This document shows positions 1 through 37,914 of a DNA stretch of 37,914 nucleotides, in pieces. How positions within the stretch are numbered: the first letter of the stretch is position 1; each line of letters starts with the position of its first letter. The notes beneath the pieces are model-generated. The model did not search any database and was not told where the DNA came from. It was given only the letters and a program-made list of their open reading frames with translations. The DNA lies in the IMG/VR virus record IMGVR_UViG_3300021960_000209, positions 1 to 37,914 of that record; one strand, given 5' to 3'. The position numbers were made by a program, and so were the translations under genes. The DNA is from a virus.

Positions 1-1
1 T

Positions 2-463
2 AAAGTAGAACTGTCGCGTCAAATCTTTTCTCGCGTAATTTCCATTATGAACCACGAAAATGTGGATCATGATAAGCAAGCTATTGCTGAGCTTATTATG
101 AAATATGTTCCAGATTGGAGGCGAGTGTTAAACGAGTTGCAAAGGTATAGTGCGACTGGTAAGATTGATGTTGGTATTCTTGCATCCATGTCAGATGATA
201 GCTTCAAAGAATTGATAAGCTATCTCAAGGATAAGAACTTTACTGAAATGCGTAAATGGGTCGCATTGAATACTGATCAAGACTCGTCAGAACTATTCAG
301 AAAGTTGTATGACGAGGCTTCTAAATATGTTAAGCCATCGAGTATTCCTTCGATGGTAATTACCATAGCAGATTATCAGTACAAAGCAGCTTTTGTTGCA
401 GATCAGGAGATTAATATTACAGCATGTCTAACACAGATGATGGCGGAATTGACCTGGAATTAA
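2..463 (+). CDS. 44: Sliding-clamp loader large subunit gp44, C-terminal part (5' end outside window)
   Basis: The frame is open from base 2, so this is the last 153 residues of a longer gene; the first ATG at 47 is internal. The stretch from about residue 25 (FPDFR-like YVPDWRRVLNELQRYS, then GKIDVGIL) and the end (HxxxF..DQEINITACLTQMMAELTW) match the C-terminal helical domain of T4 gp44. In the family, gp44 forms the AAA+ ATPase part of the clamp loader with gp62 and loads gp45 behind the polymerase. Its Walker motifs lie outside the window. In T4 gene 62 follows directly; here about 3.3 kb of other genes separate them. The identification is confident from the alignment by eye and from gp62, RegA and gp43 downstream. 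Confidence 0.9.
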   Translation, partial: KVELSRQIFSRVISIMNHENVDHDKQAIAELIMKYVPDWRRVLNELQRYSATGKIDVGILASMSDDSFKELISYLKDKNFTEMRKWVALNTDQDSSELFRKLYDEASKYVKPSSIPSMVITIADYQYKAAFVADQEINITACLTQMMAELTWN

Positions 464-582
464 CCTGCGAGTATTGCCAAAGTGAATTTGGAAAAGGTGG
501 AGGTATTTCGGTCAAAGGTGAAGATTACATTCTCAATGTATGCATGAATTGTTTGAACTCGTTAGGAGATCAAAATGATTGA
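424..582 (+). CDS. Small CxxC...CxxC zinc-ribbon-like protein (52 aa)
   Basis: A 52-residue reading frame starts at ATG 424 inside the end of gp44 (40-nt overlap) and stops at TGA 580-582, overlapping the next gene by 8 nt. The protein begins MSNTDDGGIDLELTCEYC and has two cysteine pairs, CEYC (about residues 15-18) and CMNC (40-43), with a spacing typical of a small zinc ribbon. Nested coupling to both neighbours argues that it is a real gene. No function can be assigned; small zinc ribbons in T4-like phages are often nucleic-acid or protein-binding accessory factors. It begins the group of genes inserted between gp44 and gp62. Confidence 0.65.
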   Translation: MSNTDDGGIDLELTCEYCQSEFGKGGGISVKGEDYILNVCMNCLNSLGDQND

Positions 583-1612
583 TGTAGAGTCAGATAAAAT
601 TCTTGTAAAAAAAATCCAAAGTGAACAATGGATTGGTCATGTTTTAAAAGATAAAAATTTTGAAAATTTTTTCGCGACCCCTCATTGGAATAGAACTTTA
701 TACGTAGGAAAAACTTCACCGTTTTTTGTTGGTGATTGGGAAGAGGCGTTTGAAAAAAATAAGTTAAATAAAAAAAAGCTATCTAAATTAAAAGAGTTTG
801 GATGGTTGGATCAAACAATAGATTACCATATAGATGTTAATGGGTTCAGAACCGATAACTCTATAAAAGATTATAATGATTATGCAAAAGGTGATAATGT
901 AATATATGCTGGTTGTAGTCATGTTTTTGGTACTGGTGTAAATTTAGAAGACACGTGGTCTTATAAATTGCACAAACAAATACATCCAGAAAAAAATTAC
1001 GTTAATATCTCTACTCCGGGATCAGGTATAGAAACAATTTATAGATATCTTAGATATTGGATACCTAGACTTAAACCATCACACGTTTATATTCAAAATC
1101 TTTGGCCTAGTACTAGGGGAGAAATATGGCAACCTATCAGACAAGATTTTGATTTATTCTTATCGTCATATGCTCCAAGTAGAGATTACTTATTAGAAAA
1201 AGAAAAACTATTAACAGAAGATGATTTTCATAATGAGTTACAAACTATGACGTGGTTCTTTGTTAATAAGTATTATCCTGAAAAATCTGCTCCAAACATA
1301 GATTATACCGAAAGTATTAATTTTTCTGTTAATGTTTGTTATGATCCACAGCCTAGTCTAATGAGACTAATAAAAAATTTAGATGCACTAAAATATGTAT
1401 TTTGGAAATATAAAGTGAAGGGTTATATGTTTCCTATGTTGGATGCTGTTAGAAACCTCGAAAATAACATTTTTACAATGGTAGATAATGCTAGAGATTT
1501 GTGGCATCCTGGAAAGATAACGCACACTAAATGGAAAAACTACTATGCTAATTTAATTGATAATTATAAGGAATTTGATTACTATAATACATCAGAGACA
1601 TGGCATGATTAA
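575..1612 (+). CDS. SGNH/GDSL hydrolase-like protein, copy A (345 aa)
   Basis: First of three tandem paralogues. The SGNH reading rests on GCSHVFGTGVNLEDTW, a block-I-type motif with candidate nucleophile Ser115, a glycine motif STPGSGI (block II), and ARDLWHPG near the C terminus with Asp308 and His311 in a DxxH arrangement (block V). An Asn in YIQNLW could be the block III position. SGNH enzymes hydrolyse esters of lipids or sugars; the substrate here is unknown. There is no signal peptide or membrane segment, so it should act in the cytoplasm or in the virion. Start ATG 575 overlaps the zinc-protein gene. The DNA is richer in A-runs than the flanking replication genes, suggesting separate acquisition. 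The fold call is fairly confident, the activity is not shown. Confidence 0.7.
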   Translation: MIDVESDKILVKKIQSEQWIGHVLKDKNFENFFATPHWNRTLYVGKTSPFFVGDWEEAFEKNKLNKKKLSKLKEFGWLDQTIDYHIDVNGFRTDNSIKDYNDYAKGDNVIYAGCSHVFGTGVNLEDTWSYKLHKQIHPEKNYVNISTPGSGIETIYRYLRYWIPRLKPSHVYIQNLWPSTRGEIWQPIRQDFDLFLSSYAPSRDYLLEKEKLLTEDDFHNELQTMTWFFVNKYYPEKSAPNIDYTESINFSVNVCYDPQPSLMRLIKNLDALKYVFWKYKVKGYMFPMLDAVRNLENNIFTMVDNARDLWHPGKITHTKWKNYYANLIDNYKEFDYYNTSETWHD

Positions 1613-2657
1613 TGTAGAAAGTCAAAAAAAAATTGTTGAAAATATTACTGATGACCGATGGATAGATAGCGTCAACAAGGATGAAAATTATAAAAATGTT
1701 TTCTCACCTCCTAAATGGTGTAGACAAAATCATACAGGACATTCATTATTAGGAAAAACATCTTTTTTTCATATGGGCGATACAGCACAAGACTTTGAAC
1801 AAAATAAGTTAAATAACAAAAAATTAAGTTTATTAAAACAAAATGGATGGCTAGAAGAAGCAATAAGATATCATATTGATATGAATGGTTTTAGAACAGA
1901 CAATTCTGTAAAAGATTATCATGATTATACAGATCAAGATAATGTAATATATGCAGGATGTAGTTATTCATTTGGTACTGGTCTAAATTTAGAAGATACG
2001 TGGACTTATAGATTACATAAACAAATACATAAAGAAAAAAATTATGTTAATCTTTCTTCGCCAGGAGTAGGTATAGAAAGCATCTATAGGTATATGAGAT
2101 ACTGGATACCAAAACTTAAGCCTTCTCATGTATATATTCAACATATGTGGACAAGCTCTAGATCTGAATTATGGTATCCAACTAGAGGAGATTATGATGC
2201 TAACCTTAGTTTCTTTACTCCTGATGTTAGCTACCTAACTAAAAAGGAACAATTGCTAACAGAAAAAGATTTTCTTAATTCATTACAAAAAACGCATTGG
2301 TTTTTTATAAACAAATATTATTCAGATAAATCAGCTCCTAATATAAATTATCCAGAGAGTGTAAATTTTTCTCTTAGTGTTTTATATGATCCACAGCCTA
2401 GTATGTTAAGATTAATTAAAAATTTAGATGCATTAAAATTTTTATTCTGGAAATATAAAGTTAAAGGATATATATTTCCTAAAATAGATATTCAGGAAAA
2501 AAACCTCTACAATAAGACTGATATTGATGATTTTGCTAGAGACTTAATGCATCCAGGAAAAAAGACACACATAGTGTGGAATTCATATTACAAGGATATA
2601 ATTAAACAATACAAAGAATTTGATTATTACAATACATCAGAGGTTTGGCGTGACTAA
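1605..2657 (+). CDS. SGNH/GDSL hydrolase-like protein, copy B (350 aa)
   Basis: Second paralogue. I chose ATG 1605 because its N terminus (MINVESQKKIV) aligns with copy A (MIDVESDKILV); an upstream in-frame ATG at 1557 lies deep inside copy A. The 8-nt overlap repeats the arrangement at the start of copy A. Conserved features are GCSYSFGTGLNLEDTW with Ser120, SSPGVGI, and ARDLMHPG with Asp313 and His316. The block-III-like position is His (YIQHMW) instead of Asn in copy A. The C terminus NTSEVWRD matches NTSETWHD of copy A. It is probably translationally coupled to its neighbours. Hydrolase activity and substrate are inferred only from the family. Confidence 0.7.
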   Translation: MINVESQKKIVENITDDRWIDSVNKDENYKNVFSPPKWCRQNHTGHSLLGKTSFFHMGDTAQDFEQNKLNNKKLSLLKQNGWLEEAIRYHIDMNGFRTDNSVKDYHDYTDQDNVIYAGCSYSFGTGLNLEDTWTYRLHKQIHKEKNYVNLSSPGVGIESIYRYMRYWIPKLKPSHVYIQHMWTSSRSELWYPTRGDYDANLSFFTPDVSYLTKKEQLLTEKDFLNSLQKTHWFFINKYYSDKSAPNINYPESVNFSLSVLYDPQPSMLRLIKNLDALKFLFWKYKVKGYIFPKIDIQEKNLYNKTDIDDFARDLMHPGKKTHIVWNSYYKDIIKQYKEFDYYNTSEVWRD

Positions 2658-3729
2658 ACAAATACATGTAGTTGAAAAAGATCTTGCTATTGTTAGTAAT
2701 ATTAAAACAGACAAATGGGTTGAAATCTCTCAACAACATTTACAATATAAAAATATTTTTGCTAGACCATTATGGTACCCAGAACTTTATGGCAAGTCAC
2801 ATGAATATATGGCTGGTGATACTGAACAATTGTTTGAAATGCATAAGCGAGCATCTAAAACATATAATATTCTTAAAAAAGAAGGATGGTTAAATCAAAA
2901 AATTTTATATCATATTGATGTAAACGGATTTAGAACTGATAACTCAATTAAGGACTACCATGAATATAAAGGTCATGATAATGTTCTTTGGTGCGGATGC
3001 AGTTTAAATTGGGGTACAGGTATAAACATTGAACAAACTTATTCTTACATTTTACATAAAAGAATTCACCCTAATAAAAACTACGTCAATATCAGCACAC
3101 CTGGGCAAGGTATAGATGCTTTGTTTAGATATTTAAGATATTGGATTCCTATTCTAAAACCAACCCATGTGTACATACAACATTTGTGGACTAGTTCTAG
3201 AACAGATATGTGGCACCCCGGTATAGGTGCTTTTGAGTCAGCAAAATCAAATCATCCTTCGCCTGAAACTATCGCTAATAAAGATAACAAATTAGATCAC
3301 ATTGATGATCCTGACAGTCCAACTATGTGGTACATTTCAAGTAGAATTAATCCCGATAAAGTACCACATAAAGATTGGGAAAAGAGCTTAGATTTCACAG
3401 ATAGTGTTCTTTATAGTCCTCAGCCAAGTTTAATTAGATTGGTAAAAAATTTAGATGCATTAAAATTTTTATTTTGGAAACATAAGGTTAAAGGATATAT
3501 TTTTCCTATCTATGTTGATTTGTTTGAGACTAAAAGTAAATATTATCCTATGGATTTTGGAAGAGATTGTATGCATCCTGGAGTACAAACAAATATAAAT
3601 TGGGTTGATCATTATCATAGAATAATAGATGGTTATGAGAAGTGTGAGCCGTTTAAACTTTATAAAGTAAAAGATCAAACATTTGACTATTTTGATTGGT
3701 ATGGAACATCGGAAGTGTGGAGTGACTGA
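2650..3729 (+). CDS. SGNH/GDSL hydrolase-like protein, copy C (359 aa, GTG start)
   Basis: Third and most divergent paralogue. The likely start is GTG 2650, placed at the same overlap position as the start of copy B: it reuses the Trp-x-Asp end codons of copy B and gives MTKQIHVVEKD in line with the other two N termini. Motifs kept are GCSLNWGTGINIEQTY with Ser118, STPGQGI, and GRDCMHPG with Asp306 and His309. It carries an extra segment before the C-terminal YGTSEVWSD. Gene 62 begins one base after its stop. The retained Ser and Asp-His suggest selection on all three copies. The substrate is unknown. Confidence 0.68.
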   Translation: MTKQIHVVEKDLAIVSNIKTDKWVEISQQHLQYKNIFARPLWYPELYGKSHEYMAGDTEQLFEMHKRASKTYNILKKEGWLNQKILYHIDVNGFRTDNSIKDYHEYKGHDNVLWCGCSLNWGTGINIEQTYSYILHKRIHPNKNYVNISTPGQGIDALFRYLRYWIPILKPTHVYIQHLWTSSRTDMWHPGIGAFESAKSNHPSPETIANKDNKLDHIDDPDSPTMWYISSRINPDKVPHKDWEKSLDFTDSVLYSPQPSLIRLVKNLDALKFLFWKHKVKGYIFPIYVDLFETKSKYYPMDFGRDCMHPGVQTNINWVDHYHRIIDGYEKCEPFKLYKVKDQTFDYFDWYGTSEVWSD

Positions 3730-3730
3730 A

Positions 3731-4138
3731 ATGAATCCATTTGATTATGTTAATAGTATTAATCACAAGAAGAATAATATGATGCGAGACACTGATAATG
3801 ATCAGCTCGCAGAGGATTTATATAAGCCTTATGTAGTTAATAAAGCGTTATCATACTTTACAGACACTATATTCTTTGCTAATCATGTTAATCAATCTCC
3901 TCATATTGATAATAAACTCCAATATGAATTTTTACTAAATAGCATCAGACCCAGAAAGCGATTTGCGAAATGGGTGAAGTCAGAAGATAATAATGATTTG
4001 GAGATGGTTAAAGAATACTACGGGTTTTCAGATTCTAAAGCTATTCAAGCACTATCGATATTATCTCCCGACCAGATTGAAACAATAAGAATAAACATGA
4101 TTAAGGGCACAACAAATGAATCAGGGAATGGTGGATAG
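3731..4138 (+). CDS. 62: Clamp-loader small subunit gp62 (135 aa)
   Basis: The start ATG 3731 directly follows copy C of the SGNH genes. The segment YVVNKALSYFTDTIFFANHVN and the motif RPRKRFAKWVK correspond to the T4 gp62 segments FMVENALSQFPECMP and PRGKRYGKWAK. The protein is shorter than T4 gp62 (187 aa), mainly at the C terminus. gp62 is the non-ATPase subunit that joins gp44 in the clamp loader. Position just before regA and gp43 keeps the T4 order 44-62-regA-43. It overlaps regA by about 23 nt, typical of coupled translation. Confidence 0.88.
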   Translation: MNPFDYVNSINHKKNNMMRDTDNDQLAEDLYKPYVVNKALSYFTDTIFFANHVNQSPHIDNKLQYEFLLNSIRPRKRFAKWVKSEDNNDLEMVKEYYGFSDSKAIQALSILSPDQIETIRINMIKGTTNESGNGG

Positions 4139-4517
4139 TCTTGTAGAGGTGAATCTGGGACAGGAGGACGACTTCCTTAAAGTCAGAGAAACTCTTACAA
4201 GAATAGGAGTCGCTTCAAGGAAGGACAGAAAGATATTTCAAAGCTGTCATATACTTCATAAGCAACAAAGATACTACATCGTACATTTCAAAGAGCTCTT
4301 TGCATTAGATGGAAAACATTCAGATTTTTCAGAGGAAGACCAAGGCAGAAGAAACACTATTGCTAATCTTTTAGAAGAGTGGGGATTAATTAAAATAGTT
4401 GATACAGACAGAACGTCTTTTCCAACTGCACCTCTAAATCAAATTAAGATCATTCCATTTAAAGACAAAGACAAATGGGAACTTGTACCGAAATATAATA
4501 TTGGAAAAAAACGTTGA
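4116..4517 (+). CDS. regA: RegA translational repressor (133 aa)
   Basis: Close match by eye to T4 RegA along its length: EDDFLKVRETLTRIGVAS, QSCHILHKQQRYYIVHFKE, LLEEWGLI, and KWELVPKYNIG at the end. RegA binds the start regions of many early phage mRNAs, including its own and those of clamp-loader genes, and blocks ribosome loading. The start is either ATG 4116 (AAGGG upstream) or ATG 4128 (129 aa); both lie inside the end of gp62. T4 RegA has 122 residues. The gene is followed by a promoter-like element and a hairpin, so transcription may be reset after it. Confidence 0.93.
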   Translation: MNQGMVDSLVEVNLGQEDDFLKVRETLTRIGVASRKDRKIFQSCHILHKQQRYYIVHFKELFALDGKHSDFSEEDQGRRNTIANLLEEWGLIKIVDTDRTSFPTAPLNQIKIIPFKDKDKWELVPKYNIGKKR

Positions 4518-4542
4518 CTTTTACTTCCTAAGCACTATATAT
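4513..4542 (+). promoter_or_regulatory. Sigma70-like promoter candidate for hsp20
   Basis: TTGACT at 4513-4518 and TATATT at 4537-4542 are 18 bp apart. The element begins at the end of regA and points at hsp20. TATATA at 4535-4540 is an alternative -10. It fits an early promoter read by host polymerase. Confidence 0.5.
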
Positions 4543-4575
4543 TATCGTGAGGTGCCAATAGTGGGCCTCACGATA
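4541..4575 (+). promoter_or_regulatory. Perfect 11-bp hairpin in the hsp20 leader
   Basis: TTATCGTGAGG (4541-4551) pairs perfectly with CCTCACGATAA (4565-4575) around a 13-nt loop. No T-run follows, so it is a poor terminator. It would lie at the very 5' end of an RNA starting from the promoter at 4513-4542 and could stabilise that RNA, or it could be an operator on DNA. The ribosome site AAAGGAG (4585-4591) is outside the stem. Confidence 0.6.
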
Positions 4576-4599
4576 ACTTGCTTTTAAAGGAGTAAACTA

Positions 4600-5028
4600 A
4601 TGGTTTTTCATAACGATCCCTTATTCTTCCGTTCTTCTGTAGGTTTTGAAGATCTGGTCAGTCGAATCAATAAGATTCATTCTGCCATGACAGTTCAAGA
4701 CAATTACCCACCCTATAATCTCCGTAAAGTTGGAGAAGATAAATTTGTTATTGAAGTAGCTGTGGCTGGGTTTGAGGAAAAAGATATTACAGTTCAAGTA
4801 AAAGACGGAGGATTGTTTATTGAAGGAAGTAAACCAGATCCTGAAAAAGATGACGGAGTTGAATATTTCCACACCGGAATCGCAGGACGCAAATTCAAAC
4901 GCGTCTTCAGTTTGGCAGACCATGTTGAAGTGGTCAGCTGTAGTCTCAAAAATGGGATTCTCTCGATAGCTATGGAGAAACAAATCCCTGAGGCTCTTAA
5001 GCCAAAAGTAATTCCAATCAACTCTTAA
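4600..5028 (+). CDS. hsp20: Small heat-shock protein Hsp20 (alpha-crystallin family, 142 aa)
   Basis: The alpha-crystallin domain spans roughly residues 35-130: YNLRKVGEDKFVIEVAVAGF, then DITVQVKDGGLFIEG, and FKRVFSLADHVEV with GILSIAMEK near the end. The C-terminal IPI motif (VIPINS) used by the family for subunit contacts is present. Family members are ATP-independent holdases that form oligomers and protect unfolding proteins; Hsp20 genes are common in T4-like marine phages, where a role in virion assembly or host protein stability has been suggested. Start ATG 4600 has AAAGGAG at 4585-4591. It has its own promoter candidate upstream and a strong terminator downstream, so it is probably a single-gene unit between regA and gp43. 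Confidence 0.95.
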   Translation: MVFHNDPLFFRSSVGFEDLVSRINKIHSAMTVQDNYPPYNLRKVGEDKFVIEVAVAGFEEKDITVQVKDGGLFIEGSKPDPEKDDGVEYFHTGIAGRKFKRVFSLADHVEVVSCSLKNGILSIAMEKQIPEALKPKVIPINS

Positions 5029-5036
5029 AATAAATA

Positions 5037-5064
5037 GGGGGGCCACTGGCCCCCCTCACTTTTT
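5037..5064 (+). terminator. Intrinsic terminator after hsp20
   Basis: GGGGGGCC at 5037-5044 pairs with GGCCCCCC at 5048-5055, followed by TCAC and five T (5060-5064). The GC-only stem stands out in AT-rich DNA. It separates hsp20 from gp43, so gp43 must be read through or have its own promoter between 5065 and 5111; I see no convincing one there. Confidence 0.88.
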
Positions 5065-5122
5065 CTGTGGACTACAATCTGGGTCTGTGGTAAGTTAGAG
5101 TATTACTATCTAAGGAATACGA

Positions 5123-7681
5123 ATGCATTTCTATACTGTTGCTCAGCTTGTTACTAACGACTGGTTTGCTGAAAATAACTTTCGCGATTCTGGTATGTTG
5201 TGCATTACGGAATACGAGAACGGACGTAAACGTAAGAGTGAATTTAAACTTAAACCTTACTTGTACGTTGACTCGAAAGTGCCTACAGACAAAAGAACGA
5301 TTACTGGCAAGCACGTTCAGCGTATAGACTTTAGTAGTATATCTGAGCTAGAAAGATACAAGAAGGAGTGGAAAGACGTAGATGGATTCAATCTCTATGG
5401 TCTATCTAACTTCTTTGATCACGTTTATGTTTACTTAAACGACACATTTCCTGGGACATTAGAGTATGACCCATCTCTCATTAATGTAATTAACATCGAC
5501 ATCGAGGTTGCAGCTGACGAAGGATTCCCTGATATCCAAGAAGCTGCTAAACCTATTACTGCTATTACTGTTAAAAAAGGCGAGACTATTATAGTCTTTG
5601 GTCTAGGTGACTTCCATACAGATGATGAACGTGTAACGTATTTTAAGTGTAGAGACGAAAGAGAACTTCTATTTAAGTTCATCTATCAATGGCGCGAATG
5701 GGATGTTGATGTAATCACTGGATGGAACGTTGAGATGTTCGACGTTCCATATATCATTAACCGTATAGCTAGAATGTTGAGTATTGAGGATGCTAAATCT
5801 CTCAGTCCATACAACAGAATTGCTCGACGTAGATTTACCAAAGCTGGCTTTGGAGAAGGAGTTGTAAATGAACGACCTGAGCTCGTTGGAATTTCAGTCC
5901 TGGACTATCTCTCTCTTTATCAAAAGTTTACTTATTCTCAACAAGAATCATACAGACTTGATAATATTGCATTCGTAGAGCTTGGTGAACGTAAGCTAGA
6001 CTATAGTGAATATGATGGTCTTATGTCTTTGTATCGTAATGATCATCAGAAGTTTATTGAGTACAACATTCGAGATGTGGAGCTTGTTGATAGACTAGAA
6101 AAGAAGCTAGGACTATTAGAGCTTGTATATGCTATCGCCTATGATGGTAAGGTTAACTATATTGACTCTCTTACTTCTGTGCGAATGTGGGATGTTATTA
6201 TACATAACCATCTACTAGATAGAGGCATTGTTGTTCCTAACAAGAATCCTACTGGTAAGGAAAGACAAGTTGAGGGTGCGTTTGTTAAGGACCCTCTACC
6301 TGGTCTACACAAGTGGATTGTTTCTTTTGACTTGAACAGTCTGTATCCGCACTTGATTATGCAATACAATATTGGACCAGATACTTACCTCGGTCATATA
6401 GGTAAAACTGTAGCACCTCAAGATATCATTAATGGTGTATTAGATGATCCTAATATCAGATCCCTTATGAAGGAGAAGAATGCTTCTGTTTGTGGATCTG
6501 GTGCGATGTACACGAAAGACTTCAGAGGTTTCCTTCCTACACTTATGGAAAAGATGTACCAAGATCGAGTTGTGTTTAAGAAGAAGATGCTTGAGTACAA
6601 ACAGATGCAACAAGATACTGGTAAGGACTACTCGTCCGAAATCTCTAAAGCTGACAATATGCAGATGGCTAAGAAGATTCAGCTGAACAGTGCTTATGGT
6701 GCACTTGGTAACGAATTCTTTAGATGGTTTGATATCAAGTATGCTGAGTCTATTACATTGTCTGGTCAGCTATCTATTCGTTGGATGGAAAAGCATATCA
6801 ACGACTATATGAATAAGCTATTGAAGACTAATGGAAGGGATTATGTAATTGCTTGTGATACGGATTCGATGTATATCACGCTTGATGCTTTGGTTGAGCA
6901 TACTTTTGGCACAGAGATACCGTCTGAGTCAAAGGTCATCGATTGGATGGATAAAGCTGCCTCTCAAGTTTTTGAACCATTTATTGATAAGTGTTACGCG
7001 AAGCTTGCTGAGACTACTAACGCATACGAGCAGAAGATGATTATGAAGCGGGAAGCACTTGCTGATAAAGGAGTGTGGACTGCTAAGAAACGATATGCGC
7101 TTCATGTGTTTGATATGGAAGGTGTACGATATAAAGAACCATATCTAAAGATTATGGGTCTTGAAACACAACGGTCTTCGATTCCAGCTATTTGTAGGGA
7201 TCAGATGAAGAAGGCTATTAAGTTGATTATGGAGAAAGATGAGCAAACTTTGATGCAGTTTGTTTCTGATTTCAGAAAAAAATACATGGAGTTACCATTT
7301 GAGGATGTTGCTTTTCCTCGAGGGTGCAAGGGTTTATCTAAATATAGAGACAGGGACACGATATACGCTAAGGCTACCCCGATCCATGTTCGTGGAGCAC
7401 TTATGTATAATCATCTACTTAAAAAGGAAAGCCTGGAAAACAACTACAACCCAATCTATGAAGGTGATAAGGTTAAGTTCTGTTACATGAAACTACCTAA
7501 CCCAATTAGAGAGAATGTGTTTGCTGTAGCTAGTGTACTTCCTAAGCAGTTTGGATTAGAGAAGTATATTGACTACGATATGATGTTTGAGAAATCGTTT
7601 ATAGAACCTATGAAGTCTATAACCGAGATTATTGATTGGAAGTTGGAGAAAGGGCAAGCAACACTGGAGGACTTTTTCTGA
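5123..7681 (+). CDS. 43: DNA polymerase gp43, family B (852 aa)
   Basis: Complete family B polymerase with proofreading domain. Exo I is INIDIEVA (Asp126, Glu128), Exo II is ITGWNVEMFDVPYI, Exo III is YNIRDVELVDRL. Polymerase motif A is SFDLNSLYPHLIM with Asp403, motif B is KKIQLNSAYGALGNEFF, motif C is ACDTDSMYI with Asp579 and Asp581. The C-terminal TLEDFF resembles the clamp-binding tail of T4 gp43, so it should bind the gp45 clamp. T4 gp43 has 898 residues, so this is slightly compact and uninterrupted by introns. ATG 5123 has AAGGA at 5112-5116. The stop overlaps the next start (TGATG). It replicates the phage genome with gp41, gp61 and the clamp loader encoded nearby. Confidence 0.97.
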   Translation: MHFYTVAQLVTNDWFAENNFRDSGMLCITEYENGRKRKSEFKLKPYLYVDSKVPTDKRTITGKHVQRIDFSSISELERYKKEWKDVDGFNLYGLSNFFDHVYVYLNDTFPGTLEYDPSLINVINIDIEVAADEGFPDIQEAAKPITAITVKKGETIIVFGLGDFHTDDERVTYFKCRDERELLFKFIYQWREWDVDVITGWNVEMFDVPYIINRIARMLSIEDAKSLSPYNRIARRRFTKAGFGEGVVNERPELVGISVLDYLSLYQKFTYSQQESYRLDNIAFVELGERKLDYSEYDGLMSLYRNDHQKFIEYNIRDVELVDRLEKKLGLLELVYAIAYDGKVNYIDSLTSVRMWDVIIHNHLLDRGIVVPNKNPTGKERQVEGAFVKDPLPGLHKWIVSFDLNSLYPHLIMQYNIGPDTYLGHIGKTVAPQDIINGVLDDPNIRSLMKEKNASVCGSGAMYTKDFRGFLPTLMEKMYQDRVVFKKKMLEYKQMQQDTGKDYSSEISKADNMQMAKKIQLNSAYGALGNEFFRWFDIKYAESITLSGQLSIRWMEKHINDYMNKLLKTNGRDYVIACDTDSMYITLDALVEHTFGTEIPSESKVIDWMDKAASQVFEPFIDKCYAKLAETTNAYEQKMIMKREALADKGVWTAKKRYALHVFDMEGVRYKEPYLKIMGLETQRSSIPAICRDQMKKAIKLIMEKDEQTLMQFVSDFRKKYMELPFEDVAFPRGCKGLSKYRDRDTIYAKATPIHVRGALMYNHLLKKESLENNYNPIYEGDKVKFCYMKLPNPIRENVFAVASVLPKQFGLEKYIDYDMMFEKSFIEPMKSITEIIDWKLEKGQATLEDFF

Positions 7682-7950
7682 TGGCAGCAGAAAGTTTTGA
7701 CTTTGACTTTGGCTTTACAGCAATGGATGCTGATGAGCTGGATGTCGTACAACAAAAAGTAACAGCAGCAGCTGAGGCTGAAACTACAGCCTTAACTATG
7801 CAAGAAAAATGTGACACGTTATATAATATGATTTTACCACTATTAAATAACTTACAAAAGAACCCAGATAAAGAATATATTTACTGGCCTGACAGATTAA
7901 ACAAAGTGGAATCGTTCCGAGATAAACTTACAGAGGTTTATCAATCTTAA
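7681..7950 (+). CDS. Conserved hypothetical protein after gp43 (89 aa)
   Basis: ATG 7681 overlaps the gp43 stop by one base, indicating coupled translation. The N terminus is acidic and Phe-rich (ESFDFDFGF), followed by an Ala/Glu-rich helix and a C-terminal part ILPLLNNLQKNPDKEYIYWP with a Trp-Pro motif. I recall similar small proteins next to the polymerase in other T4-like marine phages but cannot name a function. No membrane segment or catalytic motif is visible. Confidence 0.75.
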   Translation: MAAESFDFDFGFTAMDADELDVVQQKVTAAAEAETTALTMQEKCDTLYNMILPLLNNLQKNPDKEYIYWPDRLNKVESFRDKLTEVYQS

Positions 7951-7983
7951 TGGTTTGACGCTTCTTATATAAAGGATTTAAAA

Positions 7984-8907
7984 ATGATTGAAGCAACTAA
8001 ATTAAATGTAGGGTGGGGATATGAAGTAAAGTGTGATTTACATACTATTACTAATGAAGAAATACTTGAAATTGGAAAACTGTTAAAGTACAACCAAGTA
8101 GTAGTAATTAAAGGTCATCCTAATTTAGATCCTAAAGTACTACAAAGATTGTGCCATGGCTGTGGTGATATGGAAGGATATTCAAATAAGGTAAACTTGT
8201 ATGATGATCCTAATACACCAGAGAATATGGCACATTGGGCAAATACAATTGAGTCTCCTTCTACTAGACAGAGATACATAGATTATTGTACTGCACCTGG
8301 TGTAATGAGAGTTACAGGTAAACTTACTCCAGATGGTAGACGTACTGGATTCTTTGGGGATAAAGAAGATCTCGACTGGCATTGTAATAAGCCATCGAAT
8401 GAAAAGAGACATTCATACGTTTCACTATATTCCGTAGAAGGATCTGTTGGAAGTCAAACATCTTGGCTTGATACAAGTAAAGCATGGAATGACTTATCTG
8501 ATGATAAAAGAGACTTTTATAAAAAATTAGGGTTGACTATAGGCCATAAAATAGGTAGATTTAGTCATGATCCATCATTTATTGATCATATTAATGATCG
8601 TAAGTTATGGCCACTTGTTCTTGACAAATACGGTAAGACAGGTATGTTTTTCCCAATGTATCAAGTTTTTGGTATGGGTTTACTTAAAGAAGATGAAGTT
8701 AATTCTATTGAAGGTTGGGAAGACGAATGGGGATGGCTCAGACAGCATGTCCTCAAGGAAGAATATATGTATCATCACTTCTGGGAGGATGGTGACCTCG
8801 TAATGTCTGATCAAGATATTACTCTCCACAAAAGGTGGGAATTTGATAAAATGGAAGATAGACTTATGTGGCGTATTGCTCATGGAGTCGATAACGTAAA
8901 GGATTGA
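7984..8907 (+). CDS. TauD/TfdA-like 2OG oxygenase family protein with HxN in place of HxD (307 aa)
   Basis: The middle resembles TauD-family enzymes: LDWHCNKPSNEKRHSYVSLY, then SQTSWLDTSKAWNDLS, and a C-terminal GDLVMSDQDITLHKRW with distal His282 and later Arg297 for 2OG. TauD enzymes bind Fe(II) by HxD...H and use 2OG to hydroxylate small molecules. Here the first motif is His133-Cys134-Asn135, so the acidic iron ligand is Asn. The enzyme may be altered or inactive, or use another acidic residue. It has good spacing from AAAGGA to ATG 7984. It sits inside the replication cluster between gp43 and uvsX, with small genes on both sides. The family is clear, the activity uncertain. Confidence 0.75.
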   Translation: MIEATKLNVGWGYEVKCDLHTITNEEILEIGKLLKYNQVVVIKGHPNLDPKVLQRLCHGCGDMEGYSNKVNLYDDPNTPENMAHWANTIESPSTRQRYIDYCTAPGVMRVTGKLTPDGRRTGFFGDKEDLDWHCNKPSNEKRHSYVSLYSVEGSVGSQTSWLDTSKAWNDLSDDKRDFYKKLGLTIGHKIGRFSHDPSFIDHINDRKLWPLVLDKYGKTGMFFPMYQVFGMGLLKEDEVNSIEGWEDEWGWLRQHVLKEEYMYHHFWEDGDLVMSDQDITLHKRWEFDKMEDRLMWRIAHGVDNVKD

Positions 8908-8909
8908 TA

Positions 8910-9056
8910 ATGAAGTTAACTCATAATAATGTAAGCTATGTGAAAAGTGGATTTCGTATTGCAGCTGGAGTCTGTCTAATTCTTGGCCAAGTAATTGGAG
9001 CTGGTGCTCTTCTTATATTTGCTGAAGCGCTTGGTGTTGTGGAGGAATTAGTATGA
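8910..9056 (+). CDS. Small membrane protein (48 aa)
   Basis: ATG 8910 follows the TauD-like stop by two bases, and TGA 9054-9056 overlaps the next start (ATGA). The sequence has a positively charged N terminus (MKLTHNNVSYVKSGFR) followed by a hydrophobic stretch of about 25 residues rich in Gly, Ala, Leu and Ile, consistent with one transmembrane helix, then an acidic tail. The function is unknown. The tight packing between two recognisable genes supports that it is expressed. Confidence 0.65.
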   Translation: MKLTHNNVSYVKSGFRIAAGVCLILGQVIGAGALLIFAEALGVVEELV

Positions 9057-9313
9057 AGGCACATGCATATGATCAAGAACTTCTAACTATCTTTATGGAA
9101 GAGTGTTCAGAAGCAATCATGGAAGCATCTAAAGTTATAAGGTTTGATCAGGGATATGATCGACTTGAGGCAGAAATTGGTGACATATATTGTATGCTCA
9201 ATCTCATGCATGAAAGGGATATGTTCTCCTGGAGTAATGTTGAGGATTGTGCGCAACATAAACGTGAAAAGCTCAAACAATGGTCTGGTTTGTTAGGAGA
9301 ATACGATGAGTGA
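9053..9313 (+). CDS. MazG-like NTP pyrophosphohydrolase (86 aa)
   Basis: Short all-alpha NTP-PPase type protein. The metal-binding pattern is EECSE (Glu16, Glu17, Glu20) followed by EIGD (Glu41, Asp44), the EExxE...ExxD signature of MazG-like enzymes. Members hydrolyse nucleoside triphosphates to monophosphates; in phages they may clean the dNTP pool or interfere with host alarmone signalling, which is inference here. It overlaps its upstream neighbour by 4 nt and uvsX by 8 nt, so it is co-expressed with recombination and replication genes. Confidence 0.8.
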   Translation: MKAHAYDQELLTIFMEECSEAIMEASKVIRFDQGYDRLEAEIGDIYCMLNLMHERDMFSWSNVEDCAQHKREKLKQWSGLLGEYDE

Positions 9314-10364
9314 TTTCTTTAGAAATCTCGCAGAGGACATTAAAGATGAAGACACTTCGATCGCTGCTGATGGTATTTCTTCTGGGGAGTATTCTGGTAC
9401 TATCGATACTGGAAGTTATGCTCTTAATGCAGTTATATCAGGATCTATCTATGGTGGAGTTCCTAATAACAAAGTTACTGCTTTTGCTGGAGAATCTGCT
9501 ACAGGAAAGACCTTCTTTGTACTCGGTGTAGTTACACAATTCTTAAAGGACCATCCTACTGGTGGTGTTGTTTACTACGATACTGAAGCTGCTGTTACTA
9601 AACAAATGATGGAAGATCGTGGCATTGATACTCGTAGAGTTATCATAGCTGAGCCAGATTCTATTCAGAAGTTTAGGACACATGCTCTCAAAGTTATTGA
9701 GCAGTATGAAAAGGCTAAAGAAGAAGATAGACCGCCTATGATGATGGTGCTTGACTCACTAGGTCTTCTATCATCAGAGAAAGAACTAGCAGATAGTGCT
9801 GCAGGTAATGATACTAGAGATATGACTAAGTCTCAGCAGATCAAAGGTACGTTCCGTGTACTTACATTGAAGCTAGCTAAGGTTAAGGTCCCATTGTTAG
9901 TTACTAACCACGTGTATGATGTGATTGGTAGCTATGTTCCTATGAAGGAAATGGGCGGTGGTTCTGGTCTAAAGTATGCTGCAAGTACAATTGCATATTT
10001 GTCTAAGAAGAAGGAACGAGATGGAACTGAAGTAATAGGTAACATCATTAAAGTTAAGATGTTTAAGTCTCGTTTGTCTATGGAAAATAAAGAAGCAAGT
10101 GTGTTGCTTGATTATAAAACTGGACTCGATCGTTGGTATGGAATGGTTGACTTTGCAGTTGAGTGTGGAGTATGGCAAAAGGTTGCTAATAGGATTGAGA
10201 CTGATGATGGTTCAAAGGTCTATCCAAAGCAAATAATGAAAGAGCCTGACAAATACTTCAACGAACAAGTTATGAGTCGTATTGAAGAATATGTGAATGA
10301 CCATTACCGTTATGGAGGCAACGTAATTGATAGAGAAGTTGATTCTATCGAATCTGATTCATAA
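9306..10364 (+). CDS. uvsX: UvsX RecA-like recombinase (352 aa)
   Basis: RecA-family ATPase. Walker A is GESATGKT at residues 62-69 and Walker B is MMMVLDSLG with Asp150. The segment SQQIKGTFRVLTLKLAKVKV and LLVTNHVYD match T4-type UvsX. UvsX forms filaments on single-stranded DNA and drives strand exchange for recombination-dependent replication with UvsY and UvsW. The length is near T4 UvsX (about 390 aa) but somewhat shorter. It overlaps the MazG-like gene upstream and the TTG start of gp41 downstream, giving one translational chain from gp43 to gp41. Confidence 0.95.
   Translation: MSDFFRNLAEDIKDEDTSIAADGISSGEYSGTIDTGSYALNAVISGSIYGGVPNNKVTAFAGESATGKTFFVLGVVTQFLKDHPTGGVVYYDTEAAVTKQMMEDRGIDTRRVIIAEPDSIQKFRTHALKVIEQYEKAKEEDRPPMMMVLDSLGLLSSEKELADSAAGNDTRDMTKSQQIKGTFRVLTLKLAKVKVPLLVTNHVYDVIGSYVPMKEMGGGSGLKYAASTIAYLSKKKERDGTEVIGNIIKVKMFKSRLSMENKEASVLLDYKTGLDRWYGMVDFAVECGVWQKVANRIETDDGSKVYPKQIMKEPDKYFNEQVMSRIEEYVNDHYRYGGNVIDREVDSIESDS
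10314..10318 (+). promoter_or_regulatory. Shine-Dalgarno GGAGG setting the TTG start of gp41
   Basis: GGAGG lies inside uvsX, 8 bases before TTG 10327. No other start in that frame has such a site, and the resulting N terminus aligns with T4 gp41, so this site decides the start. Confidence 0.75.
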
Positions 10365-11688
10365 TGAAGACTACGTAAGAAAAGTACTTCCATACATTAA
10401 AGCAGAGTACTTTCCTGATTTTAGTGAAAGAACTACGCTTAACTGTATTGTAGAGTTTTTTGATAAGTATAACAAACCTCCTACCAAGGAGGCTCTCAAT
10501 GTTATGCTTTCAGACTTCGATAAGTTTTCAGAAGATCATTACAAAGGTGCTGTCGATATGGTTCAAAGTTTTGAGCCATCTGATGATAGTATTGAATGGC
10601 TTGTTGATCAGACTGAAAAGTTCTGTCAAGATAAAGCTGTATACAATGCTATCATGGACAGCATTCAGATATTAGAAGGCAAGAGTAAGAATGACAAAGG
10701 ATCTATACCAGACCTTTTGCATCAGGCTTTGGGTGTATCTTTTGACGCTCATATTGGACATGACTACATTGAGGATGCAGATGCTAGATTTGATTTTTAT
10801 CACCGCAAAGAAATTAAGACAAAGTTTGATCTCGACAAGCTCAACGATATTACGAAGGGTGGCTTGTCAAATAAAACCCTTAACGTGGCATTGGCTGGCA
10901 CTGGAGTGGGTAAGTCTTTGTTTATGTGTCATTGTGCTGCAGCTAATCTAAGAGACAATAAGAACGTATTATACATTACGTTAGAAATGTCTGAGGAAAG
11001 AATTGCAGAACGTATTGATGCTAACCTAATGGGCATAACATTAGATGAGCTACAAGAGATTCCTAAAGACAGTTTTGAGAAGAAAATAAATAGAGTTAAG
11101 AATAACTTCAAGGGTCGAGTTAAGATTAAGGAGTATCCTACAACAGGTGCTGGTGCAAACCATTTCCGACATCTTCTAAATGAGTTAAAGATCAAACAAA
11201 ACTTTGTTCCAGATATCATTTATGTTGACTACTTGAATATTTGTATGAGTTCGAGGATTCGTTATGGAGCAGGAGTCAATTCGTACACGTATGTCAAAGC
11301 GATTGCAGAAGAGTTACGCGGACTCGCTGTGGAATTCGACTTGCCAATCGTCACTGCGACACAAACCACAAGATCGGGTTACACGTCTAGTGATGTGGGG
11401 CTTGAAGACACCTCGGAGAGCTTTGGTCTGCCAGCGACTGCTGACTTTATGTTTGCGCTTATTAGCACTGAAGAACTCGAAGAACTCGGACAATTATTGA
11501 TTAAACAGTTAAAGAATAGATATAGTGATCCTAATACTAACAGACGATTTGTAGTAGGAGTAGATAGATCTAGAATGACACTACATAATGTGGAGCAAGT
11601 TGCACAAGATGATATTATTGATGATGCACCTGCGTTTGATCATACTGAAGTAGGTATACGACAACAATTTGAAGGATTTAAGTTTTGA
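10327..11688 (+). CDS. 41: Replicative DNA helicase gp41 (DnaB-like, 453 aa, TTG start)
   Basis: DnaB-type hexameric helicase. Walker A is GTGVGKS at residues 191-197; Walker B is IIYVDYLNIC with Asp301. Long matches to T4 gp41 include SYTYVKAIAEELRGLAVE and SFGLPATADFMFALI. The N terminus (M)IEKLILSNLI aligns with T4 MVEIILSHLI when translation starts at TTG 10327, supported by GGAGG 8 bases upstream; the next in-frame ATG is far inside. gp41 unwinds DNA at the fork and partners gp61 primase, encoded at 28.4 kb. It overlaps uvsX by 38 nt. Confidence 0.95.
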   Translation: MIEKLILSNLIHNEDYVRKVLPYIKAEYFPDFSERTTLNCIVEFFDKYNKPPTKEALNVMLSDFDKFSEDHYKGAVDMVQSFEPSDDSIEWLVDQTEKFCQDKAVYNAIMDSIQILEGKSKNDKGSIPDLLHQALGVSFDAHIGHDYIEDADARFDFYHRKEIKTKFDLDKLNDITKGGLSNKTLNVALAGTGVGKSLFMCHCAAANLRDNKNVLYITLEMSEERIAERIDANLMGITLDELQEIPKDSFEKKINRVKNNFKGRVKIKEYPTTGAGANHFRHLLNELKIKQNFVPDIIYVDYLNICMSSRIRYGAGVNSYTYVKAIAEELRGLAVEFDLPIVTATQTTRSGYTSSDVGLEDTSESFGLPATADFMFALISTEELEELGQLLIKQLKNRYSDPNTNRRFVVGVDRSRMTLHNVEQVAQDDIIDDAPAFDHTEVGIRQQFEGFKF

Positions 11689-11891
11689 GAGGTTACAAAG
11701 TTATTAAAGAAGGAATGTTTCACGTAGTATATGAAACAGCAAATGAATTGAAATTGCGTTCATTTAAAGGGAAAGACTCTGAACAAAGAGCAAAAGATCT
11801 AGCAAGGCACCTAAATTTAGGAGGTGGTTTTGATGGATACACACCAAATTTTTTTAGGGAGATAACATCTTCCTATGGACTTTCGGTATAA
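11685..11891 (+). CDS. Hypothetical protein after gp41 (68 aa, probable TTG start)
   Basis: The frame starts with TTG 11685 overlapping the gp41 stop (TTGA). AAGGA about 9 bases upstream supports this; ATG 11715 is an alternative but is poorly spaced. The sequence is basic with FHVVYETANELKLRSFKGKDSEQRAKDLARHLNLGGGFDGYTP. No known domain is recognised. Its last codons contain the late promoter octamer at 11887-11894. Confidence 0.6.
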   Translation: MRGYKVIKEGMFHVVYETANELKLRSFKGKDSEQRAKDLARHLNLGGGFDGYTPNFFREITSSYGLSV

Positions 11892-11894
11892 ATA
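11887..11894 (+). promoter_or_regulatory. T4-type late promoter TATAAATA for the 11.9-12.07 kb RNA
   Basis: A perfect TATAAATA overlaps the stop of the preceding gene. In T4 the late octamer lies about 6 bases before the start site, so RNA would begin near 11900. No protein gene follows for 280 bases, only hairpins and a terminator. Confidence 0.6.
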
Positions 11895-11899
11895 ATTCT

Positions 11900-12066
11900 G
11901 GCAGGCTATATCAGTATCTATCGGTGGGGGCCGAGGTACTAGAGGCAAGTGGTCATTTGGTCTTAGACCCTAAGGAAATGATTGGAGCAAATGTGGGGTT
12001 CATCCAATCTATAGTCTGACGGAATAAAGAGAAAGGTCCAGTGTTCTTCACATTGGACCTTTTTTA
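11900..12066 (+). ncRNA. Candidate structured late non-coding RNA, about 165 nt
   Basis: Gene-free stretch with its own late promoter octamer and intrinsic terminator. Hairpins seen are: TCGG/CCGA (11921-11924 with 11931-11934) around a G-rich loop, extended by AGTA/TACT (11913-11916 with 11937-11940); GTCATTT/AAATGAT (11952-11958 with 11976-11982, one G-U) capped by CTTAG-ACC-CTAAG (11962-11974); GATTGG/CCAATC (11980-11985 with 12004-12009), which shares bases 11980-11982 with the previous stem, so the two compete. No open frame of useful length lies inside. I do not recognise it as a known riboswitch, tmRNA or tRNA. Confidence 0.55.
12031..12065 (+). terminator. Intrinsic terminator of the candidate ncRNA
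   Basis: AAAGGTCCA (12032-12040) pairs with TGGACCTTT (12054-12062); GTG/CAC extends the stem past a two-base bulge; the loop is TTCTT. Six T follow from 12060 to 12065. Confidence 0.88.
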
Positions 12067-12117
12067 ATTTCGGAGATATTTGTGAGTTGCAGAGAAGTCA
12101 TTTACATCCCTTGGTTG

Positions 12118-12147
12118 TTGAAATCTGTTAACATAGATATTTATATC
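12118..12147 (+). promoter_or_regulatory. Weak sigma70-like promoter candidate for the 12.2 kb cassette
   Basis: TTGAAA at 12118-12123 and TATATC at 12142-12147 are 18 bp apart, after the terminator and before the 12175 gene. Matches are partial. The rest of the gap 12066-12174 holds nothing else that I can recognise apart from a minus-strand TATAAATA at 12138-12145. Confidence 0.3.
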
Positions 12148-12174
12148 AATGAGTTGTTAGGATGAGGTAGAAAA

Positions 12175-12372
12175 ATGGATTTATATCCAAAAGCTCAAGA
12201 TTTTAATGATGGTTTAGCTTTTTGCAGAAAAAGAGGGACTGAGGAACCTTATGTCGAATATTTCCTTGACTCTTATCTAAAAACAGGGGATGTTAAGTTT
12301 AGTAAGAATAATGCTATAAGGTTAGCTTGTGGCATTACAGATACTAACATATACAACTTGGAGTTTTTATAA
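12175..12372 (+). CDS. Hypothetical protein (65 aa)
   Basis: ATG 12175 has GATGAGG about 8 bases upstream and the stop overlaps the next start by one base (TAATG). The protein is MDLYPKAQDFNDGLAFC... with no recognised domain, signal or membrane segment. It is the first gene after the candidate ncRNA and its terminator, and the first of a tight chain that leads into the radical SAM genes. Confidence 0.55.
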   Translation: MDLYPKAQDFNDGLAFCRKRGTEEPYVEYFLDSYLKTGDVKFSKNNAIRLACGITDTNIYNLEFL

Positions 12373-12575
12373 TGCAACGTCCCGGTAAAATGCATCGAGC
12401 TGGTCTCGCTGATCATGTAGATTCTGTTACTATTAGTCAGCTGACTAAGTTCTTTGAGCAAGCTGCTAAAGAAGTTGAAGATCCTTTTTACTTCGAGCAG
12501 ATTGTAGACTATCTAAAGAACCACTACAAGTCCTCTAAGGGTTTAGAATCACCTGCGAGAGTACTAGGGTTGTAA
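12372..12575 (+). CDS. Hypothetical protein (67 aa)
   Basis: It is linked by one-base TAATG overlaps to both neighbours. The sequence is mainly helical in appearance (SVTISQLTKFFEQAAKEVEDPFYFEQIVDYLKNHYKSS), with no recognised domain. The overlaps suggest translational coupling with the radical SAM gene downstream, so a shared role is possible but not shown. Confidence 0.55.
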   Translation: MQRPGKMHRAGLADHVDSVTISQLTKFFEQAAKEVEDPFYFEQIVDYLKNHYKSSKGLESPARVLGL

Positions 12576-13663
12576 TGTTTGAGTGTGGTTATCTATCCCA
12601 TGGGATGTATGTATCGATAGGATTAAATGGTGATATCTATCCTTGCTGTTTTGCAAGCGATGGTCAAGCATCAATAAAAGATAAAAATGACTCCGACGAT
12701 ATTTTAAATGGACGATTTATAACCAAACTTAGAAGGCAAGCGCTGGACAATAAGGTTCCTGATATTTGTTCTGGATGTATAAAAAGAGAACAAATAACAG
12801 GAACCAGTCCAAGGATTAAAAACAATCACTTTATCGACAATACTGTTAAGGAAGTTATATCAGAAGAAGATGTTAGGTATATTCAAGTAAGATTATCTAA
12901 TGTTTGTAATTTTCAATGTACGATTTGTGGAGGTGGTAGTAGTCATTTAATTGCAAAAGAAGAGGGAATGAAGAATCCACTTCAAATTATTGAAGACGAT
13001 GTTTACAATCAATTAAAAAAAAGATTACCTAAGATGAGTGATCTACAAACAATAGTTTTTGCTGGTGGTGAACCTTTTTACAATACAAAAAAATTGATAG
13101 AATTACTTGACTATATTCCAAAAACAGTAAAACGTATAGCTATGCATACTAATGGTTCTGTATATGATAAACAATTGCTTGATAAATTATATGAATTTAA
13201 TTTTCCTATAATTGACTTTAGTTTTGATGGAACAGGTAGATTTTTTGAGTATCAACGTAGAAATGGTAAATGGGATGAAGTATTAAATAATTTAAAAAAA
13301 ATAAAAGAAAATTATCCTCGTATATGGATTCAAGGTAATAATACAATTACAAATACAACATTCATTAACTTACCTGATTTTCTCAGAGAAATGAAACCTT
13401 ATTTTAATAAAATAGACAATGTGTTTATTCAGAATCCTGTATATTATCAGATCAATACAGTGAAACCAGAAGTTTTAAACAAAATTAAATCTCAAATTGA
13501 AGATGATATTATTGTTAAAAATATTGATTATGCATTAAACAATCCAGCACCCAGCAATGTTATAAGAGCTTTTTGGAATCGAGTTAGTTATTTAAATAGC
13601 AAACAACATAACATATATGATTATATTCCTGAAATAAGGGACATAGTAAGGATATCAAATTAA
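12575..13663 (+). CDS. Radical SAM protein with N-terminal twitch/SPASM-like cysteine cluster, copy 1 (362 aa)
   Basis: The N-terminal part starts with GLNGDIYPCCFASDG (Cys24, Cys25) and ICSGCIKR (Cys65, Cys68), which look like ligands of an auxiliary iron-sulfur cluster of the SPASM/twitch type. The radical SAM motif CNFQCTIC gives Cys111, Cys115 and Cys118, and FAGGEPFY is the SAM-binding GGE motif. In most SPASM enzymes the auxiliary domain is C-terminal; here it comes first. Radical SAM enzymes cleave SAM to start radical chemistry; SPASM/twitch members often modify peptides or sugars. The substrate is unknown. The gene is AT-rich and sits in an accessory block, immediately followed by a paralogue. 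Confidence 0.82.
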   Translation: MFECGYLSHGMYVSIGLNGDIYPCCFASDGQASIKDKNDSDDILNGRFITKLRRQALDNKVPDICSGCIKREQITGTSPRIKNNHFIDNTVKEVISEEDVRYIQVRLSNVCNFQCTICGGGSSHLIAKEEGMKNPLQIIEDDVYNQLKKRLPKMSDLQTIVFAGGEPFYNTKKLIELLDYIPKTVKRIAMHTNGSVYDKQLLDKLYEFNFPIIDFSFDGTGRFFEYQRRNGKWDEVLNNLKKIKENYPRIWIQGNNTITNTTFINLPDFLREMKPYFNKIDNVFIQNPVYYQINTVKPEVLNKIKSQIEDDIIVKNIDYALNNPAPSNVIRAFWNRVSYLNSKQHNIYDYIPEIRDIVRISN

Positions 13664-14679
13664 TGAGCGAGGTATTGTGTCCTTTACCTTTTGTAAACAT
13701 TCATATTTTACCTAACGGTCACGTTTATCCTTGTTGTTCATGGAAAAGAGAACCTTATGGAAATATAAACAGAGAAGATATTGAAAATATTTGGAATAAC
13801 AATAAATTTAAAAAACTACGAAATATGATGATTGAAAATCAATGGCCTGCTGGATGTGCATCGTGTAAAATAAAAGAGCAAAGTGGTTTTAAAAATATGC
13901 GTCTTCTTTCACATGAAGTACATGATAATTTTCTCATAAACGAAACATTACCTACTAAATTTGATGAATGGGATATACGTAATAGTAATTTATGTAATTT
14001 AAAATGCCAAACTTGTGATGCATTGTATAGTAGTTTACACAATGAAGGAGTAGAATTAAAAGTACCTAATGATCAACTATATAAGATAATCGACAGAGAC
14101 GTTAAAACTGTTAAAAAAATATATTTTGCTGGCGGTGAGCCTCTAATTAATGATTTTCATTATTATGTTATAGAGAAATTAATAGAAAATAATAGATCAG
14201 ATTGTTGGCTTCAATACAGTACTAATTTAACTAAACTAGATTATAGAAAATATAATATAATAGATAAATGGAAATTTTTTGATAAAGTTAATGTTTTTGC
14301 TAGTATAGATTCGTTAGGATCTAAAAACGAAACTATTAGAGAAAATAGTAATTGGAATGTATTAGAGAAAAATTTTGCAAAATTAAGTGATGCTGTAAAT
14401 GAAAAACTAAAATTATGGATTTCAGTCACCGTTAGTAAGTTAAACGTAGCTGATGTCCCTGATATATATTTTTATTTTAAAGAAAAGAATATACCTATTA
14501 CTTTTCATAACATACTAGTTGGTCCACGTAAATTTAGATTTGATGCAATGAATAATTCTGAAATTGATGTTGCATTAACCAACCTTTCACAGTATATTAG
14601 TTGCGATGATAAATTTCTTTCTGATGTGTGTGTAAAGTTAACTGGAGCAATTAATCGGATGGTAGGGAGACCAGAATGA
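13663..14679 (+). CDS. Radical SAM protein with N-terminal twitch/SPASM-like cysteine cluster, copy 2 (338 aa)
   Basis: Same architecture as the gene before it. LPNGHVYPCCSW (Cys24, Cys25) and GCASCKIKE (Cys65, Cys68) form the N-terminal cluster, CNLKCQTC gives Cys111, Cys115 and Cys118, and FAGGEPLI is the GGE motif. All seven cysteines have the same residue numbers as in copy 1 although the rest has diverged widely. ATG 13663 overlaps the stop of copy 1 by one base, so the two are probably made together and may act in one pathway or complex. It overlaps the lipoprotein gene by 4 nt (ATGA). Confidence 0.82.
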   Translation: MSEVLCPLPFVNIHILPNGHVYPCCSWKREPYGNINREDIENIWNNNKFKKLRNMMIENQWPAGCASCKIKEQSGFKNMRLLSHEVHDNFLINETLPTKFDEWDIRNSNLCNLKCQTCDALYSSLHNEGVELKVPNDQLYKIIDRDVKTVKKIYFAGGEPLINDFHYYVIEKLIENNRSDCWLQYSTNLTKLDYRKYNIIDKWKFFDKVNVFASIDSLGSKNETIRENSNWNVLEKNFAKLSDAVNEKLKLWISVTVSKLNVADVPDIYFYFKEKNIPITFHNILVGPRKFRFDAMNNSEIDVALTNLSQYISCDDKFLSDVCVKLTGAINRMVGRPE

Positions 14680-15068
14680 AAAAACTAATACTAATATCAA
14701 TCCTGGCATTGGGTTTGTCCGCTTGTTATACTAACGGTGAGACAAATGGTGCTGTTGTTGGTGCAGTCGCTGGTGGAATACTGGGAAATGCAGTTGGTAA
14801 GACTGCTGGTACTATTGCTGGTGCTGCAGTTGGAGGAATGGTTGGTTCGTCTATTGGCAAACACATGGATGAACACGAAACACAAACTCGAGTGAAAACT
14901 GAACCGCTACCACCGCCACCTCCTGGAGCTAGCTACGAATGTAAGGATATTGAAAATGAAGGAGTTCGTTCCTCTTGTGAACGAGGTATAGCAGATCGTA
15001 ACAAAGCTGCACAACAAGAAGCTGAGACGAGAGCCTACAAATGTGCTAGGCATGGATGGTGTCAGTAA
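14676..15068 (+). CDS. Lipoprotein with glycine-zipper segment (130 aa)
   Basis: The N terminus MKKLILISILALGLSAC is a bacterial lipoprotein signal with lipobox LSAC (Cys17). Residues about 24-65 are a Gly/Ala-rich run of the glycine-zipper 2TM type (VVGAVAGGILGNAVG and similar), followed by a Pro-rich linker and a Cys-containing tail (YECKDIE, SSCERG, KCARHGWC). Host outer-membrane lipoproteins such as SlyB share this pattern. In a phage it could alter the cell envelope, for example in superinfection exclusion or lysis; that is inference. It overlaps the second radical SAM gene. Confidence 0.78.
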   Translation: MKKLILISILALGLSACYTNGETNGAVVGAVAGGILGNAVGKTAGTIAGAAVGGMVGSSIGKHMDEHETQTRVKTEPLPPPPPGASYECKDIENEGVRSSCERGIADRNKAAQQEAETRAYKCARHGWCQ

Positions 15069-15095
15069 AAAAGTAAATCTTAACAGATTTATAAT

Positions 15096-15103
15096 TATAA
15101 ATA
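15096..15103 (+). promoter_or_regulatory. T4-type late promoter TATAAATA upstream of 15154
   Basis: Perfect octamer in the intergenic gap 15069-15153. The predicted RNA start near 15109 leaves a 45-base leader before ATG 15154. Confidence 0.65.
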
Positions 15104-15120
15104 GACGTGTAATATGTGTA

Positions 15121-15130
15121 TTGCGCGCAA
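15121..15130. promoter_or_regulatory. 10-bp palindrome TTGCGCGCAA between two late octamers
   Basis: A perfect inverted repeat with a GCGCGC core, unusual in this AT-rich DNA, lies between the TATAAATA elements at 15096 and 15135. It could be a protein-binding site; no function is shown. Confidence 0.35.
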
Positions 15131-15134
15131 ATCA

Positions 15135-15142
15135 TATAAATA
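15135..15142 (+). promoter_or_regulatory. Second TATAAATA octamer just before the 15154 gene
   Basis: A perfect octamer directly abuts the ribosome site AAGGAG. RNA from it would start near 15148, after that site, so its use for this gene is doubtful. Confidence 0.35.
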
Positions 15143-15153
15143 AGGAGATTTAA

Positions 15154-15357
15154 ATGAGTATTCCAGTAGAAGCTATGCACGAGGACATTAAAAATGTGTA
15201 CCTCGGTCAAGCAGAAGCCTTGATAGAAGCCAGTGACGATTACAACCACCCTGTAGCAGGTCGCGACGCAGTTCGTCTTGCTTATGTATTGTGGGAAGAA
15301 GCTGGCAATCCAGAGCTTTGGTCTGCTGCTGTAAATAACTATCGCAACGCAGGCTAA
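15154..15357 (+). CDS. Hypothetical late protein (67 aa)
   Basis: ATG 15154 has AAGGAG 6 bases upstream and late promoter octamers at 15096 and 15135. The sequence MSIPVEAMHEDIKNVYLGQAE is acidic and rich in Ala, with two probable helices. No known domain is recognised. Late control and a strong ribosome site suggest an abundant late product. Confidence 0.65.
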   Translation: MSIPVEAMHEDIKNVYLGQAEALIEASDDYNHPVAGRDAVRLAYVLWEEAGNPELWSAAVNNYRNAG

Positions 15358-15376
15358 TTTTTTAACTTGAATAATT

Positions 15377-16093
15377 ATGATTTACGATTATAAAAACGGT
15401 CTTATTGATACCAATCATTTTTATTCAATAAACTATAAATTTGATAAGAAAGAACTTATCAGAATTTATCAATCACTGTATCATACAGTTAGGTGGTTTC
15501 CCTGGAGGGATTTTCCTCCAGGGTCACCTAGACCTCCTGGATCAAGATGGTCCAAACGAGGATGGTGGTGGGACGAATGTCTTAAATCTAAAACCAATCC
15601 TGATCACGAAATTAATAAATTTGAATATCTTGTACATCTAAGAGAATATTTTAAACTTAATCTCGATGATGTATATTTTAATTTTCAATGGTTTCATTTC
15701 GATGCAGGTTACAAATTTCCAATACACAGAGATAATATGGGGTGGAAAACTAACGCTCCTCAATGGATCAAAGATAGAGCCCAAGTAGACAATACTGATA
15801 TGACACCAGAACAATGGTATACCTATGTTGTTGGGGATGGTCCAGAAGTATCAGTTAATGTTGGTCTTGATAATGACAATCAACCAGTTATGTTTACCAA
15901 AGATCAATTTGAATTAGTTAAGTCTGATCAAGATGATGGGTATATATACGATGCTGGATTGTTCAATAATGGATGGGGCCATTATGTAACAGATGAAGAT
16001 CTAAACGATAAAGATAGATTAATTTTTAAAATTACGTTGTATAGATCTAATTTCTGGGATATGAAAGAAAAGTATAAACTATTAGGTTTATAA
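15377..16093 (+). CDS. 2OG-Fe(II) oxygenase-like protein (238 aa)
   Basis: Double-stranded beta-helix type oxygenase. The proximal iron motif FPIHRDNMG gives His117 and Asp119; NNGWGHYV gives distal His202, followed by Arg214 for 2OG binding. The fold resembles the aspartyl/asparaginyl beta-hydroxylase-like group common in marine phages. The N-terminal part is rich in Trp and Pro (WFPWRDFPPGSPRPPGS). The substrate is unknown; protein side chains are a family precedent. Its stop lies within the late promoter octamer of the large gene that follows. Confidence 0.75.
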   Translation: MIYDYKNGLIDTNHFYSINYKFDKKELIRIYQSLYHTVRWFPWRDFPPGSPRPPGSRWSKRGWWWDECLKSKTNPDHEINKFEYLVHLREYFKLNLDDVYFNFQWFHFDAGYKFPIHRDNMGWKTNAPQWIKDRAQVDNTDMTPEQWYTYVVGDGPEVSVNVGLDNDNQPVMFTKDQFELVKSDQDDGYIYDAGLFNNGWGHYVTDEDLNDKDRLIFKITLYRSNFWDMKEKYKLLGL

Positions 16094-16096
16094 ATA
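16089..16096 (+). promoter_or_regulatory. T4-type late promoter TATAAATA for the 1141-aa gene
   Basis: Perfect octamer overlapping the stop of the 2OG oxygenase gene, with a predicted RNA start near 16102, 27 bases before ATG 16129. Confidence 0.7.
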
Positions 16097-16128
16097 CACC
16101 ATAACCAGTAAGTCTAAGGAAAACCTGG

Positions 16129-19100
16129 ATGGCAGATAAACATTTAGTACTGGCCTTTGGTCGGATGAATCCACCTACGATAGGCCACCATGAAGTTATG
16201 AAAAAGTTGAGCGAGGTCGCTAAGAAAACAGGGGGCGACGCTCATCTCGTTGTATCTCATACTCATGATAACAACAAAAACCCTATTCCTCCAGAACATA
16301 AAGTAGAGTATGCCAAGAGAATGGCACCTGATAACGTGCATGTTCACGCTTCAAATCGTGATCATCCTACTCTACTTCATCAACTTGCCAGACATCATAC
16401 CGAACATGGTTATAACCATCTTACAATAGTAGGTGGAAGCGATAGAGAAGAATTTGCTGATCTCGCCAAAAAGTATAATGATGTACCTGGTAGACATGGA
16501 CACTACAATTTTAAATCTATAAATTTTGAATCTTCTGGTAATAGAGATCCCGACAGTGAAGGTGTTGAAGGGATGTCTGGTACTAAGATGCGTGAGCATG
16601 CTAGAAACAACGATGAAGAATCGTTTAAGAAGGGTCTACACAAGTCTCTTCATCCTCTTGCAGGAGAAATAATGCAACATATAAACAATGCAGTAAAGGA
16701 GAGTTTTGAAGAGTTCTTAGACGAAGCTCTCTCACTTACCCAGAGACGAAGAAAAGCAATGGTTATGAGAAGGTTTAGACCAAAGCTGAAAAGAATGAAA
16801 AGATGGATTTCAATAAAGAAAGCTCCAGAAAAAAATATTCAACAGAGAGCGCGCAAGGCAGCTATCAGAGCTGTAAGAAAAAGAGTAGCTGGTAGAAAGG
16901 GCGAACAATATAGTAGTTTGAGTGCTGCAGATAAGTCTTTGATCGATAAAAGAGTTAAACAAAGACAGCATATTGTAGACAGATTAGCTAAGAGATTGCT
17001 TCCTACAACCAGAAAAGCTGAGTTAGTTAGGTTAACGAAGATGAGAAGTAAAAAGGAAGAATTTAATTATTTCTTAGAGTCATATTCTAAGATCAATATT
17101 ATTGAGCTTCTTGCTCGTAAAACCAATCCAACAGTTGCCAATGATACAAAACATCAGTATAAGGACGCTAATCAAAAAGGGCATCACGGAAAGATGTTGG
17201 GTAAATCATTGGACTCTTTGAAAATTAAAGCAAAAAAGAATAGTGTAGATGAAGGACTAATTGCTGAGGTTTTCCTAGAAGGAATTCTAGATTTTGATCC
17301 AGATAAACCAGGCGATGCTGTTCAACAAGCATTCAATGCTGTCAATGCTTTTATTGCCCATTATAATACTTTAGACGAAGCTGTAAAAAGAGGATATCAA
17401 CATCCTACTCGTGCTAAGTGGAGACGTTATGTTAAAAGAAAAAGTCCTGCGCTCAGAAGTAAGCAGAGCGTATCTTCTAAAAGCTCTGGAATGTTTAGAA
17501 GACGACATGCACAGCACAAACGATCTGCAGCTGCAGGACCAATGGGAACATCTGCATCAGCAACTCCACAGGGAATTACAAAAAGACCTGCAGGGGGAGT
17601 ATCGAAGGTACATAGAGACCTTGCTAAACATGGAGAAAGTGACTTCAGGAGAATACATGGTAGATCTAAGTCTGCTATGCGACAACGATTAACAAGAGAA
17701 GCAAAATCAACCGATGGAGATCTTATGAATAAAGATAATTATCTCCCTGGTTGGGGTACTGATGCTGCCAGAAAGAAAGCCCAAAAGGCTACGCCTGGTC
17801 AACCAGTAACTGAGGCTCAGGTATGGGATAAACCAATACCTAAGTCTGAGAGAAAAGGTAAGTTATCTCCCTCACAGAAAGCTCGAGCAAAAGCAAGAGC
17901 TAAAGCTGCAGGAAGACCTTATCCTAATATGGTTGACAACATAGCTGTTTCTAAAAAAGAAAATTATGTTCCAGCTGGAGGAACTCCTTCAGTAGGAACT
18001 AATATGGCAACTAAGCCTCTTCCATTCAAGGGAAAGAATCTTAAAAACGTAAAAGAACAATTTGATATCTTTTGCGAAGAAGAAAAGCTAGGAAAGATTA
18101 GCAGAACACCAGGTGGACCTAAAAAGTTCATGGTTAAGGTCAGAGACAAATCTACAGGTAATGTAAAAACTGTACGATTTGGCGATCCTAATCTTTCTAT
18201 TAAGAGAGACAATCCAGAACGTAGAAAGTCTTTTAGAGCAAGACACAATTGCGCTGACCCTGGACCAAGAACTAAGGCACGTTATTGGAGCTGTAAGCAG
18301 TGGAGAGCATCCACTCCTGTACAGGACTCCTTTGACATGATGTTATCCGCAAATTTTTTCCTGGGTGAGGCAGCTACAGACACATCCAAGCTGACTCACC
18401 TAGACCACGTAGAGGATCATGTAATCAACAGCGGTAGAGCTGGTTTTAGACATGCAACAGATACTCTGCGGGATGTGCATAACAAGTTAAAAGGTCAAGA
18501 TAACGAAACATCTATTACGACCAAATACGATGGTTCCCCATCAGTAGTATGGGGACATCATCCAGAGACTGGGCAATTCTTTGTTGGATCTAAATCAGTA
18601 TTCAACAAGAACCCCAAGCTCAATTTTACTCATGAAGATATTGAAAGGAACCATGAGAAGTCTCCAGGATTGGTTACTAAACTGAAGACAGCTCTAGATC
18701 ATTTACCTAAGATAACACCGAAGGGTAAAATCTATCAAGGTGACATTATGCACTCTGGTGTACAGTCAGATAGTAATCCTAATGGTGATGTAGAAGAAAA
18801 GGATGGTTCTTATCATTTTAAACCTAACACTATTAGCTATTCTACACCTAAGAATGGTGAACATGGTAAGAAGATAGGTGGATCTAAATTAGGAATAGTT
18901 GCTCATACAGAGTACACCGGTGACTCGTTAGACAACATGAAAGCAACATTCAATGCAGATACATCAAGTTTAAAAGACCATAAAGACGTGCATGTAGTAC
19001 ATGCAGGAGTTGCAGATGATACAAATTATCCTGCAAGCGAACAAAGAAATTATGAACATCATATGATGGCAGCTCATGATGAGCATGAAAAAGCTGGTGA

Positions 19101-19554
19101 AGATTGGCACAGTCCAATCAACAGTCCAGACCATGCTCATACGACTCATTTGAATACTTACATAAACAAGACTGTAAGAGAGAGTTCAAAACCTACGATT
19201 CAAGGTTATAAGGATCACGTACAACAACAATATCAGAAAAAAGCTGATGGAGTAAAGACAGATAAGGCTAAACAAGCTCATCTAGCTACAGGTAGTTCTC
19301 ATTTGGATCACGTAGATGATCATGAGCAACATTTCCAGTCAGCTTTGAATATGCATCATCATTTACAAAAAGCAAAGGATGTTTTAGTAAATGCACTATC
19401 CAGCTCAAAGAGCCATTTTGATCATCATATTGCAAATGAAAAAGTAAAGCCAGAAGGATTCGTTGCTTCGAGAAACAATATGCCATCTAAACTTGTTGAT
19501 AGAGCTGAATTTAGCAGGATGAACTTCCTTAAATATGGACAAGAGGAGAAGTAA
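16129..19554 (+). CDS. Multidomain prohead/virion-type protein: nucleotidyltransferase + basic modules + ligase-like domain (1141 aa)
   Basis: The N-terminal domain (about 1-190) is a cytidylyltransferase-like fold: FGRMNPPTIGHHEVM (TxGH, Thr17-His20) and SGTKMREH (SxTxxR). The centre holds several Lys/Arg-rich modules, including RTPGGPKKFMVKVRDKSTG and a segment ending in RYWSCKQW, and short acidic motifs: SFEEFLDEA (193-200), EFNYFLESY, VDEGLIAE, LDEA (415-418), VTEA, QFDIFCEEE and FFLGEA (743-748). The C-terminal part (about 748-1141) has TKYDGSP with Lys799, like motif I of nucleotidyl transferases of the ligase superfamily, with YQGDIM and PEGFVASR as further motifs. The acidic motifs resemble T4 capsid-targeting and gp21 cleavage sites, so processing in the prohead is inferred. 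Late promoter upstream. Confidence 0.8.
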   Translation: MADKHLVLAFGRMNPPTIGHHEVMKKLSEVAKKTGGDAHLVVSHTHDNNKNPIPPEHKVEYAKRMAPDNVHVHASNRDHPTLLHQLARHHTEHGYNHLTIVGGSDREEFADLAKKYNDVPGRHGHYNFKSINFESSGNRDPDSEGVEGMSGTKMREHARNNDEESFKKGLHKSLHPLAGEIMQHINNAVKESFEEFLDEALSLTQRRRKAMVMRRFRPKLKRMKRWISIKKAPEKNIQQRARKAAIRAVRKRVAGRKGEQYSSLSAADKSLIDKRVKQRQHIVDRLAKRLLPTTRKAELVRLTKMRSKKEEFNYFLESYSKINIIELLARKTNPTVANDTKHQYKDANQKGHHGKMLGKSLDSLKIKAKKNSVDEGLIAEVFLEGILDFDPDKPGDAVQQAFNAVNAFIAHYNTLDEAVKRGYQHPTRAKWRRYVKRKSPALRSKQSVSSKSSGMFRRRHAQHKRSAAAGPMGTSASATPQGITKRPAGGVSKVHRDLAKHGESDFRRIHGRSKSAMRQRLTREAKSTDGDLMNKDNYLPGWGTDAARKKAQKATPGQPVTEAQVWDKPIPKSERKGKLSPSQKARAKARAKAAGRPYPNMVDNIAVSKKENYVPAGGTPSVGTNMATKPLPFKGKNLKNVKEQFDIFCEEEKLGKISRTPGGPKKFMVKVRDKSTGNVKTVRFGDPNLSIKRDNPERRKSFRARHNCADPGPRTKARYWSCKQWRASTPVQDSFDMMLSANFFLGEAATDTSKLTHLDHVEDHVINSGRAGFRHATDTLRDVHNKLKGQDNETSITTKYDGSPSVVWGHHPETGQFFVGSKSVFNKNPKLNFTHEDIERNHEKSPGLVTKLKTALDHLPKITPKGKIYQGDIMHSGVQSDSNPNGDVEEKDGSYHFKPNTISYSTPKNGEHGKKIGGSKLGIVAHTEYTGDSLDNMKATFNADTSSLKDHKDVHVVHAGVADDTNYPASEQRNYEHHMMAAHDEHEKAGEDWHSPINSPDHAHTTHLNTYINKTVRESSKPTIQGYKDHVQQQYQKKADGVKTDKAKQAHLATGSSHLDHVDDHEQHFQSALNMHHHLQKAKDVLVNALSSSKSHFDHHIANEKVKPEGFVASRNNMPSKLVDRAEFSRMNFLKYGQEEK

Positions 19555-19725
19555 ATGGCATCTAAACCTAAGGCTAAAAAAGTAGAAGTAGTATTCAATA
19601 GACATGATCAAATAGGTCAAGGAAAGAAAACCTCTATAGGAGGTAAACTTTGTATGATTAAAACTTCTTCGATGAACAAAAACAAAAGAAAGTCATGGAA
19701 GGCTTATAGAGGACAGGGAAGATAA
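19555..19725 (+). CDS. Small basic conserved protein (56 aa)
   Basis: ATG 19555 follows the 1141-aa gene stop directly, and TAA 19723-19725 is followed at once by the next ATG. The protein is Lys/Arg-rich (MASKPKAKKVEVVFNRHDQ, IGQGKKTSIGG, MNKNKRKSWKAYRGQGR). I recall very similar small basic proteins at this place in other T4-like marine phages. The charge suggests DNA or RNA binding, possibly with packaged DNA; this is inference. It is too short for many gene callers. Confidence 0.75.
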   Translation: MASKPKAKKVEVVFNRHDQIGQGKKTSIGGKLCMIKTSSMNKNKRKSWKAYRGQGR

Positions 19726-20556
19726 ATGGCACAGTACAGAATAGATACCAATGCCTGGCTAACAGCCAATAGAACAATATTTGAAGGGTTTGTTCTATCA
19801 GACAAAGATGGCAACATAATTAACTCATTTGGTGATGCTGCAAATATACCTATTGCTGCAGGACAAGTTGCAGGATATAGTGTTGTTCATAAATTTGGAC
19901 TTGTGGATGGAACAGCTTCTGGTGCGCTATCTACTGTTTGGTCACCTGCAGATTCAGCAGGTACTTTATTGTATCCGTGGTCGTTTAGTGCAGGTACAAT
20001 AAGTGCTAACTCTACTAGTGGAGATGATACTTCTGCTGGTGCTGGTACTCAAACGATTACAGTCGAAGGTCTTGATGCTAACTATGCGTTACAATCTGAA
20101 ACAATAACACTATCTGGAACTACACACACAGGTGAATCAACAAAATCGTTTACAAGAGTGTTCAGAGCATATGCTGCTACTGGAGTAACTAATGTAGGTA
20201 AAATTAGTATAAATGTTGGAGGAGCTGCAGGTACAAAAGTAGCAGAAATTCCAGTTGGATATGGACAAACATTAATGTCAATTTACACAGTACCAGCAGG
20301 GAAGACAGCTTATCTATCAAACCTCAGAGTTTCTTCTGCTAAACAGCAATCAACCATTATTAGGTTAATGGTTAGACCTTTTGGTGGAGTGTTTAGAGCT
20401 CAGTCTACAATTTCATTGTATTCTGGAACTGGTGAGACACAATTTGTTACTCCATTAAAAATAACAGAAAAGTCCGATATAGATGTTAGAACTACTGGTG
20501 GTACTAACAACACGTTATCCTGTGACTTTGATATGATATTGGTAGATAATTCATGA
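19726..20556 (+). CDS. Virion structural protein (276 aa)
   Basis: The composition is typical of a phage virion protein: rich in Gly, Ser, Thr and Ala, with beta-strand patterns (TITVEGLDANYALQSETITL, SGTTHTGESTKSF, FVTPLKITEKSDIDV). The N terminus MAQYRIDTNAWLTANRT and the C-terminal FDMILVD match a protein I know only as an unassigned structural protein of T4-like marine phages. No catalytic motif or signal peptide is seen. It lies among late genes and is read through from the 16089 promoter. Whether it belongs to tail, fibre or head cannot be told. Confidence 0.7.
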   Translation: MAQYRIDTNAWLTANRTIFEGFVLSDKDGNIINSFGDAANIPIAAGQVAGYSVVHKFGLVDGTASGALSTVWSPADSAGTLLYPWSFSAGTISANSTSGDDTSAGAGTQTITVEGLDANYALQSETITLSGTTHTGESTKSFTRVFRAYAATGVTNVGKISINVGGAAGTKVAEIPVGYGQTLMSIYTVPAGKTAYLSNLRVSSAKQQSTIIRLMVRPFGGVFRAQSTISLYSGTGETQFVTPLKITEKSDIDVRTTGGTNNTLSCDFDMILVDNS

Positions 20557-20816
20557 CTGACTTTAACGAAATTATAAATATACATGAAAAAGCTATAGGT
20601 TTACCCCCTCACCTCCATAGATTGTTGAGATTGGGGATGGTAGATAAAGACGAATTAGAAACGGTTAGGAGAGCACTAAAACATCCAATGGCACTTTCCA
20701 ACCCGTTGCTAAGAGACAAATTAAATGGTATATTGATTAAGTTGGTGAATGCGGTCGAGGATGACCCGTACATTTTTAGAAGACTACGAGACAGAGTTCA
20801 GAAAGGCAAGATGTAA
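20553..20816 (+). CDS. Conserved hypothetical protein (87 aa)
   Basis: It overlaps both neighbours (ATGA at 20553 and TAATG at 20816). The protein is helical in character (NIHEKAIGLPPHLHRLLRLG, then a basic C terminus RLRDRVQKGKM). No domain is recognised. It holds a TATAAATA octamer at 20573-20580, inside codons for Ile-Asn-Ile. Confidence 0.65.
   Translation: MTDFNEIINIHEKAIGLPPHLHRLLRLGMVDKDELETVRRALKHPMALSNPLLRDKLNGILIKLVNAVEDDPYIFRRLRDRVQKGKM
20573..20580 (+). promoter_or_regulatory. Internal TATAAATA octamer
   Basis: A perfect late octamer inside the 20553 gene, pointing at the 20816 gene. It could give extra late RNA for the 573-aa protein, or it could be chance in AT-rich coding DNA. 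Confidence 0.4.
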
Positions 20817-22537
20817 TGAATAAATTCGGAATTCCACAGAGTGTCCTCGACGCAGTGTCAGGCATTCTTAATAAGAAGCACGAGGAGATCGTGGCTAAGC
20901 ATGAGCCAAAACAAATCGATGAGACAATGTCGGTTCATGTTAAACCACATGAAAATGGTACACATTATACAGTAACCAAAGTTGGCGCTGCTATGAAGAA
21001 GCATGGTGGTGTAAAAGTTGGTGACAAACTTTCCGACACTCACATCGACGACTTGCATGATTCCGATGTACAGGTACATCACGAGGAAGTTCAACAAGTT
21101 AATGAGCTCGAGGCTAAAACTCTTGGATCATATGTTAGAAAGGCAACTAATGACGCATTATCAAAGACTGCAGTAGGTCAAAGAGAAAAAGGTCGACAGG
21201 ACGCTCGTAAAGATCACAGCAGCAAAGGAAGTGACTATCTTGCCAAAGCAGATAAACGTCATAGAGGTGTTGAATTAGCTACTAAAAAGTTAGTAAAAAA
21301 AGCTGAAACACAAGAAGGTGCTTTCAGTCGTATGGATGTTCAGAGACAAGAGACAGAAAGACTTGGCCCAGGTAAAGTTAAAGGCGATGGCTTGAAAACA
21401 TTTGTTAAAAAACCTGCAGAGCCTAAGACAGAAGCTAAAGATCTCGATACAGGTAACGTAGACAAAGCTCTACAACATGACTGTGCATCTCACGTAGTAC
21501 ATAAGGAATGGGGCAATGGACTTTGCATTCCTGGTCAGCATACTCTTGTTGAGACAGAAGAAGGTAAGGGTGTTGTAACTCACTACGACGTACTTTTCGA
21601 TCATGGTATCGAAGAAGATGTTGCAGTAGAGGATCTTGACATCGTAAAAGAAATGTCTCACGGGCATCCTAAGAAAAAGAAAATGAGTGAGATGTCCTCT
21701 AAAGAGAAGATGAAGAAGGGTCTGTACAATTCCAAATTAGATCCAGTCGGTCAAGAAGATGACGACGTTGATAACGATGGCGACGTAGATGATTCTGATG
21801 GTTACTTAAAGAATCGTAGAAAGAAAATCTCTGCGAATATAAAAAAAAAAGTAACTGAAGCAGCTGATAACAGACAAGCTCAGTCTACAGGTCAAGCCAG
21901 TAACATGGCTAAACACTACTACGATTTAGCAAAGAAGGCTAGCGAGGCAGGTAATACTGCCTCTGCTGCTAAGTTCATGAGACTTGCTAAATCATTCTAT
22001 CGTAAATCCGAAGGAATGCAAGACAAGAACAAACAAGGCCAACAGCAACAAGTTGGTGAATTGTATTGGTCTGACGAAGAGCTAGCACATCTTTCAGAAA
22101 AAAGTGGTTTAGATACAAAGACCCTAGCTAGCTATATGACTAAAGCATCAGATGCTAGAGGTCATAGAAAACTTTCAACTAAAAAAGTAGACAACAGATA
22201 CGCTGGTGTGAAAAAAGCTTCTGACGAGCTTGATAGGAGAAATACTATGGGTGAAGCATCTGGTCAACGAGTTACTAAGGCTGCCAAAGAAGAGCCAGAA
22301 CATATTGGTGTTCAGCTTCGCAAGGTAGTCAATATCGGTCCTAACCATGGTGGTGTAGAATTTAGTAATGGTAAGAAGGAGAAAGTGCATCCAAGTACTG
22401 CAAGACGTGCTATGGATCGCTACAACAGAGCTAAACCTGCTGAAAGAGAAGAACTCCAAAAGCATATGGCTCATTCGCATGACGCATTAAAGCATGTTGC
22501 TTCTGGTGGGTCATTAGATAGTAGCCCAGCTAAGTAA
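20816..22537 (+). CDS. Multi-module virion/prohead-type protein with duplicated module (573 aa)
   Basis: Highly charged, low-complexity protein built of modules. A motif TLGSYVRKATND (from Thr102) recurs as TLASYMTKASDA (from Thr436), each followed by a basic stretch with KADKRHRGVELA or KVDNRYAGVKKA, so the module is duplicated. Residues about 315-333 are a dense Asp cluster (DVDNDGDVDDSDG) of the EF-hand-like calcium-binding type. Sites such as IDE-T, VTE-A and MGE-A resemble prohead protease sites, as in the 1141-aa protein. The C-terminal part has a KVVNIGPNHGGVEFSNGKKE beta module. The role is unknown; a prohead core or packaged internal protein is my inference. Confidence 0.7.
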   Translation: MNKFGIPQSVLDAVSGILNKKHEEIVAKHEPKQIDETMSVHVKPHENGTHYTVTKVGAAMKKHGGVKVGDKLSDTHIDDLHDSDVQVHHEEVQQVNELEAKTLGSYVRKATNDALSKTAVGQREKGRQDARKDHSSKGSDYLAKADKRHRGVELATKKLVKKAETQEGAFSRMDVQRQETERLGPGKVKGDGLKTFVKKPAEPKTEAKDLDTGNVDKALQHDCASHVVHKEWGNGLCIPGQHTLVETEEGKGVVTHYDVLFDHGIEEDVAVEDLDIVKEMSHGHPKKKKMSEMSSKEKMKKGLYNSKLDPVGQEDDDVDNDGDVDDSDGYLKNRRKKISANIKKKVTEAADNRQAQSTGQASNMAKHYYDLAKKASEAGNTASAAKFMRLAKSFYRKSEGMQDKNKQGQQQQVGELYWSDEELAHLSEKSGLDTKTLASYMTKASDARGHRKLSTKKVDNRYAGVKKASDELDRRNTMGEASGQRVTKAAKEEPEHIGVQLRKVVNIGPNHGGVEFSNGKKEKVHPSTARRAMDRYNRAKPAEREELQKHMAHSHDALKHVASGGSLDSSPAK

Positions 22538-22538
22538 C

Positions 22539-22673
22539 ATGGCTAGGAAACCTAAAAAACAAGTAAGGAAAGTTAAAGTTATAAATAACAAAGACAACCT
22601 TACTGAAAACGGTAAACTTAAAATTTTAAAATCTTCAGAGTATCTGGAGACAATATCAAAAGGAGAAAACTAA
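22539..22673 (+). CDS. Small basic protein (44 aa)
   Basis: ATG 22539 lies two bases after the 573-aa gene stop and TAA overlaps the next ATG by one base (TAATG). The protein begins MARKPKKQVRKVKVINNKDN and ends KSSEYLETISKGEN, with a strongly basic first half resembling the start of the 56-aa protein at 19555. It carries the late octamer at 22580-22587. The function is unknown. Confidence 0.6.
   Translation: MARKPKKQVRKVKVINNKDNLTENGKLKILKSSEYLETISKGEN
22580..22587 (+). promoter_or_regulatory. T4-type late promoter TATAAATA for the 22673 gene
   Basis: Perfect octamer with a predicted RNA start near 22593, about 80 bases before ATG 22673 of a virion structural gene. It overlaps the small basic gene. 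Confidence 0.6.
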
Positions 22674-23500
22674 TGGCACAATGGGGAAGTCAAGACGCTA
22701 CCTCTAATGCAGTGCTTTGGGCACCAGCTCAGGTTAAGTTAACAGCTAACTCTGATAACAGGGACAATCTATACGAGAACGTCACCCCATCTGCATTCAT
22801 TAGTGGCGTTACAACAGGTATGTTTGCTGCTGACGCAACAGAGCTTGGAGTAGGATCTGGTGGTGTTATTCAATTAACAATCACTGATGCTGGTTCTGGA
22901 TACAATGCAAACGCAACAGTTACCTTATCGGGTGGTGGTGGTTCTTCAGCTACTGCAAACGCAGAAGCTAACACTGCTACAGGTAGAATTATTACTTTAA
23001 ATATCACTGCAGCTGGTTCTTCATACGAAACCAATCCTACAGTAACAATTGGTGCTCCCGCAGCACAGGCTTTCAATGCTGACTCAGCAGTATCTAATAC
23101 AGCAGATACGATTACATTAGCTGGTGCAGCGACATGGGCAGTAGGCGACCGTGCAACTTACTTAGTTGCAGCTGGAAATACAGCAATTGGTGGACTTGCA
23201 AATAACACAACATATGTAGTATCATTTGCTAACAGTACTGTTATTGCCCTTGCAGCATCTGCTGGTGGAGCAAACATTGATCTTACTGCTGGTTCGTCAG
23301 AAACTGGTCACACATTAACCGGTGAGACAGCTACAGGTGTTTCAGTTGTTGGTGGTGCTGATAACAAAGGTATCGCTCACACAGGTTGGATACTTCGTAC
23401 AGTAGGTTCTGGTGGACGTGCTGGACGTGTCCATAACGAAGTTCTTGTTGCTGGTGGAATCTCTGGCGACAGCGATGATTCTGTATTGCCTGACGCATAA
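22673..23500 (+). CDS. Virion structural protein with internal beta repeat (275 aa)
   Basis: Very rich in Gly, Ala, Thr and Ser. An internal repeat is visible: LTITDAGSGYNANATVTLSG is followed by LNITAAGSSYETNPTVTIGA, each with the pattern hydrophobic-T-x-aGSxY...TVT. The C terminus ILRTVGSGGRAGRVHNEVLV with a Gly/Asp end is, in my memory, conserved in structural proteins of T4-like marine phages. The first 20 residues (MAQWGSQDATSNAVLWAPAQ) have no signal. SD AGGAGA is 6-8 bases from the ATG. It is probably an abundant capsid or tail decoration protein, but the exact place in the virion is unknown. Confidence 0.72.
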   Translation: MAQWGSQDATSNAVLWAPAQVKLTANSDNRDNLYENVTPSAFISGVTTGMFAADATELGVGSGGVIQLTITDAGSGYNANATVTLSGGGGSSATANAEANTATGRIITLNITAAGSSYETNPTVTIGAPAAQAFNADSAVSNTADTITLAGAATWAVGDRATYLVAAGNTAIGGLANNTTYVVSFANSTVIALAASAGGANIDLTAGSSETGHTLTGETATGVSVVGGADNKGIAHTGWILRTVGSGGRAGRVHNEVLVAGGISGDSDDSVLPDA

Positions 23501-23510
23501 GGATTAAATA

Positions 23511-23828
23511 ATGCCTAAGATCACTGGTCTGGGTGCAGCAAGTGCACCTGCTAATACTGATGTACTCGTGCTTGTGTCAAATACATCTGGCACAGCTAAC
23601 ACCCAGAAAGTGTCTGTAAACACATTCTTTAGCAATATAACAGCTAATGTTGTGATGGCAAATACCACTATAGACAGATTATTCATCAGCAACACCTCGA
23701 CTCCTAGCAATAGTGGTCCTGGCTTTGCTGATGGTATTCCTGTTGGACAGATCTGGTCTGATGGGGATTATATCTATGTTTCGACTGCAGCTAACACAAT
23801 AAAGAGGGTAGCGATTAGTACATTCTAA
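23511..23828 (+). CDS. Virion structural-type protein (105 aa)
   Basis: ATG 23511 has TAAGGA about 9 bases upstream. The sequence is rich in Asn, Thr, Ser and Val (MPKITGLGAASAPANTDVLV), ending with VGQIWSDGDYIYVSTAANTI and KRVAISTF, a pattern common in phage fibre or decoration proteins. It overlaps the next start by one base. No catalytic motif is seen. Confidence 0.65.
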   Translation: MPKITGLGAASAPANTDVLVLVSNTSGTANTQKVSVNTFFSNITANVVMANTTIDRLFISNTSTPSNSGPGFADGIPVGQIWSDGDYIYVSTAANTIKRVAISTF

Positions 23829-24208
23829 TGGACAACATAACTGAGGAAAATTTTCTACTTTATGCAGCAAAATTCTATGATAATCCTCACTGTGATAGCA
23901 CAGAAGAATTTTATGATGATTTAAAAAAGTTTAAGTACATAAAGAGATTATTGAACAAATATGAAGAGACTGGTGAGCTCAAAGAGAGACTGATAATTAA
24001 TCATATAATGGTTTTATCAAACGTCTTTACACCACAAGAAGCCACCAAGATGTTAATTATGAAATTGAGTGACCATCTACCTCTTCTCAAACCATTTTTG
24101 GTTTTCTTGAATATGCTACCAGATAGAGTTGCAATTGGAAATGTAGTTTACTTAACTTCCGATATTCCAATGGACAAGTTTATCGTAGAAAGGCTAAGGA
24201 AGATATGA
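23828..24208 (+). CDS. Conserved T4-like hypothetical protein (126 aa)
   Basis: Linked by TAATG to its upstream gene and by ATGA to the next. The sequence has FYDNPHCDSTEEFYDDLKKF, KYIKRLLNKYEETGELKERL and IINHIMVLSNVFTPQEATKM, which I recognise as a family widespread in T4-like phages without assigned function. It appears all-helical and slightly acidic, with a conserved His-Cys near residue 21. Confidence 0.7.
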   Translation: MDNITEENFLLYAAKFYDNPHCDSTEEFYDDLKKFKYIKRLLNKYEETGELKERLIINHIMVLSNVFTPQEATKMLIMKLSDHLPLLKPFLVFLNMLPDRVAIGNVVYLTSDIPMDKFIVERLRKI

Positions 24209-24366
24209 AATTAAAAAAGGACATCAAAAAGGTACAGAAAGAAGAAGCTCCTACCAATGCAACTGGAGCTGCAGTAGTAGGAACTGGAGATGATCCTGTA
24301 CATTGGAAAGATAGGAAGAAAAAGAAACCTACTGTCCTAAAGCGCTTCCGACAGTTTTCCTTATAA
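24205..24366 (+). CDS. Small Lys-rich protein with TGAAVVGTGDDP motif (53 aa)
   Basis: ATG 24205 overlaps the previous stop (ATGA). Two Lys-rich ends (MKLKKDIKKVQKEEA and KDRKKKKPTVLKRFRQFSL) flank NATGAAVVGTGDDPVHW, a motif I recall from short proteins at this position in T4-like marine phages. The last 38 bases overlap the end of the minus-strand cupin gene, so the two genes converge inside each other. Confidence 0.62.
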   Translation: MKLKKDIKKVQKEEAPTNATGAAVVGTGDDPVHWKDRKKKKPTVLKRFRQFSL

Positions 24367-24682
24367 TATCCTGACCAATAGGTTCAAGATAATACAACTC
24401 CAAAGCATGGCATGTCTGATCACCAGTTTGAAATTTATGGAATTCGTTTGGTGGAACTGAAGTAAGTTGATTATCTGTCAGTACAGTCATGTCAGTAAGT
24501 TCATAGTCATTCTTTTCTACACAGATCTTTAACATACCTTCAATAACATAAAACGCATTCCATTTATGTTCATGCTTATGAAGAGAGCATTGCATGTTAG
24601 GCTCTACCCATATCTCATGTAATTCTACTAGTGGTGTAACAATTAGAGGCTTAGTCCAGCCCCAGATCTTTCCCTGAATCAT
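24329..24682 (-). CDS. Cupin-domain protein (117 aa)
   Basis: Single cupin fold. The first motif is CSLHKHEHKWNAFYVIEG (HxH...E with the usual spacing) and the second is PPNEFHKF. The family includes mannose-6-phosphate isomerase-like and sugar-nucleotide-modifying cupins that bind a metal through these His and Glu residues. The start ATG at 24682 lies 32 nt inside the phosphomannomutase-type gene, so the two are coupled. Together with that neighbour, a role in mannose or related sugar metabolism is likely. The exact reaction is not deducible. Confidence 0.8.
   Translation of the reverse strand: MIQGKIWGWTKPLIVTPLVELHEIWVEPNMQCSLHKHEHKWNAFYVIEGMLKICVEKNDYELTDMTVLTDNQLTSVPPNEFHKFQTGDQTCHALELYYLEPIGQDIIRKTVGSALGQ
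24331..24358. terminator. Hairpin at the convergent junction, possible two-way terminator
   Basis: ACTGTC (24331-24336) pairs with GACAGT (24350-24355) around a loop with an inner AA/TT pair, followed by TTTT on the plus strand. It lies inside both overlapping genes, so coding constraint also shapes it. Weak stem, moderate evidence. Confidence 0.35.
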
Positions 24683-25409
24683 TTTTCAAAATACTCCATG
24701 TATCATTAAAACTATTTACTGGATAAGTGACCCCATACCCTCTTTCCATTAACGCATGTTTAAGTGGGTAATCGTTCCCTCCTTCATATACTTTATCTCC
24801 AAAAAACTTAACATACATATTGTCAAAATCTTTTAGGATCTGAGATTTGTTCTTTCCCTTTTCTACTATATCTATACCGATATCTCCAGCGACCATGAAT
24901 TCGAAATGATCGCCATGAAGTTCGGTTAATTGTTTGCTTATTCTTTCTCTTTCCTTGAACATTGTATCATATTTGATATACTCGTTTCTTTGTTCTAAGT
25001 TAGAGCCTCTTCCTAGAATAGAAAAATTAATCATACAGTCTCTGTTTTCCATATGATTGCCAGTCCTTACTGGGTATGGACTAAAATCTAGAATTTTGAA
25101 CATATCTCGATACAACGAATCTAGTTGTGGAGATTTCTCTATAATATATTTGTGGACTAGATTGTCACCCTCCCACACTTCACTTCCATTACAGTTGTAA
25201 ACTCTCTGACATAGACAATATAAACTATTACCTATTTGTTGAACAGTCTTAGGTTTATCTGAGCCAGTGACAAGGTATACATTATTATTGAAAGCGAAAT
25301 CTCTAAACCATGAAGCAAATTGTCTGTCTATATAACTACGACTAGGAGTTATAGTACCATCAACATCGAAGATGTAAGCTATATCCTGCTTGCCAGCACT
25401 ATCTTGCAT
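24651..25409 (-). CDS. Phosphomannomutase, HAD-type eukaryotic-like PMM (252 aa)
   Basis: HAD-superfamily phosphomannomutase. The nucleophile loop is FDVDGTITPSR (Asp15, Asp17); LVTGSDKPK is the second motif; RTGNHMENRDCMINFS with SILGR matches the PMM sugar-binding segment; FGDKVYEGGNDYPL matches the PMM motif FGDKT..GGNDYE. PMM interconverts mannose-6-phosphate and mannose-1-phosphate, the step toward GDP-mannose. Length agrees with the family (about 250). I chose ATG 25409; an in-frame ATG at 25448 would lengthen the overlap with the aldolase gene. This type is more usual in eukaryotes than in bacteria, so a transferred origin is possible. Confidence 0.85.
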   Translation of the reverse strand: MQDSAGKQDIAYIFDVDGTITPSRSYIDRQFASWFRDFAFNNNVYLVTGSDKPKTVQQIGNSLYCLCQRVYNCNGSEVWEGDNLVHKYIIEKSPQLDSLYRDMFKILDFSPYPVRTGNHMENRDCMINFSILGRGSNLEQRNEYIKYDTMFKERERISKQLTELHGDHFEFMVAGDIGIDIVEKGKNKSQILKDFDNMYVKFFGDKVYEGGNDYPLKHALMERGYGVTYPVNSFNDTWSILKNDSGKDLGLD

Positions 25410-25984
25410 ATATGTTCTAACCTTTCTATATGTTCGAAAGCTCTCCATGGAGTACTATCTACAGCGACAACACCATGACCTTTCATACCAACAATATCAT
25501 GCTTTAAAGCACCAGTTTTCTCATCTAGGCCTAGGTTCTCGCAAGATTCTTTTGCAAGAGCTTCAGTCAATGGAAGATGAGCATCTACATTAGGACCTAC
25601 ACTTGTGTACCTACCTAGCTCAGGAAAGGATGCAACCAATGTATCTAATCTAATACCAGCATGCATTGCAGCGACAATATACGTCGGATGGAAGTGCATG
25701 ACAACTCTTATTTGTTGATGTGGTACTCTTGATTGTAGTCTTAAATGCATAGGCAATTCACCAGATGGTTTAAGACCTGAACTGACGTCTGTATACGGTA
25801 ATACGGTTCCTGTGTATGAGACTTTTTTGAATAAGCTAGGAGCCATCTCTGTTTTTCTAATACCAGATGGAGTAATCCAAAAGTGATTATCATTTGGATA
25901 TCTTACACTACAATTTCCATCTCTTGCAGTAATCCAGTTTAGATTGTATGCTCTACGCATTGTGTCTGAAATTGTTTCTAACAT
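25379..25984 (-). CDS. Class II aldolase/adducin family protein (201 aa)
   Basis: Fuculose-phosphate-aldolase-like protein. Glu76 in KPSGELPMH, His97 and His99 in MHFHPT, and His170 in KGHGVV correspond to the catalytic Glu and the zinc-binding His residues of FucA-type enzymes. RDGNCSVRY and WITPSG are the phosphate-binding segments. Family enzymes split sugar phosphates such as fuculose-1-phosphate to dihydroxyacetone phosphate and an aldehyde. Start ATG 25984 lies one base after the stop of the upstream gene; the longer frame reaching 26059 is inside that gene. The place next to PMM and cupin genes indicates a sugar-phosphate pathway. Confidence 0.82.
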   Translation of the reverse strand: MLETISDTMRRAYNLNWITARDGNCSVRYPNDNHFWITPSGIRKTEMAPSLFKKVSYTGTVLPYTDVSSGLKPSGELPMHLRLQSRVPHQQIRVVMHFHPTYIVAAMHAGIRLDTLVASFPELGRYTSVGPNVDAHLPLTEALAKESCENLGLDEKTGALKHDIVGMKGHGVVAVDSTPWRAFEHIERLEHICKIVLASRI

Positions 25985-25985
25985 A

Positions 25986-26630
25986 TTATTTCCAGTTAAC
26001 CATTTTAAATTTCTCCTCTGGAAGACCAAAAAAATCTGTCTTCCATTTGCTTTGTTCAAAAAATGGTAGAGAATGCCATTCGTCTTTACGAGTTAGGAGT
26101 TGCTGTCCAGCCCGAACCCAATCAGTTTCTAAAATTACTTTCTCTACCTGTGATCTAATTGAGTCTACTAATTCAAAATTAGTATCGTCCCATTCGAAAT
26201 GTAATACTTCAAATACGTTGCCTAGTCTATCGACCCAGTCTATACTGATATCTATACCCCATTTGGGAACTATATTTGCTAACTTAAAACAACAAGGATT
26301 ATAATATCGACCCCAATCTGTTAGTTGCTTTAATGCATCACCAGTAAATCCCTTCTTCTGAAACAGTAATGCGTGATTTATGATAGGACCATCATTTAAA
26401 GGTCTCTCATCTCTAAACCATTCTTTACTGTTAGTGTATTGCCTCGTAGTACCTCCATATGTAACGAATAACCCTTGGTTCTCGTAGTACATTACTTCTA
26501 ATGGAGTGAGGGAGTACCCATTCTGGTCATATGTATTGCAGTCACGCTTAGAGGGAATATCGATATAAATACTTTTACTTATAAATGGTTCACTATCAAA
26601 ACAGTGGTCTGTTTTAATAAAATTTATCAT
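25986..26630 (-). CDS. Hypothetical protein, first gene of the minus-strand sugar cassette (214 aa)
   Basis: ATG at 26630 has GGAGA 5 bases upstream (the minus half of the palindrome 26636-26645). The sequence shows no domain that I recognise; it is rich in Trp, Tyr and Phe (DWGRYYNPCCFKLANIVPKW, SIDWVDRLGNVFEVLHFEWD) and seems globular. It heads the minus block aldolase-PMM-cupin and is contiguous with the aldolase gene, so a role in the same pathway is likely but unproven. Confidence 0.65.
   Translation of the reverse strand: MINFIKTDHCFDSEPFISKSIYIDIPSKRDCNTYDQNGYSLTPLEVMYYENQGLFVTYGGTTRQYTNSKEWFRDERPLNDGPIINHALLFQKKGFTGDALKQLTDWGRYYNPCCFKLANIVPKWGIDISIDWVDRLGNVFEVLHFEWDDTNFELVDSIRSQVEKVILETDWVRAGQQLLTRKDEWHSLPFFEQSKWKTDFFGLPEEKFKMVNWK
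26564..26571 (+). promoter_or_regulatory. T4-type late promoter TATAAATA for the spanin genes
   Basis: Perfect plus-strand octamer inside the 5' part of the minus-strand 25986-26630 gene. RNA would start near 26577, giving a 74-base leader antisense to the start of that gene. Confidence 0.6.
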
Positions 26631-26635
26631 AGATG

Positions 26636-26645
26636 TCTCCGGAGA
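26636..26645. promoter_or_regulatory. Palindromic shared Shine-Dalgarno TCTCCGGAGA between divergent genes
   Basis: GGAGA on the plus strand (26641-26645) is 5 bases before ATG 26651; GGAGA on the minus strand (complement of 26636-26640) is 5 bases before the minus ATG ending at 26630. One 10-bp palindrome thus gives equally spaced ribosome sites to both divergent genes. Confidence 0.75.
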
Positions 26646-26650
26646 TTATC

Positions 26651-27049
26651 ATGCCTATACTGTTACTATTTATTGTGCTTGCAGGCGTTGGAGGTGGAGG
26701 TTATTTTTATTATACCGACACACAAGCAAAACTTACTGCATATGCTGAAGCTCTTGCACAAGCAGAGTCAGCAAATAAAACGATGAATGATACCATTAAT
26801 CAGCTTAGTGCTGATAACGAAAGAAATAATAAATTAAATAAAGAGCTATCTGCAAATCTTCAGAAAGCAGAAGCTGGACTAGACAAATTGAGATCTAAAT
26901 TTGCCAATCTAAACTTAACCAAAGAAGCAATTGAAGATCCAAATAAATTAGAGGAAAGGATTGATCGTGCAGTTACAAGACTCATTGAAAAGGTTAAAGA
27001 TGAAACCACAAATATTCCTGCTAATATTAGCGGGGATGTTGCTAAGTAG
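26651..27049 (+). CDS. Inner-membrane spanin-like protein (i-spanin, 132 aa)
   Basis: ATG 26651 is preferred over ATG 26633 because it has GGAGA 5 bases upstream; both are in frame. The N terminus MPILLLFIVLAGVGGGGYFYY is one membrane anchor, followed by a long coiled-coil-like helix (AKLTAYAEALAQAESANKT to about residue 90) and a charged periplasmic tail. An outer-membrane lipoprotein gene overlaps its 3' end in another frame, the arrangement of Rz/Rz1-type spanin pairs. Spanins join inner and outer membranes at the end of lysis of Gram-negative hosts. Late promoter at 26564. Confidence 0.72.
   Translation: MPILLLFIVLAGVGGGGYFYYTDTQAKLTAYAEALAQAESANKTMNDTINQLSADNERNNKLNKELSANLQKAEAGLDKLRSKFANLNLTKEAIEDPNKLEERIDRAVTRLIEKVKDETTNIPANISGDVAK
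26667..26674 (-). promoter_or_regulatory. Minus-strand late-like octamer AATAAATA for the sugar cassette
   Basis: Reads AATAAATA on the minus strand, one mismatch to TATAAATA. RNA would start near 26661, 31 bases before the minus ATG. Weak alone; the position fits. Confidence 0.35.
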
Positions 27050-27395
27050 CTGTGGTGGCACGCTTCCTAAAGTCATTACAGAGAAAAGTTACGTAAAGCA
27101 GAATATTCCTATTCAGGAACATCCTAAACCTGTGATGTTTCCTCCAGTAGATTGGTATGTTGTATCCCCAAAGAATCAAGAGGAGTTCATGATTCGTATC
27201 GAGAAGGATACAGGAACTCCCACATACATGGCTATTAGTCCTCAAGGATATGAAAATCTAGCTGTTGGTGTAGCTGACATGAGAAGGTACATACTTCAAC
27301 AAAAACAAATCATAAAGTATTATGAAAACGCTATAGATCCCCCTAAAGAGGGTGAGAAGGTTGAAGAAAAGAAAGAGGAAGTTAAGAAACAATAA
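27000..27395 (+). CDS. Outer-membrane spanin-like lipoprotein (o-spanin, 131 aa)
   Basis: ATG 27000 starts inside the i-spanin gene (50-nt overlap, other frame), with AAGG about 7 bases upstream. MKPQIFLLILAGMLLSSC is a lipoprotein signal with lipobox LLSSC (Cys18). The mature part begins GGTLPKVITEKSYVKQNIP with prolines, then a globular part YENLAVGVADMRRYILQQKQ and a Lys/Glu-rich tail. An upstream in-frame start at 26961 would add non-signal residues. Overlap with a membrane coiled-coil protein and the lipobox support a two-component spanin. It is longer than many Rz1 proteins. Confidence 0.75.
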   Translation: MKPQIFLLILAGMLLSSCGGTLPKVITEKSYVKQNIPIQEHPKPVMFPPVDWYVVSPKNQEEFMIRIEKDTGTPTYMAISPQGYENLAVGVADMRRYILQQKQIIKYYENAIDPPKEGEKVEEKKEEVKKQ

Positions 27396-27398
27396 ATA
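27391..27398 (+). promoter_or_regulatory. Late-like octamer AATAAATA before the 27432 gene
   Basis: One mismatch to TATAAATA, overlapping the stop region of the o-spanin gene, with a predicted RNA start near 27404, 28 bases before ATG 27432. Confidence 0.35.
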
Positions 27399-27431
27399 CT
27401 CTTGACTTATCACAAAACTTAGAGTAAATTA

Positions 27432-27743
27432 ATGGATAAAGACGAATTCAACATACAATGCCTGCAAAGGCTTGATACTGCTATTGACAAGTTAACAACT
27501 GTAAGTAATGAGATTAAACAAGTATTAATTGTGCATGAAACTAAACTTGAGCAACAAGACAGATTCAATCAGCAGTATCGAGATGATGTTAATAACCTTC
27601 ACAGAAGGATTGGAGAGCTCAGAGACGAAATGGTCAAGAGGCTATCCGATCTGGAAAAGTGGAGATGGATTATGATAGGTGGCGCCATAGTAGTTGGCTC
27701 TGTGATTGGTAATAGTAAACTTATGACAATTTTTATGGGATAG
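27432..27743 (+). CDS. XhlA-like membrane protein with coiled coil (103 aa)
   Basis: A helical coiled-coil N-terminal region (LQRLDTAIDKLTTVSNEIKQ to about residue 75) ends in LEKWRWIMIGGAIVVGSVIG, a single C-terminal membrane helix. XhlA-type proteins of phages have this layout and often take part in lysis next to holin or spanin genes. Here it directly follows the spanin pair, so a lysis-related role is inferred. No signal peptide is present; the N terminus should face the cytoplasm. Confidence 0.68.
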   Translation: MDKDEFNIQCLQRLDTAIDKLTTVSNEIKQVLIVHETKLEQQDRFNQQYRDDVNNLHRRIGELRDEMVKRLSDLEKWRWIMIGGAIVVGSVIGNSKLMTIFMG

Positions 27744-27751
27744 GAGTTGAT

Positions 27752-28411
27752 ATGGCTGAAATTAGTCAAGATCTAGGAACTCAAGGTAACCACAAACCAG
27801 AATGGCTTTTTGAGGAATTTTGTGACATTGATGTAGAAAGAATGTCAAGAGAGTTCAAATATATGTATGAGGAGTTGCCATGGCTCAATTGGGTTGATAG
27901 TGATGACTCAGACAGCGAAGTAGCTTTGGCATGGAAAGAAACTACATTAATGAGGGATGGACAGAAAAGATATCCTGGTGCAACAAGAGGTAAGAGAGCC
28001 AGGTTGAGAGAAGCTCCGTGGGAACTTATTAAGGATAGTTATTTCCAAGAATTAAAACAACAATATAGGCTGATTGGTGGCACGTATACTATGATGGACC
28101 CCAGAAGCTCATATGGTTGGCACACTGACAAATGTATTGGGTTTCAGATACCAGTTATAAACAATGATGATTGCGCATTTGTTTTTTGTCTCGATGGAGG
28201 AAGATCATATACTTTCTTTCCAAAGCCTGGTAAAGCATATCTTGTAAACAATATGATTAAACATACCTTCATTAATGGAGGAGATACAGATAGATATTAT
28301 TGTTTGCAGGTTATTAACCCAAAAAATCTATTAGACAAAGATTATAGGTGGTATACAAAACACTCTGGGTTTGAATATAGAGATTTTGTGTTGTCCAGGG
28401 ATTATGTCTAA
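27752..28411 (+). CDS. 2OG-Fe(II) oxygenase-like / aspartyl hydroxylase-like protein (219 aa)
   Basis: Beta-helix oxygenase with YGWHTDKCIGFQIP (His124, Asp126), a distal His171 in NNMIKHTFING, and Arg181 in TDRYYC. The HxD...H triad and following Arg are complete, so activity is plausible. Aspartyl/asparaginyl hydroxylase-like proteins of this size are common in T4-like marine phages; the substrate is unknown. ATG 27752 has TAGGAG about 7 bases upstream. It lies between lysis genes and primase. Confidence 0.75.
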   Translation: MAEISQDLGTQGNHKPEWLFEEFCDIDVERMSREFKYMYEELPWLNWVDSDDSDSEVALAWKETTLMRDGQKRYPGATRGKRARLREAPWELIKDSYFQELKQQYRLIGGTYTMMDPRSSYGWHTDKCIGFQIPVINNDDCAFVFCLDGGRSYTFFPKPGKAYLVNNMIKHTFINGGDTDRYYCLQVINPKNLLDKDYRWYTKHSGFEYRDFVLSRDYV

Positions 28412-28419
28412 GGTATAAA
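28391..28419 (+). promoter_or_regulatory. Sigma70-like promoter candidate for primase
   Basis: TTGTCC at 28391-28396 and TATAAA at 28414-28419 are 17 bp apart, 30 bases before ATG 28449. It marks the change from late lysis genes to early-type genes. Confidence 0.4.
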
Positions 28420-28448
28420 CTATAATACTTTGACTTTTTTGGTATGTT

Positions 28449-29465
28449 ATGATCTTTATCGACAACAAATATGCACTATTGCTATCTAATCGTTTTCGGA
28501 ATTTCAAGACGAAGAATTCCGTGTATAACTTCTCTTGTCCTTACTGTGGTGACAGTAACAGGAATAAGTTCAAGGCTAGGGGCTACCTTATAGAGAAGCA
28601 AGGCAAACTGATGTTTTACTGCCACAACTGCAGTATTAGCAAAGGCTTCGATGGGTTTCTATACGACCAAGATCAGAATTTGTATAGACAATATAAATTA
28701 GAAAAATTAGCAGATTCTGGTCAAACTTCATATGTAGAAGAGATAAGTAAAGATACGCCTAAAATTACTACGCAAGCATTTCCAGGATATAGGAGAGCTG
28801 GTAGTCCTCTTAGGAAGTTGAAATCAGTTTCGCAATTGGCTCATGACCATCCGGTCAAGCAGTATATACTTGATAGGTCTATTCCTAACGAGTATCATTA
28901 CAAGCTGTTCTATTGTCCTAAGTTTTATGCTTGGACAAATTTATTATTGCCAGGTAAGTTCGAAAAGGTAGAGAAAGATGAACCAAGACTTATTATTCCA
29001 TTCGTCGATCATAAACAGAACTTCTTTGGCTACCAAGGTAGAGCACTATCAAGCAAAAGCAATCTTAGATACATTACAATTATGCTCGATGAGCGTAAAC
29101 CAAAGATATATGGGTTAGATACAATAGATGATAGCAAAACTGTCTATGTTGTGGAAGGTCCTATTGATAGTATGTTTGTGGGTAATTGTGTCGCAATGGC
29201 TGGTTCCGACACCAATCTTGATTTCGACGACGTGGTGATGGTATATGATAATGAACCAAGGAATGCAGAGATTATTAAAAAGATTGAGAAGAGTATTGAT
29301 ATGGGTAGAAAGGTCGTTGTCTGGCCTTCGAAAATACACGAGAAAGACATTAACGATATGATCATGACAGGAATGTCAAGAGCAGACCTAAAGTTAATTA
29401 TTGATCAAAACACACACAAAGGACTCAGTGCTAAGATGGCATTGAGTGTATGGAGGAAAGTATGA
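28449..29465 (+). CDS. 61: DNA primase gp61 (338 aa)
   Basis: T4-type primase. The zinc motif is CPYC...CHNC with Cys30, Cys33, Cys58 and Cys61 at the N terminus. The TOPRIM part has VVEGPIDSMF with Glu236 and VMVYDNEPRN with Asp267. Length agrees with T4 gp61 (342 aa). It makes RNA primers for lagging-strand synthesis on the gp41 helicase, encoded 17 kb upstream. Its stop overlaps the next start (ATGA). It begins the second replication and nucleotide block of this window. Confidence 0.93.
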   Translation: MIFIDNKYALLLSNRFRNFKTKNSVYNFSCPYCGDSNRNKFKARGYLIEKQGKLMFYCHNCSISKGFDGFLYDQDQNLYRQYKLEKLADSGQTSYVEEISKDTPKITTQAFPGYRRAGSPLRKLKSVSQLAHDHPVKQYILDRSIPNEYHYKLFYCPKFYAWTNLLLPGKFEKVEKDEPRLIIPFVDHKQNFFGYQGRALSSKSNLRYITIMLDERKPKIYGLDTIDDSKTVYVVEGPIDSMFVGNCVAMAGSDTNLDFDDVVMVYDNEPRNAEIIKKIEKSIDMGRKVVVWPSKIHEKDINDMIMTGMSRADLKLIIDQNTHKGLSAKMALSVWRKV

Positions 29466-29668
29466 CGTTAGTAAGTACTTTTTGGGGTGACGACGACAGA
29501 AGAGCTGAAGTACATAAGAACAAGCTAGGTTTCTTTGTTAATATGTTTATAAAAGATGTGTTTCATGAAACTAGACCTCTGTACGATCATTCAGAAAGCT
29601 ATGCAGAAGATTGTGCTGAAAATTTTGTAATGAAATGGGGAGAATGGTACCACGATGCAAAGAGTTAA
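29462..29668 (+). CDS. Hypothetical protein between primase and thyX (68 aa)
   Basis: ATG 29462 is chosen because GGAGG lies 5 bases upstream; an in-frame ATG at 29450 overlaps that site. It overlaps primase by 4 nt and thyX by 14 nt. The sequence FWGDDDRRAEVHKNKLGFFV followed by an acidic His-rich part (YDHSESYAEDCAENFVMKWG) has no recognised domain. Confidence 0.62.
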   Translation: MTLVSTFWGDDDRRAEVHKNKLGFFVNMFIKDVFHETRPLYDHSESYAEDCAENFVMKWGEWYHDAKS

Positions 29669-30338
29669 GTTAATTAGCAGCAGTAAAGCACCAGATCATC
29701 ATTATCTGATATCAGGTATTAAGCTAACCACGCTACAAGATCAAGTAGCGTATTGTGCTCGTGTATCTAATCCATCCAACCAAGCTAACTCTGAAACTTC
29801 AGAGAAACTTATACGATACCTTGCAAAACATAAGCATTGGTCACCATTCGAAATGGTCTCAATATGTCTTGAAATTGAAACTACAAGAGACATTGCTAGA
29901 CAAATTCTTAGACATCGTTCATTTTCTTTTCAAGAGTTTAGTCAAAGGTATGCAGATCCGACTAAGGATATGGAATATGAAATTCGTGAAGCTCGTCTAC
30001 AAGATACTAAAAACAGACAGAATAGTATTGAAAATGAAGATATGGAACTAGAAGATCAGTGGACTAGTAAACAATTTGCTGTATTAGAAACAGCTAAATT
30101 TGCATACGACTGGGCGATTGAACATGGTATTGCAAAGGAACAAGCCAGAGCTGTATTGCCAGAAGGTATTACTAAATCAGTATTATACATGAATGGAACC
30201 TTGCGTTCTTGGATGCACTATATACAATTACGATCAGCAAATGGAACACAAAAAGAGCATAGGGAAATTGCCCTTATGTGCGCAAAAGCTATTGAACCAG
30301 AGTTTCCAATGATTATGGAATATGTTACTGATGAGTGA
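29655..30338 (+). CDS. thyX: FAD-dependent thymidylate synthase ThyX (227 aa)
   Basis: The ThyX signature RHRSFSFQEFSQRY starts at Arg86 (RHRxxSx...SQRY). Other family segments are SPFEMVSICLEIE and ARAVLPEGITKSVLYMNGTLRSWMHYI. ThyX makes dTMP from dUMP using FAD and methylene-tetrahydrofolate, supporting phage DNA synthesis. Complete length for the family. It overlaps both neighbours, and RNR genes follow, so this is a dNTP supply operon. The start at ATG 29655 has no strong ribosome site and is probably coupled to the gene before. Confidence 0.96.
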   Translation: MQRVKLISSSKAPDHHYLISGIKLTTLQDQVAYCARVSNPSNQANSETSEKLIRYLAKHKHWSPFEMVSICLEIETTRDIARQILRHRSFSFQEFSQRYADPTKDMEYEIREARLQDTKNRQNSIENEDMELEDQWTSKQFAVLETAKFAYDWAIEHGIAKEQARAVLPEGITKSVLYMNGTLRSWMHYIQLRSANGTQKEHREIALMCAKAIEPEFPMIMEYVTDE

Positions 30339-30870
30339 ATTTATAGTAACAGTAAAAGATTTTTTAAGTGAAGAATTATGCAAAGATCTAGTTGATCTAT
30401 TTGAAAATAACAAAGATAATCATGAACGATATGAAGATAAACCGAGGTTTACTCAACTAGTTATACCACAAGGAGATTTACATAAACAAGTAATTGACCA
30501 AACTATTCAAGCGGTAGAATTATATGCTGAAAAAGTATCATTATTTAGAGATGTATTAAATAATTGTTCTGGTGTAGAGAATCCACGAATCAAAAAATAT
30601 GATGCGGAACAAGGTGATTGGTTCGAAAAGCATGTAGATGTTAATAGTCATTCATCAGCGATTCGAGCGCTTGGAATATTTTGGTATCTCAATGAGCCAG
30701 ATGGCGGAAGTACCAGATTTAAACATAATAGATTTGATGAAGTTATACAAGCAACAACAGGTAAGTGTGTAATGTTTCCACCTATGTGGATGTTCCCTCA
30801 CGAAGGGACCAAATTGTTTAAGGGAACCAAATACTTACTATCCACATATATGCATTACAAGAACGAGTAG
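30331..30870 (+). CDS. Prolyl-4-hydroxylase-type 2OG-Fe(II) oxygenase (179 aa)
   Basis: P4H-like oxygenase with WFEKHVDVN (His101, Asp103), distal His157 in MFPHEGTK and Lys167 for the 2OG carboxylate, with IFWYLNEPDGGSTRF between. The complete triad makes activity plausible. Known family members hydroxylate prolines or other side chains; the phage substrate is unknown. ATG 30331 lies inside the thyX end; ATG 30322 is a less likely alternative. It is located between thyX and nrdA without an obvious metabolic link. Confidence 0.8.
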   Translation: MSEFIVTVKDFLSEELCKDLVDLFENNKDNHERYEDKPRFTQLVIPQGDLHKQVIDQTIQAVELYAEKVSLFRDVLNNCSGVENPRIKKYDAEQGDWFEKHVDVNSHSSAIRALGIFWYLNEPDGGSTRFKHNRFDEVIQATTGKCVMFPPMWMFPHEGTKLFKGTKYLLSTYMHYKNE

Positions 30871-30879
30871 GAGACATTA

Positions 30880-32670
30880 ATGGAAGCACACGGAATTACT
30901 ATAGATCCTAACAGAGACAGTTTATTTGATCAGCTGGGTATCAAACGATTAAAAGAATCGTACATGATGGATGGCGAGACCAGTCCACAAGAGCGATTTG
31001 CGTATGTCTCTAAGGCATTTGGTAGTAATCCCGATCATGCACAAAGGTTGTATGAGTATAGCTCTAAACATTGGTTGAGCTATTCGACTCCTGTTCTTTC
31101 ATATGGACGGTCTAAGCGTGGTCTTCCTATCTCTTGTTATTTAAATTATATAAATGATACAGCTGAAGGTCTAGTTGAGAACCTATCAGAAACAAATTGG
31201 TTATCTATGATGGGAGGTGGTGTTGGTATCGGTTTTGGTATTCGCTCTGCTGATGACAAGTCTACTGGGGTTATGCCTCATCTTAAAATGTATGATGCCA
31301 GCTCTTTGGCTTATCGTCAAGGTCGTACTCGTAGGGGCAGTTATGCTGCATATCTTAATATTGATCATCCTGATATACTTCTATTTCTCGAAATGCGAAA
31401 GCCAACAGGTGACCAAAACTTCCGCTGTCTTAACATGCACCACGGGATCAATATAACCGACGACTTTATGAGAATCATTGAAAGCTGCATGACAGATCCT
31501 AATGCAGTAGACTCATGGGAATTAAAAGATCCACACACAGGCGAAGTTAGAGAAACTGTGTCCGCTATTGATCTATGGCAACGTATTATAGAGATGAGGA
31601 TGCAAACGGGTGAACCCTATCTACACTTCATTGATACGTCAAATAAACACCTACCACAGTGGTTAAAGGATCAAGGATTAACAGTAAATCAATCTAACTT
31701 ATGTTCGGAAATTATTCTACCAACAAACGGAGACAGAACAGCTGTTTGTTGCTTATCAAGTTTGAATCTCGAGTACTATGATGAGTGGTCACAAGATCCT
31801 CAGTTCTTACATGATGTACTAGAGATGTTAGATAATGTACTACAGACATTTATTAATCACGCACCAGATGCAATTTCACGTGCCCGATATAGTGCCATGA
31901 GAGAAAGATCTGTTGGAGTTGGTGCGCTAGGTTTCCATGCATACCTACAAAAAAGGAACCTGCCATGGGAATCAGCTATTGCGAAGTCACGCAATAAAAT
32001 CATCTTTAAACATATTAGGGAAGGTTTGGACAATGCAAACCGAGAGCTGGCTAAGGTACGTGGGGAAGCTCCTGACGCACAAGGGTATGGAGTGCGTTGT
32101 AGTCATGTTATCGCTGTTGCTCCTAATGCGTCATCGTCTATCATCATGGGCAATACGAGTCCTTCGATTGAACCATGGAGAGCGAACGCATACAGGCAAG
32201 ACACGATCAGCGGGTCGTACCTCAACAAAAATAAATTTTTAGATATTCTATTGAAGAAAAAATGTGATGAAGATCCAAGTTTAGATTATGATAAGATATG
32301 GTCTACGATCATAGCTAATGATGGATCAGTACAACATCTGAAATGTCTTAATGATTATGAGAAGGATGTCTATAAAACAGCTATGGAGATAGATCAACGT
32401 TGGGTGATTGAACATGCTTCAGATCGACAAGAATATATAGATCAGGCACAATCACTCAACGTTTTCTTTCGTCCAAATGCCAATATAAAGTATTTGCATG
32501 CCATTCACTTCATGGCGTGGAAACAAGGCTTGAAGACAATGTATTATTGTAGAAGCGAGAAGATCGGAAAGGCTGATAAGGTATCGAAACAAATTGAACG
32601 AGAAATTATTAAGCAATTAGATATGGTTCAAATTGCGCAAGGTGAGGAGTGTTTGGCATGCGAAGGATAA
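30880..32670 (+). CDS. nrdA: Ribonucleotide reductase class Ia large subunit NrdA, without ATP cone (596 aa)
   Basis: Catalytic residues agree with E. coli NrdA: Cys86 in PISCYLN and Cys290 in AVCCLSS (redox pair), Cys275 and Glu277 in NLCSEIILPT (thiyl radical site), Tyr555-Tyr556 in TMYYC (radical transfer) and CLAC at 591-594 as the C-terminal thiol pair. At 596 aa it is about 160 residues shorter than E. coli NrdA; the N-terminal ATP-cone activity-control domain is absent. It reduces ribonucleotides to deoxyribonucleotides with NrdB at 34.1 kb. Loss of the cone would remove dATP shut-off, which suits a phage that needs large dNTP pools. Confidence 0.95.
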   Translation: MEAHGITIDPNRDSLFDQLGIKRLKESYMMDGETSPQERFAYVSKAFGSNPDHAQRLYEYSSKHWLSYSTPVLSYGRSKRGLPISCYLNYINDTAEGLVENLSETNWLSMMGGGVGIGFGIRSADDKSTGVMPHLKMYDASSLAYRQGRTRRGSYAAYLNIDHPDILLFLEMRKPTGDQNFRCLNMHHGINITDDFMRIIESCMTDPNAVDSWELKDPHTGEVRETVSAIDLWQRIIEMRMQTGEPYLHFIDTSNKHLPQWLKDQGLTVNQSNLCSEIILPTNGDRTAVCCLSSLNLEYYDEWSQDPQFLHDVLEMLDNVLQTFINHAPDAISRARYSAMRERSVGVGALGFHAYLQKRNLPWESAIAKSRNKIIFKHIREGLDNANRELAKVRGEAPDAQGYGVRCSHVIAVAPNASSSIIMGNTSPSIEPWRANAYRQDTISGSYLNKNKFLDILLKKKCDEDPSLDYDKIWSTIIANDGSVQHLKCLNDYEKDVYKTAMEIDQRWVIEHASDRQEYIDQAQSLNVFFRPNANIKYLHAIHFMAWKQGLKTMYYCRSEKIGKADKVSKQIEREIIKQLDMVQIAQGEECLACEG

Positions 32671-32685
32671 TATCACGGAGGCAGT

Positions 32686-33429
32686 ATGTCACATTTCGAA
32701 AGAGCACACGAGATGGCTCAGCTTGCACAAGCAGCATATCTCGATCAAGAAGCAAAGACTGTCTTTGCTAAGTTTGGATATAACAATCACAAATTTTTTG
32801 AAGACGATGGAGCTCAATGTCATATAGGATGGAATCAGAACACTGTGGTCATAGCATTTAGAGGAACAGAACCCAAAGAGATCTCTGATCTTGCAGCTGA
32901 TCTTAATGCATTTCCAAGACCATCTGTAATTGGTGGATTGGTTCACATGGGGTTCCAGAGAGAGTTAGAGAAGTTGTGGGATGAGATTACAGATTGGATG
33001 AGAAATCTGTACGACCCATCTAAACATGACTTATTCATTTGTGGTCACTCGTTAGGGGGAGCAATGGCTACTATATGTGCAGCTAGACTAAAACAATCTG
33101 TAGATGGATTGTATACGTTTGGTTCACCTAGAGTAGGGACAAGAAAATTCCTTAATAATTGTGGTGAAGTAAAACATTATAGGTTTGTAAACAACAATGA
33201 TGTAGTACCAACAGTACCACCTTCGTTCTTATTCTACAAACATCATGGTGAACTATGTTATATCAATGCCAGAGGTCAGTACAGAAAGATGACTACATGG
33301 CAGAGAATAAAAGATAAGTGGAGAGGAAGAGTAGCCTCTTGGAAAAAGTTTAAATTATTTGATGGTTTTGGCGATCATTCAATGGTCAACTATGTCAATG
33401 GTACCAAAATAGATGATAGGAACTATTGA
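32686..33429 (+). CDS. Class 3 lipase-like alpha/beta hydrolase (247 aa)
   Basis: Lipase class 3 type. The nucleophile elbow is CGHSLGGAMA with Ser122, Asp172 in NNNDVVPTVPP, and His231 in GFGDHSMVNY complete the triad. VVIAFRGTEPKE is the conserved strand with the oxyanion region. Family members hydrolyse triacylglycerols or phospholipids. There is no signal peptide, so it stays in the cytoplasm or needs membrane damage to reach its substrate. It lies between nrdA and nrdB, followed by three small membrane proteins, so an envelope or lysis role is possible (inference). Confidence 0.85.
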   Translation: MSHFERAHEMAQLAQAAYLDQEAKTVFAKFGYNNHKFFEDDGAQCHIGWNQNTVVIAFRGTEPKEISDLAADLNAFPRPSVIGGLVHMGFQRELEKLWDEITDWMRNLYDPSKHDLFICGHSLGGAMATICAARLKQSVDGLYTFGSPRVGTRKFLNNCGEVKHYRFVNNNDVVPTVPPSFLFYKHHGELCYINARGQYRKMTTWQRIKDKWRGRVASWKKFKLFDGFGDHSMVNYVNGTKIDDRNY

Positions 33430-33430
33430 T

Positions 33431-33712
33431 ATGTGGGAAATGATCGACAGAATGTTCGGAGACACATTGTGGATCTGGACAGCTATATTAGGTTCTTTGG
33501 TAGGTGCTGCGTTCTTGGCATACTTCAAAGATACCAAAGCGGGTCTATGGGCTTATGCACAATTGGATAAGTTCTTAGACACTCTGGTTGCTAAATTCGG
33601 ATGGACTTGGCTCGAGCAACCAGAAGATTCTTGGAGAAAGAAGTATCCAAAAATCACCAAAAAAATTGACGAGCTTGAGTCCAGAATCAAGGAGTTAGAA
33701 AAAAATGTCTAA
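33431..33712 (+). CDS. Small membrane protein with C-terminal coiled coil (93 aa)
   Basis: ATG 33431 has AGGA about 9 bases upstream and is preferred to ATG 33413, which lies inside the lipase gene. A membrane segment TLWIWTAILGSLVGAAFLAY is followed by an amphipathic part (LDKFLDTLVAKFGWTWLEQ) and a charged coiled coil (KITKKIDELESRIKELEKN). No family is recognised. It overlaps the next gene by 8 nt. With its two small membrane neighbours it may form a membrane complex. Confidence 0.68.
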   Translation: MWEMIDRMFGDTLWIWTAILGSLVGAAFLAYFKDTKAGLWAYAQLDKFLDTLVAKFGWTWLEQPEDSWRKKYPKITKKIDELESRIKELEKNV

Positions 33713-33968
33713 GCGTAACAAAATCATTGCAGCTATAATTGTGATTGTAGCAGTAGGTTTGTATCTCGGAAGAGGTGCAATTCTAGGCACTCTTACAGTT
33801 GAAGCTCCAACACTGGAGAACAATGATGGATCTGCATCATCTGCTGCAACACCAACCGCTCCAGCACCAGCTGCCCCAGCAGCTCCTGCTCCTGCTCCAG
33901 TAGCTCCTGTAGCTGCTCCCGCACCAGCTGCCCCAGCAGCTCCTGCTACAGCTGAGGAAAAGAAATGA
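33705..33968 (+). CDS. Membrane-anchored Pro/Ala-rich protein (87 aa)
   Basis: An N-terminal anchor MSKRNKIIAAIIVIVAVGLY is followed by a short linker and a Pro/Ala-rich tail (about residues 48-82) made of APAAPAAPAPAP-type units, ending EEKK. The Pro/Ala tail should be extended and could span periplasmic space like the linker of TonB. Two 27-base DNA repeats encode part of it. It overlaps its neighbours by 8 and 4 nt. The function is unknown. Confidence 0.65.
   Translation: MSKRNKIIAAIIVIVAVGLYLGRGAILGTLTVEAPTLENNDGSASSAATPTAPAPAAPAAPAPAPVAPVAAPAPAAPAAPATAEEKK
33864..33947 (+). repeat. 27-bp direct repeats in the Pro/Ala-rich gene
   Basis: The 27 bases at 33864-33890 recur exactly at 33921-33947 (both start GCACCAGCTGCCCC). 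They encode Ala-Pro-Ala units. Exact identity suggests recent slippage or duplication, so copy number may vary between related phages. Confidence 0.85.
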
Positions 33969-34126
33969 GCTGGTTAAAAGATCGTGTAAAAGAACGTACG
34001 TCCTGGGACGGAATTGCGTTGATCGCAGCTGGAGGAGCGTTTATTATTCTAGGCCCTCTAGCTAAATTCGTAGCCTATGGTGCCATCGTGTATGGTGCAT
34101 GGACACTCTGGAAAAAGGAAAAGTAA
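33965..34126 (+). CDS. Small membrane protein (53 aa)
   Basis: ATG 33965 overlaps the previous stop (ATGA), and TAA overlaps nrdB's ATG 34126 by one base. The sequence is MSWLKDRVKERTSWDGIAL, then a hydrophobic stretch (LIAAGGAFIILGPLAKFVAY and GAIVYGAWTLW) that can form one long or two short membrane helices, then a basic end KKEK. Charged ends with a Gly-rich hydrophobic core fit a small holin-like protein, but there is no direct evidence. Confidence 0.65.
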   Translation: MSWLKDRVKERTSWDGIALIAAGGAFIILGPLAKFVAYGAIVYGAWTLWKKEK

Positions 34127-35091
34127 TGAGTAAATTGAAGCTACAAGACTCTCGAGATTATTTTAAACCGTTTCATTACCCTTGGGCATATGACGCGTGG
34201 CTGAAGCATGAGCAGTCTCACTGGCTTCATACAGAAGTACCGATGCTGGAAGATGTTAAGGATTGGAAGACTCGACTGACAACAGAAGAGAAATACTTTC
34301 TTACAAACATCTTCCGGTTCTTTACACAATCGGATATTGACGTGGCAGGTGGGTATGTTAAAAACTACCTGCCACAATTTCCTCAACCAGAAGTACGTAT
34401 GATGCTTACTGGTTTCGCTGCTCGTGAAGCTCTTCACATTGCAGCATACTCACATCTTATTGAGTCACTAGGTATGCCTGACTCAACATATAACGAATTC
34501 TTAGAGTACGATGCTATGAGAGAAAAGCATGAGTACTTCCTTAATAAAGTAGACAACGGAGCTCCTCTACCAGTTAAGATGGCAGCTATTAGTGCATTTA
34601 CTGAAGGACTTGCGTTGTTCTCTTCATTCATTATGCTACTGAACTTCCCTCGTCATGGTAAGATGAAGGGTATGGGACAGATAGTAACTTGGTCTATTGT
34701 AGATGAGACTCAGCATGCTGAAGGGATCATCAAGCTATTCAGAACATATGTTGAAGAGAATCTAGAGATATGGAACGATGAGACAAAGTCAGAGATTTAT
34801 ACTATCGCAGAGAAGATGGTAGAGCTAGAAGATAAGTTTGTAGACCTAGCATTTAAGATGGGTAAAGTAGAAGGTTTGCGTGATTATGAGGTCAAAGAGT
34901 ATATTAGATATATAGCAGATAGACGGTTAATAAGTTTGGGTATGAGGGGAATCTTTAAGGTCAAGAAGAACCCATTACCATGGGTTGAAGAAATGATCAA
35001 TGCTCCTACGCACACTAACTTTTTTGAGAACCGTGCAACCGATTACGCAAAAGGAGCTCTCACAGGTGACTGGTCAGACGTCTGGGCTTAA
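34126..35091 (+). CDS. nrdB: Ribonucleotide reductase class Ia small subunit NrdB (321 aa)
   Basis: Diiron-tyrosyl subunit. Asp70, Glu101, His104 and Tyr108 (EALHIAAY) match E. coli Asp84, Glu115, His118 and Tyr122, with the same spacing of 31 between Asp and Glu. Further ligands are in TEGLAL and DETQHAEG. The start is ATG 34126 (MSKLKLQDS), linked to the small membrane gene by TAATG; the in-frame ATG at 34099 is inside that gene. NrdB supplies the radical for NrdA, 1.5 kb upstream, from which it is separated by a lipase and three membrane-protein genes. Confidence 0.95.
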   Translation: MSKLKLQDSRDYFKPFHYPWAYDAWLKHEQSHWLHTEVPMLEDVKDWKTRLTTEEKYFLTNIFRFFTQSDIDVAGGYVKNYLPQFPQPEVRMMLTGFAAREALHIAAYSHLIESLGMPDSTYNEFLEYDAMREKHEYFLNKVDNGAPLPVKMAAISAFTEGLALFSSFIMLLNFPRHGKMKGMGQIVTWSIVDETQHAEGIIKLFRTYVEENLEIWNDETKSEIYTIAEKMVELEDKFVDLAFKMGKVEGLRDYEVKEYIRYIADRRLISLGMRGIFKVKKNPLPWVEEMINAPTHTNFFENRATDYAKGALTGDWSDVWA

Positions 35092-35449
35092 CAATCTTCA
35101 TAAGTATATTAAATATGATAGAGATAGTCTTATTCAAGATTATAAACTAGCCAAAAGACTATACAAACCGTCTACTGATGAAAAACAAATTCCAGCTATA
35201 GTAGGAATGTATGGTTGGAATCTTTTTAATGACTTTACAAAGAAGTATAATCTAGAAAAATATTGTGAGGATGGTAACAGATTACCTATATATCGGAGAT
35301 TTGATAAAGATGATCAAACACCAGACCAATCGGATTCTACTTGGGTAGGTATTGTAGTTGAAGGACATCAAGGATCTGATAGAGTTCTGTTGAAACAATA
35401 TTATGATATTCCATATGAAAAAGCAAAAAGTATTATACTAGGAGGTTAA
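35066..35449 (+). CDS. Degenerate relative of the 36193 2OG oxygenase (127 aa, GTG start)
   Basis: AAGGAG at 35051-35056 supports GTG 35066, inside the end of nrdB. The C-terminal part STWVGIVVEGHQGSDRVLLK and YYDIPYE aligns with HAWIAVVIEGDQ...ERILLRKAYLETPYE of the gene at 36193, and the preceding LFNDFTKKYNL with LFKRLDLKYGL. The segment with HxD in the relative is replaced by RRFDKDDQTPDQSD and the distal-His region is missing. So it seems a shortened paralogue without an iron site, perhaps a partner or regulator. It is not a simple frameshift: the frame is intact. Confidence 0.6.
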   Translation: MTGQTSGLNNLHKYIKYDRDSLIQDYKLAKRLYKPSTDEKQIPAIVGMYGWNLFNDFTKKYNLEKYCEDGNRLPIYRRFDKDDQTPDQSDSTWVGIVVEGHQGSDRVLLKQYYDIPYEKAKSIILGG

Positions 35450-35632
35450 ATGGACGAAGAAGAAGGTTACGTATGCACCAAGTGTGATGCAGAATTTGAT
35501 ATTACTACATTTGAGTATCCCAGTAAAGGAAACGATGAAGTATGGTTTTGTCCTTTTTGTGGCTCAGAATTAGAGGATGAAGACGATGATGAAGATGACT
35601 ACGATGATGACTGGGAAAACAAATACGATTAA
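35450..35632 (+). CDS. Zinc-ribbon protein with acidic tail (60 aa)
   Basis: Two cysteine pairs, YVCTKCDAEF and WFCPFCGSEL, form a classic zinc ribbon, followed by a tail made almost only of Asp and Glu with a few Tyr. The gene is contiguous with the 35066 gene and overlaps the resolvase gene by 26 nt. Similar small zinc ribbons are frequent in T4-like marine phages; they are thought to touch nucleic acids or transcription proteins, but no function is shown here. Confidence 0.72.
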   Translation: MDEEEGYVCTKCDAEFDITTFEYPSKGNDEVWFCPFCGSELEDEDDDEDDYDDDWENKYD

Positions 35633-36218
35633 TTTTGCTGGTATAGATTACAGTACAACTAGTCCTTCGATCTGTATAAAGGTTGAAGACAATTATGACG
35701 TTCACTTCCTAACACAAAAAAAGACTCTTGCAGAAGAATATTGGCACGAGCCATTCTTGTTCTTCGGTAGATATCTTCCAGAACTATATGGTATTCAGAG
35801 ATATAATTATATCTGTAGATGGGCTATGGACATAATTAAAAGTTATGATGTCGAGTGTGTATTCATGGAAGACTATGCGTTCGGAGCTCAAGGTAGAGTT
35901 TTTCATATTGGAGAAAACACAGGCATTCTTAAACAATCTCTGTACCGAAGAGACATACCTTACTACACAATTCCGCCTACAGTAATTAAAAAGTATGCTA
36001 CTGGCAAAGGTAATGCTAATAAGAAAAAGATGCTTGACCATTTTTTGACTTATACTGGAGTAGATGTTCAACAGGTGATGAGCTACACTGGTGACAATCC
36101 TATTAGTGATATTGTAGATAGTTTCTATATATTAGAGTGGGGTTTAAATAATCTTGACGAAGTGGATTGTCCTATCATACAGGAGAGATTTAATGATAAA
36201 GAATATATTACTGCTTGA
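35607..36218 (+). CDS. RuvC-like Holliday-junction resolvase family protein (203 aa)
   Basis: RNase H-like fold with FAGIDYSTTSPSICI (Asp14), CVFMEDYAFGAQG (Glu88) and ISDIVDSFYI (Asp168, Asp171), the acidic set of RuvC-type nucleases. KYATGKGNANKKKML before the last motif is the usual RuvC-like basic segment. T4 uses gp49 (endonuclease VII) to resolve branches before packaging; a RuvC-type enzyme could do that here. ATG 35607 is chosen to limit overlap with the zinc-ribbon gene; ATGs further upstream encode only a Met/Thr-rich extension. It overlaps the next gene by 26 nt. Confidence 0.8.
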   Translation: MTGKTNTINFAGIDYSTTSPSICIKVEDNYDVHFLTQKKTLAEEYWHEPFLFFGRYLPELYGIQRYNYICRWAMDIIKSYDVECVFMEDYAFGAQGRVFHIGENTGILKQSLYRRDIPYYTIPPTVIKKYATGKGNANKKKMLDHFLTYTGVDVQQVMSYTGDNPISDIVDSFYILEWGLNNLDEVDCPIIQERFNDKEYITA

Positions 36219-36684
36219 TGAGTTTATAGAATATGATATATCTGAATTAAGATTGCAATGCAAACAAATAACAGAAAATAATGAAGGTGTACAATTGTGG
36301 TCTAAGTATGGTGGTACAGTTAGATATGATTTAGCTGGACATCCGTATGGTCCTTGTCAAGATTTGTTCAAAAGATTAGATCTTAAATATGGATTGCCAG
36401 AGCAGCACAGGTTGCCTGCTATTCATGTATTTCCTGGTGAAAGTAAACTTCCTATTCACAGAGATCCTGACTCTCATGCATGGATTGCTGTAGTAATAGA
36501 GGGAGATCAGTCTATAGGTTTTTATAATGAAGAAAAGCAATTATTGGAATCAGTAAAATACAAAATAGCATTAACTAATTCTAAAATGCCACATCAAGCT
36601 ATTGGAGACGGTAGAGAAAGAATTCTACTTCGTAAAGCATATCTTGAGACTCCTTACGAAACATTAGTCCAATGTTTTAACTGA
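36193..36684 (+). CDS. 2OG-Fe(II) oxygenase-like / aspartyl hydroxylase-like protein (163 aa)
   Basis: ATG 36193 has AGGAG 7 bases upstream. The motif LPIHRDPDSHAW gives His89 and Asp91, SKMPHQAIGDGRERILL gives distal His134 and Arg140. The compact beta-helix resembles the aspartyl/asparaginyl hydroxylase-like group. The intact triad contrasts with its shortened relative at 35066. The last 31 bases overlap the end of the minus-strand radical SAM gene. The substrate is unknown. Confidence 0.75.
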   Translation: MIKNILLLDEFIEYDISELRLQCKQITENNEGVQLWSKYGGTVRYDLAGHPYGPCQDLFKRLDLKYGLPEQHRLPAIHVFPGESKLPIHRDPDSHAWIAVVIEGDQSIGFYNEEKQLLESVKYKIALTNSKMPHQAIGDGRERILLRKAYLETPYETLVQCFN

Positions 36685-37914
36685 GTACGCTCTCCTCTAA
36701 AGTCAATCATACCTAATACAGATTTAACAAAAAGATTAAGTTTTCTCTCATTATTATTAGCTTTATGCCATATGATTCTACTTTTAGTGAACTCAGTAGA
36801 ACCTTCAATCACATCTTGATTTGTGTGGTACTCAATTGGTATGTTAAGTTTAGATACATACGAAGCCTTCTCAATATCTTTAAACAATTTAATGTAATCA
36901 TAATTTAATTTAATAGTTCTTCCTTGTGTAGGATTATAATCAAGATCGAGCATAATGTTCTTTTGATATTCTACTAGATCGTCATCTCCAACGAACTGGT
37001 TTACTAATCTATAGAATTCTTCCTTGTTGTTAAGGAGATATAGAAACAACACATCTTCTGGCTCAACTCTGACCATCTTATCGTCAAAGATAAATCGAAC
37101 ATGAGTTTTACCATCTCCATGATCTAACAATTCTCTTAGATAATTCGAATATTGATCATTGAAGTGTTTACCTAAAGATTCAGAAATGTAGTCAATCAAT
37201 CCTCTATAGAAGACGTTATAAGGTACACCCTCTATAAATCGCTTATACATAGCAATTTGACGTACCAAAGCAAAGTTATGTAATGCTTGGAGCCATCTAG
37301 TTTCTACGTTCATCGTCACCCAATCATCTTCTGAAAACGTAGAGGTAGATACAATAATATCAGAAACTCTATCAATTAATTCATTGGGATCTGTAAGTAG
37401 TCTGGACTGATCGTATATTACTTTTTTAGTCTTTATTTGCCATAATTGTTTGTACGATGGTTCAGATGCTGGAGCATTAGGAAGTAGATTATACCAGTAC
37501 ACTTTTAGCTCACTGTGGAATCCCCATTCAAATGTTTCACAGAGTGAATCAAACCACTTGTCTGGTGTATCACCAGGCATGCCTAATATCATTTGAGTGT
37601 TAACTGGTATGTTCTTTTCTTTTAGTCTTTGTCCGACTATTTTATTGTAGGTCGATTTGATGTTACCTCTTTTATTAACTTTAAGAACCTCTGGATCAGT
37701 ATGTTGAACTCCTACATTGTATGAGTCTATTAATTTACCATCCCACAACTTCTCTGCTATCTGTATATTTCTCTGCCATGTGTTCTTGGATACACTATAG
37801 AAGAATGCTTTTGGATATCCTGATCTCTGTTTTGCTTTGACAAGATGATCAGAGATATCAAGATCTCTATCTGTAATTCCAAAATTAGCATCAGCATGAA
37901 ACCAGAATGAAGGT
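36654..37914 (-). CDS. B12-binding-type radical SAM protein, C-terminal part (5' end outside window)
   Basis: The minus frame is open to the window edge; before the TTG at 37748 it continues upstream with FHADANFGITDRDLDISDHL and SGYPKAFFYSVSKNTWQRNI, which match the core of radical SAM enzymes of the B12-binding/Elp3-like type (DxNFG..RD, KN). Next come VGVQHTDPEVLKVNKRGN, TQMILGMPGDTPDKW and YNLLPNAPASEPSY, usual downstream motifs. The cysteine motif that binds the iron-sulfur cluster must lie beyond 37914. It is a different radical SAM subfamily from the pair at 12.6-14.7 kb. The substrate is unknown. Confidence 0.8.
   Translation of the reverse strand, partial: PSFWFHADANFGITDRDLDISDHLVKAKQRSGYPKAFFYSVSKNTWQRNIQIAEKLWDGKLIDSYNVGVQHTDPEVLKVNKRGNIKSTYNKIVGQRLKEKNIPVNTQMILGMPGDTPDKWFDSLCETFEWGFHSELKVYWYNLLPNAPASEPSYKQLWQIKTKKVIYDQSRLLTDPNELIDRVSDIIVSTSTFSEDDWVTMNVETRWLQALHNFALVRQIAMYKRFIEGVPYNVFYRGLIDYISESLGKHFNDQYSNYLRELLDHGDGKTHVRFIFDDKMVRVEPEDVLFLYLLNNKEEFYRLVNQFVGDDDLVEYQKNIMLDLDYNPTQGRTIKLNYDYIKLFKDIEKASYVSKLNIPIEYHTNQDVIEGSTEFTKSRIIWHKANNNERKLNLFVKSVLGMIDFRGERTQLKHWTNVS
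36659..36677. terminator. Hairpin at convergent gene ends
   Basis: AAACATT (36659-36665) and AATGTTT (36671-36677) form a perfect 7-bp stem with loop AGTCC, inside the overlap of two convergent genes. A fourth T follows on the plus strand. The AT-rich stem makes it weak as a terminator. Confidence 0.3.

Follow-up and report, generated by a model that had tools for sequence, protein, structure and literature searches.

Described RNAs Closest to the Locus

Few viruses have been studied as thoroughly as the T4-like phages, and T4 itself encodes two stable small RNAs in its tRNA cluster, RNA C and RNA D, whose function is not known. The GOLLD and ROOL RNAs of phages and bacteria are large and ornate, several times longer than the RNA considered here; the pRNA of phage phi29 is a 174-nt RNA closed by an end helix; and 6S RNA is a stand-alone RNA that binds a conserved partner and folds as a single long hairpin bulged at its center. 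Structured RNAs from marine samples and T4-like cyanophages include the manA, wcaG, and PhotoRC-II motifs, of which manA and wcaG are tied to neighboring genes, manA occurring in potential 5′ UTRs (PMC2864571).

Here we describe an RNA in a 37,914-nt viral sequence (positions 1 to 37,914 of IMGVR_UViG_3300021960_000209; hereafter the window, meaning the whole stretch analyzed). Our reading, to which we assign a probability of about 80%, is that it is a stand-alone noncoding RNA gene belonging to a widespread, uncatalogued family, with a T4-type late promoter and a terminator, and that it most likely acts in trans late in infection. The genre is not new, given that stand-alone phage RNAs already exist. 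GOLLD and ROOL resemble the present RNA in that they are structured RNAs with genes of their own, some of them in phages, and with little or no known function (PMC12286853, in part, together with general background), but the present RNA is only about 150–170 nt long and follows a T4-type late promoter. It shares with phi29 pRNA its approximate size and a closing end helix and differs from it in junction and loops; moreover, we saw no link to a terminase gene, the neighbors being uvsX and gp41. In contrast to manA and wcaG, it forms a separate unit. It is like 6S RNA in standing alone and in length, and RNA C and RNA D are set apart from it in that our covariance model R2 (below) finds nothing in the T4 genome. 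No match at the gathering score was obtained with the 4227 models of Rfam 15 in the window and 19 other RNA-bearing loci, which separates the RNA from GOLLD, ROOL, pRNA, manA, wcaG, and 6S RNA and agrees with a preliminary description of the window, whose author recognized no RNA family; relaxed E-values gave chance-level matches only. As a class, the RNA appears undescribed relative to Rfam and the open-access papers searched, none of which describes it (preprints and closed journals lay outside that scope).

Genome Context

The gene content of the window identifies it as a fragment of a T4-like phage. Recognized genes include those for the clamp loader, a regA-type translation repressor, DNA polymerase (gp43), uvsX, gp41, and ribonucleotide reductase, among others, and the gp41 protein is about 65% identical to those of the closest isolates, Kyanoviridae among these. 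Three tandem paralogous genes (575–3729; 345, 366, and 369 aa; mutually 45–62% identical) are placed between the gp44-like and gp62-like clamp-loader genes and matched no Pfam, PHROG, or NCBIfam family. A TauD/TfdA-family dioxygenase gene (7984–8907) is flanked by DNA polymerase on one side and uvsX on the other. Just 3′ of the RNA region lie two adjacent genes for twitch-domain radical SAM/SPASM proteins (12575–14679; NF033640) that are 26% identical to one another, and positions 14676–15068 encode a small glycine-zipper/OmpA-like protein that scores under the curated cut-offs. ARAGORN found no tRNA or tmRNA gene in the window.

Promoter, Terminator, and Ends of the RNA Gene

The RNA region and its flanks comprise the following features.

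11685–11891, + strand: orf68, encoding a small conserved protein immediately 5′ of the RNA; candidate partner
11887–11894, + strand: T4-type late promoter octamer TATAAATA, from its sequence and the TAAATA element of 88 of 88 relatives
11900–12065, + strand: noncoding RNA gene of about 166 nt, from its fold, R1 score, and 88 distinct relatives
12032–12065, + strand: intrinsic terminator, a long hairpin followed by T6, plain in the computed fold
12118–12147, + strand: putative sigma70-like promoter, degenerate (TTGAAA-18-TATATC), serving the next gene and placed by alignment

The preliminary description had reported a perfect octamer followed by about 165 gene-free bases and a strong intrinsic terminator, and these observations hold. 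The octamer overlaps the stop codon of orf68, and the ORF list of the window contains no ORF of at least 50 aa between 11892 and 12174, the gene-free gap that separates orf68 from the next ORF (12175–12372). Taken alone the octamer is unremarkable, with eight occurrences in the window against 4.9 expected. Among the relatives described below, however, a TAAATA element lies upstream of the RNA in all 88 (70 with a perfect TATAAATA and 12 with (A/G)CTAAATA), compared with 4.5% of random control windows from the same loci. Both the T4 late consensus and the (A/G)CTAAATA variant, the latter from Aeh1, have been described (PMC2988020). The predicted start near 11900 would lie 6 nt 3′ of the octamer, by analogy with T4 late promoters, which occupy –13 to –6, and from the octamer we infer late expression, which in a T4-type late unit would depend on gp55, gp33, and gp45.

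The terminator hairpin, although plain in the fold, was not listed by a simple terminator scan of the window. In the relatives an automatic test recognizes a terminator in 83 of 88, and of the five that remain at least most have one by eye. Promoter and terminator both lie outside the models used to search for the family. From predicted start to T run the relatives span a median of 151 nt (range 124–208). The fold of 11898–12068 has an energy of –60.2 kcal/mol against –43.5 ± 3.95 for shuffles (none of 200 as good), a z of –4.2 that is partly owed to the terminator hairpin.

Identification of Relatives

Two contigs carry a copy identical to that of the window. The first divergent relative (L002), whose gp41 is 76% identical, has the same conserved blocks in the RNA, and DNA patterns made from these blocks yielded further copies, 13 of which were used to build the covariance model R1. 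R1 scores the window, one of its own sequences, at 90.9 bits (E 1e–24), and in loci fetched for gp41 alone it picked up some two dozen divergent copies; given that gp41 was the only basis on which these loci were chosen, the copies are free of pattern selection. A second model, R2, was built from 36 copies and found two more. The last pattern scan yielded at least 120 contigs, and all 75 new loci were confirmed at E ≤ 6e–12 by R2, itself derived from the structure under test. We kept 88 distinct cores, which are 39–64% identical to the window, all come from uncultivated phages, and mostly adjoin gp41. Part of the sequence invariance reported below stems from the pattern searches, which required GGCAAG and GTGGGGTTC; the members found by R1 share the invariant sequence, yet R1 weights that sequence as well.

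Two outlying members of the family were observed: L268:3266–3500, with an enlarged P3, and L274:7094–7310, which lacks the G-rich P2 loop and has a long P5. A second weak R2 match in one contig was dropped because its stretch does not contain the conserved core.

Searches beyond the family were negative. BLAST of single RNA copies against an isolate-phage collection gave short chance matches only; the family is too divergent for BLAST to be of use with this RNA. An early pattern had 116 matches in a contig scan, with no family member among the matches listed. None of 16 isolate phage records (T4, KVP40, S-PM2, P-SSM2, HTVC008M, and Melnitz included) had a match to R2, from which it follows that the RNA is not an essential component of T4-like phages as a whole. 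R2 was likewise negative in 397 bacterial genomes, sampled from the phyla to which an Alcanivorax and a Synechococcales genome belong, at an E of 0.001 with strict filters; this result is weak evidence.

Conserved Structure

In the consensus, a closing helix (P1) surrounds two hairpins (P2 and P3) and an arm composed of P4 and P6, between which a further hairpin (P5) may be inserted on the 5′ side. All elements below are on the + strand of the window.

11902–11910 with 12010–12018: P1, closing helix; changes on both sides at all pairs in relatives
11913–11918 with 11935–11940, and 11921–11925 with 11930–11934: P2 hairpin, from the alignments of relatives
11944–11949: P2–P3 junction, GGCAAG, near-invariant in relatives
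11951–11954 with 11966–11969: P3 hairpin, conserved in relatives
11974–11977: P3–P4 junction, GGAA, invariant in relatives
11980–11985 with 12004–12009: P4, 100% paired, each pair changed on both sides in relatives
11991–11993 with 12001–12003: P6, 100% paired with changes on both sides, abutting P4 on the 3′ side
11994–12000: P6 loop, UGGGGUU, 7 nt, invariant in relatives

The P2 loop of the window (GGGG, 11926–11929) is retained as a G loop in close relatives only, and a 5-nt bulge in the P4 arm (11986–11990) occupies the place where many relatives have P5.

Conservation of the hairpins in relatives was the test that the preliminary description had set beforehand, and compensatory changes occur in the helices of 36 and then 59 distinct relatives (alignments A4 and A5, respectively, the second repeating the picture of the first). 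In A4, which was fitted to R1 and so leans to the R1 helices, 91.1% of cells are paired, compared with 62.4% after shuffling and 33–41% when partners are slid, and the covariation score is 0.55 versus 0.16. P6 is absent from R1 and is still 100% paired, with both sides changed in 12 and 18 sequences at its first two pairs. We also tested P4 and P6 without a fitted alignment. The strands were taken by their position relative to GGAA and UGGGGUU, namely six bases located a set distance 3′ of GGAA, three bases on each side of UGGGGUU, and the six bases after those. Of the resulting 783 pairs, 782 (99.9%) are canonical, in 41 distinct helix versions, compared with 67.7% when the 3′ strands are shuffled.

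These results revise the hairpins of the preliminary description in two respects. Structure is present and its helices are conserved, but the comparative structure consists of P1 enclosing P2, P3, and the P4/P6 arm rather than of separate hairpins. The two hairpins proposed to be mutually exclusive do overlap in the window, where GGTC at 11951–11954 and GGTC at 11959–11962 are both able to pair with GACC at 11966–11969; the relatives, however, keep only the outer pairing (P3), and the competing hairpin (11959–11962 with 11966–11969) is not conserved. Given that the relatives have only the P3 pairing, we regard this "switch" as a peculiarity of the window copy and attach no functional weight to it.

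Gene Neighborhoods and the Small Protein orf68

In most of the 88 loci the RNA adjoins orf68, and 74 RNA loci yield a distinct orf68 sequence. The gap between them is usually within about 30 nt (median 12 nt on the same strand, 25 nt when convergent). The protein keeps its position next to gp41 and, in most cases, next to the RNA, whichever the orientation. Its consensus contains ...LNLGGGFDGxTPxFF, and it corresponds to phrog_29065, whose annotation gives no function. The predicted fold is beta-beta-beta-alpha (pLDDT 84), for which structural comparison gave no reliable match (none in the PDB at E ≤ 0.001; best VIA Z 3.9). Of 25 gp41 loci that carry the RNA, 22 also have orf68, compared with 12 of 46 in which no RNA was detected (Fisher p 8e–7, confounded by shared ancestry); because shared ancestry can explain the association, we treat it as a lead only. 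Its occurrence in those 12 loci also means that orf68 need not be the partner. With these cautions, orf68 is the first candidate for a protein partner of the RNA.

Alternative Explanations

The alternative that fares best, although we consider it unlikely, is that the RNA is an antisense or base-pairing small RNA whose UGGGGUU loop (and GGCAAG) serve as seeds for phage or host mRNAs. The loop is exposed, G-rich, and invariant, and the RNA has its own promoter and terminator, as do many bacterial small RNAs. However, the complementary AACCCCA is not enriched in RNA-bearing phage loci (44 occurrences against 51.8 expected in 1.45 Mb, both strands), and a seed that does not vary among divergent phages is easier to reconcile with an invariant partner than with changing mRNAs. 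The loop also resembles what we take to be the complement of the 3′ end of tRNA-His, a resemblance to which we give no weight.

We find it improbable that the region is a cis-acting leader, a riboswitch or attenuator whose terminator controls the downstream ORF (12175–12372), even though a structured element and terminator before a gene is the usual riboswitch layout and the next gene is constant in the close family, at about +275–285. A leader is expected at a fixed position, on the same strand, and before the gene it regulates, which is not how this family is arranged: of the 78 loci with gp41, 43 have the RNA and gp41 on one strand and 35 have them on opposite strands, and the downstream genes differ. 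Within the close family the next gene is preceded by a promoter of its own, TTGACT-17-TATAAT, situated after the terminator (in several relatives at the site matching 12118–12147 of the window, where a consensus promoter scan did not call the sigma70-like element), and in 22 members another TAAATA late element follows the terminator. Inspection of the alignments by eye showed no conserved alternative pairing that involves the terminator stem. Based on the occurrence of the RNA on either strand relative to gp41, the varied downstream genes, and the promoters after the terminator, we conclude that the RNA is most likely its own unit and not a leader. The preliminary description had read the arrangement as that of an independently transcribed RNA, a view that the invariable late element, the covariation, the nearly complete pairing of P4 and P6, and the varied neighbors all support.

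A DNA element (a cruciform, replication origin, or recombination site) would account for inverted repeats close to the replication genes gp41 and uvsX, but it is very improbable given a strand-specific excess of G.U over A.C of about 4:1 (83 versus 19 and 129 versus 28 in two alignments), which is unexpected for a DNA cruciform and assigns the structure to the sense-strand RNA; a late element in every relative and terminators of matching polarity likewise argue against it. That the region encodes a small protein is least credible of all: some members have short ORFs of up to 53 codons, but the spacing from GGCA to UGGGGUU modulo 3 falls in all phases (22/28/38), which leaves no conserved frame, the window has no ORF of at least 50 aa there, and substitutions track base pairing.

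Proposed Mode of Action

Returning to the reading of a stand-alone RNA that acts in trans, we suggest that the late promoter would start transcription near 11900 and the terminator would end the transcript near 12065. The transcript would fold into a closed structure in which P1 encloses P2, P3, and the P4-(P5)-P6 arm capped by the UGGGGUU heptaloop. The variable helices may then be a scaffold that presents GGCAAG, the GGAA junction, and the UGGGGUU loop to a partner. Invariant bases within freely covarying helices are expected if the bases are read directly, by a partner or by a tertiary core, and their invariance across divergent phages argues that the partner is equally constant. This partner would be identical across phages, for instance a phage protein (orf68 would be the first to consider) or a host RNA that does not vary. 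For a trans-acting RNA we rank a protein partner as most likely and an RNA partner second.

Significance

A family with more than 100 copies, strong covariation, invariant loops, and a constant neighbor has been found in a well-studied group of phages, and neither Rfam nor the open-access papers searched contain a comparable RNA gene, structured, stand-alone, and late. More tentatively, and as a possibility that we would not yet favor, a large uncultivated branch of the T4-like phages may have the RNA among the core components of its late stage, in which a ribonucleoprotein (perhaps with orf68), or the docking of UGGGGUU and the junction onto an invariant host RNA, would redirect late translation, transcription, or assembly by a mechanism not known from T4. 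With sequence, promoter, ends, structure, and a candidate partner in hand, the role of the RNA in late infection is directly addressable, and the covariance model lets annotators spot it in viral contigs in which the region now reads as empty.
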